A stretch of DNA of 64,000 nucleotides, from contig CM060068.1 of the NCBI GenBank assembly GCA_030533445.1, forward strand, positions 49,317,159 to 49,381,158, written 5' to 3'. This DNA comes from Cyprinodon diabolis (Eukaryota > Chordata > Actinopteri > Cyprinodontiformes > Cyprinodontidae). The position numbers and the translations under genes are program-made. This document shows positions 1 to 64,000 of this stretch, in pieces. Within the stretch, counting starts at the first letter, position 1; each line of letters begins with the position of its first letter. Below the pieces are notes generated by a model. The model was not told the DNA's origin, made no database searches, and saw only the letters and a list, made by a program, of their open reading frames with translations.

Positions 1-342
1 GATTTCAGATAATAAAGTAAAAAATCTTGGTGTTGTTTTTGATCAGGACCTGTCATTTAAATCCCAGATCAAAGAGATTTCTAGAATTTCCTTCTTTCAT
101 CTGAGGAATATTGCGGCAATGAGAAATCTCCTGTCCAGGGGTGATGCTGAGAAACTAGTCCATGCATTTGTTACTTCAAGGCTGGACTATTGTAATTCTT
201 TACTATCAGGAAGTCCACAAACTGTAGTTAAAAGCCTTCAGCTGATCCAAAATGCTGCAGCCCGAGTTCTGATGAAAATGAAAAAGAGAGATCATATCTC
301 TCCTATCCTGGCTTCTCTTCATTGGCTTCCTGTTAAATCCAG
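1..342 (+). mobile_element. L2-type LINE fragment, ORF2 C-terminal part
   Basis: The reading frame here encodes the region after the reverse transcriptase (RLDYCNSLLSG, LLQN/AAARVL and LHWLPV motifs) and is nearly identical to the same part of the L2 copies at 36190-36960, 50173-50919 and 61597-62109. It enters from the window edge and stops abruptly after the LHWLPVKS motif, where unrelated sequence starts, so it is truncated on the right and cut by the window on the left. Confidence 0.9.
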
Positions 343-875
343 CCACGATGAAACGTGTCTAACATGGTGCAGATTAAGATAAAAACGATGCGCTGAGGGG
401 ATGACTGACTGTTCTGACATTGAGACAAGCAGTTGATGATGATCTGAAACTAGAAGCAGAGATTATGAATGCAGTGAGCGACATAATCACCAACCAGACA
501 GCAGGAGCAGCAGACATATCGCTTCCAACAGGGTCACTAAATGACTTATGACTTACAACACTTTATTTACACAATTCAAACATATAAAGAATTGACGTAA
601 AACAAGAGTCAGTTAAAAATCACTATTAAGGTAAAAACAAGTGTCCCTAAAAATTGTTAATGAGGAGCTTGATAAAATGTAGTTCTCCATCATTTGAGAG
701 TCCATGAAATTTGTTAAATGACAGTAAAACATGGTGAACTGCCCAAAGAGAATCCGCAATAACTCCACGAGGCTAGAAAATGACCATGATTCAGTTTAAA
801 AGTGATAAAAATTGAGAATCTGCAAGGGGATAAATACATCTCAACCTCAATGCGCCGACAGAGAAGATAAGCCGA
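343..875. other. No gene recognised
   Basis: AT-rich sequence between an L2 fragment and the Penelope-like element. I see no coding exon, no terminal repeats and no similarity to other parts of the window. Confidence 0.5.
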
Positions 876-958
876 TGCTGATGAAGGTTCTCAGTCATCC
901 AGGTCATAGTCATTCCGTAAAAATTCAAAGAATATCCACTGGACTTGGTTTCCAAGAT
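876..958 (+). repeat. Left arm of inverted repeat flanking the PLE
   Basis: This segment is the reverse complement, with few mismatches, of 2012-2094. Shared landmarks are tgctgatgaagg at the outer edge and ggacttggtt near the inner edge. It resembles the pLTRs of Penelope-like elements. Confidence 0.8.
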
Positions 959-1136
959 TTGAAGACGTTTCTCCACCTCTCCAGGAAGCTTTCTCAATTC
1001 AAATGTCTGGATCCGCAGTGAGTTTGAGTCTTATATGGACAAGGCCTTGTATTGCTTGGAAACATGCAAATGGTAACCGATGAATGGGTCGTTTGGTTCC
1101 ATCGTTAGCCTGTAATATCTGAACCTGTCTATGATT

Positions 1137-1890
1137 CTAGGGGTCGGTTGTTAAAGGGGGGATTGCCATTAAGGGGGGGATTGTCTCCTGTAATACCTGA
1201 AACCTGTCTATGATTGTTAAGGGTCGGTCGTTAAGGAGGTATTGTTCACCGGCTGGAGCGGGTAGGTCCCTCGTTCCTCTGTGATGGGGTGGGGGGGTTT
1301 GGTGATATCTGGAAGGGATCATGTCTATGATTGAATTGTATGTTTTTGGAAGCTGGAATCTGAGGCCACCACCTCTGTTTAAAGTTGGTTTTTCTCTCTT
1401 AACATAGATGGCTTCCTTCCTCTCAAACCACCTATTTTCTTTATCCAGAATATGGACATTCTGGTCCTCAAAAGAATGTCCTTTGTCCACAAGGTGTAGG
1501 TGTACTGCGGAGTCTTGTCCAGAGGCGGACGCTCTTCTGTGTTGGGCCGTGCGTCTGTGGAGCGGTTGTTTGGTTTCTCCAATATAAAGATCAGAGCATT
1601 CCTCGCTGCACTGAACAGCATATACCACTCCGCTCATATTGGGTCTGGGGGTTTTATCTTTAGGATGCACTAGCCTCTGTTTAAGGGTTTGGTTTGGCTT
1701 GAAATGTACTGGGATCTTGTGTTTGGAGAAAATCCTCTTGAGCTTTTCAGACACTCCAGCAACATAAGGGATTGTGATGTTTTTGCTTTTGCTGTCTTCT
1801 GTTGCGAGTCTTTTGGATTTCCTTGCTGATTTGATAAAAGCCCAGTTTGGATATCCGCAGTTTCGGAGAGCATCTTTGATGTGTTTCTGT
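1137..1890 (-). pseudogene. GIY-YIG endonuclease domain of a Penelope-like Pol
   Basis: The protein shows a GIY-YIG core: a GVVYAVQC strand, then LYIGET, then a conserved RR..HRR basic stretch, and further on an E in RKEAIYVKREKPTLN followed by the conserved Asn of that run. A run of this type nicks DNA to prime target-primed reverse transcription. The frame stays open upstream of the GTG at 1754 (motif GYPNWAFIKSARK) but no RT motifs follow further upstream, so this is the C-terminal remnant of a larger Pol. Several short G runs at 1155-1190 and 1287-1299 lie downstream of the domain. It is not a host gene, because the flanking repeats are those of a mobile element. Confidence 0.75.
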
Positions 1891-2011
1891 TCTTTTTGCT
1901 TCCCATCTGTTTTAGTAGGGACATGTTCTGCCCGGTGTTTTAAGGTTCTGATGACTGAGAGTTTGTGTTCCAGTTTGTGTTCCAGTGGGTGGTGTGAGTA
2001 TCTTCTTTTTG

Positions 2012-2094
2012 ATCTTGAAAACCAAGTCCAGTGGATATTTTTTGAATTTTTACGGAATGACTATGACCTGGATGACTGAGAACCTTCATCAGCA
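2012..2094 (-). repeat. Right arm of inverted repeat flanking the PLE
   Basis: Reverse-complement partner of 876-958. Its position immediately upstream of the truncated coding part means the missing RT region was lost between it and the endonuclease, or that this is a rearranged head-to-head copy. Confidence 0.8.
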
Positions 2095-2591
2095 CTTAGA
2101 CCAAAGCTCTATTCAAATATATTTTAAATATTAGGTTCAAATGATTTAATTAAAATCAGTGACAATAAAAAAAAAACAACTACTTTCCACAAAACTTTGT
2201 TTTCTAAATTCAGACTTCCTTAACATGAAACGTGATTTATCCATCAAAGCAGCGATAATCTACTGATTAAATCACCATGACATCATTGACAGAAAAAATA
2301 AAAAACCAGCCGGGGACCAGAAAGGCAAAGATCAGAGGACTCATGTTAATTAATGATGAGCAGCTGAGCTGGAGAAGCACATGTGTGCAATTTTTTGGCG
2401 ATGTTCCCACTGCAGCCTGAAGTGACCCAAATTCGATTTTTTTGCCCATATGCGACCTGGATCTGATCTTTTCATGGCTGTCTGAACAACACAGATCCGA
2501 TTTTTTCCAATCCGACTCAGGCCACTTGGATTATTCATGTGACGTCACAGGCCAGCGTGCTCTGTGGTCCTGAATCCAATACGAATGTGTG
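2095..2591. other. No gene recognised
   Basis: No coding exon seen. The part from about 2390 to 2560 (repeated gatccga/gatctga motifs) reads like old interspersed repeat sequence, but I cannot assign a class. Confidence 0.4.
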
Positions 2592-2901
2592 TTGGCTTTG
2601 TTCAAAATGTGAATAGTCCCACACATTCTCATCTTCATACTTTGGATCTTGTGCTGACATACGGCATAGAATGTGAAGAAATAACAGGATTTCCTCACAA
2701 CCCTGTCCTCTCTGACCACTTTCTGATAACCTTCAGGATTACTTTAACAGAGTTCTCCTCCCCCAAAGAAGGTTCAATTTTAGTAGATCCTTATCAGATA
2801 GTGCAGTTATACATTTTAGAGAATCTTTTTTAATTTCTCTCTTCTCTGTATTGCTCAGCTGCAGAGTGCAAAAGCTTAGTTTATTCCCCTTCACAGGTTG
2901 A
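2592..2901 (+). mobile_element. L2 LINE fragment, endonuclease region
   Basis: The translation contains [12 protein letters not shown] and the SDHFLITF motif that ends the AP-endonuclease domain of L2 ORF2. It aligns base by base with the reverse complement of 38220-38565 of the full-length L2. It breaks off exactly where the hAT terminus cagtgttggg begins, so the hAT element inserted in it. Confidence 0.88.
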
Positions 2902-3057
2902 CAGTGTTGGGCACGTTACTTTAAAAAAGTAATTAGTTATAGTTACTAGTTACTTCTCCCAAAAAGTAACTGAAATACTGAGTTACTCCACTATAAAAGT
3001 AACTAGTTACCACTAAAAGTAACTATTACGTGTTGGGATGTGTCTCTCCCTCCATGC

Positions 3058-3362
3058 AGCTCGGTCACGTCAGGCTCACACCCGAGGAGAGGCAAAGGAG
3101 AGTTGGGGGGAACCTTTGCTTTAACTGTGGAGAATCCGATCATTCTGTCTCAACCTGCACAGCTAAGGTAAAAGCCGTTCAGCTTCCGGTTCTGGACTCC
3201 ATTTCTCATCTGTGCCAGGTCAGTCTCTGCCATCATATTCATGATCTACAATTAGCACCATCCATCAAGAAGCTTAAAATAGGACCACAACTTACACCCC
3301 AAACAGTTAGAGCTCCCCGCATCCAGAGATCGGACCTCTGGAGCTTTTTTTTATGGGGATAG
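3058..3362 (+). pseudogene. gypsy Gag zinc-knuckle fragment
   Basis: The frame includes MQLGHVRLTPEER followed by a CCHC knuckle, CFNCGESDHSVSTC (C-x2-C-x4-H-x4-C), which binds RNA in Gag nucleocapsid. It stops at 3362. The Pro/Glu-rich frame that follows is offset, so gag and the repeat region are no longer in one frame. The N-terminal Gag (matrix and capsid) is missing. Confidence 0.8.
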
Positions 3363-3506
3363 GGAGGATCTCTTCCCCTTCAAGCCACCACAGTCAGCTC
3401 CCCGCCAGCCAGATCCAGCTCCAGAACCAAAAAAGAAACCAGTAAGCCTTGAGCCAGAACCCGTTAACCCACCTCCAAAGACCCCCCGGCGTAAGAGACG
3501 GCGTCG

Positions 3507-4167
3507 TCGTGAGCCCGCCCTGAGCCGTCTAGAGAGCCCTGAGCCCGCTCTGAGCGGTCTAGAGACCCCTGAGCCCGCTTTGAGCCATCTAGAGACCCCT
3601 GAGCCCGCTCTGAGCCATCTGGAGACCCCTGAGCCCGCTCTGAGCGGTCTAGAGACCCCTGAGCCCGCTTTGAGCCATCTGGAGACCCCTGAGCCCGCTC
3701 TGAGCCATCTGGAGACCCCTGAGCCCGCTCTGAGCGGTCTAGAGACCCCTGAGCCCGCTTTGAGCTATCTGGAGACCCCTGAGCCCGCTCTGAGCCATCT
3801 GGAGACCCCTGAGCCCGCTCTGAGCCGTCTGGAGACCCCTGAGCCCGCTTTGAGCTATCTGGAGACCCCTGAGCCCGCTCTGAGCCATCTGGAGACCCCT
3901 GAGCCCGCTCTGAGCCATCTGGAGACCCCTGAGCCCGCTCTGAGCGGTCTAGAGACCCCTGAGCCCGCTTTGAGCCATCTGGAGACCCCTGAGCCCGCTC
4001 TGAGCCGTTTAGAGACCCCTGAGCCCGCTTTGAGCTATCTGGAGACCCCTGAGCCCGCTCTGAGCCATCTGGAGACCCCTGAGCCCGCTCTGAGCCATCT
4101 GGAGACCCCTGAGCCCGCTCTGAGCCGTCTGGAGACCCCTGAGCCCGCTCTGAGCCTTCCAAAGACC
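3507..4167 (+). repeat. 30-bp minisatellite, about 22 copies
   Basis: The unit is a 30-mer beginning gagcccgctctgagc and ending gagacccct. Copies differ mainly at one codon position (cat, ggt, cgt, tat), so units can be sorted into types; a higher-order pattern of repeating blocks of units is visible. Confidence 0.95.
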
Positions 4168-4600
4168 CCTGATTCAGAGCCACAGTCGGCGGTCTCCTCT
4201 GTTCCTGATTCGGAGCTGCAGTCGGCGGTCTCCTCTGTTCCTGATTCGGAGCCGCAGTCGGTGGTCTCCTCTGTTCCTGATTCGGAGCCGCAGTCGGTGG
4301 TCTCCTCTGTTCCTGATTCGGAGCTGCAGTCGGTGGTCTCCTCTGTTCCTGTTCCTGAGCCACAGTGGGCGGCTCCGTCCGAGCCTGTTCCTGTTTCTGA
4401 GCCGCAGTCGGCGGCCCCCTCTGAGCCTGTTCCTGAACCACAGTCGGCGGTTACCTCTGGGTCTGCTCCTGAACCGCAGTCGGTGGTCACCTCTGAGCCT
4501 ATTCCCGAACCTCAGTCGGCGGTCACCTCTGGGCCTGTTCCTGAACCGCTGTCGGCGGTCACCTCTGGGCCTGTTCCTGAACTGCAGTATGGGGGTCACC
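4168..4600 (+). repeat. 36-bp degenerate tandem repeat
   Basis: Units resemble cctgattcggagccgcag plus tcggtggtctcctctgtt. They degrade toward 4600, with gcggcc and gcggtc variants. The repeat continues the Pro-rich frame of the gypsy element. Confidence 0.85.
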
Positions 4601-5190
4601 TCTGGGCCTGTTTCTGAGCCGCAGTCGGCGGCCCCTCCGGTTCCAGTTCCTGAGCCGCAGTCGGCAGCTACCCCTGAGCCTGTTCCTGAGTCGCAGTCGG
4701 CGGCCTGCTCGGACCCTGTTCCAGAGCCGCAGTCCGCGGCCCCCTCTGAGACTGTTGCTGAGCCACTGAAGAGGGGACGGCGTTCCCCTTGGGGCTACCT
4801 GCTGAAACCAGGACATCGTCCTCCTCCTAAGTTCCTGCAGCGGTGGAGACGTCATCTTCCTCCGAGGATCCTGCGGCTGCGAAGACGTCGTCCTCATCCG
4901 AGGTTCCTGCGGCGGCGGAGATGCTGTCTTCTTACTCCGAGGATCCTGCAGCGGCGGAGATGTCATTCTCCAATGACCCTCCTACGTCGCCTGACCCATG
5001 GCCGGCCGCCAGAACATCTGCCATGCCTCCGGCCCCGTGGCCGGTCCTCAAAGACTCTGCCTCGTCCCCGGCCCCGGCCTCAGTTTTTGTGTTTTCTTGC
5101 CCTCCTTGCCTATTTCCCCTTCGGCCCACCCTGGGTGGGTTGTTTTTTGTTTTTTCATGGACTGATTTGGGGCGTCTGGAATCCGCCCTT

Positions 5191-5214
5191 GGGGGGGGGG
5201 GGGGGGGGGGGGGG
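5191..5214 (+). repeat. G24 homopolymer, probable expanded polypurine tract
   Basis: Twenty-four uninterrupted G bases end seven bases before the start of the 3' LTR at 5222. This is where an LTR element keeps the polypurine tract that primes plus-strand DNA synthesis. Length may be unreliable in sequencing. Confidence 0.7.
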
Positions 5215-5221
5215 CTGTTTC

Positions 5222-5940
5222 TGTTGGGATCCGGAGGTTTGCCCACCAGAGGGCGCCATGGATCCCTTCCTGAGGGCTTGTGCTCAGCTGCCACCAGCTG
5301 TTGTTCATTTGCTCATCAGGAGACCTGTATATAAGGAGGCAGAGGACATCACCCCGGCACCAGAGTGTTTGCCAGTTATGGTTAGCAAGCCTGAGCCAAC
5401 CTGTCTGTCTGAATCTCTGACTCCCTGAAAACCTGAACCAGAACCTGATCTGTTTTGTCTTCTCTGCTTCCCAGGTTGAACCTGCCTGAAACCAGAAACC
5501 CTGAAGAGTTCCTCTGTTGGAAATCTGTCTGTCTGTTCTCTGAAGAACCCTGGAGAATCAAACCAGTCAAAGACCTGCCTGCCTGCTCTCTGAAGAATCT
5601 GGAAGGGAAAGTCAAACCTGTGATCTGCAAACCAAGCTCTGCCTCCACCAAGTCCTTAGCCTGCCACCTGCCTCTGGACCCTCCTGGTTCCCCCCCTCTG
5701 CCGCTCTGCTCAAACTCCAGAACAGGTACAGACCTGCACCTTCACATCCTGCAAATAACCTGGACATCAGCTAACTCCTCTGTCCCCCTCTGCACGGAAC
5801 CCAGTCGTGACCTGTCCTGGATCTGATAACCTTGGATCTGTTTATTCTCTGTGCAGTGTTCTAACAACAAACCTTTGAACTTTTTCCCTGTCTGATGAGT
5901 GTTCTGCATGTGGGTTAGGAACCTGAAACCAAACATGACA
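5222..5940 (+). repeat. 3' LTR of the gypsy element
   Basis: It begins tgttgggatcc and ends aaacatgaca. It is homologous over its whole length to the solo LTR at 21996-22763 (opposite orientation), including the region ccaccagagggc and the end aaccaaacat. A TATATAA box lies at 5328-5334. Confidence 0.88.
5328..5334 (+). promoter_or_regulatory. TATA box of the gypsy LTR
   Basis: TATATAA about 106 bp into the LTR; the related solo LTR has a TATTTAA in the same place, which supports a conserved promoter. Confidence 0.55.
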
Positions 5941-6439
5941 TTACGTTACTTTTTCGTCCCCCCCCCCACCACCACCTTCTCAAGGCTTGTTTCATAAGCT
6001 AGATGTGAAACAACAAAGACATGTGCCTGCACAGAGGTTTGCATTTATTGCAACTCAACATACAGTTGAGTGGATGGACATACACCTCTCAAAATATATA
6101 TAAAAAAGAGAAATACACAATCTCACAGAGGCTTTTAACTGAACTGAAAATATATACGGATTTCTTCAATCCAATTTAAAGTGCATAAATGCATCCGTTC
6201 ATTTTGCATTTGTACAATCATTTATCCACACAGCCAACCCAGTTGTCTCACCAACAGCAAAGACAGTTACCTGCACAAATTTCCCCTTAATGCAACTCTA
6301 ACTTACCAGAACTAGTACACAACAGATGGACATAAAGTGCTCCAATTTGTTTTCTTAAAGAAAGTAAACAGCTTACCGGAGTGCAAATTAAACTGGAAAT
6401 GTTCATGGGTTTGTTAAATCCACCTCTAAACATGTATGC

Positions 6440-9165
6440 ATTCCTCTCTCCATCCACCCAGCCCAGTCATGTCAACATTTTAGCCCTGAAACCAGTGGTT
6501 GTATCGCAAGAGAAGAAGCTTCTCAAACTTGTGTTCAGAGAGTCTGTTCCTTTTTGGTGTGAAAACCAGCTTCCCCAGGCTAAAAAGTCTCTCCACCGGA
6601 GCACTGGATGAAGTGGCAGCATTATACTTCAGGGAAATTCTCTTTATAAGGGGAAATCCATGAAGTGAGTCAATCTCTTGAGCTCCTTATTTCAAATGAT
6701 CTGCCACTTGACTTTCTGCAGTAGCAGAAGTGTCATCCTCTTCTTCAAAGGAGAAGAATGCATCCTCAACAGTTGAGCTGGTACCTGTGGCTGTGGTGGT
6801 GCTTGTACCTTTATGCTGGTCTTCACTTCTTACACTTGCACAACATACCGCCAGAAGCTCTGCTTTGGCCTTGTCCTTTCTTTCTTGGGTTTGCAGCCAA
6901 CGTAACTTGAACCTGGGCAGAGTCACAGCAGCCAGGAGAGCGCTGTCACTGTCCAGCACCTCTGCAAATCTTGTTTTTATTGCCTGAAATGACATAAAGC
7001 AAGGGTGTCAAACTCATTGTGGTTTAGGGGCCGCATGCAGCTTAATCTGATCTCAAGGGGGCCACACAAGTAAACTCATTGCAAGATTAAATAGAATTAA
7101 TAATAAGTAATTAATAACTAGTAATAAGGGGACTTGTTGTTGGTTTTTTTATTAAATGAATTTCACTTTTAGACAATATGTTATGAATAACCTCAGCGTT
7201 TTTAAGAAATATGTGCAAGTATGTGCAATTTCAACAATACTTTTACTCAGTTAAACATTTATTTAAGTGCATTATGCATGTTGATAAACATTTATTCACA
7301 TTTCTTGGAACTTAAAAACACTGTCCTGCATGAAAAATACATCAAACAGATAAAAATTATGAAAATATTTAAAATAAATTCTCCACATCTGAAGCTCATT
7401 GCTGCTGTTAGTTCTGATGCAGGGTTGCATTTTTATTGGCATTCCAAAAAAATAAAATTTGAAGAATGATAATGCATTTAGCCATGTAGGGCCGTGTTGG
7501 GCCGCATGTTTGACACCCCTGACATAAAGCAAAGAACACATTACTGACTGTTTCTATACAAATACAAACTCTTTCTCTCTCACCCACTGCCACTCACACA
7601 CACACACACTTTGAGTACAATATATAATACACTATAAACAATTATACACATGTATTATAATTATACACAATCTATACAATTATACACATTATACACAATT
7701 TAAAAAAATTAGACATATGTAGTTCTTACCTCCACAATTGCTTCTGGAAGGTCCACAAGTATTTGAAGCCCACTCTTCAGCTTGATGGTTTTCATCATCA
7801 AGGTCTCCAGGGTAGGTAGCAGTGTGCCGAGGTAGCAGTTGTCCTCTCCCTGGAGGATATCTAGGGCGACTGTCAACGGCTTCATTGCAATGCAATATTC
7901 CTTCAGGAGCTGATGCTCTTTTTCTGTGATTGCTTTCGAGCCAAACTTGGATGAGATGGTAATGAGGTCCACTAAGGGAATCTTGCAAATCCTAGCTAGA
8001 GCATCATAGAAAGAATTCCATCTGGTACTGCAAGGCACTATCAGCTTCTTTGCAACCACATCCTCTACTGTCTCTGCAGCCACTGTGGAACGGCTGGCCT
8101 TATTCCACAAGGCTGTGCATTTTGAAGTTGCACTTCTGTAAAGTGCCTTCTCTGGTCTGGAGAGAATCCACTTTTCAATGTCAGAACATGACACAAGGTT
8201 CAGTGTGTGTGATGCACACTTGTAGTGTGGTGGTAAATTAATCACATCCTCATCCTCATCAACACGGGCGTTGTAAGACATCATTTATGTCAAGAAAAAT
8301 AACCTCTTCACCTTCCTCATCAACAGAGTCATCATCCTCGTCAACTGGCTGTGGCTGATATTTCTTAAATGCCTTAACGAAATTCGAGCCATTATCAGTG
8401 ATAGTTACTATTATTTTGTGCGAAAAGCCATAAGACGAGTGGATGTTGTCAAGTTCTGTGGCAATGCTCTCGTGGGTATGACGGCCCTTAAACCGTCGGC
8501 ATGGCAGGGCAGCTTTTTTCCATTGCACGTTTACTGGATGCATCCAGTGTGCAGTTACGCCTAGGTAGCTTTTGGTATGTGCTGTCCATATATCTGCAGT
8601 TGTAGCCAAGTATTCCAGTTGCTTGAATTCTTTTTTTAGCTCAGAATTCATGTTAGCATATTCGGTATCAATGTAATTCGAAAACTTCTTTCTACAGGGC
8701 GGACCAACGCCTCCTTTTCTTGGGATTTTGCCTATCAAGGCCCTGAAGGAGTCCGACTCCACTGTTGATATTGGAAGCATGTTTTCCACAACGTATCTCC
8801 CAATCAAGCCATAGAGCTCTGTCTGAGATAGTTTCTGGGTAGCAGAGGCACTAAAGTCAAGTTTTTGTTGCTTGCATGGGGAGGGTCCTTCCTTGTTAGC
8901 GGATCCGTTGTAAACACTATCCCGCCTACTACCTGTGTATTCTTGGGCCACTAATTTGGTTAAAGTGAGCCGTCGACAGATGCTTCATTAAGTTGGAGTT
9001 GCTAACAGAAGACGTTGACAAATATTTCGTTCTGGGACATAATTTGCACTCGACGTGTAAATTTTTACCTTTAACTTCAGTTAGTTTAAAATAGTGCTGA
9101 TATTTCCATCTGCAAAAGGCTGTTTGCAGCTGGAGTGCTCCTCACTCGCCATCTCTCTCTCTCTG
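6440..9165 (-). pseudogene. hAT transposase (BED finger), broken
   Basis: Read on the minus strand: a BED zinc finger near 8960-9060 (CKLCPRTKY ... LMKHLSTAH), then 8259-8951 with TTADIWTAHTKSYLGVTAHW and ITDNGSNFVKAF (RNase-H-like core), then 7709-8284 with CASHTLNLVSCSDIE and CSTRWNSFYDAL, then 6687-6983 (AIKTRFAEV), and a hATC dimerisation part near 6470-6640 (SSSAPVERLFSLGKL, RNRLSEHKFEKLLLL). A splice donor at about 7727 (GAG|gtaaga) and an acceptor at about 6984 (ttcag|gc) bound an intron of some 740 bp. Frames shift near 9110, 8945, 8270 and 6690, so no intact protein is made. It resembles ZBED-type transposases but lies inside an element with hAT termini. Confidence 0.82.
7000..7521. 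mobile_element. hAT-type MITE in the transposase intron
   Basis: The element begins caagggtgtcaaac and ends gtttgacacccctg, matching the hAT terminus CAGGGGTGTCAAAC, and is flanked by a perfect 8-bp duplication acataaag (6992-6999 and 7522-7529). It has no coding capacity. It sits inside the intron of the older hAT transposase, so it arrived later. Confidence 0.9.
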
Positions 9166-9167
9166 GA

Positions 9168-9275
9168 AGCTTTCTCAATTCAAATGTCTGGATCCGCAGG
9201 GAGTTTGAGTCTTTATATAGACAAAGCCTTGTATCGCTTGGAAACATGCAAATGGTAACCGATGAATGGGTCGTG
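9168..9275. repeat. Penelope-like element end fragment
   Basis: Nearly identical to 985-1091 (from gaagctttctcaattc to cgatgaatgggtcgt). It marks a second PLE insertion next to the start of the hAT transposase and probably explains the missing hAT right end. Confidence 0.7.
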
Positions 9276-11281
9276 AACACATCACATCACACATGAACAC
9301 ACATTTTTTACAAATGGAACCCCAAAGTTTTTCAACCTGACATTTAAGCTGTAAAGATACAACCTAATGCCACTTAGTATTTACTCTTTAAAAGAGACTG
9401 AATCAAACTGAGGAGGAACCCATGAGATGATGAACAGGTTCTATATATTAGAACAACATTTTTATTCTTTATCTTCACCTGCTGACAGAAGATTTCACCT
9501 AAATAGATCCATTGATCCACTACTGTTCAAGAAAAAAACCCTTTAATATTATCACGGTAACAGCAGGGTATGGCAAGCCATTTTGTTATTTATTATTTTT
9601 ACTAAATATGTATTCCTGATATCTTAAAAACTTTTTTCCTAGCCAAAATGACAATTTTAAACAAAATTTATATACATCTATATTTAACATTTTAGATGTC
9701 TAAAAAATAAGTTTCAGATCTACACATTCCTAATATTACTGGTCAACATTTGTATTATTTTAACTATCAAATTTTTTATTTCAGATATCATAAAAAAATA
9801 TTCAGTCAAGCTGATAAATGTCAAAATGGCCATTTTAAATGTGTAAACATTTCTAGATATATAAAACTTAATTCTTACTTTTTCAAATGTAATTTAGAAA
9901 ATCTATTATTACAGTTCAGTCCAGGAAAGTAATTTTGATCAGGAAGAATCTTATTTTAGTGTCTAAAAATGGAACAACAGAGAGCAAAGTGCTTTTATTA
10001 AATGTTAAACTGCCTGCCCTTTTAACTCGGCAACAATCTTCTCCTTGGCCATCTTCGTGTCCTTTGAAGCTGTAGAGCTGTTTCTCTGTTTTAAACACAT
10101 TCTCTATTTTTTCTTTTATTTCTTCATAAAATCACTAGTTCCAGTGCGGTGAAATAGGCACTTCTTGTTGCCTGTTGTCATGGTGTATCCTTGAATAGAG
10201 AGTCCACTGATAATGGCTTTTTAACCTTGTTACGCCTGCATTCAACTCTAAGTGGACCTACTTAGAGTTGATTGAACTTATTCACAGCAGGTTTTATGAA
10301 CCAGAAAACTCAGAGATTCCAGCATGAGGCGCGATTATTTAGAGTTGAGGATTTGAGTCTAAGTTTGTTAAACCTGCCTGGTGAAACTGACCTCTGTACC
10401 CAAACCAGTAAAATCCTTGTTATTTTCCTTTATATCCTTCTATTATTAGCAGACCTTGTAGTGCACTTCTTGAAAATAAAGATAATGCTGAGCCAGATAT
10501 TTTTTTACTTCTAGTGGTGGCTATAAAAAAAGATTATTGACCTACTTTTATTGGTTATACTAAACCATTACCGTTAAACTATAAGGAAACAGATTGTCTG
10601 GAAAGTTAATCATTGAGTGGAGAAGCTGTGTCAAGGCTAGAATGGGCTGGAAAGATGTCTCCTCTGATGATGTAGCATTAGGAACAAACATATAAAACCT
10701 GATGCAGCCCAGTAATGTATGAAGAGGCTTTTATAATCCGAGGACCAAAAAGAAAATCCTGAGTTGAACTGGACTGTGTGCACCACCTCCTAAATCAGCT
10801 TCATTGTAGATTAGCATTCACTGGTTGAATGCAATCTTTCTGGCTCAGAGCCCATCTTCTTAGCTGTTCTGACCTCAATAAAGACACTTTCAATGCAAAT
10901 TATTACATCTTATTGTGTTTACATTAGCTTATGAACGACACATTTTAAAAATGGAAGATATTGCAAGGATCAATCCAGCCATTGAATGTTTCTTTAATTT
11001 CCCAATAAACTTACCATCAGTTGTCATTTTCTCAGTCAGCATTGAACAGAAGCTCTTCCTCTCCATTCTGATAACAGTTCCCTGTCGTCCCTTTGCAGCT
11101 ATGTCGTTCCAGTGGTGGAAAAGTGGGAATGGTGGAATTTCCTTCTATAGAGATGGGCTTAGCATATTTAAATAATTTTGCTCATTATTCTAAAATTAAT
11201 ATTGATGTTTGCTAATTAGCACTAGAAGTATTATTAAAAATCTGATCTGACCCTATTGTTGGTTTTTTAGGTCATGTTTGA
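9276..11281. other. No gene recognised
   Basis: AT-rich DNA. Around 10140-10390 the spaced motifs aactctaagtgga and tagagttgattgaact suggest an old MITE, and an AATAAA near 10876 may belong to an old LTR, but neither has clear ends. I see no exon with splice sites. Confidence 0.4.
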
Positions 11282-11295
11282 ATGAAGATGTAATG

Positions 11296-11415
11296 TCCAT
11301 CCATCCATGTTCTAACACGCCTAATCCCAAGTGGGGTCGTGAGGGTTGCTGGTGTCCATCTTTAGCTGTCAATGGGCGCGAGGCGGGGTCCACCCTGGAC
11401 AGTCCATCGCAGGGC
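11296..11415 (-). mobile_element. Short retroposon tail with GGAT repeats
   Basis: A 120-bp insert with a perfect 14-bp flanking duplication, atgaagatgtaatg (11282-11295 and 11416-11429). Read on the minus strand it ends in ggatggatgga, as RTE/Rex3-like LINE or related SINE tails do. The rest matches the ubiquitous fish repeat containing gtccagggtggaccccgc. Confidence 0.8.
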
Positions 11416-11998
11416 ATGAAGATGTAATGTGATGAATGTAATATAAACCTGCGGTTCAGAGGTACTGAATAATACCAGACTTCTACATAAAGGTATCTAC
11501 AAATATATGAAGGACATTGGTTTGTTAGCTAAGTCATTATTTGTGTTGTTTTGTATTTCATGGGAGAAAAGCTTGTAGGTCGAAACATCTTTTAAAGACT
11601 TTTTTCTAGTGTTAATGGAACTGTTAACTATGATGTGAGAGATGGAAAATTGCATCTAATGTAATATTTGTGCAAACCTGGCCATCAAAGCTGGTACTGA
11701 TTCTATAGACAACCTTTTATGGAGTGAAATGTAAAAAAAACTATTTACTCCTACTATAGAAATAAGGTGTGGAACAGAAAATTGATGGTTGTTCAGCAAA
11801 GCTCCTCTAACGCTCAGACTTTCCTTCCTTTCCCTCCATGGCAGCTCTTAGGCTTTGCTCTCACACAATCCTGATGTTTGGCTCTGAATTCATACTCATG
11901 GCCCACCCAAGCAGAAAACTTGTATATATATATATAAACTAATAATCCCTACTAAAGACATAACTGAGACCAACGAGCTGACCTATGCCACAGCTACA

Positions 11999-13900
11999 GT
12001 GATCCTAGAGATGCTTGGCTATAAGATAAACACCACAGGCCACAAAGCAGAGCCCCCATGGAGGAGAAGGCTGGAAGCCAAGATCAAGGCAACACGAAGA
12101 CAGGTTAGTCAGCTCTCAGACCTGCAGAAAGGTGTAGGGAAAAGGTTACCTAAGTACAACAAGCTGTCCATTCCTGAGGCTCTAGAAACTGCCAAACAAA
12201 GACTCGCCGCCCTGGCCACCCGCCTAAAGAGATACAAGGGAGAAGCAGAAGCCAGGAGTATAAACCAGGTGTTCTCCACCAACCCATCCAAAGTGTACTC
12301 ACAGTGGCAGTGTAATTCAAGATCAGATCCACCCAGGGCTGAGACTGAACAGTACTGGAGAAACATATGGGAGAAGAAGGCATCCCACAACACCAATGCT
12401 CAGTGGCTAGAAGATCTTAGAACAGATCACAGCAATCTCCCAGAACAAGAACCAGTAACCATTACAACGGCAGATGTCCAAGAAAGAGCGGCAGGTATGA
12501 AGAGCTGGACAGCATTGGGCCCTGACATGATCCACACCTACTGGCTGAAAAAACTAACCGCGCTTCATGCACGCCTCGCAGCACAAATGAACCAACTGCT
12601 GATGGATGGGACCCACCCAGAATGGTTAACCCAAGGACGGACAATCCTGATCATGAAGGATCCCCAGAAGGGAACAACCCCATCCAACTACCGGCCAATA
12701 ACTTGCCTATGTACAACATGGAAGCTCCTGTCAGGCATCATAGCGGCTAAGATGAATAGGCACATGGCTCAATACATGCACCCTTCCCAGAAGGGAATAG
12801 GCAGTAACACCAGAGGAGCCAAGCACCAGCTGCTAGTGGATAGAGCAGTCACTCGAGACTGTAAGACCAGGCAGACAAATCTGTGCACTGCCTGGATTGA
12901 CTATAAGAAAGCCTATGACTCAATGCCACATACATGGATACTGGAATGCTTGGAAATGTACAAGATCAACAGGACACTAATAGCCTTCATCAAGAACTCA
13001 ATGAAGCTGTGGAAAACAAGTCTGGAAGCCAATGCAAAGCCAATAGCACAAGTCACCATCAAGTGCGGCATATACCAGGGTGATGCACTATCCCCGCTGC
13101 TGTTCTGCATAGGCCTGAACCCCCTCAGCCAGATCATCACAAAGACTGGCTACGGATACCAATTCCGAAGCGGAACAATCATCAGTCACCTCCTCTACAT
13201 GGATGACATCAAGCTGTATGCCAGGAGTGAGCGAGACATCGACTCACTGATCCACACTACCAGGATCTACAGCAACGACATTGGGATGTCATTCGGACTG
13301 GACAAGTGCGGTCGCATGGTCTCAAAGAGAGGGAAGATGATCAGAACCGAGGGGGTTGAACTACCAGAAGGCCACATTACAGATGTTCAGGACAGCTACA
13401 AATACCTTGGGGTGCCACAGGCTAACGGAAACCACGAGGAGATGGCAAGAAAGACTGCCACAGCTAAATACCTACAAAGAGTAAGGCAGGTCCTGAAAAG
13501 TCAGCTGAATGGGAAAAACAAGATCCAAGCCATCAACACATATGCCCTACCAGTCATCAGATACCCCGCTGGTATAATAAACTGGCCAAAGGAGGAGATA
13601 GAGGCTACTGACATCAAGACAAGAAAGCTCCTCACAATGCATGGAGGGTTCCACCCCAAATCCAGCACCCTGAGACTGTATACCAAGCATAGCGAGGGAG
13701 GCCGAGGACTAGTGAGTGTCAAGACCACTGTCCAGGATGAAACAACTAAGACCCAGGAGTACATCAGGAAGATGGCCCCCAAAGACAATGGCTTGGTGAA
13801 TACCTCAGGCAGGAGAAAACCGAAAGCGAGGACAAGAAAGAGGAAGGAGAACCATCACGGAGGGACAAGCCGCTGCACGGCGTATACCACAGACAAATAG
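11999..13900 (+). pseudogene. Rex6-type reverse transcriptase
   Basis: The RT domain is recognisable: SWTALGPDMIHTYWLKKL, TILIMKDPQKGTTPSNYRPIT, AWIDYKKAYDSMPHTWI (first catalytic Asp), CGIYQGDALSPLLFCIGLNPL and the LLYMDDIKLYA active site with both Asp residues. Thumb-like sequence (DSYKYLGV) follows. The N-terminal zinc-finger region is missing. A one-base slip near 13795 shifts the frame before the endonuclease part, so the last ~35 residues here are out of frame. Without that slip and the 5' truncation this would be one Pol. Confidence 0.85.
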
Positions 13901-13905
13901 AAGAA

Positions 13906-14628
13906 GTGGCTGATATCAAAAAATCCTACCAGTGGCTGGAAAAGGCTGGACTGAAGGACAGCACAGAGGCACTAATCATGGCAGCACAAGAACAGGCACT
14001 CAGTACAAGATCAATAGAGGCCAGGGTCTACTACACCAGGCAGGACCCCCGATGCAGACTGTGCAAAGATGCCTCTGAAACAATACAGCACATAACAGCA
14101 GGGTGTAAAATGCAGGCAGGAAGTGCATACATGGAACGCCACAACCAGGTAGCTGTCATAGTGTACAGGAACATCTGCCATGAGTATGGGCTGGAAGTCC
14201 CAAGGTCAAAATGGAAGACACCTCCTAAGGTAGTTGAGAATGACCGAGCTAAGATCCTATGGGACTTCAAGATCCAGACTGACAAACAGGTGATGGCTAA
14301 CCAACCAGACATCGTGTTGATCGACAAACAGCAGAAGAAGGCAGTAGTGATAGATGTGGCAATCCCAAGCGACAGCAACATCAAGAAGAAAGAACACGAG
14401 AAGCTTGAGAAATACCAAGGGCTGAAAGAGGAGCTAGAAAAGATGAGGAAAGTAAGAGCAGCAGTGGTGCCAGTGGTAATGGGAGCACTGGGGGCTGTGA
14501 CCCCCAAAGTGGGAGAGTGGCTACAGCAGATCCCAGGTAAAACATCAGAGGTCTCTGTCCAGAAGAGCGCAGTACTAGGAACAGCTAAGATACTGCGCAG
14601 AACCCTCAAACTCCCAGGCCTCTGGTAG
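13906..14628 (+). pseudogene. Rex6-type restriction-like endonuclease (RLE)
   Basis: This frame continues the Pol after the slip near 13795. It has the C-terminal zinc knuckle CRLCKDASETIQHITAGC and then the restriction-like endonuclease signature QPDIVLID ... AVVIDVAIPSD with downstream KYQGLKEEL, the PD-(D/E)-x-K type nuclease used by R2/R4-clade LINEs to nick their target. The nuclease part itself shows no stop. The stop at 14626-14628 is followed by a short 3' UTR and the TA repeat. Confidence 0.85.
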
Positions 14629-14709
14629 AGGACCCCAGCTTGAGGATGACACATACCCCCCCACCAGCGGGGAGAAAACAGTTTATTATATATATATATA
14701 TATATATAT

Positions 14710-15046
14710 GGCTCTTTGTTTTTACATCAGGTTGAATCATGAATTTTCAGTGTTTTGGTAAACTGAAGATTTTAATACAATGTTAAGGTGAAGTTGATCG
14801 ATGTTTCTATGTCTCATAGCAGCATAATCCTTCCTGGATGGTTTATGGTTTAGTTACACATTCATTCCTAACCCTAAGTTTATCATATTTTTATAGGACA
14901 TGCCTGAAATAACAATCGTTTTCTCAATAGTTTAGATAATAGACGCTGTTAATCAGTAGTCAGCAATAAATATAAGTTAATATTTAAGGCTTGATGCCAC
15001 TTAGGTCTTAAACAGTAGAGCCGACCTGCAGAGACCAACAATCAGG
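14710..15046 (+). other. Upstream region of the C1q gene
   Basis: AT-rich, no element recognised. It should contain the core promoter and 5' UTR. The only box I can point to is a TATTTAAGG at 14981-14989. Confidence 0.4.
14981..14989 (+). promoter_or_regulatory. TATA-like box upstream of the C1q gene
   Basis: TATTTAAGG lies 58-66 bp before the start codon at 15047. The distance would leave a 5' UTR of about 30 bp, short but possible. No other support. Confidence 0.3.
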
Positions 15047-15284
15047 ATGGAAACGAAAATGATTTTTCCATTGCTGCTCTTAGTCTGCTCTGTCTGTCCT
15101 GCTCAGCTTCAAACTGTCTCTGACAAGGACATTGTCTCACCTGCAGCACAGGTAGGAGAAGCAGAACATCTCTCTGGGACCCAGCGGACCTGCACCCAGG
15201 ACATCAACACTGTCCTCAGAGAGATGAGCGCTTGCTTGGCTGAACTAAGGGTGGAGTTGAGACATCTGCAGAAAGATAATGAAG
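15047..15284 (+). CDS. C1q gene exon 1: signal peptide and stalk start
   Basis: Codes 79 residues plus one base. The ATG follows a short leader; the signal peptide runs to about residue 20. The rest (DINTVLREMSACLAELRVEL) is helical with heptad-like Leu spacing. The donor is gaag|gtacgt. Confidence 0.88.
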
Positions 15285-18200
15285 GTACGTTTACTTGGAG
15301 AAATACTGCCTTCTATTAATTATTATATTTTTTATTTTTATGTCTCAAAATGTGGAAAGTTTAAAATAGAACAATTTTTAATGTTTAAAAAAATCTATAT
15401 TCTGTAAACATAATTAAAAGGCAACAAATTCCAGTTTGTTCAGAAACTGTTTCAGCTTGAAGATATTTTTCTTTTAACTAATTCAAGCAACACTATTATT
15501 TAATGTAATGAAGACATTAAATTCAGGTAATCAGATATTAATAATTGAAGCATTTTACAATATTACAAACCCATTTCTCATTTATCTATAAAAAGAGATG
15601 CGCTTCACATTAAGTCTATTATTCTGTCTTTTCCTTTTTATCACATTTGAGCCTTAATTCTGTCTTTAGTCTTAGCTGTTTCACCATGTGAGAGATCAGA
15701 ACTGAATCAAATAGCTGCACACAGACCTGCATTTGAAGCTGATTTTATAGACAGCTTTTTATTTTTTTAATCTCAGGTAATCTCTTCGTTTCAGCTCAGG
15801 CAGAAGAATTGATGACAATTAAAGCCAAGGTGGACATCACTGAAAACCAGGTGGATGCTCTGAAGAGAGAAGGAGAAGGTCTGTGAAGAAAACCTACATT
15901 GAAATATTTTCATCACTTTGATGTTGCCCTTTAATAAAGTGATGATGATGATGATGATGATACATCAGAGTCAGTCATCCAAACACTGTGTTCTTTGTAT
16001 TTCAGCTCAGGCAGCAGAACTGGTCACAGTTAAAGTCAAAGCCAACATTACTGCAGACCATGTGGAGGCTCTGCAGAGAGACGGAGAAGGTCTGTGATCA
16101 TTATCACTGAAAGTCTCACTTATATAACATGAATTTTATGTCTGGGGGGGACATCAGTAGGGTTACAATCATAATCATAGTTTATTGCTGGGAAAATTCC
16201 AGGGAAAATATGTTTTCATGTGTGGTAAAAACTTCATAACAGACAAATGTTAAAAACTTTAATGTGTTTCTTTTAAAGCAGAAAATTATATTATTAAATA
16301 CACATATCTCCACTTGGTTTATAAACTTATATATGATTAGGCTGCTACAATAATATACAGATCAGACAGATCAGATGTTGGCAACAAACAGCAAATCAGG
16401 TGTAATAAAGTGACAGGAAATGAGGAAATGATTCAGCCAATGAAGAAGCTGCAATAAGACACGCCCACTAATAGTAAAAATTTGTTCGCTTTCAAAGTCT
16501 GGTTCTGGGAGTTAAGCGCCAGTTGATTCTTATGAAAAGGTGTCTTATAACCTTCTTTTTTTATAAGACAAATCTTATAACCTGGCATCATTAGCTACGT
16601 TTCATTATTTACGTCTCGAAATCCTGATTGATCAGAAGTTCAGGTCTGTTTCCTTGGACACCAAATAAAACGATCTGATCATGACATGTGAATACATGCA
16701 CCGTGCCTTTAATCAGATTAAATCATTTGATGAGCAGAACTGTCCAGTTTTCCAGAAACACTTTAGTAGCAGAAGAACAAACCCATACCTTTGGCTCATC
16801 CTCAGCTTTAGCTTCTCCTTGTTTCTGTCCCACATTTCCTTTTCTTTGGTTCTTCAGTCGTGTCTGTGGATGTAGTTTTTTTTCTCCCATTATGGACCTT
16901 TGATGCAACATTCTTTTGTTTTTGGTGGTCATGTTAGTTTAGGTTTAGGGCTGAGTGGTACGGTATGCTAATGCTCCTTAGCTACAGAGGGCAGCATGGC
17001 AGGTTCCTTCACACATTACATTTAAAGCTAGCTCCCCAGAGGACCAGGAGCCAGAGGATGGAGGCTAGAACTGATAAAAACCACATGCTGATGTTGCACT
17101 CATGTGCAGGAGATGATTTTACTCTGATTGGATGTGCACACAGACGGCAATTGGAAAAAACATCTCTCTTTTTTTTTTTTTTAACAGTGTCCTGCAATGT
17201 GGCAATAGGAATAATTGTCTTGATGCCAAAAAGAGCCCAACAGATTTTACTTTCACAAGTGGAGCAGTGCGGCTATCGCCATAGTGTTCCACTTAAATTA
17301 AGCATATAAATATCTTTATTCTAATTATGCAGGGAGTTTTACAGATTATATTGACACTGCAATGTAAGTAGAACATTAAAGGAAAAACTGAAAAAAAGGA
17401 GAAAAGATGAAAGAACGAGGAGATAAAAGGGAGATAATGATAAAACATTTTCAGTCTGCTTCATCACCTGCAACGAGATGCAAAAAGAAAAGCACAACCA
17501 ACAGACATGGTACGAGACATACAATAAAGTAACACCTTGATACTATCGCTGAAGTAGTATTATTTAGTCTCACATGTACTCTGTGTTACCTGAATATCAG
17601 AATGTGGGCTTTCTGTGTAGAAGTGAATCTCTGAGTACTGGAACCAAGTACTTGTAGTTTATTGTGAGGGTGCACTTGTGCATGTAAGTTTATCCAAAGG
17701 AAAAACGCTCAATAGTGGTTGTGGAGAGCCGAAGACTTTTGCTGGACAAGACCGAGCTCAATGGCCAGCCCCCCCACAATAGAGACAGAGTACCTGCTGC
17801 TGTCTGTGCTGGTACTCATTTTTTGACAGGCCCACCTTGCCCAGCTGCATAGGTTCAGGTTCAGAAGGCTTATGAGTGACAGGAGATGAAACAGGAGGAG
17901 GAGCCGAAAACCGAGGATGGGTTGTGGGGTTTGAGCGACGTTCCCTTCTTCACTCCATTAGACGGAGATCTACCCTAGTTGCAAACTCCTCGAGCCGATT
18001 TAGGGTCTTAGGATACTCCCGGGTGGCCAGCTCATCCTTAATTTTGTCATTGAGACCAGCCACTGATCTATCCCCCTGTCTAAGGGATAAGAGCCCCCTA
18101 GAGGACTCCCGGCAGGGGAGCACGGGACTGAACACCCTCACAAGCTCTTTGGAGAAGTCATGATATGAGTGGCAGATGCGTGAATTATTCTGCCACTCAG

Positions 18201-21200
18201 AGGTTCCTCACAGTGTGGCTTTACTGGCCAACAGGGAAATAACATAGGCGACCCTAGACCGGTCGGTAGGGAAGGAGGATGGCTGCAGCTCGAAATGTAT
18301 CTCACACTGCATGAGAAACGCCCGACAATGCTCCGGATCGCCACAAAAAAGCCCAGGCGGAGAGAGACGGGGCTCTGATGGAGATGACGTCGCCGGAAGT
18401 GACTGAGGACTCGGAGGAGCTGCTTGCGGAAGTGGGGGCTGTGGGGTAGCCTGGTTTTGGAGAGGATAAAGGATCTCAGAAACGCTGACTTCTAACTCAG
18501 AAATTGACTTTCCTTCCTCGCGCGCAACTGATCCTCTGGTGCAGGGTCCATGTTTTCTTTTCTTTTGGCCAGAACATTCTGTAATGGATTACTGTAGTGG
18601 ATATGAGGGGACCCAAAGACAACCCGCAAACAGGTCAGTGAAGCTTTTACAGTCTTTATTTAAGTGAGAGGGCGGCACAGACTCCCGGGAAGTGCGGTCA
18701 GGTTCAGCAACAGGCAGCTCCTATAGACAGAGTGGTGGTTAGTGACCAGTGGAGGCAGGCAGATGTTAGAGTAAGGAACTTGGTCACTAACCAGGCCACG
18801 GGAAGACTCGGTTGGGCTCAGTCTGGTTACAGGAAAGGAGGGAGTCCGTGCTGGGGAAATCCAAGGTTCGGTCCAGGTCTTGACGAGTCCGTAAATCCAG
18901 CAGAGGTATCCAAGGGAGAATCCAGGGGAAGTTCCAAGTCCAGATCCAGTTCAAAATCCACAGAAGCAAAGACAGTTCAAAGGGGCAGGCAATCTCAGTT
19001 ACTCACAGGCAGGCTGGGTCAGAAACACGGGTAGACAGTCCAGATCACTGAGGCTGACAAGCAGGGCTCGGGCGGGCAGACAAAAATCCAAAAAAGGGTC
19101 AGGCAGGCTCAAAAAACAGGGGCAAAAACAGGTCGAGGTTCAGACAGGCAGAGGCACATAAAGAATAGGCTGGAAGTTCTCACCGTGAGGCTAGAGACGT
19201 TCTGGCACTGGAGGCTGGAGGGACTGAGCTTTTAAGCAGGAGGGGAGGAGTGAGAACAGGTGCACTGATTGCAATTAGCAGCTCCAGTGCCAGGAACGTT
19301 ACAGAAATTTGGGATTTCCAATATGTAACCCTTCGAAACCTACAAAACAGTCTCTTGGAGCCATGGTCCAAAGCAAGTCGGCCATTTTGAATCAAAGCCA
19401 TGAATTAAATTTGATTTAAAAAATTCAAATATTGTATCTGAGACAACTCCTACTACAGCTTTTGAGCTACAAACTTCCAACTTCCTGGGCCTAGAATTAA
19501 GGCATAAGGGATCTAAAGTTTTCAAAAGATTTTTGAATCGACAAAGCATGTGGGCCTGGCAAAACCTCAAAAAGATGCAGATAAGAGCAGTGACCTGCAG
19601 ACCTCTGGCATCAGTCAGAAAAAACCTAAGGCAAGGAACTGCTCAAGGCCTATAATTTTGGCTCTCCTCCGGGTGAATTGAAACCCCGGGTCTCAGTGGA
19701 GATCATATCTGATGCAGAGGCGGGCCACACCCAGAGTTGAAATGGGAAAAAGCCCGTAGCCTGAGGTGTAGCTGTTTCCTCCAGAGCAACATGACTGAAG
19801 AAACGCTTTGTGCTTTCCTTCAGGGATGACAATTTTGCCCCTCTATCCACTAGGAGTGGGCTACAAACTGCATATTGACTTAATGTGAACAGCACTAGTG
19901 ACAGAATGGAGGGGAATGACAGCAGCAGGAAAAAATAGTTCAATTTATAGTACTGCAGTGACGAAAGTGTTTACCCTGAGCATGGCATTACTGAGCTATT
20001 GTTGCATACTTGGAACCGCCACTGTTGGTGCAGATCTCCCTGGGCCCCATTCCTACTCTCTGTACATCCAAAATGTCACTAACCTGGCACTCTGAACTGC
20101 TGGCGATGATGACGTCACAGGATCATACTCAATGTGGTCAAACACGCACAATTAAATTTATGCAGTTTCCAACTGTTCAACATTCACCAAGGACTTAGAC
20201 AACTTTTAACATCATTTTGTATACAAAGAGTGATCAATATGGTCAGTGTGATGCAGAGTCTGAGACATGATTTAGAGTCTCAACAGTTCATCAGTCTCAT
20301 GGCGGTGGGGAAGAAGCTGCTGCAGAACCTGCTGGTCCTGCATTGAATGCTGTGAAGCCTCTTCCCAGAGGGCAGCAGGGAGAACAGCCCATGGTTGGGG
20401 GGTGAAGGAATCGGGTAACGGTCAGGGCTGTGACCTGCAGACCTCTGGCATCCTTTAGTATCATGGAGTCTGACTCTAGCAACAGTTTATCCCTGAGCTG
20501 GTCACCATATGTTTTCTCTAGAAGTTGGTCAACTATTAGCCAATCTTCCAGATCTTGGCTAGCTCTATGAAAAATATGAATGGAATCATATTTCAGTGTG
20601 ATTGGGTGAGTTTTTGGGCTCTATAGTTTATTTCTTAATTTTAAAGGTTTGCGTTTGTCATGGTTTTATCTAAGGCTCAGACCCACATGCAGTGAAACCA
20701 AACAAAGAGACACGGATGAAAAGTTTGACGGATTTTATTGAAGATGTTAAGCTCGGTGCAGAGTTTCTCTGAACTCTGCTCGGCCGGAACTGGAAGATAA
20801 GGGGAAGACAGACTATTAGTTCAGGCTCAGTGGGAAATTTGATTCGTTGAAGCTGAGGATCTGGTTGTTGACTCACGTTTCCAGAGAAGTGAAGGATCCT
20901 TGACTCCAATCTGTGTGTTGGTTTTCCAGAGTTTGTCTGACTCGGTGGAGGGCGGAACAGGGTTTACCTAGAACTCGGACGGTGTAGGGGAACGGAGACA
21001 CTGATTGCCACACAGATTGCCTGCTGTACTTGAACGGGTCGTGGTGAAGATGATTCCCTTGCTCAAAGAGTAATTTCAACGTCCTCAAAGGAGGCTGGAG
21101 CCAAACCTCCTGTTTGCATCTGTGGCTCACTTTAAGACTCAGTTGATCCCTTCAGGGAGAGAAGGTCCGAAAAGGTCCAGTTTGCAGGATGACTTCTTGC

Positions 21201-23503
21201 GGAGAGGCAAAGACAAAAACAAGGTTACAACTCAGGTAGACAAGAACTCAGTCTTACTCAGCAAAACTCAGCTTGACTAGAGTACCAAAAACTGGCAAAC
21301 ATTTTGGCGTCGAGGTAGTAGCAATCAGCAGCTTAAGAGCACTCTGTTAATGAGGTAACCGTCAGCAGGTGTGTGAGGAGGCCGACCAGAACCAGGCGCC
21401 TCCTGGTGGAGGAAGGCAGACAAACACAAAACAAAACACACAGACAGGAGCCCTGACAGCGTTGCTAGTGCATATTTTCTCGGAACAAGTTGAATCCTGT
21501 TAACATCCTGGGAGAAGAAGTGGAGGAGGAGTAGAAATCAATTGGTGTTCACCTGGACAACAACCTGGACTGGAGACACATCTGGGAAGCCGTCTGCAAG
21601 AAGGGACAGAGCAGACTGGACTTCTAGAGGAAGCTGAGGTCCTTCTGAGGCTGCAGATCTTCTATCAGTCTGATCTCTTCCTCCATCATCTCCTGTCTAA
21701 CCAGGTGTTTTCAGCGCAGGCTTTTCCAGATCCAGTGCAAGACAGACAGAATGCTGCTTAAGAGCTTTCCTGCCTACAGCTATTAACACCTACAGAACTA
21801 GGAGTTACTGCAATATCAAAGTTCCCTTTGGATTAATTAAAGTATTTTTTGATTTACCTGAATTGAATTTTTAACTTAATTTATGTACATGCCAAGTGGA
21901 ACATAAAATATCTTTATGCATATGCATGCTTTGTACATCTGGTCCTTAAATACAAAGAAAATTATATAAATTTAATTTAGCTTGTTTGGCCGAATTGTAA
22001 TGTTTGGTTTAACGAATCTAACCCACATGCAGAACACTCAGAGGCAGGAGAAAAGTTCAAAGGTTTATTGAGATGATTGAACACAATAAATGAACTGATC
22101 CAAAGGGGAACTCGTCTGGTCACAAGTGGGTTTTGAAAAGCACACAGATAATTCAGATACAGGACTGGTCACGACTGGGTTCACTGCAGAGGGGGACAGA
22201 GGAGTTAGTGGAGGTCCAGGTATTTTGCAGGATGAGAGTGTGCAGGGCTGTACCTGTTCTGGAGTTGAGCAGAGTGGCAGAGGGGGGGGGGGACCTTGAG
22301 GGTCCAGAGGCTGTCGGCAGGCTGAGGGCTAGGCGGAGGCAGAGCTTAATTTGAGTGCTGGCAGATCACAGATTTGAGTTTACTTCCAGTATCTTCTGAG
22401 AGCGGGCAGGCAGAACTTTGACAGGAATAATTCTCCAGAGTTCTTCTGAGAACGGACAGGCAGATCACCGGCAGAGAAACTCTTCTGGGTTTCAGGTTTC
22501 AGACAGGTTCAATCTAGGAAGCAGAGAGGAGAAAACAGATCAGGTTCAGGTTTTCTGGGAGTCAGAGGTTCAGACAGGCTGGTTGGCTCAGGCTTGCTAA
22601 CCGTTACTGGCAAACACTGTGGCACTGGAGAGAAGTCCTCTGCCTCCTTAAATACGGATCTCCTGATGAGCAGATGAGCGACAGGTGGTGCAATAGGCTC
22701 CAGCTCCAGGAGATCTCGTTTGCCCTCTGGTGGAGAAAGTGGACAGACCTCCAGATCCCAACACGAATATTGTGAAATTAACACCTAAGCGATGCATGTT
22801 AGCAGCATTTCCATCCTGGAGACAGGTTAGCATGTTTCATAATGATATCACATGCTTTTCTACTTTTTCTTAGATTTCTAGAGAGATATTTTGCATGCCT
22901 TTGTTCTCATGCATATAGACTCATTAGAAAATATTAGATGTGTTTAATGTTTATTTTTGTTGATGCTACATTTATCTGGTATCTATCTCTTCTTTTCAGT
23001 AAAACGCCTGGCTTTCTCAGCATCTTTGTTTACATCAGGCTCAGCAGACTTTGGACCATTTAATACACACACAACTGTGGTCTTTAGGCATGTTGTAACT
23101 AATATTGGAAATGCCTACAACCCAAGTACAGGTGCTGAAATTTTCCCTGGATATTTTACATTTATTTGTAAAGACAGAAAAGCTTAGAAGAGGCTGATAT
23201 TTCTGTTTATGCTCCACAGGACTGTTCACTGCACCAGTGAGAGGAGTTTACCACTTTGAGTTTCACATATTTGGGCATGGAAGTTCTTCAAGCCCAACAT
23301 CGGCTGTTTTGGTCCGAAATGGAGAGCAAATCATTGCAACATTTGAAAATCAGCCCTCCGGTAGTCAGAAGACTTCTAATGGAGTCACACTGCTGTTAAA
23401 TGTTGGGGATGTTGTATTTATGCGTATGTGGGCAAATTCCTGGATTTGGGACAATATGGAACATCATACCACCTTTAGTGGTCATCTGCTTTTCACCATT
23501 TAA
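15047..23503 (+). CDS. C1q-domain secreted protein, five exons, 273 aa
   Basis: The exons are 15047-15284, 15795-15878, 16006-16089, 23000-23131 and 23220-23503. All introns are GT-AG and phase 1, and the total, 822 nt, gives 273 codons plus stop with no interruption. The protein has a signal peptide (hydrophobic MIFPLLLLVCSVCPA), a helical coiled-coil stalk (two 28-residue repeats), and a C-terminal C1q head starting at KRLAFSASL and ending TTFSGHLLFTI. There is no collagen Gly-x-y stretch, so it is of the secreted coiled-coil (cerebellin/C1q-like) type common in fish, which form trimers and often act as lectin-like immune factors; that role is family knowledge. The third intron is 6.9 kb and full of transposons. 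A damaged relative lies at 57651-58066. Confidence 0.88.
15795..15878 (+). CDS. C1q gene exon 2: 28-residue coiled-coil unit
   Basis: 84 nt, acceptor tttcag, donor gaag|gtctgt. Codes AQAEELMTIKAKVDITENQV and eight more residues. Symmetric phase 1-1, so it can be duplicated or skipped without breaking the frame. Confidence 0.88.
15879..16005 (+). other. Intron 2 with GAT microsatellite
   Basis: A short 127-bp intron holding about six GAT units (near 15942-15960). Confidence 0.8.
16006..16089 (+). CDS. C1q gene exon 3: duplicate of exon 2
   Basis: 84 nt, same phase and boundaries as exon 2 (starts ctcaggcag, ends ggagaag). Codes AQAAELVTVKVKANITADHV and eight more residues. A tandem exon duplication. 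Confidence 0.88.
16090..17168 (+). other. Intron 3, proximal part
   Basis: No exon resembling the 84-nt units is found here. Sequence is AT-rich with no clear element ends. It precedes the LINE tail at 17169. Confidence 0.5.
17169..17362 (-). mobile_element. LINE/retroposon 3' tail, 5' truncated
   Basis: On the minus strand it ends in a poly-A (17169-17182 as poly-T) preceded by ggacactgt. It is homologous to the last 200 bp of the retroposon at 53782-55525, so the two share a 3' end, including a region that folds into a hairpin (perfect there, degraded here). Confidence 0.8.
17363..17694. other. No gene recognised
   Basis: AT-rich intron sequence without recognisable element ends. Confidence 0.4.
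17760..18551 (-). pseudogene. gypsy Gag, frameshifted
   Basis: The frame starts ATGGACCCTGCACC at 18551, soon meets a TAG, and resumes with capsid-like motifs: CEIHFELQPSSFPTDRSRVA, then VRVFSPVLPCRESSRGLLSL, GDRSVAGLNDKIKDELATRE and a Pro-rich segment before a degraded zinc-knuckle area near 17770. These are typical Gag motifs of fish gypsy elements. Several frame breaks and a deletion (between the GDRSVAG and LNDKIKDEL parts) make it non-functional. Confidence 0.75.
18593..19303 (-). repeat. 5' LTR of the truncated gypsy element
   Basis: Reads TGTAACGTTCC... to ...CCACTACA on the minus strand. A tttaagc motif near 19232 may be its TATA region. Only one LTR remains, so no duplication can be checked. 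Confidence 0.7.
19304..20655. other. Intron 3, mid part with decayed repeats
   Basis: No exon. A 23-bp direct repeat (gtgacctgcagacctctggc and three more bases) occurs at 19591 and 20429. The part at 20290-20450 (gtggggaagaagctgctgcag, cttcccagagggcagc) is a common fish LINE-derived repeat that I cannot place in a family. Confidence 0.45.
20656..21458 (-). mobile_element. Solo LTR
   Basis: 803 bp, begins tgtcatgg and ends ccctgaca, flanked by a perfect 5-bp duplication gcgtt (20651-20655 and 21459-21463). A 5-bp TSD fits Ty3/gypsy. The minus orientation is inferred from the LTR sequence order (TGTCAGGGCTCC first). It has no coding part and lies in intron 3 of the C1q gene. Confidence 0.88.
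21500..21890 (+). mobile_element. Rex1-like LINE, C-terminal RT remnant
   Basis: The translation shows GVHLDNNLDW, CKKGQSRLDF, RKLRSF and further on RQTECCLRAFLPTAINTYRT, all in the order of the end of Rex1/CR1-type RTs, with stops and gaps. It ends in attaaagtattttttgattt, a Rex1-type tail. Confidence 0.65.
21996..22763 (-). mobile_element. Solo gypsy LTR
   Basis: 768 bp, TG...CA on the minus strand, with a perfect duplication cgaat (21991-21995 and 22764-22768). Homologous to the LTR at 5222-5940. It is 236 bp before exon 4 of the C1q gene and antisense to it; its own AATAAA and promoter point away from exon 4. Confidence 0.92.
23000..23131 (+). CDS. C1q gene exon 4: start of C1q head
   Basis: 132 nt, acceptor tcttttcag, donor acag|gtgctg. 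Codes KRLAFSASLFTSGSADFGPF and the FRHVVTNIGNAYNP strand. Same length and boundaries as 57651-57782. Confidence 0.9.
23220..23503 (+). CDS. C1q gene exon 5: rest of C1q head
   Basis: Acceptor ctccacag; codes LFTAPVRGVYHFEFHIFG through VGDVVFMRMWAN to the final strand TTFSGHLLFTI and TAA. All core C1q strands are present. Confidence 0.9.
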
Positions 23504-23597
23504 ATCAAAAGAGTTTTCTTTATAAAGATTGTCGACAAAAATTAGGCGAAACTAAACTGCATTATGTATTGGTTTAAAATTATTATTATTTTTTTTA

Positions 23598-23603
23598 AAT
23601 AAA
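23598..23603 (+). terminator. Polyadenylation signal of the C1q gene
   Basis: AATAAA 95 bp after the stop codon; a second AATAAA is at 23764-23769, just before the L2 fragment. Confidence 0.6.
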
Positions 23604-23618
23604 CCATAAAATACACAT

Positions 23619-23686
23619 GCAGTGTGTGTGTGCGTGTGTTGGGGAATGGGTGTGTGTGTGTGGATGGGGGTGGGGTGTGTTGGGGT
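23619..23686. repeat. TG-rich microsatellite
   Basis: Imperfect TG/GTGGGG run in the C1q 3' flank. Confidence 0.8.
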
Positions 23687-23769
23687 TGCTTCTTGCCCAA
23701 AAGTGCCCTTTTGGTAGATTATCATTATCATTTCCATAAAACCTCCTCTAAAAGTGAATGAGTAATAAA

Positions 23770-24214
23770 CTGTGACTAACTGGATGTGCTCTATTCATCC
23801 TCTGACATGGGAGCTGGCTCGGAGCTCGTCTGCCTGGCTGTGTGTTTCCTGGACGGGGCCGCCTGTGGAGCTGGTTGACAGTTGCCTTTTGTATCTATGC
23901 TTCTTTTTCTATGTCTGCTTCTGTCTCCTTGAACCCCAGTGGGCCTCAGCAGATGGCCGCTCACACTGAGCCTGGTTCTGCTGGAGGTTCTTCCTGTTCA
24001 AAGGGAGTTTTTCCTCTCCACTGTCGCTACAAGCATGCTTAGTGTGAGGGATTGCTGAAGAGTCAATGAGTCGATGCAATCAGCTGGTTTTCCTTATATA
24101 GAAAACTTTGAATCAATTTGACTGGATCATCTGGTTGGTCTGGATCTATAAAGTGACCTGAGATGACATGATGTGAATTGGAGCTATAGAAATAAACGGA
24201 ATAGAATTGAGACT
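23770..24214 (+). mobile_element. L2 LINE 3' end
   Basis: Matches the 3' UTR of the L2 copies at 35465 (reverse) and 51220 (ctggatgtgctct...catcctctg, cctggttctgctggagg, aaagtgacctgagatgacat) and ends aaataaacggaatag. Heavily 5' truncated. Confidence 0.88.
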
Positions 24215-24682
24215 TATTTGTTTGGACAAAGAGTTTCTATACTGATGACCCCAGCAGTCCATGATGTTCTTGGAAGCTCCTCGTTTTTTCAGTGTCCAGA
24301 AAGGATTTTAGCTTTAGTTTGAAAACAATAATACAGTATTGTCTAATCCATGCTCAATATTCCACCACTGTGATGGTTCTCTCATGGCTGTGGGACACAA
24401 CATTATTAGTTTGTGTGTTTGCATTGCAATTTTTCTTTACCTGCCTCTATTATGGCACAGTATCATGCTGTCCTCATTTTTTTTCTTTCTTATGCTTTGT
24501 TCTTGTACTGAAATGTGCTATACAAATAAACTGGCTTTAAATGTCCACAGTAGTAACAAAGTAACAACACTCATCTCATTGCTGATAAGTGATTCTGTTA
24601 ATAGGCATGTTAGGATTATTCAGTGATGATTATAAAGTTGATGTGTGTGCATATGAAATATTGAAGTCCTGCTTCCAGCCAG
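24215..24682. other. No gene recognised
   Basis: The stretch to about 24540 ends in gaaatgtgctatacaaataaactgg, which looks like the tail of another LINE or SINE; no family assigned. Confidence 0.4.
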
Positions 24683-24728
24683 TTTGACATTACAGGGTCA
24701 TTTCAGGATCATTTCACTTTATGACCTG

Positions 24729-25207
24729 TGTGGAATCAAAGTTTTTCCTTTACTTATTTTTTGTGATAAAATGTTTGAACAGAATTAATGATAGAAAGAT
24801 CCTGTACCATTCACTTTGCTATGCTGTTTAGGGGGACAGAAAACAGGCGCCTTCCCTCTCTACTCTAGACAAGGTTGAAGGAAAGGTCATGAGAAATAAT
24901 GAGTTTACAAAGCCTCCATGCTATGGTTAAAATATATGCTCTCCCGTCCTGTCTCTGGTGAGAACAGAAAGCAGTTGTCTGGAATGCTTATCCAAAAGTA
25001 TATTTATGTCTTTTGATGAAGTGTTACCCTTGGGAAGATTCAATGTTCATGTGTGTGTATGCTGTGGGTTCTTCTTAAATGGAGGGGTGTGATTCTGAAT
25101 GCTTCAGAATCACATTGGGAGCTGGGTTCAGCTTTTTCTGTGATTCTCCTTTGCAAAGAAAATAAAACCTTTTCTTCTTACTCTCAGTGCTCAATTTTTA
25201 CTCCACA
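24729..25207 (+). mobile_element. Solo retroviral-type LTR
   Basis: 479 bp starting TGTGGAATC and ending ACTCCACA, with a perfect 4-bp duplication cctg (24725-24728 and 25208-25211). The second copy of the surrounding unit at 29138 lacks it, so it is an insertion. An AATAAA sits near 25162, fitting an R/U5 layout. Confidence 0.8.
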
Positions 25208-25280
25208 CCTGCCTCCAGCCAGTTGGTCATAAAGCAGGGTCATGCTGTTTTATGACCTGCATACAGCTAGATAATCACTG

Positions 25281-26640
25281 GTTGTAGTCGCAAGAATATT
25301 TGACAAACAGGGTTTTGTTGTGATAGATCTGGGATCGGTATTCTGTGCGTTTGGGTCTGGGACCCTCTGTCTTCTTTTAGATAAGAACACAGCTAAGTAA
25401 GGTTTGCAGCTGCCGCAGCAGGGATATTTGACGATACCAAGTTTTGTTGACAGATGTGGCATCCGGGTATCCGGTGCGTGTGAGGGCCTGGAGTTTGAGA
25501 CTCCAAAGTGTACACGTAACGATAGGTGTTTTGCGTCTATATTGGTTAAAATAAAAAAAATCATTATTGGAATAGGCTTTCAAAAGTGTGACTGTGTGGA
25601 AGTGTGTGAGGAAACAATCGAACCTTTAGGTTCCGTTCTTTCATACTAAAACAGCAGGAATTAATACAGTATAGCTCTTGTGGATGCAGAGGCAAGAATT
25701 TCTCACCTGAAAAGGTAGAAGAAGAAATTACCACAACAGTTTTTGGGTACTGTCTTGCTGAATAAAAATCCAGTGCGTAGAATACCCTAGGTGTTTGTAC
25801 TGGACTGAATTCTTTAAAATGGGTAAACGTCAAAGTAAAATTAGAGATAATTGAGAATCTACGATTAGAAGTTTGTAGAAGCGCAGGATCCAACAAAAAA
25901 TAAAGGCTTGAATATATGGTTTTAAAAAAATATGGGTTTGAGGGACGCCTCTAATCCAAAATAATAAATAATAGACCTTAAGAATAAAATAACTAGAGTG
26001 CAAGGAGATTAAATAATTAAAAGCGATGAAAAGTTTATGTCAGATTTATCCAAGTAATTTAAAATACTTGTAGGAGTGGAAGTAAAAGTATGAAATAGAT
26101 GGTGTGTGGAAGTAGCAAAAATAGATAAATAAATAAATAAAGAAAGAAAGAAATAGATAGATAAATAAATAGATAAGCTCCAAATGGCGAGGTGTAGGTA
26201 TGATACATGTACAAAGTAGATACGATGAAAACCTAAATAAATTGATCTAATGTGTTTGTCCGTTTTTTAATCCAGCTGAAATTTTGCCTCTGGGGCATGG
26301 GGACCTAGAAAGACAGGTTAATGCGGTCTGTGAGGCAGCCCAACGTCTGTGGAGACAACCTCCCGTTCTAACTAAATCTCCGTCCAGAAATTAGAGGTCA
26401 TTTGGAAAAACATTTGGTTGGATGGAAAACTGCAAATTTTAACACATTGATGGAATATGCTTTGCATGCTCAGGATTGGGAAACTAAAAACAAAATGACT
26501 AAAATCCACCTAGTGACTGATAGTTCAGTCGTGGGTAAAATGTCAAGAATCCATTATCAGGACTCCAGAGCTAAAAGCAGCTGACACACATGTGATACAT
26601 TCAGGCTCATCCCAAAAACGTTTTACTACCTGGATCTAAC
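25281..26640 (+). other. ERV interior, gag/pro region not readable
   Basis: No long frame. A short tract at 26110-26175 is an AATA/GATA microsatellite. Patches at 26280-26400 (RQVNAVCEAAQRLW) may be pol. Confidence 0.4.
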
Positions 26641-26880
26641 CACCCAGGGGAAAAGATGAACCGCAGGAGGGTTATAAAAATTTGTATGTTATTGGTCAGC
26701 TTCCAAATCAGAAGGAGGAAAGAATTTAGTCGGTTTTGCAATTGTAAATGATCAAAAAACTCTTTACAGTGCTGCCTTAAAATCATCATATTCTGTGTAA
26801 ACTGCAGAGATTGTTGCACTAACAAAAACGTGAAATTTCAAAAGGCATCAAGGTTATAGGGGCGGTTCTAGAACTTGAGG
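26641..26880 (+). pseudogene. Retroviral RNase H remnant
   Basis: Across frames one reads a stretch ending FAIVNDQKTLYSAA and then AEIVALTK-like residues, the part of RNase H holding a catalytic Glu. Stops and shifts interrupt it. The following 26870 region contains a ggggcggttctagaac insertion. Confidence 0.5.
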
Positions 26881-27570
26881 GGGGCTTTCAGCCCAAACCA
26901 GTAAAAGCAGACCAGGAAGGAAGAGTCCACAGAAGCAGTTCTTCATCTGAGTGTGAATAGGTGTTTGAGCAAATGGGGGAGCCATTAAAATAGTAGATGT
27001 GTATGAAGCATGGGGGATATTAAATGCATTAAAGGAAAAAACATGAATAGTTCTAACAATTATTAGACAAGCAGTTAGACTTATATGCAATTCAGGAGCC
27101 TGTAAAATTAGCATTAAAGATAATGTAGGACTAAAACCATCTAAAATGCTAATTTTTGTAAAATCAGCAAATGGTCAAATGGAATACCTTTAAAAATAGA
27201 AAACCTCAAACAGGAAAAAAATTGCAAGGTTCTATGTTTCTGTAGTAATATCACCAACTCAACCCAAATAATCTGTTAGGATGGGAATTGATGGGAAAAT
27301 TAAGCAATTTTTCCCAAACAGGGGGGCATGAAGGCTGAATGTTTGGAACATATAAATAGCGTTTCAACAAAATCTTGTGTTTATATGCACTATGCTAGAA
27401 GCACATTGTCAGATCCACAGGATGAAACAAAACTGTTTAACCTCTGTGTTGTTACAGACTCATGGTGATAAGCTTAAACCTATAGTGTCTTACTCTAAGG
27501 GTTAAAGGGACCTATGGAAACATTAGTTGCCCCATATTCTTATTTGTTTTCTCTTTATTATATTGTGTAG

Positions 27571-27672
<102 letters not shown>

Positions 27673-27859
27673 ACTGTAACATGAGCATGTAACAAAAGTA
27701 ATTTCCCTATGGAATTATTAAAGTATTTTGATTCTGATTAAAACCAGCAGCTATTTTAATCCATTAAATTATCATGTCTCAAACAGGGAGGAGTTATGAT
27801 GAATATAGTATAGTAACACACACAGGTGTGTAACTACTACTGCTTTTAAATTTTTTTTT

Positions 27860-28660
27860 TGCATGTCTCACATGTTGTAAATACAATTCACAAGGAAATC
27901 AGAAAACTAAGTGAGGAAAGGCACCAAGAGGTACAGCTCCAGTTGAAGTAATTAGCATGGACTACATTGAGCAGACCCCAAGTGGACAGTACAAGTACTG
28001 CCTAGTCCTAGTGAACAATTTTTCTAAATGGGTAGAAATTGTTTCCACAAAACATGCCAATGCGCCGACAGTAGCAAAAGCTTTGTGTAAACATATCATA
28101 CCTGAGCATGGTATCCAAAAAAACTTACAAAGTGATAATGGAACACATTTTGTGAATGAAGTGATATCACTAATGTCCAAACATTTAAACATAACTTTGA
28201 AACATCACTGTTCCTACCATCCACAGAGTTCAGGATTAGTGGAGAGAATTAATGGAGAAATTAAAAATAGATTGAGAAAGTTCATGGCAGAAACAGGAAA
28301 ACTATGACCAGAGTGTTTGCACTTGGTAAAATTACTCATGAGGATTATTCCAACATCTGATGGTTTGACCCCTTTTGAAATATTGAATGGGAGACCTTTT
28401 GTTCTACCTTTATGGGAAGGACAGCCATGGGTAGAAAAAGAACAAGATGACATTGACCCATTAACTAAGTGAATTCTGAAGCTGTTCAGATACAGAACTG
28501 TTCAAAAGACATGTAATCTGCCCGGAGCTCCTTTTGTTTCCCCACAGGAAGGCCGGAAGCCTGGAGACCGAGTGCTGATTAAAATCACCAAAAGGAAAAA
28601 TTGGGCTGCTCTGAGGTTGGAACCTCCACCACTGTGAAGAGATCCAGGAAAGAGACACGT
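27860..28660 (+). pseudogene. Retroviral integrase, broken
   Basis: The second Cys pair of the zinc-binding domain (CLTC near 27863) is followed in the same frame by one TGA and then by the catalytic core: MDYIEQTPSGQYKYCLVLV with the first Asp, QSDNGTHFV with the second, and SGLVERINGEIKN with the Glu, a D,D-35-E core. The core frame stops at 28305-28307, and the C-terminal domain (PFEILNGRPF, PGDRVLIKITKRKNWAALR) continues after a further stop. The spacing and C-terminal motif fit class I (gamma/epsilon-like) retroviruses. It integrated proviral DNA when intact; it is now inactive. Confidence 0.8.
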
Positions 28661-28854
28661 GGATCCAACAGAGTCATTGTAAGCTAATTAAAGACTTTCC
28701 TCAGTGAGAAGCCCAGTTACCTTCACAGGGACCCCAAAACTAAGGTAGGGATCTGTGATGAAGTCCAGCTTCAAAGGGGTTTGGTTTTTTAGGACCAATC
28801 GTCTCAACGCTGGTTAAGAAATCAACCTAACCCAGTCTTTTAGAGTCCTGGTTA

Positions 28855-29148
28855 GTGGGTGCTTCCTTGGAGGGACTGGTGAAGATGGGAAAAACCAAAG
28901 TGGTTTTGCTGCTGGTGATGACCGTTGGACTGGTGTTCCTAGGGACTCAAACTGACTGTCTGAAACAAAGGAGGAACAGAATGGTCTTTGATGGATCCAC
29001 AGCAAGTCATCCTACAGTGCCAATATGTGGTGGCAGCATTCCAAGCGCGTTGCTGAAGATTTTAACAAAACAGACTGTTATGTTTGTACTCATATTCCTA
29101 CTTCTATGCATACAATATAAATTGAAAGATGCTGGTGTTTCCAGTTAG
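28855..29148 (+). pseudogene. Env-like stub
   Basis: A 97-residue frame has a hydrophobic signal-like run (VVLLLVMTVGLVFLG) and a C-terminal membrane-like segment (TVMFVLIFLLLCIQY). It lies where env should start after integrase. The short distance between the two hydrophobic runs suggests that the surface and most of the transmembrane parts were deleted. No fusion peptide or CX6CC motif is visible. Confidence 0.4.
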
Positions 29149-29252
29149 ACATTACAGGGTCATTTCAGGATCATTTCACTTTATGACCTGCCTCCAGCCA
29201 GCTGGTCATAAAGCAGGTTCGTGCTGTTTTATAACCTGCATCCAGCTAGATA
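29138..29252 (+). repeat. Second copy of the 115-bp ERV-flanking unit
   Basis: Aligned with 24683-24728 joined to 25212-25280; it shows the pre-insertion state without the 479-bp LTR. Confidence 0.8.
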
Positions 29253-29690
29253 ATCATTGCAGGGTCTTCTGTCCTAAGAGCCACCCATTTGGTCATGTTC
29301 TGTTAATAAAAGATACTGCTGTTCTAGTGGGGGGCAGAAAGGTGCTGAAATGTGAACAGGCAGCCTTTCTCCTCATACGACCAACTGCTGTTACAATTAA
29401 ATGTGACATCTTAGTCACATAGCACCTGTTTTCTGGATACACCCTTGTTGGTAAAAGACGGCGAAAAAAGCGGCGAAATTGGTGCTTGTTGTGGGTGAAT
29501 TTCAAATTTAACGTGATAATTAGATGACAAGAATGCCACTATTAGATGCTGCAGCTTCAGAGGACTTGCAGGGAGCCCATCCTGGACAGGGATTCAGAAC
29601 AGACAGAAGAGGCAGGATCCAGGCATCCGAAAGCTCCAGGCAGGTTCAGAGTCTGAAAGATTCCGGAAGCGTGACCAGGCGGACACACAC
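29253..29690. other. Mixed repeat DNA, no gene
   Basis: Holds an AATAAA near 29308 and sequence leading to the 16-bp array. The part from about 29530 (gcagcttcagagg to cacacacaggagc) probably belongs to the LTR element that hosts the array. Confidence 0.4.
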
Positions 29691-29996
29691 AGGAGCAGAT
29701 GGGATCAGGAGCAGACAGGATCAGGTGCAGATGGGATCAGGTGCAGATGGTATCAGGGGGAGACGCGATCAGGAGCAGACGGGATCAGGAGCAGGTAGGA
29801 TCAGGTGCAGACGGGATCAGGAGCAGACGGGATCAGGAGCAGATGGGATCAGGAGCAAATGGGATCAGGAGCAGACAGGGTCAGGTGCAGAGGGGATAAG
29901 GTGCAGACGGGATCAGGGGCAGACGCGATCAGGAGCAGACAGGGTCAGGTGCAGAGGGGATGAGGTGCAGACGGGATCAGGTGCAGACAGGATCAG
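29691..29996. repeat. 16-bp tandem array, left segment
   Basis: About 19 copies of gatcaggtgcagacgg and variants. The same unit makes up 44995-47010. The break after gatcag fits the right-hand resumption in mid-unit, so an ERV insertion split one array. Confidence 0.92.
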
Positions 29997-30018
29997 ACGG
30001 CGATGGAGTGGGCGGGAC

Positions 30019-30381
30019 CTATTTGACCGACGGCCCACTCGCCGAGGAGGAGGAAGGGGAAAGGGAAGGGAGGAACGGGGAAGGTGCAGGTGAGGGATGT
30101 GAAGGGGACAGGACTCCACCAGCATCTGGTGGGTCAGAAGGAAGAAGTTCGTCCAGTGCCTGAACAAGGGATGGATCTGGGTCAGACCCATCAGAGCTCT
30201 GAGCGGCAGAAGGATCATCATCATTGCCACCAGAGTCAGAAGGCGACGCGGGAGCATAAGAATGAACACTGTCATCCTCAGAGTCCCCTGACATTGGAGA
30301 CCGTCGGGCCGCCATGCGTGCCGAACGCCTTTGACCATCTGAAGTGGTCGGCGGTGAGAGTACATCAGTGCCTGATCCCAA
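30019..30381 (-). pseudogene. Ser/Pro/Asp-rich frame after integrase
   Basis: 120 residues, low complexity (SGDSEDDSVHSYAPASPSDS and Pro-rich end). It follows the integrase C-terminus, whose own frame stops at 30532, and could be the Pol tail after frame slips or a separate small ORF. No membrane segment or env motif is present. Function unknown. Confidence 0.35.
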
Positions 30382-30531
30382 CGTCTGTGAGCTTGTGGTG
30401 GGGTGCTGCGGAGGGAGACTTGTTGCTGCCCTGTCAGCATGCGCAGAGCCCGTCGGTCCTGGATCAAGTCCAGGTGGGTCTGGCGGCCGATGCCGGGTGC
30501 AGTGGTTTTTGTGGAACCAAAAGGGCTTACC

Positions 30532-32303
30532 TTAAACTTTCAGGGCAGTGGGAGTGGTAAGTACAACTGTAAAGGGGCCTTCCCTACGAGGTTCGTTCCA
30601 CTGACGTCTAAAGACTCGTATGAACACACTGTCACCAACTTGAACGTCCCTGACGTCCACTGGAATGTGTGTCTCGTCTCGGCTGTGAGCTGCTTTCACC
30701 TGTTGAAATATAAGTCTGTGAATGCGGGTTAAGGATCTGAGGTAATCCCCCAGTTCACGCTCGAGCTGTGCCAAGGAAACCTCCTCCTGCTGGGGTCCTC
30801 GAACCTGTGGGAGAGGCATTGGTCGACCTGTAAGCATTTCATGTGGGGTAAGATGGGTTATTCGGTTAGTTTGAGAACGCATTGCCATCAGTGCAACAGG
30901 CAAGTGTCGTCTATTATTGTCTTCTTGACGACTTAAAATTGAAGCTAAGTTTTGTAAAATTCAAAGTTCTTAAAAAGCAGCAAAAGTCTCAAACAAAGAT
31001 CCAAAAATTCAGGCAGAGGCAGCTGAGTCCAGGTCCAGGGTCTTTATTGCCAAAAACAGCACATTCACACTGAGCTGGTCACCGGTGAGCATCAGCTAAC
31101 AAATGATGAAAACAGCTCCCTTTTATACATTTCTTATCAATGGAAAACTTCTTCAGAACATATTTTTTATATATTTAAACGTCAGTCTTTGGTAAAGGTC
31201 ACATTATCATTTATCTGCAAATCACGATGACATTCGTAGCCACATCACATTCTTGTGAGAGCAGTCTCTCAGGCCATGAGGACATCTGGTGCACTTAAAT
31301 CAGAAACTTATGACAGTTCAATCACAAACATGTTGAAACTAATCCTTTCCCTACTTCAAGCCATGTCAGTCTGGCCTAGTGTTCCCCCTTGTGTCCCAGT
31401 CAAAGCATCACCCTTTCTGTGACCAGTACTGCACAGTGTGCCTTGAAAATAACAACTCTATTTATCACAAGTTGTATGGCCAAATTTTGCTGAGCTGGGC
31501 AACCTTGACATGTCAAATATTTCATTTTTTATGAGGGTGCTTTCCTATCACTAAGGGCCTCAACCCTGCGTTTTCCTGCAGATTCCACTCCTCTAGAGCC
31601 AGGTGCAACAGTTACACACACTCATTGCTCTGTTTTTCTCCTCTTGGCCTTGAATGGCTCTTATAACAGTATTTGTGAAAACAACTTTAAACTTATAAAA
31701 CATTAGCTTTATTTTATTCTTATGATTAGTGCAGATTAATACACAACACAAGGCGTCAACCCATGTTAAACGGTTGTTGCTGTCAGCAAGTATCTTCGCT
31801 ATCTTCGATTTCAGAATTCCGTTAGCTCGTTCCACCGATGCCTGTGACTGGGGATGATACACACAACCAAATTTCTGTTTTATGCACAACTGTTGGAACA
31901 TTTGCTGGATCACCTGTGAAACAAAATGAGGTCCGTTATCAGATGATATAGGGATATCAGGCATGCCAAATCTGGGAAAAACTTCTTTACACAAAAACCT
32001 TGCTGCTGCTTTGTGGTTGTTCCTAGCAGTGGGGCATGCCTCCACCCATCTGCTAAACCTACAAACAACCACCAGCATATACCTCTTTCCCTGAACACGA
32101 GTTATCATGTCAACGTAATCCATAATCAGATGGCGGAACGGACCGTCTGGCATGAGGATATGTGCTAAGGGTTGTGTGAACATTTTACGCACATTATACT
32201 TAGGACAATGCGGGCATAAGGCCAGTTCTCTGTCTACCATAGGTGTCATATAAGGTGACCACCAGACTGCCTGTAGCTTTCGATAACTTGGGCTCGTGAA
32301 CAA
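30532..32303 (-). pseudogene. ERV integrase split by a solo LTR
   Basis: The N-terminal zinc-binding part has CPHCPKYNVR; the core has MDYVDMITRVQGKRYM, ISSDNGPHFVSQVIQ and QASVERANGILKSK, so D, D and E are intact with 35 residues between the last two. At 31748 the frame is interrupted by the LTR 30905-31748; it continues at 30900 in the same phase (LTPHEMLTGRPMPLP, then a GPF-type end RREGPFTVVLTTPTALKV). Joined to Pol it is one frame out: a slip near 32260 separates it from RNase H. Thus the integrase is inactive, by one slip and one insertion. Confidence 0.88.
30905..31748 (-). mobile_element. Solo ERV LTR inside integrase
   Basis: 844 bp, TG...CA, with a perfect 4-bp duplication caag (30901-30904 and 31749-31752). 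An AATAAA near 31047 (as TTTATT on +) sits where R ends. It is related to the 5' LTR at 43400-44994: shared motifs are gctgggc(a/t)(g)caaccttga and the edges ttaatacacaaca/ttaattcactaca. So a member of the same ERV group inserted in the older provirus. Confidence 0.88.
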
Positions 32304-35300
32304 TGATCAGGTCCATGCATTATTTTAATGGCGGTTGGTAACAAAGACAGAGGTAGTACAAAATGCCCTTGAAAACTACGCCACAACCCATCGTGGGGGC
32401 GTGATAAGCGTGTCGCCCCCCTTTGCACCCACAGACGTTTTTCCGCTTCAGACACTCTATTCTGGGCTTCTATTAACGAAGCTAGATTAGTAATAGGTTC
32501 ACATTCAGCTACATGAACCATCTCCCCCTGCACTGCAGGTCCTGTAGCTTCTTTGGCTGCTTCATCTGCCAAGTTATTTCCAATGGCGATGGGTGTTTTA
32601 GCCGTCTGATGAGCAGCACATTTTACAATAGCTAACGCAGATGGAAGTTGCATAGCTTGTATTAATTCCACGATAGCTTGCCCATGTGTTACAGGGGTAC
32701 CATCTGTTCGAACAAATCCTTGATGTTTCCAGATGCTTGCGTTTATATGGCATACCCCGTAGCCATATGCACTGTCAGTATAGATGGTCACTCTTTTACC
32801 AGTAGCCAATTTACATGCAGCTGTTAATGCTTTTATCTCTGCCAATTGGGCAGAGCAAGGTTGGTCAAGGCTCACCGACTGCACCTTGGTATAGGTCCCA
32901 TCGGGGTTAAGTTGGACTATTCCATATCCAGCTCTATTCCCTGTTTCACCTCTGACGCATGATCCGTCTACAAACAGAGTCAGATCAGATGGGATTGGAT
33001 GATTGTATAAGTCCTCCCTTACCTTCATGAAGGTGTCCGTATCCTGGAGACAATGATGGGGCTCACCTTCTGTGGGCAATACCATTATTGTGGCTGGGTT
33101 GATTGTGGTACAGCGTTGTATTGTTAAGTCAGGTGCTGAAAGCAGAACTTCATAACCAGTTTGACGAGCTTGAGTTATCACAAAGCGCAGGCTTGTGAGC
33201 AGTGCATGTAATTGATGTGATTTATACAAAATAACAGGGTGGCCCATAGTAATAATTGAGGCTTTTTTATATGCGAAGACTGCTTCCGCCAAGCCCTTGT
33301 AGCAGGGAGGCAGGCCTTCTTTGACACCATCCAATTTTGTGCTATAATAAGAAATTGGCTGTTTACCTGTTGGGGTGTCTTGCATCAATACTGCACATGC
33401 ATACCCTTGTCGCTCAGCCACATGCAGATGGAATGGTTTGCCGTAATCTGGATTGGCCAGAGCAGGAGCAGTTTGGAGATCTTCTTTCAGCAGCTGGAAC
33501 GCACCCTCTGCCTCGTCTGTCCATTGCAATTGAGCCGACTGGTGTCCTTGACCCGCGGCTTTAATCAGTGCTCTCAGTGGAGCCGTTTTGATGGCATAAA
33601 CACACACCCACGGTCTGCTGTAACCTGCCATGCCAAGGAAAGACAACATGTGACCAACAGTCCGAGGTTTGGGCAATTGAGTTATGGCTTCTAGTTGGGA
33701 CGGTGCAATACACCTCTTGTCCCCACTGAGTTGCCTGCCGAGATACTCCACTGTTTGCTGGCAGAATTGCAATTTTTGTTTACTTACTTTGTGTCCTCCT
33801 TCTGCCAATGCAGTCAACACTGTAATGGAGTCTCTCTCACACTGCTCTTTAGAAGCAGAACAAATCAAAATGTCATCAACATACATCAACATTGTAGATG
33901 GTATGTCAAGGTGATTTAAGTCATTTGCCAGTACACGATTGAAAATTGATGGCGAGTGTACAAAACTCTGTGGTAAACGCGTATAAGTATATTGTTGGCC
34001 TTTGTACGTAAATGCAAACAAATACTGGGAATCTGGATGGACCGGTACACTGAAAAATGCAGAACACAGATCTATCACAGTAAACCATTTTGTGCCTGGG
34101 GGTGTATTACTCAGTAGTGTGTGGGGGTCTGGTACTACTGGTATTTCTTCTGCTACAATAGCATTAATTAATCTTAGATCATGGACTAGTCTGTAGTCAT
34201 TACTGTTGGGCTTTCTGATGGGAAAAATTGGTGTGTTACAGGGACTTACTGTTGGTTTAAGGACTCCTGCTGTTTCTAATCCTGTAATGATTGGCTGTAT
34301 TCCTTCTATCGCTTTTCTTTTTAGTGGGTACTGTCTTTCGAAGGGTAATTTAACATTTAGTTTGATAGTGAATTTGGTGGGGTCAGCTGATTTTACTAAT
34401 CCTACATCTGTTTTACTTTTAGACCACACCTGCTCTGGAACTTGTTCTAATAATGGTTCATGCTCGTTGGCCACTGCCATTTGTCTTTTCCCAGGAACTT
34501 TAATGTGTTCTGCTATTACTTCGTCAGTTTGTGAATATGAGATTTTGAAAAACCTTCCATTTTTTGACATGCTAATGCGGTTCCAGGCTGTGTCAACCCA
34601 TTCGGTGACGTGCTTGGCTTCTTGAACCATGGGTCCTAGGTCATGTGACTCATACATGTCTGCAATCAGCAATGTGACATGTGGTGCTGAATTAGTAACC
34701 TGGAACCATTCTGCTACATCTTTATCAGGAAATGTGACAACAGCTGCAGCTCCTTGTGGTCCAACCATTATGTCAGCGTATTGGATGACAGTTGTTTTGT
34801 TGTTAATTTCTTCATCCCAACTTTTCTCGTAGTCTTCGTGTGTTTTGCCTTTGTCATAAAACATGGTACAATGGAGAGGGGGAAAAGGTTCTTTAGATAT
34901 GTCGTAGTTATTCATTATCAGGGGTCTCCATGTTTCCCACTCCAGTTGGTAGAAGGAAGTTGGTGACGTGAGTTTCAGCCAAAATACTTGGTTTTCTAGT
35001 TCATGACTTGTTGCCTGGGGGGTCATTTGTGGGCCTAGTGGCATCATGTAGGCTTCATTCTTGTCTGTTGCTTCAAAAGAAATTCCATTAGGGGTACATT
35101 TGATTTTAGCATTGAGCTGGCACAGCACGTCTCTACCCAGCAGATTAATTGGCGTATCTTCTGAGTACAGCAGTGGTGCATACACAGTCTTTTCACCTAT
35201 GATCATGGGAACTGGCTCAGTCATGGGTATTATTTGGGTCTTCCCAGAGAAACCTACTGTTCGAATCTTTGATGCTGAGAGAGGCAGGCCAATTCCACTT

Positions 35301-35446
35301 TTCCCTATACAGGAGTAGGCCGCTCCTGTATCAATCATGAAGCGATGATGGCTGTCATATATAATGACATCAATGGTGGGTTCTGTTTGTGGGTGTTGGG
35401 TTAATACCGGTAGAATGGCCTCTCCATCAGGTTTCTCTGGGCACCC
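32246..35446 (-). CDS. ERV Pol: protease, 2H-like domain, RT, RNase H
   Basis: Open from the codon after the UAG; counted from the first Met (35338): protease 1-90 with IDTGAAYS, a flap-side region and INLLGRDVL; residues about 117-270 an extra domain with HCTM (His156) and HVTL (His220); RT about 320-560 with Asp423 (IDLCSAFF), LPQSFVHSP and YVDD (488-489); RNase H about 780-935 with Asp791, Glu834, Asp855 and Asp925. All catalytic acids are present. The frame ends at 32246 because of a slip before integrase. It is expected to be made by UAG readthrough as Gag-Pol and cut by the protease. The unbroken 1066 codons imply a fairly young insertion, although gag is damaged. Confidence 0.88.
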   Translation of the reverse strand, partial: GCPEKPDGEAILPVLTQHPQTEPTIDVIIYDSHHRFMIDTGAAYSCIGKSGIGLPLSASKIRTVGFSGKTQIIPMTEPVPMIIGEKTVYAPLLYSEDTPINLLGRDVLCQLNAKIKCTPNGISFEATDKNEAYMMPLGPQMTPQATSHELENQVFWLKLTSPTSFYQLEWETWRPLIMNNYDISKEPFPPLHCTMFYDKGKTHEDYEKSWDEEINNKTTVIQYADIMVGPQGAAAVVTFPDKDVAEWFQVTNSAPHVTLLIADMYESHDLGPMVQEAKHVTEWVDTAWNRISMSKNGRFFKISYSQTDEVIAEHIKVPGKRQMAVANEHEPLLEQVPEQVWSKSKTDVGLVKSADPTKFTIKLNVKLPFERQYPLKRKAIEGIQPIITGLETAGVLKPTVSPCNTPIFPIRKPNSNDYRLVHDLRLINAIVAEEIPVVPDPHTLLSNTPPGTKWFTVIDLCSAFFSVPVHPDSQYLFAFTYKGQQYTYTRLPQSFVHSPSIFNRVLANDLNHLDIPSTMLMYVDDILICSASKEQCERDSITVLTALAEGGHKVSKQKLQFCQQTVEYLGRQLSGDKRCIAPSQLEAITQLPKPRTVGHMLSFLGMAGYSRPWVCVYAIKTAPLRALIKAAGQGHQSAQLQWTDEAEGAFQLLKEDLQTAPALANPDYGKPFHLHVAERQGYACAVLMQDTPTGKQPISYYSTKLDGVKEGLPPCYKGLAEAVFAYKKASIITMGHPVILYKSHQLHALLTSLRFVITQARQTGYEVLLSAPDLTIQRCTTINPATIMVLPTEGEPHHCLQDTDTFMKVREDLYNHPIPSDLTLFVDGSCVRGETGNRAGYGIVQLNPDGTYTKVQSVSLDQPCSAQLAEIKALTAACKLATGKRVTIYTDSAYGYGVCHINASIWKHQGFVRTDGTPVTHGQAIVELIQAMQLPSALAIVKCAAHQTAKTPIAIGNNLADEAAKEATGPAVQGEMVHVAECEPITNLASLIEAQNRVSEAEKRLWVQRGATRLSRPHDGLWRSFQGHFVLPLSLLPTAIKIMHGPDHCSRAQVIESYRQSGGHLI
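34529..34990 (-). other. Putative 2H phosphoesterase-like domain in Pol
   Basis: About 154 residues between protease and RT. Two motifs of the form H-x-T-hydrophobic occur: HCTM at 34862-34873 and HVTL at 34670-34681, each at the end of a predicted strand (PLHCTMFYD and APHVTLLIAD), with a helix (THEDYEKSWDEEI) and a strand (ADIMVGPQGAAAVVTF) between. Two such motifs are the hallmark of 2H phosphoesterases. The His-His spacing, 64, is shorter than the about 80 I know for typical members, so the call is tentative. It does not look like dUTPase, the other enzyme retroviruses carry in pol. Confidence 0.45.
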
Positions 35447-35449
35447 CTA
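35447..35449 (-). promoter_or_regulatory. UAG gag/pol stop, probable readthrough site
   Basis: The codons are AYWL, TAG, GCPEK. Pol is in phase with Gag across this single amber stop once the L2 (5018 bp plus 5-bp duplication) is discounted. A UAG followed by G and a purine-rich stretch is the readthrough context of gamma-like retroviruses. Confidence 0.75.
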
Positions 35450-36189
35450 TAGCCAGTACGCCTCAATTCAATTCAATTCAGTTTATTAATATAGCGCCAA
35501 ATTCACAACACATGTCATCTCAAGGCACTTTACAGTTCAACCAGATCATACAGTCAAATTGATACAAAGTTTTCTATCTAAGGAAAACCAGTTGATTGCA
35601 TTGACTCATTGACTCAAATACAATCCCTCACACTAAGCATGCTTGTAGCAACAGTGGAGAGGAAAAACTCCCTTTTAACAGGAAGAAACCTCCAGCAGAA
35701 CCAGGCTCAGTGTGAGCGGCCATCTGCCGAGGCCGACTGGGGTTCAAGGAGACAGAAGCAGAGATACAAAAAGCAGCTGTAAAAGGCGGCCCCGTCCAGG
35801 AAACACACAGCCAGGCAGACGAGCTCCAAGGCAGCTCCCATGCCAGAGGATGAAGAGAGCACATCCAGTTAGTCACAGTCAGAGAAACAGGACCACACTG
35901 GAAAACAGGCCGATCTCCAACATCTACAAACAAGGGTGTTGATGGAAGCAGCACAGCTGATGTTTCTTTCCTGGATGACGTCTGAGCCAAACAGGAACAG
36001 ACGAGGCAAAGCTACTCTGAGGAAAAGCAGATAGAGCAGAACGTTAGAGATTGAACAAACAGATTCTGCAGAATAGGAGAACAGAGAGAGAATAAAGCAG
36101 AATGATGAAATGGGGGTCCCCATGTCCGCCAAAAGTCTAAGCCTATAGCAGCATAACTTTAAAGACAGCTCAGGATAACCTGAGCCACC

Positions 36190-39100
36190 CTAACTATAAG
36201 CTTTATCAAAAAGGAAAGTTTTAAGCCTAGTCTTAAAAGTAGACAGAGTGTCTGCCTCACGGACTAAAACTGGTAGTTGGTTCCACAGGAGAGGAGCCTG
36301 ATAACTAAAAGATCTGCTTCCCATTCTACTTTTAGAAATTCTAGGAACCACTAGTAAACCTGCAGATTGAGAGCAAAGTGCTCTGTTAGGAACATAAGGA
36401 ACAATCAGATCTCTGATATAAGATGGAGCTTGGCCATTTAAGGCTTTATATGTGAGAAGGAGGATTTTAAATTCTATTCTGGATTTAACAGGAAGCCAAT
36501 GAAGAGAAGCCAGGATAGGAGAGATATGATCTCTCTTTTTAATTTTCATCAGAACTCTGGCTGCAGCATTTTGGATCAGCTGAAGGCTTTTAACTACAGT
36601 TTGTGGACTTCCTGATAGTAAAGAATTACAATAGTCCAGCCTTGAAGTAACAAATGCATGGACTAGTTTCTCAGCATCACCCCTGGACAGGAGATTGCTC
36701 ATTTTTGCAATATTCCTCAGATGAAAGAAGGAAATTCTAGAAACCTCTTTGATATGGGATTTAAATGACAGGTCCTGATCAAAAATAACACCAAGATTTT
36801 TTACTTTATTATCTGAAATCAGTTTAATCCCATCCAAATGAAGTGACTGGCTAATCAGCTTCTTTTTCAGAGACTCTGGTCCAAAGACTATAACTTCTGT
36901 TTTGTCTGCATTCAGAAGCAGAAAGTTAAGAGTCATCCAGGTTTTTATGTCTTCAGACATGCCTGTAATCTATGTAATGGGTTAGCTTCATCTGGATTAT
37001 AGACAGATATAGCTGGGTATCATCAGCATAACAGTGGAAATTAATCCCATGCTGTCTAATAACTCTACCAATTGGGAGCATGTATAAAGTAAAGAGAATT
37101 GGTCCTAGCACTGATCCCTGTGGTACTCCACAGGTAACCTTTGAGCGTGTTGAAGATCTATCATTAACATAAACAAACTGAATTCGATCAGATAGATAAG
37201 ATTTAAACCAGTCTAGTGCTGTTCCTTTAATTCCAACAAAATATTCAAGTCTTTCTAAAAGAATATTATGGTCAATTGTATCAAATGCAGCACTAAGATC
37301 CAACAGGATGAGCACAGATACAAGTCCATTATCTGAGGCCATGAGAATATCATTAGTGACTTTCACCAGAGCTGTTTCAGTGCTATGATGAGCTCTGAAG
37401 CCAGACTGAAACTCTTCAAAAAGTTCATTATGGTGTAAGTGGTCGCAAACCTGTTTGGCAACTACTTTCTCAAGAATTTTGGATAAGAAAAGAAGATTGG
37501 ATATAGGTCTATAATTAACCAAGTCATCTGGGTCAAGAGACGGTTTCTTAAGCAGAGGTTTAATTACAGCAACCTTAAAAGCTTTAGGTACATATCCCTG
37601 TAACAGAGATAGATTAATCACATCTAAAATGGAGGAGGAGATCAAAGGGAATACCTCCTTAAATAACCTGGTTGGAACTGGATCTAACATACAAGTTGAA
37701 GGCTTAGATGAAGACAATAATTTTGCTAATTCAGAAAGTTCAACTGGATCAAAGCAGTCTAAACCCGGTTCAGATTCCATGACTACCTCAGGTACAATTG
37801 CGGATAGAGGACTGCTTATGATCTTATTTTTAATAAGATCAATCTTATTTATAAAGAATCCCATAAAATCATTGCTGCTAAGAGCAGGTGGAATGGACGG
37901 TTCAACAGAGCTATGGCTCTGGGTGAGTTTGGCAACTGTATTAAAAAGAAATCTAGGATTATTCTTATTCTCCTCTATTAATGAGGAGAAGTATGCTGCT
38001 CTTGCTTTACAAAGGGTCCTCTTATACAGCAGTAAACCATTTTTCCAGACTAGGAAGGACTCCCGCAGGCCTGTGGAGCGATATTTTCTCTCCAGTTTCC
38101 TAGCATTTTGCTTCAAAGTACGCAGCTCTAAATTTAACCAAGGAGCAAGCTTTCTATTTTCAACGGTTTTCATTTTCAAGGGAGCTGCGTTGTCTAAGGC
38201 AGTACGCAGAGAACTAGCAACCCCATCAACAAAATCATCAACCTGTGAAGGGGAATAAGCTATGCTTTTGCACTCTGCAGCACTGCTCAGCGACACAGAG
38301 GAGAGAGAAAGTGAAGCAGATTCTTTAAAATGTATAACTGCACTATCTGATAAAGATCTACTAAAATGTAACCTTCTTTTGGGGGAGGAGAACTCTGTTA
38401 AAGTAATCCTGAAGGTTATTAGAAAGTGGTCAGAGAGGACAGGGTTGTGAGGAAATACTGTTATTTCTTCACATTCTATGCCGTATGTCAGCACAAGATC
38501 CAAAGTATGAAGATGAGAATGTGTGGGACTATTCACATTTTGAACAAAGCCAATAGTGTCTAAGATAGCATTAAAGGCTGCTCTTAAGCTATCGCCTTCA
38601 ATGTCAGCATGGATGTTAAAATCTCCCACTATGATGACCCTGTCAGTATTTAATACCAAATCAGAAAGGAACTCTGAAAACTCATCTAAAAATTCAGAGT
38701 AAGGACCTGGCGGACGATACAAAGTTACAAAAAGAAGAGGTTTTCTTGCCTTGAAATTTGGATGAGGGAAATTAAGGGTTAAATGTTCAAAAGAGTTGTA
38801 GGTATTAACTGTTTTGGGAGTAATCAGTAAGTCAGACTGGAAGATTGTTGCTACTCCTCCTCCTCGCCCAGAACTTCTGGGTATGTGAAAATTTAAATAG
38901 CTTGAAGGAGTTGCCTCGTTTATGCTCACATAATCCTCTTGCTGCAGCCAGGTTTCTGTAAGGCAAAACAAGTCAATGTGATTATCACAAATCAAGTCAT
39001 TAACTAGCAGACTTTTAGAGGAAAGCGATCTTATGTTAAACAGACCGCATTTAATTGTTTTAACTTTTTCCCCAATTGGAGTTATTTTGATTTTAATTAG

Positions 39101-39250
39101 ATTATCATGATTTACTCCTTTGGGAATCTTTGCTAATTTATTAGATTTTGGTCGTGGGCAAGACACTGTCTGGATGGAGTAAAGAGTGGGTAACAGTAGA
39201 GAAGCTGCAGAGATGTGTGTTAAACTACAACTCTGCTTCCTGGTCTGCAC
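36190..39250 (-). pseudogene. L2 ORF2: endonuclease and reverse transcriptase, one frameshift
   Basis: The first 765 residues carry an AP-like endonuclease ([37 protein letters not shown]) and RT ([74 protein letters not shown]). The frame then slips one base after YADD, near 37000, and the C-terminal part (RLDYCNSLLSG, IRDLIVPYVPNRALCSQ) goes on at 36190-36960. All catalytic residues are seen, so only the slip prevents a complete ORF2. The copy at 49302 has the same slip. Confidence 0.9.
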
Positions 39251-39259
39251 CCTGGGTGG

Positions 39260-40123
39260 TCAGGGTTTTGGAGGACTAATAAATGTGGCCAGATTCCTAG
39301 AAAGAAGAGCTGCACCATCCAAAGTGGGATGGATGCCGTCTCTCCGAATCAGACCAGGCTTTCCCCAAAAGGATTGCCAATTATTAATGTAGCCCACGTT
39401 GTTTTCAGGACACCACCTAGACAACCAGCGGTTGAATGACGACATGCGGCTAAACATGTCATCACTGGTCAGATCAGGGAGGGGACGAGAGAAAATTACG
39501 GAGTCCGACATTTTTTTGGCAAACTTACACACCGAAGCAACACTAATTTTAGTGACCTCCGATCGGCGTAACCGGGTGTCATTACCACCAGCGTGAATAA
39601 CAATCTTACTGTATTTAACCTTATCCTTAGCCAGTAGTTTCAGGTAGGATTTGATGTCGCCCGTTCTGGCCCCCGGCAAACATTTGACTATGGTCCCTGG
39701 TGTCTCTAATGCCACGTTTCTGACTATGGAGCTGCCAATCACCAGAGTGGGCTTCTCAGTGGGTGTGTCACTGAGTGGGGAAAACCGGTTAGAAACGTGA
39801 ACGGGTTGGTGGTGACTAGTGGGCAGAGATCCACGACTACGCTTTCTGCGTACAGTTACCCAATCGCCTGGCTGCTCAGGCACTTTTGGAGGACAGCTAC
39901 GTGGGGGGCCTACTTTAACTCCTGGATGTTCAACAGCCTGAAGCCTGGATTCTAACTCTGACACCCTCGCCTCCAAAGCTACAAAAATACTACACTTATT
40001 ACACATCCCATTATCACTAAAGGAGGCAGAGGAATAACTGAACATCTGACACAGAGAGCAGGAGAGAGGAGAGGAAGAAGGAAGAGTTGGAAAAGAGTCA
40101 AGGGAGGGAGAGAGAGAAGCCAT
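39260..40123 (-). CDS. L2 ORF1: zinc-finger, coiled coil, SGNH esterase
   Basis: 287 residues, intact. A Cys pair C22/C25 and C41/C44 suggests a small zinc finger (PHD/RING-like spacing), followed by a coiled coil ([18 protein letters not shown]) and an SGNH hydrolase fold: GSSIVRN with the nucleophilic Ser, HAGGNDTR (Gly-x-Asn-Asp block), and DGIHPTLDG with Asp and His. Esterase ORF1 proteins are known from CR1/L2 LINEs and bind RNA and perhaps membranes. ORF2 starts nine bases downstream. Confidence 0.9.
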
Positions 40124-40482
40124 AGCAATGCTAAGCTAGCGCTAGCCTAGGCTAGCTACTCCTTGCTATCAGAAATAAAACCGTGTGAAACTGACAAGTG
40201 CTCAGTAGAAAAGTGCAGCAGAAGGTGCTATGTTTTAAAGTAGTCAGTTAGAGTTACTTAGATACAGAGATATCACAGAGAAAATAACTTAACTTCAGAT
40301 GGAGTTCCTCTGGACAGCTGCAACAGCTGCACACTCAGTTAATCCAAACAGGAAGTTAACAGGTCCAAAAGTCTGGGTGGTTTAGTAGCACATCTCATCA
40401 CAGGGATGCCAAATTGGTCTAATTTGGTCACTGTTGACCACCATAATGGACATAACAAGGGCAAAGAAATGACAACAAACCA
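40124..40482 (-). promoter_or_regulatory. 5' UTR of the full-length L2
   Basis: No long frame; a short palindromic ctagcgctagcctaggctagc lies at 40134-40157 just upstream of ORF1. An internal promoter is expected here from LINE biology but no motif proves it. Confidence 0.5.
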
Positions 40483-42880
40483 GCCTCTTGTCCTGCTCCA
40501 TAGGTGGTTGGTCCAGCAGTAGGGGGCTGAGGTCCCATCCATGGCTTAGCGGGGCAGTCCCTTTGCATGTGTCCAACTTGTCCACATCCCCAGCATTGCA
40601 GCCTCGCTCGCTGTTGTCCCGTGTCTGGACCTGCCTGGGGCATCTGCTGGTATTGACCTTGAGGGGGCCTTCTTGGGGCTCCTTGTGGTCCCCTCCATCT
40701 TCCTCGCATGGGTGGCCCCCCTTGTCCTCTTCCAAACACTGCTTGTTGGGGGCCTCCTCCTTGGTTTAGATGCACATGAATAGGAGGGATTGGTTGTGAT
40801 TGGGTCTGCTGTGGCAGGGCTCCTCCCACAGGTGGTGCTGCTGGATATTGCATCTGCTGTGTGGGCGGAGGGATGACAGGTGACACTACTGGTGCTTGTA
40901 TGACCGCTTCCCCTGTAGGTGCACCCTCGGTCGGGGGTGTGGCTGCCACAGTCAGTGCTGCTTGATGTTTTGGGCTTTTCTTTTTCTTTCTTTGGACAAT
41001 TCCCCAATCTGCAGCTGGGTTAACTTGGTGGCCACTATCTTGCTTTGGTCCTCAAAGGCCCGTTTCTCGGCCTGATGCATGTTTACATAGTGTATAACAT
41101 GCTCAGAGAACAGAGGCCAGTCCATCTTCATGAGCCCCACAACTCCGCCCAGTTTGGCTTGTACTTCTTTGGGCATGGTCTCCCTGATGTAGGTTCTGAA
41201 CAGGGGGCCAGATGTCTTCTGTTCATTCCCATCACTTCCAGTCTCTGTTTTCCATTTCTGTTGAAACCTGTGCAGAAACTGGGCTGGGCTCTCATCATCC
41301 TTTAGACATTGTCTCAGCTTAGTTGGATCATTGCAGGTGGGGTATTTGTTCCTCAAGGCTGCCCACACCTTAGGTCTTATGTGGTTGAATGGTATCTTGT
41401 CATACTGGTGTGAGGTCATGACCCTTGGAAGCTGGGCTTCGTCGAACACCTCTCTGGCTGCTGAGTGTCCTGCTGTTTTGATTAGCAGCGCCTTGATGTC
41501 TCCAGCTGCCAGATTGATGCCTCCAGTGATTTCTTCCAGCTTTTCTATCCACCTGTCAGCACCATCTGCCAATGGAGTCAGTCTTCCAGCAAGTGTGATC
41601 ATGTCCATAAATGACCATGACACATATCTGTCTTCATGAGGTCCTTTAGACAGCAAGGGAGCTATATAAGCCCCACCTTGATTTTGTTCTGTCTTCTGCT
41701 GTCGTATTTGGAACCTGGTTCGCATGGGGTGAGGGTCGCTTCTTACTATTTTTAGGTCCACGTCACATTCAGCTGCGAGTGGCTTCTGTCTTTTTGCCAC
41801 TGGCCTGCTTTTTTCCTTGGACCCCTCATAGAATGTTTTTTTTGACGACAGTTTGTCCGGGCCTTCATCCTGCGTTTCAACATCCTCCCACTCTGCTGCA
41901 TCACTTTCTGTTGAGCCTTCCTCCTCACATCCCGTCTCTTCTCCCTCTTTCACTCCTGCTTTATTGATCAGGGTCAGTCTGTGGACTTGGCTGGTCTGGG
42001 TAATCAGCATTGGCCGCTTCTTTTACAAGCTGCTCTTCCTCCATTTTCTTTAATTCTTCGATTTCTTTCCTTAGTCTCTTCTCTTCTTCCTTTTGTTTTT
42101 TTTTATTGTCTCTCTCATATCCCTTTGATATTTCACTTGTGCTTTTTCTTTCTCCTTTTCTTCTCTGCTGACAATTTGTGAAAATTCTTTCCTCAGTTCC
42201 TCCTGCTCCTTGTCTATTTGCTCTTTCATTGATTCGGTTTCTTCCATATAGGTCAACCTGATTCTTGGTTCTGATTGGCATGTGGGGTCCCTCTGATATG
42301 GTGTTTGTCTGCGACGTCTTGGGGGTAGTGAACGGCTATAGCGTGATCTTCTCCTTGCTTCAGCTAAGGATCTATCTGATTCTTCCTCCTCACTGCTATG
42401 TTCACACTCTTCCTGCTGCTGGCTCCCTACTGCTGTCTCTGCTTCTTCCTCTTCTTCTAACACTAATTTGAGTTGTCCTGTAATTTTTCCCTTGCTGCTC
42501 TGCTTCTCACATACAGGATATTGTCCTACGATAGTTGGGGGATAAGGTGGTCGCTTATGATCGGTATAGTTGGGAGCTGTTGGACTCTTATGGTTTTCAA
42601 CTTTAAAATATCGCAGGATGTCTTTCTGTTCAGCATGTTTCCGTTTTTTATGCAAATGCATTCAGTCTCGTTTTTTATCTTTATCCCTCAATTTTTCTTC
42701 TACTTCATCACAGCATGATAGATCAAAACTGCCTTCTTTAGGCCAGCGATTTTTTCCAGATGTTATCTCATGCCATTCTGTCATGCATTTTTGAATTTTG
42801 CGCTTATTGGATGGGTGTGTCATTATTACCAGTTTGGCAGGCGTCAGCCCCTCAGTCTGTTTGCTCACATTGGCTCCCAT

Positions 42881-43400
42881 GGCAACCAGCAGTCACTCAA
42901 CCCTCGCGGTCTTGTGCTTATCCACCAACCTTCATAGTCCCTAATGTTTTAATTTAACTTGTTCTGCTCTCTCCAATACAGATCTCTTTTTGTTTTAATT
43001 TTCCTACTTTTTAATTTTTAGATCTCTACAATTTATGTTGGGATCTCTAATAGAACAAATTTATAATATTATTTTCGTACTTTTTACTAAGTATTCTGTT
43101 TGGTTACTCTATAATCTATTTTATGTGTAACATAATTTTATATTCACTTATAACCTATTTCGTAATTTTAAATTGGGACCTTGTTAATTTATTTTATTCT
43201 TTTAACTATGTATTTTATAGTTACTAATTCTGTTAATTTTTCTTTTACTTTTTTAACTTTTATAATAATTAATTCTGTTAATTTATTACTATACCTTTTA
43301 AGCTTTATTAATATTATTATTATCGTTATTATTATTATTATTCGCCCCTTACTCCCCCTTAGTAATTAACTCTTTCACTCTTCACACAGACAAAGACACA
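42881..43400 (-). other. ERV leader between LTR and gag
   Basis: AT-rich, without ORFs. The primer binding site should be near its outer edge but I could not identify it with confidence. Confidence 0.45.
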
Positions 43401-44994
43401 TAGACAAATGATTATATATTTACAGTGCACTTTTACTTTTCCTCACTGTCTCCTACAGTGGCACACGCGTTTTCCCTGGTACCCGGACCCACTCAGATAA
43501 CTGAAAATGGATAGACGTCATCCGGTAGAGCGGTACTATTTCTCCGACTATCGCTTAGTCAGTAATATTCTGGCTATCCCTTAGCCTGGCTATCGCTTAG
43601 CCTCTCAATACCTAATACAACACAAGTTCACGGAGCACGCTGACTATCGCTTAATCGCTAATACTCCCACTTAACACGCGTACTTTAATGTTTCGGATTT
43701 ATGGCTTCCCTTTGCCAATCGTCCGCTCAGAACATGCATACCGGTAAACATCTGACAGTCCCACTTATATTCAATCGAGGAGCATTTTTTTAAAGCCTTT
43801 CCTTTGATCTATCAAAGCCTTTTCTTTACACTTTCATCCAGTGTGACTGTGTTTTCATAAGATCTCATTAAAAAAATTCAGCATAACCTTGATGCTCAAA
43901 ATTTCAGTAACACATCACTTTTGTGTCGGCCAGTACCGTGCCGTATCACTTTGTTTTATTTTGATATGACAACTCAATATTAGGATCCTCAGGCTTGCCC
44001 TCCAGAGGGCACCGAGGATCCTCTTCTGCTCTGTGTTTTTCCCCTAGGCCTGGAATCTTCCTGCACACCTGTTGCTAATCCTCTCATCAGAAGACTGCTC
44101 CTTTATAAGCTCCTGTCTGACCTTGCTTCCACGCCGCAGTGTTGATCTTAGTTGGTTAGCTTCCAGAGTCTCTGTTACAGATTGAATCTTGGTTGTCTCT
44201 AGTGTGAGATCAGATTGTAATCCCTCCTTTGTCTGTGTCTCACAGGAAACCTGTCTCTGGTCTGAAGCTCAGGAAGAGCTGCCTCACTGGAAACCTGTCT
44301 CTGGTCTGAAGCTCTGGGAGAGCTTAAACTGCTAATCTGCCCTGGTGAGCCAACCTGAAGGTTCCTATGTGGAATCACCCTGAAGAATCCTATCTGGATG
44401 GTCCCTGTTGTTCTCTGCAGTGAGCTGGAAGCTCAGATCAAGGTCTGCTATGCTAAGCCTGAAGCTAGATGTTTAGCTTCTTATAAACTCTGCTAACCAA
44501 CAGTCTCCGGTCCCAGTCAAGACTCTAGTGAACCAGCCCTGAACCTGTTCCAGATCATATTCTTTATCGTGTGCTTGTGAACCATAATAAACTCTGTTAA
44601 ACTTTTACCCAGTTTCCGTGTGTGATCTGCATTTTGGGCTTAACTCTAAGAACCCATCATGACACTCAATATATCACAATTTAGTACAGCTGGGCTGTGC
44701 AACCTTGAATATTCCATTCTCAATGCGTATGTCTTACAAACAGGCCTCATTTCTGCCACCTTGTAGCATCAAAAGCCTTGGACTCAGTCCAATACTTCTG
44801 TCTCCCGTCCATAACCTGTCCTTTTCCCTCCTGCTCTCATCTCTCAAGCTGCACCTGGCCTTGCACAGTGTTTTATTTTTATCCATGCTGCTGCACACTC
44901 TTTGGACTCTTTGGCCTTTATAACACAAATGTATTTATTGTGAAACATTTATCCACTATATTCTAAATCATTGGTGCAGTATTAATTCACTACA
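43400..44994 (-). repeat. 5' LTR of the ERV, with nested gypsy LTR
   Basis: The outer edge (ttcactaca at 44986-44994) gives TG-type TGTAGTGAA on the minus strand. Similarity to the solo LTR 30905-31748 covers about 43930-43975, 44665-44715 and 44930-44994. The inner edge is uncertain (about 43.4-43.85 kb). It contains five variants of a gctatcgcttag motif. Confidence 0.55.
43978..44664 (+). mobile_element. Solo gypsy LTR in the ERV LTR
   Basis: 687 bp, from tattaggatcctc (first base pair TA instead of TG) to catcatgaca, with a perfect 5-bp duplication ctcaa (43973-43977 and 44665-44669). It has a tttataag near 44101 and AATAAA near 44587. A different family from the LTR at 5222. Confidence 0.88.
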
Positions 44995-47010
44995 AGGGGC
45001 AGACACGATCAGGTGCAGACGGGATGAGGTGCAGACAGGATCAGGTGCAGACGGGATCAGGGGCAGACACGATCAGGTGCAGACGGCATCAGGCGCAGAC
45101 AGGATCAGGAGCAGACGGGATGAGGTGCAGACAGGATCAGGTGCAGACGGGATCAGGGGCAGATGCGATCAGGAGCAGACGGGATCAGGAGCAGGTAGGA
45201 TCAGGTGCAGATGGGATCAGGTGCAGATGGGATCAGGTGTAGACAGGATCAGGAGCAGACGGGATCAGGAGCAGACGGGATCAGGAGCAGACAGGATCAG
45301 GTGAAGACAGGATCAGTTGCAGACGGGATCAGGTGCAGACGGGATCAGGTGTAGACAGGATCAGGAGCAGACGGGATCAGGAGCAGATGGGATCAGGAGC
45401 AGACAGGATCAGGTGAAGACAGGATCAGAAGCAGATGGGATCAGGAGCAGATGGGATCAGGGGCAGACGCGATCAGGTGCAGACGGGATCAGGTGCAGAC
45501 AGGATCAGGAGCAGACAGGATCAGGAGCAGACAGGATCAGGTGCAGAAGGGATCAGGTGCAGACGGGATCAGGGGAGACGCGATCAGGAGCAGATGGGAT
45601 CAGGAGCAGACGGGATCAGGAAAAGACGGGATCAGGTGCAGATGGGATCCCATGCAGATGGGATCAGGGGCAGACAGGATCATGAGCAGACGGGATCAGG
45701 AGCAGACGGGATCAGGAGCAGACGGGATGAGGTGCAGACAGGATCAGGAGCAGACGGGATGAGGTGCAGACAGGATCAGGTGCAGATGGGATCAGGTGTA
45801 GACAGGATCAGGAGCAGACGGGATCAGGAGCAGACGGGATCAGGAGCAGACAGGATCAGGTGAAGACAGGCTCAGTTGCAGACGGGATCAGGTGCAGACG
45901 GGATCAGGTGTAGACAGGATTAGGAGCAGACGGGATCAGGAGCAGATGGGATCAGGAGCAGACAGGATCAGGTGCAGACAGGATCAGGGGCAGATGGGAT
46001 CCGGAGCAGATGGGATCAGGTGCAGAGGGGATCAGGAGCAGACGGGATCAGGTGCAGACGGGATCAGGTGTAGACAGGATCAGGAGCAGACGGGATCCGG
46101 AGCAGATGGGATCAGGTGCAGAGGGGATCAGGAGCAGACGGGATCAGGTGCAGACGGGATCAGGTGTAGACAGGATCAGAAGCAGACGCGATCAGGTGCA
46201 GACAGGATCAGGTGCAGACAGGATCAGGAGCAGACAGGATCAGGTGCAGACGGGATCAGGGGAGACGCGATCAGGAGCAGATGGGATCAGGAGCAGACGG
46301 GATCAGGAGCAGACGGGATCAGGTGCAGATGGGATCACATGCAGATGGGATCAGGGGCAGACAGGATCATGAGCCGACGGGATCAGGAGCAGACGGGATC
46401 AGGTGCAGACGGGATCAGGAGCAGACGGGATCAGGAGGAGACGGGATGAGGTGCAGACAGGATCAGGTGCAGATGGGATCAGGAACAGATGGGATCAGGT
46501 GCAGAGGGGATCAGGGGCAGACGGGATCAGGGGCAGACGCGATCATGTGCAGACGGGATCAGGTGCAGACAGGATCAGGAGCAGACAGGATCAGGTGCAG
46601 ACGGGATCAGGTGCAGACGGGATCAGGGGAGAAGCGATCAGGAGCAGATGGGATCAGGTGCAGATGGGATCACGTGCAGATGGGATCAGGAGCAGACGGG
46701 ATCAGGTGCAGACGGGATCAGGAGCAGACGGGATCAGGTGCAGATGGGATCAGGGGCAGACAGGATCATGAGCAGACGGGATCAGGAGCAGAAGGGATCA
46801 GGTGCAGACGGGATCAGGAGCAGACGGGATCAGGAGCAGAAGGGATCAGGTGCAGACGGGATCAGGAGCAGACGGGATCAGGGGCAGACAGGATCATGAG
46901 CAGACGGGATCAGGAGCAGAAGGGATCAGGTGCAGACGGGATCAGGAGCAGACGGGATCAGGTGCAGACGGGATCAGGAACAGATGGGATCAGGTGCAGA
47001 CAGGCAGGCT
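44995..47010. repeat. 16-bp tandem array, right segment (~126 copies)
   Basis: About 2 kb of gatcaggtgcagacgg and variants (gatcaggagcagacgg, gatcaggggcagacgc). Sixteen is not a multiple of three, so all three + frames read through the same sixteen-residue period and are open without coding. A GATC site recurs every unit. Confidence 0.95.
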
Positions 47011-47418
47011 CAGTGGTGGAGGATAGCAGAGACAGGACGTGGAACCAGAACTTGAGCAGGACCTTTAAACTGGTCTCCTCCTTAGAGCCAGGCTTACTGG
47101 AATAAAAACTGAACCTCCCTGGGTACAGAGCCCAAAACCCAGTGGACTAAGCAGGGGAGGAACGGTGGATGATCAGGAGACGAGACAGAAACAAAAACCC
47201 TCTGGCCTCCAGGATCCAGGACATGAACCTTGGAATAAACAAAACTGAACAGACTTAACAGAAAACAAATAATGATCTGGCCCTGAATGCACAGGCTGAA
47301 CAGAATATAAACCAAAAGAAACAGGTGAGAGAAATAAATGATAATTGCGGCAGGGACGGAAAACGGCAGGTGAAACAAATAACCAATAAGGGTAGAGCAA
47401 TCAGGCCAGATCATGACA
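47011..47418 (-). repeat. LTR edge hosting the 16-bp array
   Basis: On the minus strand this starts TGTCATGATCTGGCC at 47418 and reads like the 5' part of a gypsy LTR (cacctgtttctttt, then aataaa-like sites), leading into the array. The other end lies near 29.5 kb but is not clear, so I cannot show the duplication. Confidence 0.55.
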
Positions 47419-47589
47419 ATTGCTTTTTAACTGTAGGTTTTAAGGTTAGGACAGTTCTATGCGATGGTCTTTTTTTTGCTGTAGCAAACAGAATTTCAAA
47501 TAAATAAAGATTGGAATCTCTGCTTCCATTATAAAACTATAGTTAATGGGCAACATCAATGTTCACTTTATAACCCTAAACAATAGTTT

Positions 47590-49100
47590 AACAGGGCTAA
47601 TCATATATTTCAACATGTATGTGGTTGCCTTACATATTTTAGTGCATCATCTGCGAACATCGCAATCTTGTTTTCTGACTCTCTAATTTTTAATCTTTCT
47701 GTTTCTTGTTCTTTTCTAATTGCTGGGGCTAAAGGCTCAATGAAGGTGACTAACGAGTTGGGAGACAAGCAGAAGCTCTTCCTCGTAGATCTTTCCAATC
47801 TGAACCAATTTGCCAGACTTTGGGTCTTAATATTAGTCTTGAACAAAGTTGATTGATTGTGAGTTGAATCCAAACCTTTTATAGCAGGGATAAAGAAAGC
47901 ACCCCTAACAGAATCAAATGCTTTGTCTGCATCTAAACCTAAAAGAAAAGCTCTTTCCTTTTGTTGAGGTTTTTCCTCTGTTATATGGAAAGTCCTTCTG
48001 ATGTCGTCCTCTAATGAATCCTGACTGATCTTCATCTATAAGTCCTGAAATGAATGTCTGGAATCGATTTCATTGATGTGGTGATTTTGTTTTTATAGTT
48101 TAATATTGATATTTGTCTCTAACTTTCCCAAAGCTCCCTGTCTCTGCCGTCGTTATGAATAGCAGTATTTATATTCTCTCTCCATGAAGGATGAATCCGC
48201 TCAATGTTTCATTACAGGATGATGGCATCATGAGAAGCAGCTCTTTCTAAATATCCTTCACCATTCTATAGGATATCCATCAGTTCCTGGAGTTTTACTC
48301 AATTTCATTCTTGTTTTGTAGTTTCTAAACCTTTTCTGTAATCTCTGCACAAATCAGCATTTAGTGTTTTCTATGTACTTGGAAGATTTAAGGCGTTTAA
48401 GGATGTTACATCCTAATTTCATCCTCTGCAGATTCTGGTTGAGTTTGAGTAAAATTCTTCAAAGACTTTTTCCATTTCCTCTGGTTGCACTCAGAGTCTT
48501 TAATTTTATTGATGATATTGAGTTTTTTTGGGTTGCCTGGCTAAAGACTTTAAATATAGAGCAATCTCATTTTTTCCACTTCTTCTGTTAATATTTGTCC
48601 ATTTTTCTCCTTGCTTCTTTGACCTAAAACCTGTTGGTTCTATTTCCTCTGCAGGAATCTGGAAGTCCTGCACCCTTTTTGCTTTTTTCAAAATAACACT
48701 AGAACACTAGAGTTCCTTTTGATATCAAACAGTGATTTATAAAATCTGATTCTGGTGGTGCAGACATATTAAGCAATGCGACCATTTGGTCTTCCAGGTT
48801 TCCCCTCATCAGGATCCATCTTCCATCTTTATCTTTAATTTCTTTTAAGCATTCAAACTTGACATGATTAGAAAACAAAATGCCTGCAACTCTTTAACAT
48901 CCTGCTTTATTATTAAGTTTTTTATTTTTATTTTGTTGCGTTTTAGTTTATAACAGTGAATTTTTCCTGTTTATCCAGTTTGAACATTTCTCCTTCGGTC
49001 ATATGCATCAAATAATTAACAGGTTTACTGCACTGTGTTTCATCACTTTTCTTTTGTTTTAACCTGTTTTCCGTTGCTTCTGTTTGTTGTTGGTATTTAT
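47590..49100 (-). mobile_element. L1-like LINE remnant
   Basis: Minus-strand pieces in L1 RT order: DGIPVEW-like sequence near 48280, then DDIRRTFHITEEK, LLGLDADKAFDSVRG, NSLVTFIEPLAPAIRKEQ and KIAMFADDALKYV (FADD active site). The frame 47610-48035 covers the last part. Stops and gaps upstream. Confidence 0.7.
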
Positions 49101-49261
49101 TGGATCCTTTTTCTGCTCCATGTTTCCTTCGCCGTGTTCTTGTTAACCTGGCATCTCTTAGTCATTAACTCTCCTGCTGTTCATGCTGCTTCCAAGTATA
49201 TTTCATAACAATTTGATGGTAAATATTTGGTTTCATGAAATAGGTTCAGGTTAGATCAGAG

Positions 49262-49301
49262 TTCCTGCCTCCAGTGGAGGAGTTCCAGTATCCTGGGCTT
49301 C
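49262..49301 (+). mobile_element. Rex3 fragment, left part
   Basis: Encodes [12 protein letters not shown], matching LPLVEEFKYLGVLF of the Rex3 at 62714-63859. The L2 starts right after. Confidence 0.65.
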
Positions 49302-51650
49302 TGTCCGCGATTGTACCTGAGGTAGTCATGGAATCTGAACCGGGTTTAGACTGCTTTGATCCAGTTGAACTTTCTGAATTAGCAAAATTATTGTCTTCAT
49401 CTAAGCCTTCAACTTGTATGTTAGATCCAGTTCCAACCAGGTTATTTAAGGAGGTATTCCCTTTGATCTCCTCCTCCATTTTAGATGTGATTAATCTATC
49501 TCTGTTACAGGGATATGTACCTAAAGCTTTTAAGGTTGCTGTAATTAAACCTCTGCTTAAGAAACCGTCTCTTGACCCAGATGACTTGGTTAATTATAGA
49601 CCTATATCCAATCTTCCTTTCTTATCCAAAATTCTTGAGAAAGTAGTTGCCAAACAAGTTTGCGACCACTTACACCATAATGAACTTTTTGAAGAGTTTC
49701 AGTCTGGCTTTAGAGCTCATCATAGCACTGAAACAGCTCTGGTGAAAGTCACTAATGATATTCTCATGGCCTCAGATAATGGACTTGTATCTGTGCTCGT
49801 CCTGTTGGATCTTAGTGCTGCATTTGATACAATTGACCATAATATTCTTTTAGAAAGACTTGAATATTTTGTTGGAATTAAAGGAATAGCACTAGACTGG
49901 TTTAAATCCTATCTATCTGATCGAATTCAGTTTGTTTATGTTAATGATAGATCTTCAACACGCTCAAAGGTTACCTGTGGAGTACCACAGGGATCAGTGC
50001 TAGGACCAATTCTCTTTACTTTATACATGCTCCCAATTGGTAGAGTTATTAGTCAGCATGGGATTAATTTCCACTGTTATGCTGATGATACCCAGCTATA
50101 TCTGTCTATAATCCAGATGAAGCTAACCCATTACATAGATTACAAGCATGTCTTGAAGACATAAAAACCTGGATGACTCTTAACTTTCTGCTTCTGAATG
50201 CAGACAAAACAGAAGTTATAGTCTTTGGACCAGAGTCTCTGAAAAAGAAGCTGATTAGCCAGTCACTTCATTTGGATGGGATTAAACTGATTTCAGATAA
50301 TAAAGTAAAAAATCTTGGTGTTATTTTTGATCAGGACCTGTCATTTAAATCCCAGATCAAAGAGGTTTCTAGAATTTCCTTCTTTCATCTGAGGAACATT
50401 GCAAAAATTAGAAATCTCCTGTCCAGGGGTGATGCTGAGAAACTAGTCCATGCATTTGTTACTTCAAGGCTGGACTATTGTAATTCTTTACTATCAGGAA
50501 GTCCACAAACTGTAGTTAAAAGCCTTCAGCTGATCCAAAATGCTGCAGCCAGAGTTCTGATGAAAATGAAAAAGAGAGATCATATCTCTCCTATCCTGGC
50601 TTCTCTTCATTGGCTTCCTGTTAAATCTAGAATAGAATTTAAAATCCTCCTTCTCACATATAAAGCCTTAAATGGCCAAGCTCCATCTTATATCAGAGAT
50701 CTGATTGTTCCTTATGTTCCTAACAGAGCACTTCGCTCTCAATCTGCAGGTTTACTAGTGGTTCCTAGAACTTCTAAAAGTAGAATGGGAGGCAGATCTT
50801 TTAGTTATCAGGCTCCTCTCCTGTGGAACCAACTACCAGTTTTAGTCCGTGAGGCAGACACCCTGTCTACTTTTAAGGCTAGGCTTAAAACTTTCCTTTT
50901 TGATAAAGCTTCTAGTTAGAGTGGCTCAGGTTATCCTGATCTATCTCTATAGTTCTGCTGCTATAGGCTTAGACTGCTGGAGGACATAGGGACCCCTTTT
51001 TCATCATTCTGCTTCATTCTATCTCTGTTCTCCTATTCTGCAGAATCTGTTTGTTCAATCTCTAACGTTCTGCTCTCTCTGCTTTTCCTCAGAGTAGCTT
51101 TGCCTCGTCTGTTCCTGTTTGGTTGTGACGTCATCCAGGAAAGAAACATCAGCTGTGCTGCTTCCATCAACACCCTTGTTTATAGATGTTGGAGATCGGC
51201 CTGTTTTCCAGTGTGGTCCTGTTTCTCTGGCCGTGGCTGGGTGGATGTGCTCTCTTCATCCTCTGGCATGGGAGCTGCCTTGGAGCTCGTCTGCCAGGCT
51301 GTGTGTTTCCTGGACGGGGCCGCCTTTTACAGCTGCTTTTTGTATCTCTGCTTCTGTCTCCTTGAACCCCAGTGGGCCTCGGCAGATGGCCGCTCACACT
51401 GAGCCTGGTTCTGCTGGAGGTTTCTTCCTGTTAAAAGGGAGTTTTTCCTCTCCACTGTCGCTACAAGCATGCTTAGTGTGAGGGATTGTATTTGAGTCAA
51501 TGAGTCGATGCAATCAACTGGTTTTCCTTAGATAGAAAACTTTGTATCAATTTGACTGTATGATCTGGTTGAACTGTAAAGTGCCTTGAGATGACATGTG
51601 TTGTGAATTTGGCGCTATATAAATAAACTGAATTGAATTGAATTGAATTG
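49302..51650 (+). mobile_element. L2 LINE, 5' truncated, inside Rex3
   Basis: About 97% alike by eye to the full-length L2; starts inside ORF2 and ends in four GAATT units. A 5-bp duplication tgtcc (49302-49306 and 51649-51653) is likely, but overlaps the L2 edges. Confidence 0.85.
49307..50919 (+). pseudogene. L2 ORF2, RT part, same frameshift as 36190-39250
   Basis: 49274-50164 holds the RT ([72 protein letters not shown]). At about 50110 the frame slips and resumes at 50173 to 50919 with the C-terminal region, ending FLFDKASS. No endonuclease. The slip is at the same base as in the minus-strand full-length copy. Confidence 0.88.
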
Positions 51651-52060
51651 TCCCTCAGAGAGGTGGAGATCTATAGACGGGTCGGTGCTGCTGCTATAAT
51701 CCAGACGCTGCTCCGCCTGCCTTGGATCAGAGAGCTGAGAGAAAAGGCAAAGCTCTGATTTAGCGCTCGCTCTACCTTCCTTCCCTCACCTCTGGTCATT
51801 AATCTGGATCAAGACCCAAAGAACCAGATCCTGGATCCCAGCTTCCTCTGCAGGGAGGCTGGGCTCTCCCTCAAAGAGAGGGGGAGGAGCTGGGTCATCA
51901 GGGGGAGGATCAGAGTAGAGCTGCTTCTCCTCAGAATGCACCAGGATAGTGGATAGAGGTGTCCTCCATGGTGTCCTGAAAGGAGGACCAGGACACCATG
52001 GAGGGACTAATCTGTCTGCTGGAGAAGGAGTCTGGATGGAGGGAAGTCCTCTCTGTGACC
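51651..52060 (+). mobile_element. Rex3 fragment, right part
   Basis: Resumes Rex3 where the left part stopped (gaggtggagatctatagacg, then ctgagagaaaaggcaaagctct), matching 63540-63650, and ends degenerate. A 16-bp motif (gacaccatggaggga/tcctccatggtgtcc) forms a small inverted repeat at 51961-52007. Confidence 0.7.
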
Positions 52061-52440
52061 CGGGAGAGACACGAAAGAAAAATATGTTTGTGTATTATTC
52101 AAAAATATGCTTTGAATGTCTCTTTAAAGTCTTTGCTCAAAATCAAAAGTCATTTTGTTTTCCCTGAGTGTCAATTTTTTCTTCAGACAGAGTTAGATAG
52201 AAAACAAAACAAAATGTTTTTCAGGAAAAACGTGAAGATTAGACCAAAACACATAAAACCTTTGGGAATAACCTTCTTTCTGTGATGTGATTCATTCATT
52301 TTTGAGGTTTATGGCTTCTTTTCTGTTTTACTCTGATGTAGATGTTTAGTTGAAGCCATTTTAGTTCTTTCCTCCTTGATTCGTTAATCTGTTCATCATT
52401 GATCTTTGTGTATGTTTGTCACTTTGATTTACTAATAATA
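52061..52440. other. No gene recognised
   Basis: AT-rich without element ends. Confidence 0.4.
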
Positions 52441-52665
52441 ATTTAACTTTATTGATCTCACGTTGGAGAAATGTCCCTCTCTGTATTTAACCCATCACCT
52501 TGGGGAGCAGTGGGCTGCCATTGTGCGGCGCCCGGGGAGCAGTGTGGGGTTAAGGGTCTTGCTCAGGGACCCAGAGTGGCAGTCTGTAGGGATCGAACCG
52601 GGAACTTGCAACCTTCTCACAGCACAGAGCTCTGCTCTGACCACTAGGCCAACACTCCCCAGCGT
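52441..52665 (-). mobile_element. tRNA-derived SINE
   Basis: On the minus strand the head has an A box (TGGCCTAGTGGTC) and a B box (GGTTCGATCCC), spaced as in a tRNA, followed by a body shared with 59547-59754 and a 3' end with aataaag-like AT. It is a SINE and not a tRNA gene because the acceptor stem and the anticodon arm do not fold. Confidence 0.82.
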
Positions 52666-53262
52666 GATTGGATTTGTAGTGAGGAAATAAATGTATGTTT
52701 AGTCGTGACAGCAGGTATCCTAAGACTGAAAATGAGGCATAAGGTCACAAAAAAACTGGTTGTTCAGATGGGTTGGACTTTATTTCCTCATCCTTCTGTG
52801 TCAAATCCCCATAAAATCTCAATATGTCAAACTAACGATTTCAGACCAACAGATAATTTCAAGAGAAATAAAATTCTCCCGACAGACGCCTCATATCTCT
52901 ATGACCAACGACGCCGTTATTCATCCAACTGAGGAAACATTAATCTGAAGCAAAGGGACACCGACAGTAATCAAAAGGTTGCTAGGTTGAATCCTGTAAG
53001 TTGATTTTTTTCCTACAACCTCCCCCTGAGTTTGAACTGAATAAATCGGTTTGGACAGAAGTGACCAATTTGTTTGGAATCAACCCAACATTGTAGATTA
53101 AAGCTTAAACAAAAGTTTGCTCTGAGACCAACGCTCACTATTAAGTAGCTCCAACATGTTTTGCATATAAACACTCAGGTTTTTACAGGATTTTTCTGTT
53201 GTCAGTTGATTTTCCAACTGACTTAGATGCTCTGATGTCACTGAACTTTACACCATAGCAGG
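52666..53262. other. No gene recognised
   Basis: No exon or element ends. Confidence 0.4.
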
Positions 53263-53781
53263 GGCGGATCTAGAAAAATATTTATGGGGTGGCAAGGGGG
53301 GCGGCAGGAATTTCTGAGGGATGGCAACATATGGCATTTGTTTACACTGAATTTAATCACAGTTATCACAGTTTGGTGAGAATAGTATGTACAGTAGAGT
53401 CCTGCACGGGTCGTTTTTTACCAACATGCACCCGCCCAAACCCGTTAGGATGACTACCGAACCCAACCCGTCGCCCGCGGATCTCTTCAATTCAAATCCG
53501 ACCCCGACCCGACCCGTTGATATTTAAACCGCAACCCGACCCGTTAACACACCAAGTAATAGGCTATAGTACGCTGCGCTGCAGAACAGCGCCATTAACA
53601 CTGCAGCAGACGTGTACGCACTGACTGTGGCCTTTTTGGAGGGAAGCCCACACTGCCGGCAGGGCTTTAAGCTCTCAAGGGTGACCCCAGTGCCTGATTA
53701 ATAGAACATTTCTGATGTCCATAACAACACACAGGCATAAAAAAAAATCACCAACTACCCGCCCGCACTAAAAAAATATCC

Positions 53782-55525
53782 GCCCTGGTGTGCCGGGGTG
53801 CCTCGGGGCCTGTTGGGCTGGGGGTGGATATGGGCATTAACACCTATGGCAATGCTTACCCCCTCACGGGTTTGCACTCTGTAAATGGGGGAAGGGGAGG
53901 GAGGGGGAGTAGGAATGATCTCGGCCTGGATGTCTTCTGTCGCTTGTGTAGTGAGTAGCTTGACTGTTATTGTAGGGGAGGGATTAGATCTCCGAAGAGG
54001 GGGTGGGGGGTGGTGATAGTGGGAAGAAGATCTTGGAAGGGCTTCGGGTCTGGCTCCCTGTCTTGGTCCTGGTCCGTGCTGCCCCCTGGTGGGGCTTCGT
54101 CCTGGGTGGGGGCTCTGCGTGTTGCGCGTGGGCTGGCCAGCTGGGGTTGCCCCCCCCCCCTATTTATTTATTTATTTATTATTATTTTTATTTTTTTTAT
54201 TTATTTATTTTTTTTATTTTTTATTTTATTTTTTTTATTGGATGGACAGGACGGGGGGAGGGTGGTGGTGTTGGCTCTGTGCCCGGCTGGCTGGTGGGTC
54301 ATGCTGCCGCTCCCGTGCCCCCCGGGCTACGGTGGTGAAACTGGTGGGGCCCCCCTCTCTGGAGGGTCTCTCGGGGAACGGGGGTGCCTATTGGAGTCAG
54401 CAGGGGAGCTGGCTCCCTGGGAGTGCAGCAAGCACCCCAGTCCTTTGCCCCCCATCCCCGAAATCCTCCCTCTGCCTGCTCCATCACTCTGCCACACATG
54501 TAGGTTTTTGGGGAGGGGGTCGTTACTGGAGGGCCCCACCTTCTGATGACGTCCCCCACCCCAATTTGTGTTTTGCATTTTAGACACTTCAATCTACAAC
54601 ATTTTTACAACACACATCTATGTAGGGCATTTTCGGGGGTGGGGGTCAGGGCCACCGGGGGGGGCTTATTTTATGGGCCTCACCACGGTCGGCCTCCTTC
54701 ATCCCCTCTCGTATCTAGACATTGAGGGTTCAGGGTTGTCGAAGGGGGGGGTGTGCTGACACCGTCTATCTCCTGGAGGGGGGGTGGACTGTGCCGGACA
54801 CCCCCTCTTGGTACTCCCAAGTTTTAATTACATCTGAGAGCAACACGCAACAACACCACATTCGAGCGGGCGCAGGGAGGATCGGGGTCTTCTCACACCC
54901 CTGTTCTCCGGCTGCCGTCCGGAGTCTGGGGCCTGGAGGAAGAGCGAGCCACCTGGTCTCCTCTTGCATATTTATTTTAATTGTAATTATTAATTTATTA
55001 ATGAATTTATTTATTTACTTATTTATTTATTTTTTATTTTCATTTATTTTTCTTCCTCGGTGGGGGGGAGCGGTTGCGGGCGGGTCGGTGTCAGGTGTCC
55101 ACTGTCGCATTGTGGGGGCTCCTTTTTTTTTTTTTTTTTGGGGGGGGGGGGATTGGCATGTCGGTTTTCTCGGGGGGCGGGCGGGCCTGCTGGGTGAGGG
55201 TCCTGCTGGCGGCGCGGCGCTGGTGTGTGTTGGTCCGGGCGGTGTGTTGCGCCGACTGCGGTCTGCTCTTTCTTTTCATCTTTTGTCCTTTTTTTTTTCT
55301 TTTTCCTTTTTCTTCTTCTGTTTTTCTGCTCTACTTACATGCAGTGTCAATATAAACTGTAAAACTCCCTGCATAATTATAATAAAGCAATTTATATGCA
55401 TGAAACAAGTGGAGCAGTATGGCAATTGCCATACTGCTACACTTGTGAAAGTAAAATCTGTTGGGATCCTTTTGGCATCAAGACAATTATTCTTATTGCC
55501 ACCTTGCCAGACAGGACACTGTAAA
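53782..55525 (+). mobile_element. Retroposon with hairpin-bearing 3' end
   Basis: Flanked by aaaaaaatatccgccc duplicates (about 53766-53781 and 55526-55541) with a poly-A before the right one. It holds GC-rich and T-rich tracts without RT motifs, so it is a LINE 3' UTR or non-autonomous family. The last 200 bp are shared with 17169-17362. Long frames here (for example 54722-55609) are low-complexity. Confidence 0.7.
55405..55446. repeat. Palindromic hairpin in the retroposon tail
   Basis: A perfect 26-nt palindrome (55413-55438, centre ggcaattgcc) lies in a 42-nt inverted repeat with one mismatch. Confidence 0.9.
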
Positions 55526-55659
55526 AAAAAAAAAATATCCGCCCGACCCCCGACTCGTTTATTTTTATTTATGTATTTTTCACCCGCAAAAGAGCATTTT
55601 AGTGGGTGACCCGTCGGGACGAGCGGGTACCCGACCTATTGCAGGACTCTAATGTACAG

Positions 55660-56093
55660 TAAGTGTTTCATGTGAAACAGTTCATATTAGTAATACATCG
55701 TACAATGTGATCTAATAGGAGATAGAAGAATGATAACACTACTTCTAGAGGGGCCTTATCACAGGTATGAAGGTAAGACACAGGTGCTGAGGTGCAGATG
55801 TGTGAGATTGACTGTCAGAGAGGCAGCTTTGCAGCATTTGACCAAGAAGAAACTATAGAAAGAAAAAGTTTCCCATCATAGATCTATGGACTGAGCTGCA
55901 CTACAGTGAGCAGAACTACACAGTAGAAATAAATGGGTCAAGGCACCAAACAAGGTACCAGACATCCATGTAATGTTTACTCTGAACACACATTTACCCC
56001 ATTTGTTCCTCAGGAACTTGACATACAGCAGTTACGGCAACATGAAAGGGACATTTCATGCATGTAGATATGCTGTAGATAGAGCTGTATATG
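55660..56093. other. No gene recognised
   Basis: Interior of the outer hAT-type element; no coding motif. Confidence 0.4.
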
Positions 56094-56571
56094 GAGGACC
56101 GACTCGGCCATATTTAAAAATAAATACGGAAATAAATAAATGCTCAATAAATAAATAAGCATACAATTAATTGCCACCAAAATGCAATCAAAAAATAAAT
56201 GTAAGTAGAAATTATATTATAAGGGCAGGCAGAAATAAATAGCGGCGAAGAAATAACAAGGGGAAAAAAATACAAAGGAAGAATAAAACAGAAAAAAATA
56301 ACATGCACATAAATAAATACTTAGAAATATAAGTAATTAAAAAATAAAGTTGAAGATTATAAATGACAAAAAACTACATATGGTAAATATTACAAAGGCA
56401 AAGGCTAATTAAAAGAGTTATATACATTTATGTCTCACTGTATAATTTAATTTCTACTTACATTTATTTGTTGTTTGTATTTTTGGTGGCAATTATTTGT
56501 ATGCTTATTTATTTATTGAGCATTTATTTATTTCTGTATTTATTTTTAAATATGGCAGAGTTGGTCCTCCA
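56094..56571. mobile_element. MITE with ~125-bp terminal inverted repeats
   Basis: Ends tggaggaccgactcggcca and (reversed) tggaggaccaactctgcca; the arms go on through aataaataaatgctcaataa. No clear duplication, so superfamily open. Confidence 0.8.
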
Positions 56572-57216
56572 TCAGATTTTCTCAGGTGCCAAAGCAAAAT
56601 GTAGCAGCTCTGTAAAGGCTCAGCAGAGAGCAAACATAAAGTTAACATGACTATAACAGCTGAATGCAGTGATTTCCATGCTGCTCAGCAAAACGCTTCA
56701 CAACTTTATTTAGATCCAAAGCCTTTGTGCGTTTTGATTTGAGTTCAACCAAACTTGATCGTCTCTTTCTGTCATAGTTGACTGAAAATATGTCTTTATG
56801 AGCCTGAGACATCAGGCCTAACTAACATCATAGATAGAGAAATAACGTTCTGCAGCCTGATTTTTATCATCTGTAAATCAGCATTGCAGCTATGCTAGCA
56901 ACATTGAGCTTTCATTATGATTTCATTTCTCCATAGATAGTTAATCAGTTTTTACCTGTTTCATCCCGTGTCTCCTCTCTCCATGACCCCTGGCTCCCTC
57001 GCTTTGCCTCATTCGGTTTTCAAAACAATCAGTCTCAGTCGCTCTCTGTCATCTCGTGCTGCATTCACTGCAGTCCGACATTAGAAATCAGCGGTCGTAA
57101 TTCTCAAATTATCCATAATTTATAAGCCTCGCCACCCCTACCGCCAACTGGGGTGGCAGCAGGGGTGGCAAGGCTGTCATTTAGGGGGGCATTTTCCCCC
57201 CTATGCCACCCCAGCA
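56572..57216. other. No gene recognised
   Basis: No exons seen. The right 100 bp carries GGGTGGCA-type subterminal repeats of the hAT end. Confidence 0.4.
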
Positions 57217-57258
57217 GATCCGCCTATGCCCCATATAACTATGGGGCATAGGCGGATC
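57217..57258. repeat. Head-to-head hAT termini
   Basis: Two perfect 18-bp arms (gatccgcctatgccccat and its reverse complement) separated by ataact. Confidence 0.92.
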
Positions 57259-57650
57259 TACAAAAAATAATATAAAAAATTCAGATGTAGATCAAAAAAA
57301 TCTTAATTTCCTTGAATTCAAATTGTCTCTGATTAATCTACCACCACAGGACTTAACTAATGGAGTTAAGTTTGCCAAGAAGTTCTTAGATTGATCCAAA
57401 ATACCAAACGGTGTCTAAATAACTAATCCTTTGATGAACTGAATCTGGATGGGATATCCAGACTCACCCAATGACTCTCCTGGTACCTGGCCAAAGTACG
57501 CAAAGATTGATCAACATGCCTGAAAAGAAAAAAAAAGTAATCTCTATTTCTGTGAATAACTTGAATTCAGAATTACAAGACAAATAATAAGGTTTTCTAA
57601 CCCTTCCATCCCATAACTGCATGTTCCTGGTGTCCATTTCTGTCTTTCAG
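57259..57650. other. No gene recognised
   Basis: AT-rich, upstream of the damaged C1q exons; contains a polypyrimidine tract before 57651. I looked for copies of the 84-nt stalk exons and saw none. Confidence 0.45.
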
Positions 57651-58066
57651 TGAAGCGACTGGCTTTCTCAGCATCTTTGTTGGCTTCAGGTTCAGCAAAC
57701 ATTGGACCGTTTAATACACACATAACTCTGGTCTTCAGGCACATTGTCACCAACATCGGGAATGCCTACAACCCAAACACAGGTGCCCCTGTGTTATTTC
57801 TAAAAATAGATGTAATGAAGAGAGGCATTCTTTCTGTGATGTAATGCTCCGCAGGGATGTTCACGGCACCAGTGAAGGGAGTTTATCACTTTGAGTTCCA
57901 CACATATGGACCTGGAAATCCTGAAAATCCTACGACTGCTGCATTATTCAAGAATGAACAGCAGATCTTTACCACCTATGAATTCCAGACCACTGATGGC
58001 CACACCGCTTCTAATAGCGGCACACTGCTCTTACATGCTGGAGATGTTGTATTTCTGCGTATGTAG
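57651..58066 (+). pseudogene. Second C1q gene, last two exons, truncated
   Basis: Exon 57651-57782 (132 nt, phase 1, KRLAFSASLLASGSANIGPF) and exon from 57855 (MFTAPVKGVYHFEFHTYGPG to GDVVFLRM) match exons 4 and 5 of the gene at 15047 in length and splice sites. The last exon stops at TAG 58064-58066; compared with the intact gene a 33-bp stretch is replaced by 4 bp, and the final strand FSGHLLFT is still readable out of frame up to 58108. Losing the last C1q strand should prevent folding. No signal peptide or stalk exons are found upstream, so it is either a partial duplicate or a gene that extends through transposons. Confidence 0.85.
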
Positions 58067-58108
58067 TCATCATACAACTTTCAGTGGTCATCTACTTTTC
58101 ACCATGTA

Positions 58109-58546
58109 GGCGTCTAACAGAACTTAATCCAATAGGATTTAATCTAACAAGATTTAATATAAGATGATTCCATCTAACAGGATTGGTTTTAATCCAGATA
58201 CATGACAGAAACAAGCTGCCATCTGATAAATTACAGCCATCTCTGTGGAAATGACTGGTATTAGAAAACAGCCGCACAAATTGTTGTTTTTCATGTAAAG
58301 TTGATTCCATTTTGGTTTCAATTTGATTTTAATTCTACTACAGCCTTATTATGGATTTATCGGTACCATAGAGAGGTAGAATAAATGTGTGAATGAGAGG
58401 AGTGGAGCCATGGGGTCACAGGAAGACAAAAAGATGAAGGGTTTTGGAAAAGAGGTAAGGAAAGATGTCCAAGGATGTTGGAATGAGGGAAGAAAGGCGT
58501 GAGGTGCTAGAAGAATATCAATGAAAGATGGTGGTGAGACCTTTCA
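58109..58546. other. No gene recognised
   Basis: 3' flank of the damaged C1q copy; taatctaacaagattt repeats at 58120-58190 only. Confidence 0.4.
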
Positions 58547-59165
58547 TGATCACTGAAGGCTGGCTTGATTGCTCATTCCACTCACCTGTTTAACTCTGCC
58601 CGGTTTTTCATTACCGCTCATCTGATCCACCTGTTTCCAACTCCTATATATGCTGTGTGTTTTCTAGCTACCACTGCCAGATTATTCAAGCGTTTCTGTG
58701 TGAGTAACTCTAGCGTTCTGATCTTGGTTCTGTTTCTGCCCTGTGGATCCCGAGTTTTGCTTTGCCCCTGTCTGCTCTGTTTATCTGCTCTGTTCTGGAC
58801 TATATTCCTGGTTTCCGCTGGTTTATCGAACCTGGACTGTGCTACTGACCTCGGCTTGGATTCCCCTTCTGTACCTCATCGGTCTCTGATCTTCTGGTTC
58901 GTAAACTTGGTTCTGCTACGACTTTGGATGTTCTCTCATTGGCACTGTGGCTCCTCGGCGTCGGCTGTCTTCTGCTCATCACTCGGAGCTTCAGGGGCGG
59001 CGCCCTCTGCAAGCTGAGGACATCTCCATCTCGGATTCATCTCCTTCCTCTGGGGATCGACTGAACTCTGAACCAGAGGATATGGTTTATCCGCTCCAGC
59101 TGACGAGCAGCCGCACGCTGAGTGTTCAATAAAGACTTTTTGAACTCATCCAGACCTGTTTGTTT
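58547..59165 (+). mobile_element. Putative LTR
   Basis: Begins near catgatcactgaaggc, has TATATA at 58645-58652 and AATAAA at 59130-59135, the layout of a gypsy-like LTR. The sequence after it (59166-59420) may be leader or gag. Ends and duplication not determined. Confidence 0.5.
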
Positions 59166-59546
59166 TGAATACTGGATCCAAGATTTCGAGCATCTGAAAA
59201 GACTAGCCATGAAGTCTGGTTTAGAGGCAGAGCTGGAGGTGGCAGAGATGACGATTGATAGAATCCGTAATGAGGATGCTTGGATGTGCTTAAAGGAGAA
59301 CCTCAGCTGGAACAGGAGGAGGCCTGGAGGAGGAGGCTCATGGATGGAGCTAAATAGGACATGAAGCATGAAGCTAGCTGGTCTGACAGAAGAGATGCAG
59401 AAGATCAGGTTAGACGGAGTCAGATGACTCATTGTGGAGAGTAATGTAAGGGAAAAGCTGAAGATTTATTCACCCAAACATGCAGGAACCTTTAACCCTA
59501 AAGGCCAAAGTTCTCAGACTCTACGCTACTCTAACCCTAATATAAA
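59166..59546. other. Possible LTR-element leader, no gene
   Basis: A short frame 59122-59364 (FEHLKRLAMKSGLEAELEVA) is helical and may be a Gag start; too little to call. Confidence 0.35.
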
Positions 59547-59754
59547 AGTGATGGCCTAGTGCTTAGAGCAGTGCACTTGTTCTCTGAGAAGGTTGCAAGC
59601 ACCCAGTTCAAACCCACAGCCTGCACTCTGGGTCCCTGAGCAAGACCCTTAACCCCACCCTGCTCCCCGGGCGCTGCACAATGGCAGCCCACTGCTCCCC
59701 AAGGGGAAGGGTCATATGCAGAGGTAAATTTCTCCAGATTAATAAACTTCAATG
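59547..59754 (+). mobile_element. tRNA-derived SINE, second copy
   Basis: A box tggcctagtgcttagagc and degraded B box agttcaaaccc, then the same body (cctgagcaagacccttaacc) as the minus-strand copy at 52441-52665. Confidence 0.82.
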
Positions 59755-60844
59755 AATTACAGAAAACAACTGTATAGATAAAGATGAGAGATTAGTTGAG
59801 GCAACAAATGCAAAATCCAACAATATTTAAATTTGTATTCAATTAGCTCAACCCAATAATATGGGAAGAATTAACAGCATTCACCAGCAGCAGATAAATA
59901 ATTAGTTATACAACAAGAGATAGATGAGTGAAAGGAAAGCCGACCAAAAAATTAATTATAATTAATAGTAAATTATATTTAACTATGTTTTTAGAACAAT
60001 TTATTCTTACCTTTAATTTAATTTATTGATTTATTTGACAGGGACAGTGTACATTAAAAAGCATCCCTGCAAATGCACCAGATTTAGCCAAAGGCGTTTT
60101 TTCATCTGTTTTCCCTGGAAAGATCTTAAAACTGTCTTCCTAAAAAAAACACAGCAGTAAGCGTTCTACAATAAAAAATACAAATATAAGAAATAAAAAC
60201 AGCTATAACTCCTTTGATTAGAGCAGCAGATAAAAACGATTTAAAATATAAAACATGGATTATTATTTATTATTAATATTATAATTAGAGGTGTAAATCC
60301 CTCTCTGGTGGAAGAATCCTGGCCCATATTGGCAAAGACGACTAGATCTAGAGATGATTTCAGTTTAAGAAAATTTGTAGAATTCCTCAAATTCTAAAAT
60401 AAATGTAAAATCATTAAGGGAGCACTCTGACTTCAGAGAGGCAGGGACCAATTATAAATTTAATAAAGAGGACTTTTAGTGACTTCCAGTGTCACCCTTT
60501 AAAAAAACCTTTCAGCACTAATATATAACATCTTCGACCACCAGATGGAGTCAGACACTTTATTTATTTTCCAAACCTTCATTTTCACTTCAGGATCATC
60601 CTCTATATTTCTTTACACAAAACAATAATCCACTGTTACAATAATCCACGGCTATAGACATTGATCAACAGTCATGTGTTCAATTTTTCTTTGAAATATT
60701 TTGCTTTTTTAAAAAATACAAAAAATGCTACATTTGCTGGAAAAATTATGATGAGGATATGAATTAATGAATTAATAAATGTGTGACAGTAAAATTCTAT
60801 CTTAGTCAAAGGAAGAGATTTCCAGAGTTTTGCTATCATGGAAT
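59755..60844. other. Repeat-rich, no gene
   Basis: The segment 60010-60190 (tttatttgacagggacagtg ... gcaccagatttagcc) is a common fish interspersed repeat that I cannot classify. The rest is AT-rich. Confidence 0.45.
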
Positions 60845-62298
60845 TAAATTCTATTCAGTTTATTTCTATGGTGCCAAATCACATCATGTCATCTCAAGGG
60901 ATTTACAGAGACAGTTCAACCAGATCATCCAGTCAGATTGATTCAAAGTTTTCTATCTAAGGAAAACCAGCTGATTGCATCGACTCATTGACTCTTCAGC
61001 AATCCCTCACACTAAGCATGCTTGTAGAGACAGTGGAGAGGAAAAACTCCCTTTGAACAGGAAGAAACCTCCAGCAGAACCAGGCTCAGTGTGAGCGGCC
61101 ATCTGCTGAGGCCCACTGGGGTTCAAGGAGACAGAAGCAGACATAGAAAAAGAAGCATAGATACAAAAGGCAACTGTCAACCAGCTCCACAGGCGGCCCC
61201 GTCCAGGAAACACACAGCCAGGCAGACGAGCTCCGAGCCAGCTCCCATGTCAGAGGATGAAGAGAGCACATCCAGTTAGTCACAGTCAGAGAAACAGGAC
61301 TACACTGGAAAACAGGCCGATCTCCAACATCTAGAAACAAAGGTGTTGATGGCAGCAGCACAGCTGATATTTCTCTCCAGGATGGAGTCACAGCCAAAGA
61401 GGAACAGACCAGATGAAGCTACTATGAGAAAAAGCAGAGAGAGCAGAACGTTAGAGATTGAACTAATAGATTCTGCAGAGTGGGAGAATAGAGATAGAAT
61501 GAAGCAGAATGATGAAAAAGGGGTCCCTATGTCCTCCAGCAGTCTAAGCCTATAGCAGCAGAACTATAGAGATAGATCAGGATAACCTGAGCCACTCTAA
61601 CTAGAAGCTTTATCAAAAAGGAAAGTTTTAAGCCTAGTCTTAAAAGTAGACAGGGTGTCTGCCTCATGGACTAAAACTGGTAGTTGGTTCCACAGGAGAG
61701 GAGCCTGATAACTAAAAGATCTGCCTCCCATTCTACTTTTAGAAGTTCTAGGAACCACTAGTAAACCTGCAGATTGAGAGCGAAGTGCTCTGTTAGGAAC
61801 ATAAGGAACAATCAGATCTCTGATATCAGATGGAGCTTGGCCATTTAAGGCTTTATATGTGAGAAGGAGGATTTGAAATTCTATTCTGGATTTAACAGGA
61901 AGCCAATGAAGAGAAGCCAGGATAGGAGAGATATGATCTCTCTTTTTCATTTCCATCAGAACTCTGGCTGCAGCATTTTGGATCAGCTGAAGGCTTTTAA
62001 CTACAGTTTGTGGACTTCCTGATAGTAAAGAATTACAATAGTCCAGCCTTGAAGTAACAAATGCATGGACTAGTTTCTCAGCATCACCCCTGGACAGGAG
62101 ATTGCTCATTTTAGCAATATTCCTCAGATGAAAGAAGGAAATTCTAGAAACCTCTTTGATCTGGGATTTAAATGACAGGTCCTGATCAAAAATCTAATCA
62201 GCTAATCAGCTTCTTTTTCAGAGACTCTGGTCCAAAGACTATAACTTCTGTTTTGTCTGCATTCAGAAGCAGAAAGTTAAGAGTCATCCAGGACTTCT
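60845..62298 (-). mobile_element. L2 LINE 3' part
   Basis: 3' UTR (61000-61590) and C-terminal ORF2 (61597-62109), then a short deletion near 62195 and an abrupt end at 62298 next to Rex3. Same orientation as the full-length copy. Confidence 0.88.
61597..62109 (-). pseudogene. L2 ORF2 C-terminal fragment
   Basis: 170 residues after the RT (RLDYCNSLLSG, LHWLPVKSRIEFQILLLTYK, IRDLIVPYVPNRALRSQ). No catalytic part. Its end FLFDKASS is the same as in the 50919 copy. Confidence 0.88.
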
Positions 62299-63948
62299 GC
62301 AGCCCCCCTTTTCAGCCACAGCAGCCACAGGCAAGTCACATAGAAGCCACCAGAGGTGCGTGGGAATTGTTTGAGAGGCCATGGAGAAAGACTTCCCTAC
62401 AGCTTCGAAGCGATTCTGGTCCACAATCCAGCATTTCACGAGGGGGAAGCAGTGCAGTACCAACACTATTTATAGTGGGGGGTGGTGTGCTGCTGACCTT
62501 AACTCGGGACGTCGTATGTCGTTGGGCGGAGTACTTCTAAGACCTCCTTAATCCCACTAACACGTCTTCCATTGAGGAAGCAGAGCCTGAAGGCTCCGGC
62601 TTGGGTCCTCCCATCTCTGGTGCTGAAGTCACTGATGTGGTAAAAAGCTCCTGGGTGGCAGGGCTCCAGGGGGGGATGAGATTCGCCCTGAGTACCTTAA
62701 GGCTCTGGATGTTGTGGGGCTGTGTTGGTTAACGCTGCAACATTGCGTGGACATCAGGGGCCTGGATTGGCAGACTGGGGTGGTGGTCCCTCTATTTAAA
62801 AAAGGGGACCAGAGGGTGTGTTCCAACTATAGAGGAATCACACTCTTAAGCCTCCCTGGCCAGGTCTATTCCGGGGTTCTGGAAAGGAGGGGCCGTCGGA
62901 TAGTCGAATCTCAGATTCAGGAGGAGCAGTGTGGTTTTTGTCCTGGCCGTGGAACACTGGATCAGCTCTACACCCTCAGCAGGTTTCTGGAGGGTGCATG
63001 GGGGTTTGCCCAACCAGTCTACATGTGTTTTGTGGATCTGGAGAAGGCTTTCGACGGTGTCCCTAGGGGGGTCCTGTGGGGGGTACGCTGGGCGTTTGGA
63101 GTACCGGACCATTTAATAGGGGCTGTTAGGTCTCTGTATGACCGGTGTCAGAGCCTGACTCGTTTGGACTCGTTTCCGGTGAGGGTTGGACTCCGCCAGG
63201 GCTGCCCTTTGTCACCGATTCTGTTCATTACCTTCATGGACAGAATATCTAGGCGCAGCCAAGGTGTTGAGGGGATCTGTTTTGGTGGCCTTAGGATTGC
63301 ATCTCTGTTATTCACAGATGATGTGGTTCTATTGGCTTCATCAGGGCGTGATCTACAGCTCTCACTGGAGCAGTTCGCAGCCGAGTGTGAAGCAGCCGGA
63401 ATGAGGATCAGTGCCTCCAAATCCAAGACTATGGTCTTGAGCCGGAAAAGGGTAGAGTGCCTTCTCCGGGTTGGGGAGGATATACTGCCCCTAGTGGAGG
63501 AGTTTAAGTATCTTGGGGTCTTGTTCACAAATGAGGGGAAGATGGAGCGGGAGATCGATAGGTGGATTGGTGCGGCATCTGCTGTGAAGCGCTTGCTGTA
63601 CCGGTCTGTTGTGGTGAAGAGAGAGCTGAGCCAAAAAGCAAAGCTCTCGATTTACCAGTTGATCTACGTTCCTACCCTCATCTATGGTCATGAGCTTTGG
63701 GTCATGACCGAAAGAACGAGGTCTGGATACAAGCGGCTGAAATTAGTTTTCTCCATAGTGTGTCTGGGCTCTTCCTTAGAGATAGGGGGAGGAGCTCAAT
63801 CATCTGGGGAGAACTCAGAGTACAGCCGCTACTCCTCCACATCGAGAGGAGCCGGTTGAGGTCTGATTAGGATGCCTCCTGGACGTCTCCCTGGTGAGGT
63901 GTTACAGGCGCGTCCCACTGAAAGGAGGCCAAGGCGGAGACCCAGGAC
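62299..63948 (+). mobile_element. Rex3 (RTE-clade) LINE, 3' truncated
   Basis: Contains both sites used by the published degenerate Rex3 primers as I recall them (62768-62787 and 63197-63217). It stops at 63948, before the end of ORF2, where unrelated sequence follows to the window edge. Confidence 0.9.
62714..63859 (+). pseudogene. Rex3 reverse transcriptase
   Basis: Motifs in order: VVVPLFKKGDQRVCSNYRGI, EEQCGFCPGRGTLDQLY, VDLEKAFDGVPRG with the first Asp, VGLRQGCPLSPILFI and LLFTDDVVLLAS, then EEFKYLGVLF and the thumb. The active site reads FTDD where other Rex3 copies have FADD. A slip after TERTRSGYK shifts the frame and the C-terminus is lost, and the endonuclease is absent. Rex3 elements move by target-primed reverse transcription; this copy cannot. 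Confidence 0.88.
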
Positions 63949-64000
63949 TCCAAATGTAGTATTTAAAGTCAAATGTCTTGTGTTATATAATTCAAAAAGT

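Follow-up and report, generated by a model that had tools for sequence, protein, structure and literature searches.

A probable CNPase-type 2H phosphoesterase domain between protease and reverse transcriptase in a fish endogenous retroviral Pol

What occupies the roughly 170 residues that separate protease from reverse transcriptase in a retroviral Pol of Cyprinodon diabolis? The window (the whole 64,000-nucleotide stretch of DNA analyzed here) carries an unbroken Pol ORF of 1,030 codons, in which Pfam identifies a retroviral aspartic protease at the start and RVT_1, RT_RNaseH, and RNase_H downstream of the extra domain (Table 1). A Pfam scan of the stretch between protease and reverse transcriptase returned no family at E up to 10. 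The preliminary description had assigned this stretch to neither enzyme, placed it in an open frame, and noted two H-x-T motifs, HCT and HVT, 64 residues apart; all of this was borne out. We used as query a piece of 206 residues, of which the interval originally described (34529-34990) makes up residues 33-186, and we set the domain limits at the span of the best structure matches.

Table 1. Features of the Pol reading frame in the window
Feature	Position	Strand	Basis
Pol ORF	32246..35338	-	1,030 aa
Retroviral aspartic protease	35102..35338	-	ORF residues 1-79; Pfam RVP E 1.5e-5
Probable CNPase-like 2H phosphoesterase domain	34496..35008	-	Residues 27-197 of piece 34469-35086; two AlphaFold models, structure matches, profile match to CNPases
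HCT, first catalytic-type motif	34865..34873	-	Kept in 9/9 rows reaching the position
HVT, second catalytic-type motif	34673..34681	-	H[VI]T in 10/10 rows
Reverse transcriptase	33731..34219	-	Pfam RVT_1 E 2.3e-29
RNase H	32546..32986	-	Pfam RNase_H E 1.3e-19

An integrase-like ORF, identified by eye at 31593-32303 (minus strand), lies in another frame and overlaps the final part of the Pol frame; the window copy's pol thus looks broken at this point. Between the gag-like ORFs and pol, one stretch is 97% identical, in inverted orientation, to 51109-51646, and ORFs at 36190-40123 resemble, by eye, a non-LTR retrotransposon; the provirus thus appears to be interrupted at 35463-40123. A repeat search and BLAST between the flanks revealed no LTR pair; all that the two flanks share is a 16-base minisatellite. 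Arrays of related 16-base units flank the provirus at 29690-29996 (∼19 copies) and 44995-47001 (∼126 copies); their flanking position does not imply that they belong to LTRs.

Searching proteins twice with the domain region as query brought up nine further proteins (4 of 157 candidates the first time and 7 of 206 the second, the seven including the query itself and one of the earlier four). A precomputed reverse transcriptase Pfam domain is present on seven of the nine, and the named sources are Takifugu (two), Sparus, Oreochromis (a record additionally labelled Mustela), Epinephelus (two), and Myripristis. We aligned these homologues with the window copy, to which they are 35-57% identical across the resulting ten rows. 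The histidine and threonine of HCT are kept in all nine rows that reach the motif, window included (P0006 starts just past it and was not counted), and those of H[VI]T are kept in all ten, with a spacing of 63-64 residues. The second motif is followed in every row by an E-S-H-x-x-G-P-M block. Another H-x-T, 23 residues past the second motif, occurs in the window copy and is absent from the other nine rows. Being conserved in homologues from other fish, the two motifs are more than chance. In the reading that we favor, the domain is a constant component of Pol in one group of fish endogenous retroviruses (ERVs).

The predicted structure points to the same family. We obtained two AlphaFold models, the first with a pLDDT of 70 in the best of five predictions (56-60 in the other four, and 51 in block 71-80, which holds the first motif) and the second with a pLDDT of 76.7. 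In both predicted models, the two H-x-T motifs sit on strands, and the best solved-structure matches are 2H enzymes. The CNPase catalytic domain was the top match by Z (15.8 and 17.8), goldfish RICH came next, and LigT-type 2H enzymes scored lower; the best solved-structure match of each model was either CNPase or its fish relative RICH. The 2H assignment offered in the preliminary description was therefore right and can be sharpened to the CNPase branch: with a 2H fold predicted and both motifs conserved, neither of the contrary outcomes it had named, an unlike fold or freely varying histidines and threonines, was found. Among viral folds (Foldseek against BFVD), the walleye epidermal hyperplasia virus 1 polyprotein was the second match (E 2.3e-10), and the walleye dermal sarcoma virus (WDSV) polyprotein was the third, with E 8.9e-10, a query TM of 0.59, and an rmsd of 17.2 across a 222-column row.

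We then compared profiles directly, using hhalign with CNPases as the 2H family covered. The ten-row ERV profile aligned with mouse CNPase over 79 columns (E 1.3e-4, probability 54%) and with a set of 23 CNPase catalytic domains over 73 columns (E 7.1e-5, probability 63%, score 37.0), the latter with both motifs in register. The 23 were picked for spread from 120 listed sequences (351 found). None of 200 column-shuffled CNPase controls came near this score (best 21.6, mean 13.9), and the reversed CNPase alignment scored 11.7. An ordinary protease-reverse transcriptase linker with two coincidental motifs would agree with the lack of a Pfam match, but the conserved motifs, the fold match in two models, and a profile score above all 200 shuffles make such a linker scarcely credible.

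The relation to CNPase is nonetheless remote. None of the ten members matched the Pfam CNPase model (PF05881) at E up to 10, and a search of the PDB with the ERV profile gave no match. One homologue, P0003, compared with the PDB by sequence, returned only two weak eIF5A matches, which we took as chance; a scan of IMG/VR with the alignment gave 28 pattern matches, none of which was confirmed. In a midpoint-rooted tree of 29 rows (23 CNPases and 6 ERV rows, the other 4 of the 10 being incomplete), the two groups lie over eight changes per column apart. Across this distance, several features are shared. HCT and H[VI]T occur in 23/23 CNPases; an aromatic residue occupies the Phe235 position, five past the first histidine, in 10/10 ERV rows and 23/23 CNPases; and 15 residues lead from the second histidine to the next conserved glycine in both groups, although the CNPases have other letters than the E-S-H-x-x-G-P-M block ahead of that glycine. 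Other features differ. Arginine at the Arg307 position, two before the second histidine, is found in 23/23 CNPases but in 0/10 ERV rows, and no clear counterpart of Tyr168 could be seen in an alignment of nine ERV rows (P0007 left out) that positions the N-terminal strand poorly. The motif spacing, which had been flagged as cautionary, is indeed shorter in the ERVs than the 75-84 residues of all 23 CNPases; this is consistent with a loop that is reduced ahead of the second motif, and the caution weighs correspondingly less. A passage of PMC4643303 describes the β5-α7 loop as unique to CNPase among 2H enzymes. Taking together position, motifs, conservation between fish species, profile relation, and predicted fold, we are confident that the domain is a CNPase-type 2H phosphoesterase.

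To see how the domain has fared within its host, we searched the 1.22-Gb assembly and found at least 150 copies (150 matched of 150 scored, from 791 candidates). The window's own copy was the best match; protein identity among the other copies listed is 87-93%. A second search with the domain of the homologue P0009 recovered the same single family at places overlapping the first list, so that all genome copies considered here come from one family; many of the second-search copies have open frames of 1,550 codons. For the window copy and 20 stop-free copies, hand-picked down the list of 150 and thus favoring intact copies, 188 of 210 pairs fall below 97% identity, and the median dN/dS is 0.22. 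Both histidines and both threonines are kept in 18 of these 20 copies; one copy has the first histidine replaced by arginine (L012), and another has the second threonine replaced by isoleucine (L028). Every one of the 30 copies retrieved by the second search keeps HCT and HVT, and two contain a stop; comparing the window copy with the 28 stop-free ones gives a median dN/dS of 0.26. The two samples overlap (one locus is L026 in the first and L035 in the second). Judged from these sequences, divergence between copies is mainly synonymous. Among the window copy (L001) and its five nearest stop-free copies (15 pairs), the domain ratio is higher, at 0.59, and a piece of the reverse transcriptase gives 0.22 in the nearest-copy comparison (3 pairs, with 3 of 8 copies in frame); our own explanation is that changes after insertion would raise dN/dS among the nearest copies.

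Could the 2H fold be retained merely for binding or structure, for example as an RNA-binding spacer or a reverse transcriptase cofactor, with enzyme function lost? The replacement of Arg307 in all ten rows, the uncertain counterpart of Tyr168, and the great distance from CNPases would suit such a role. Passages of PMC4643303 assign Phe235 and Tyr168 to substrate binding and Arg307 to electrostatics; however, the same passages report that the R307Q mutant of CNPase keeps wild-type kcat and that Y168S keeps activity. Moreover, conservation of both histidines and both threonines across fish and in 30/30 copies seems beyond the needs of binding alone. We regard a purely noncatalytic domain as unlikely and infer that the ERV domain is probably catalytically competent.

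If it is an enzyme, its substrate has to be considered; the preliminary description put forward nucleotide second messengers or RNA ends as possible targets. One candidate is 2′,5′-oligoadenylate (2-5A), which the domain might destroy so as to blunt the OAS-RNase L system, in the manner of rotavirus VP3 and coronavirus NS2. Teleosts are not known to possess OAS, which speaks against this role. The domain shares its superfamily and motif type with those viral enzymes, and coronavirus ORF4b, rat coronavirus ORF2, and a torovirus polyprotein occur in the viral fold search, but they do so at E 4.5e-3 and above, far below the walleye retroviruses in that one library. Furthermore, nidovirus and rotavirus enzymes trace to AKAP7-like genes according to PMC10835031, whereas the ERV domain is nearest CNPase among the folds compared. 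As the ERV domain appears to lie nearer CNPase than these AKAP7-like enzymes, 2-5A cleavage becomes less likely, and we consider it improbable.

We favor instead a CNPase-like activity. Proteins encoded inside Pol are made in Gag-Pol amounts and packaged; since this domain is encoded inside Pol, it would be expected to be made in such amounts and packaged in the virion, where it may be cut free or left joined to protease or reverse transcriptase. CNPase converts 2′,3′-cyclic phosphates to 2′-phosphates, as described in passages of PMC4643303 and PMC3290555. By analogy, the domain is predicted to be a working 2′,3′-cyclic phosphodiesterase, which would hydrolyze its substrate at RNA ends or on nucleotides and leave 2′-phosphates. 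RNA cut by metal-independent RNases would be one candidate substrate, and there is an even chance that RNA 2′,3′-cyclic ends are the main substrate. More tentatively, and with odds somewhat against the reading as a whole, a CNPase-type 2H domain may be an additional standing Pol enzyme in a broad group of fish retroviruses, captured once before endogenous families like the present one parted from the walleye viruses and acting in the virion on RNA ends with 2′,3′-cyclic phosphates.

The kind of domain is already known. Mazumder et al. 2002 reportedly name retroviral polyproteins in their abstract. The preliminary description knew of no such retroviral domain, a statement contradicted by two papers: a passage of PMC9503650 (2022), citing Mazumder et al. 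2002, places 2H domains in certain retroviruses including WDSV, and a passage of PMC4977317 (2016), citing Basta et al. 2009, mentions CNPase or macro domain ORFs in some epsilon-like fish ERVs. 2H/CNPase modules in fish retroviruses had thus been reported before. PMC9503650 also states, in the passages at hand, that the superfamily is present in rotavirus and coronavirus groups and that, among the 2H domains of RNA viruses, some might process 2′,3′-cyclic ends while others counter 2-5A. The terms retrovir-, walleye, CNPase, and fish are absent from the main text of PMC10835031; the zebrafish ERV paper PMC8672886 has none of "phosphodiesterase" or "CNP", and the WDSV review PMC3185748 has none of "phosphodiesterase" or "phosphoesterase". 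No functional assay of a 2H domain from a retrovirus was found in the limited set of literature searched. What is new here is a further well-supported member, placed between protease and reverse transcriptase, with a predicted fold of the CNPase branch. Within retroviral Pol, an additional enzyme acting on RNA ends or nucleotides would stand out as an unusual element of the replication machinery. With a version that is conserved, retains both catalytic motifs, and belongs to a numerous fish ERV family, its biochemistry becomes directly testable; this version also appears to lie nearer to CNPase than to the viral enzymes that cleave 2-5A.

Among known systems, retroviral dUTPase is likewise an extra cellular-type enzyme within Pol, with unrelated fold and chemistry. 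The 2′,5′-phosphodiesterases of the rotavirus VP3 C terminus and coronavirus NS2 share the 2H superfamily with the ERV domain but differ in their AKAP7-like origin (a passage of PMC10835031), and the coronavirus fold matches are weak. The WDSV 2H domain and the CNPase ORFs of epsilon-like ERVs resemble the window domain as 2H/CNPase modules in fish retroviruses; this likeness, drawn from the citing papers' descriptions, is one of module type. CNPase (PF05881) and goldfish RICH share with the ERV domain the predicted fold, HCT and H[VI]T, the aromatic residue, and the histidine-to-glycine distance, whereas the ERV domain differs in its remote sequence, its shorter loop before the second motif, the replacement of Arg307, and its location inside a retroviral Pol.
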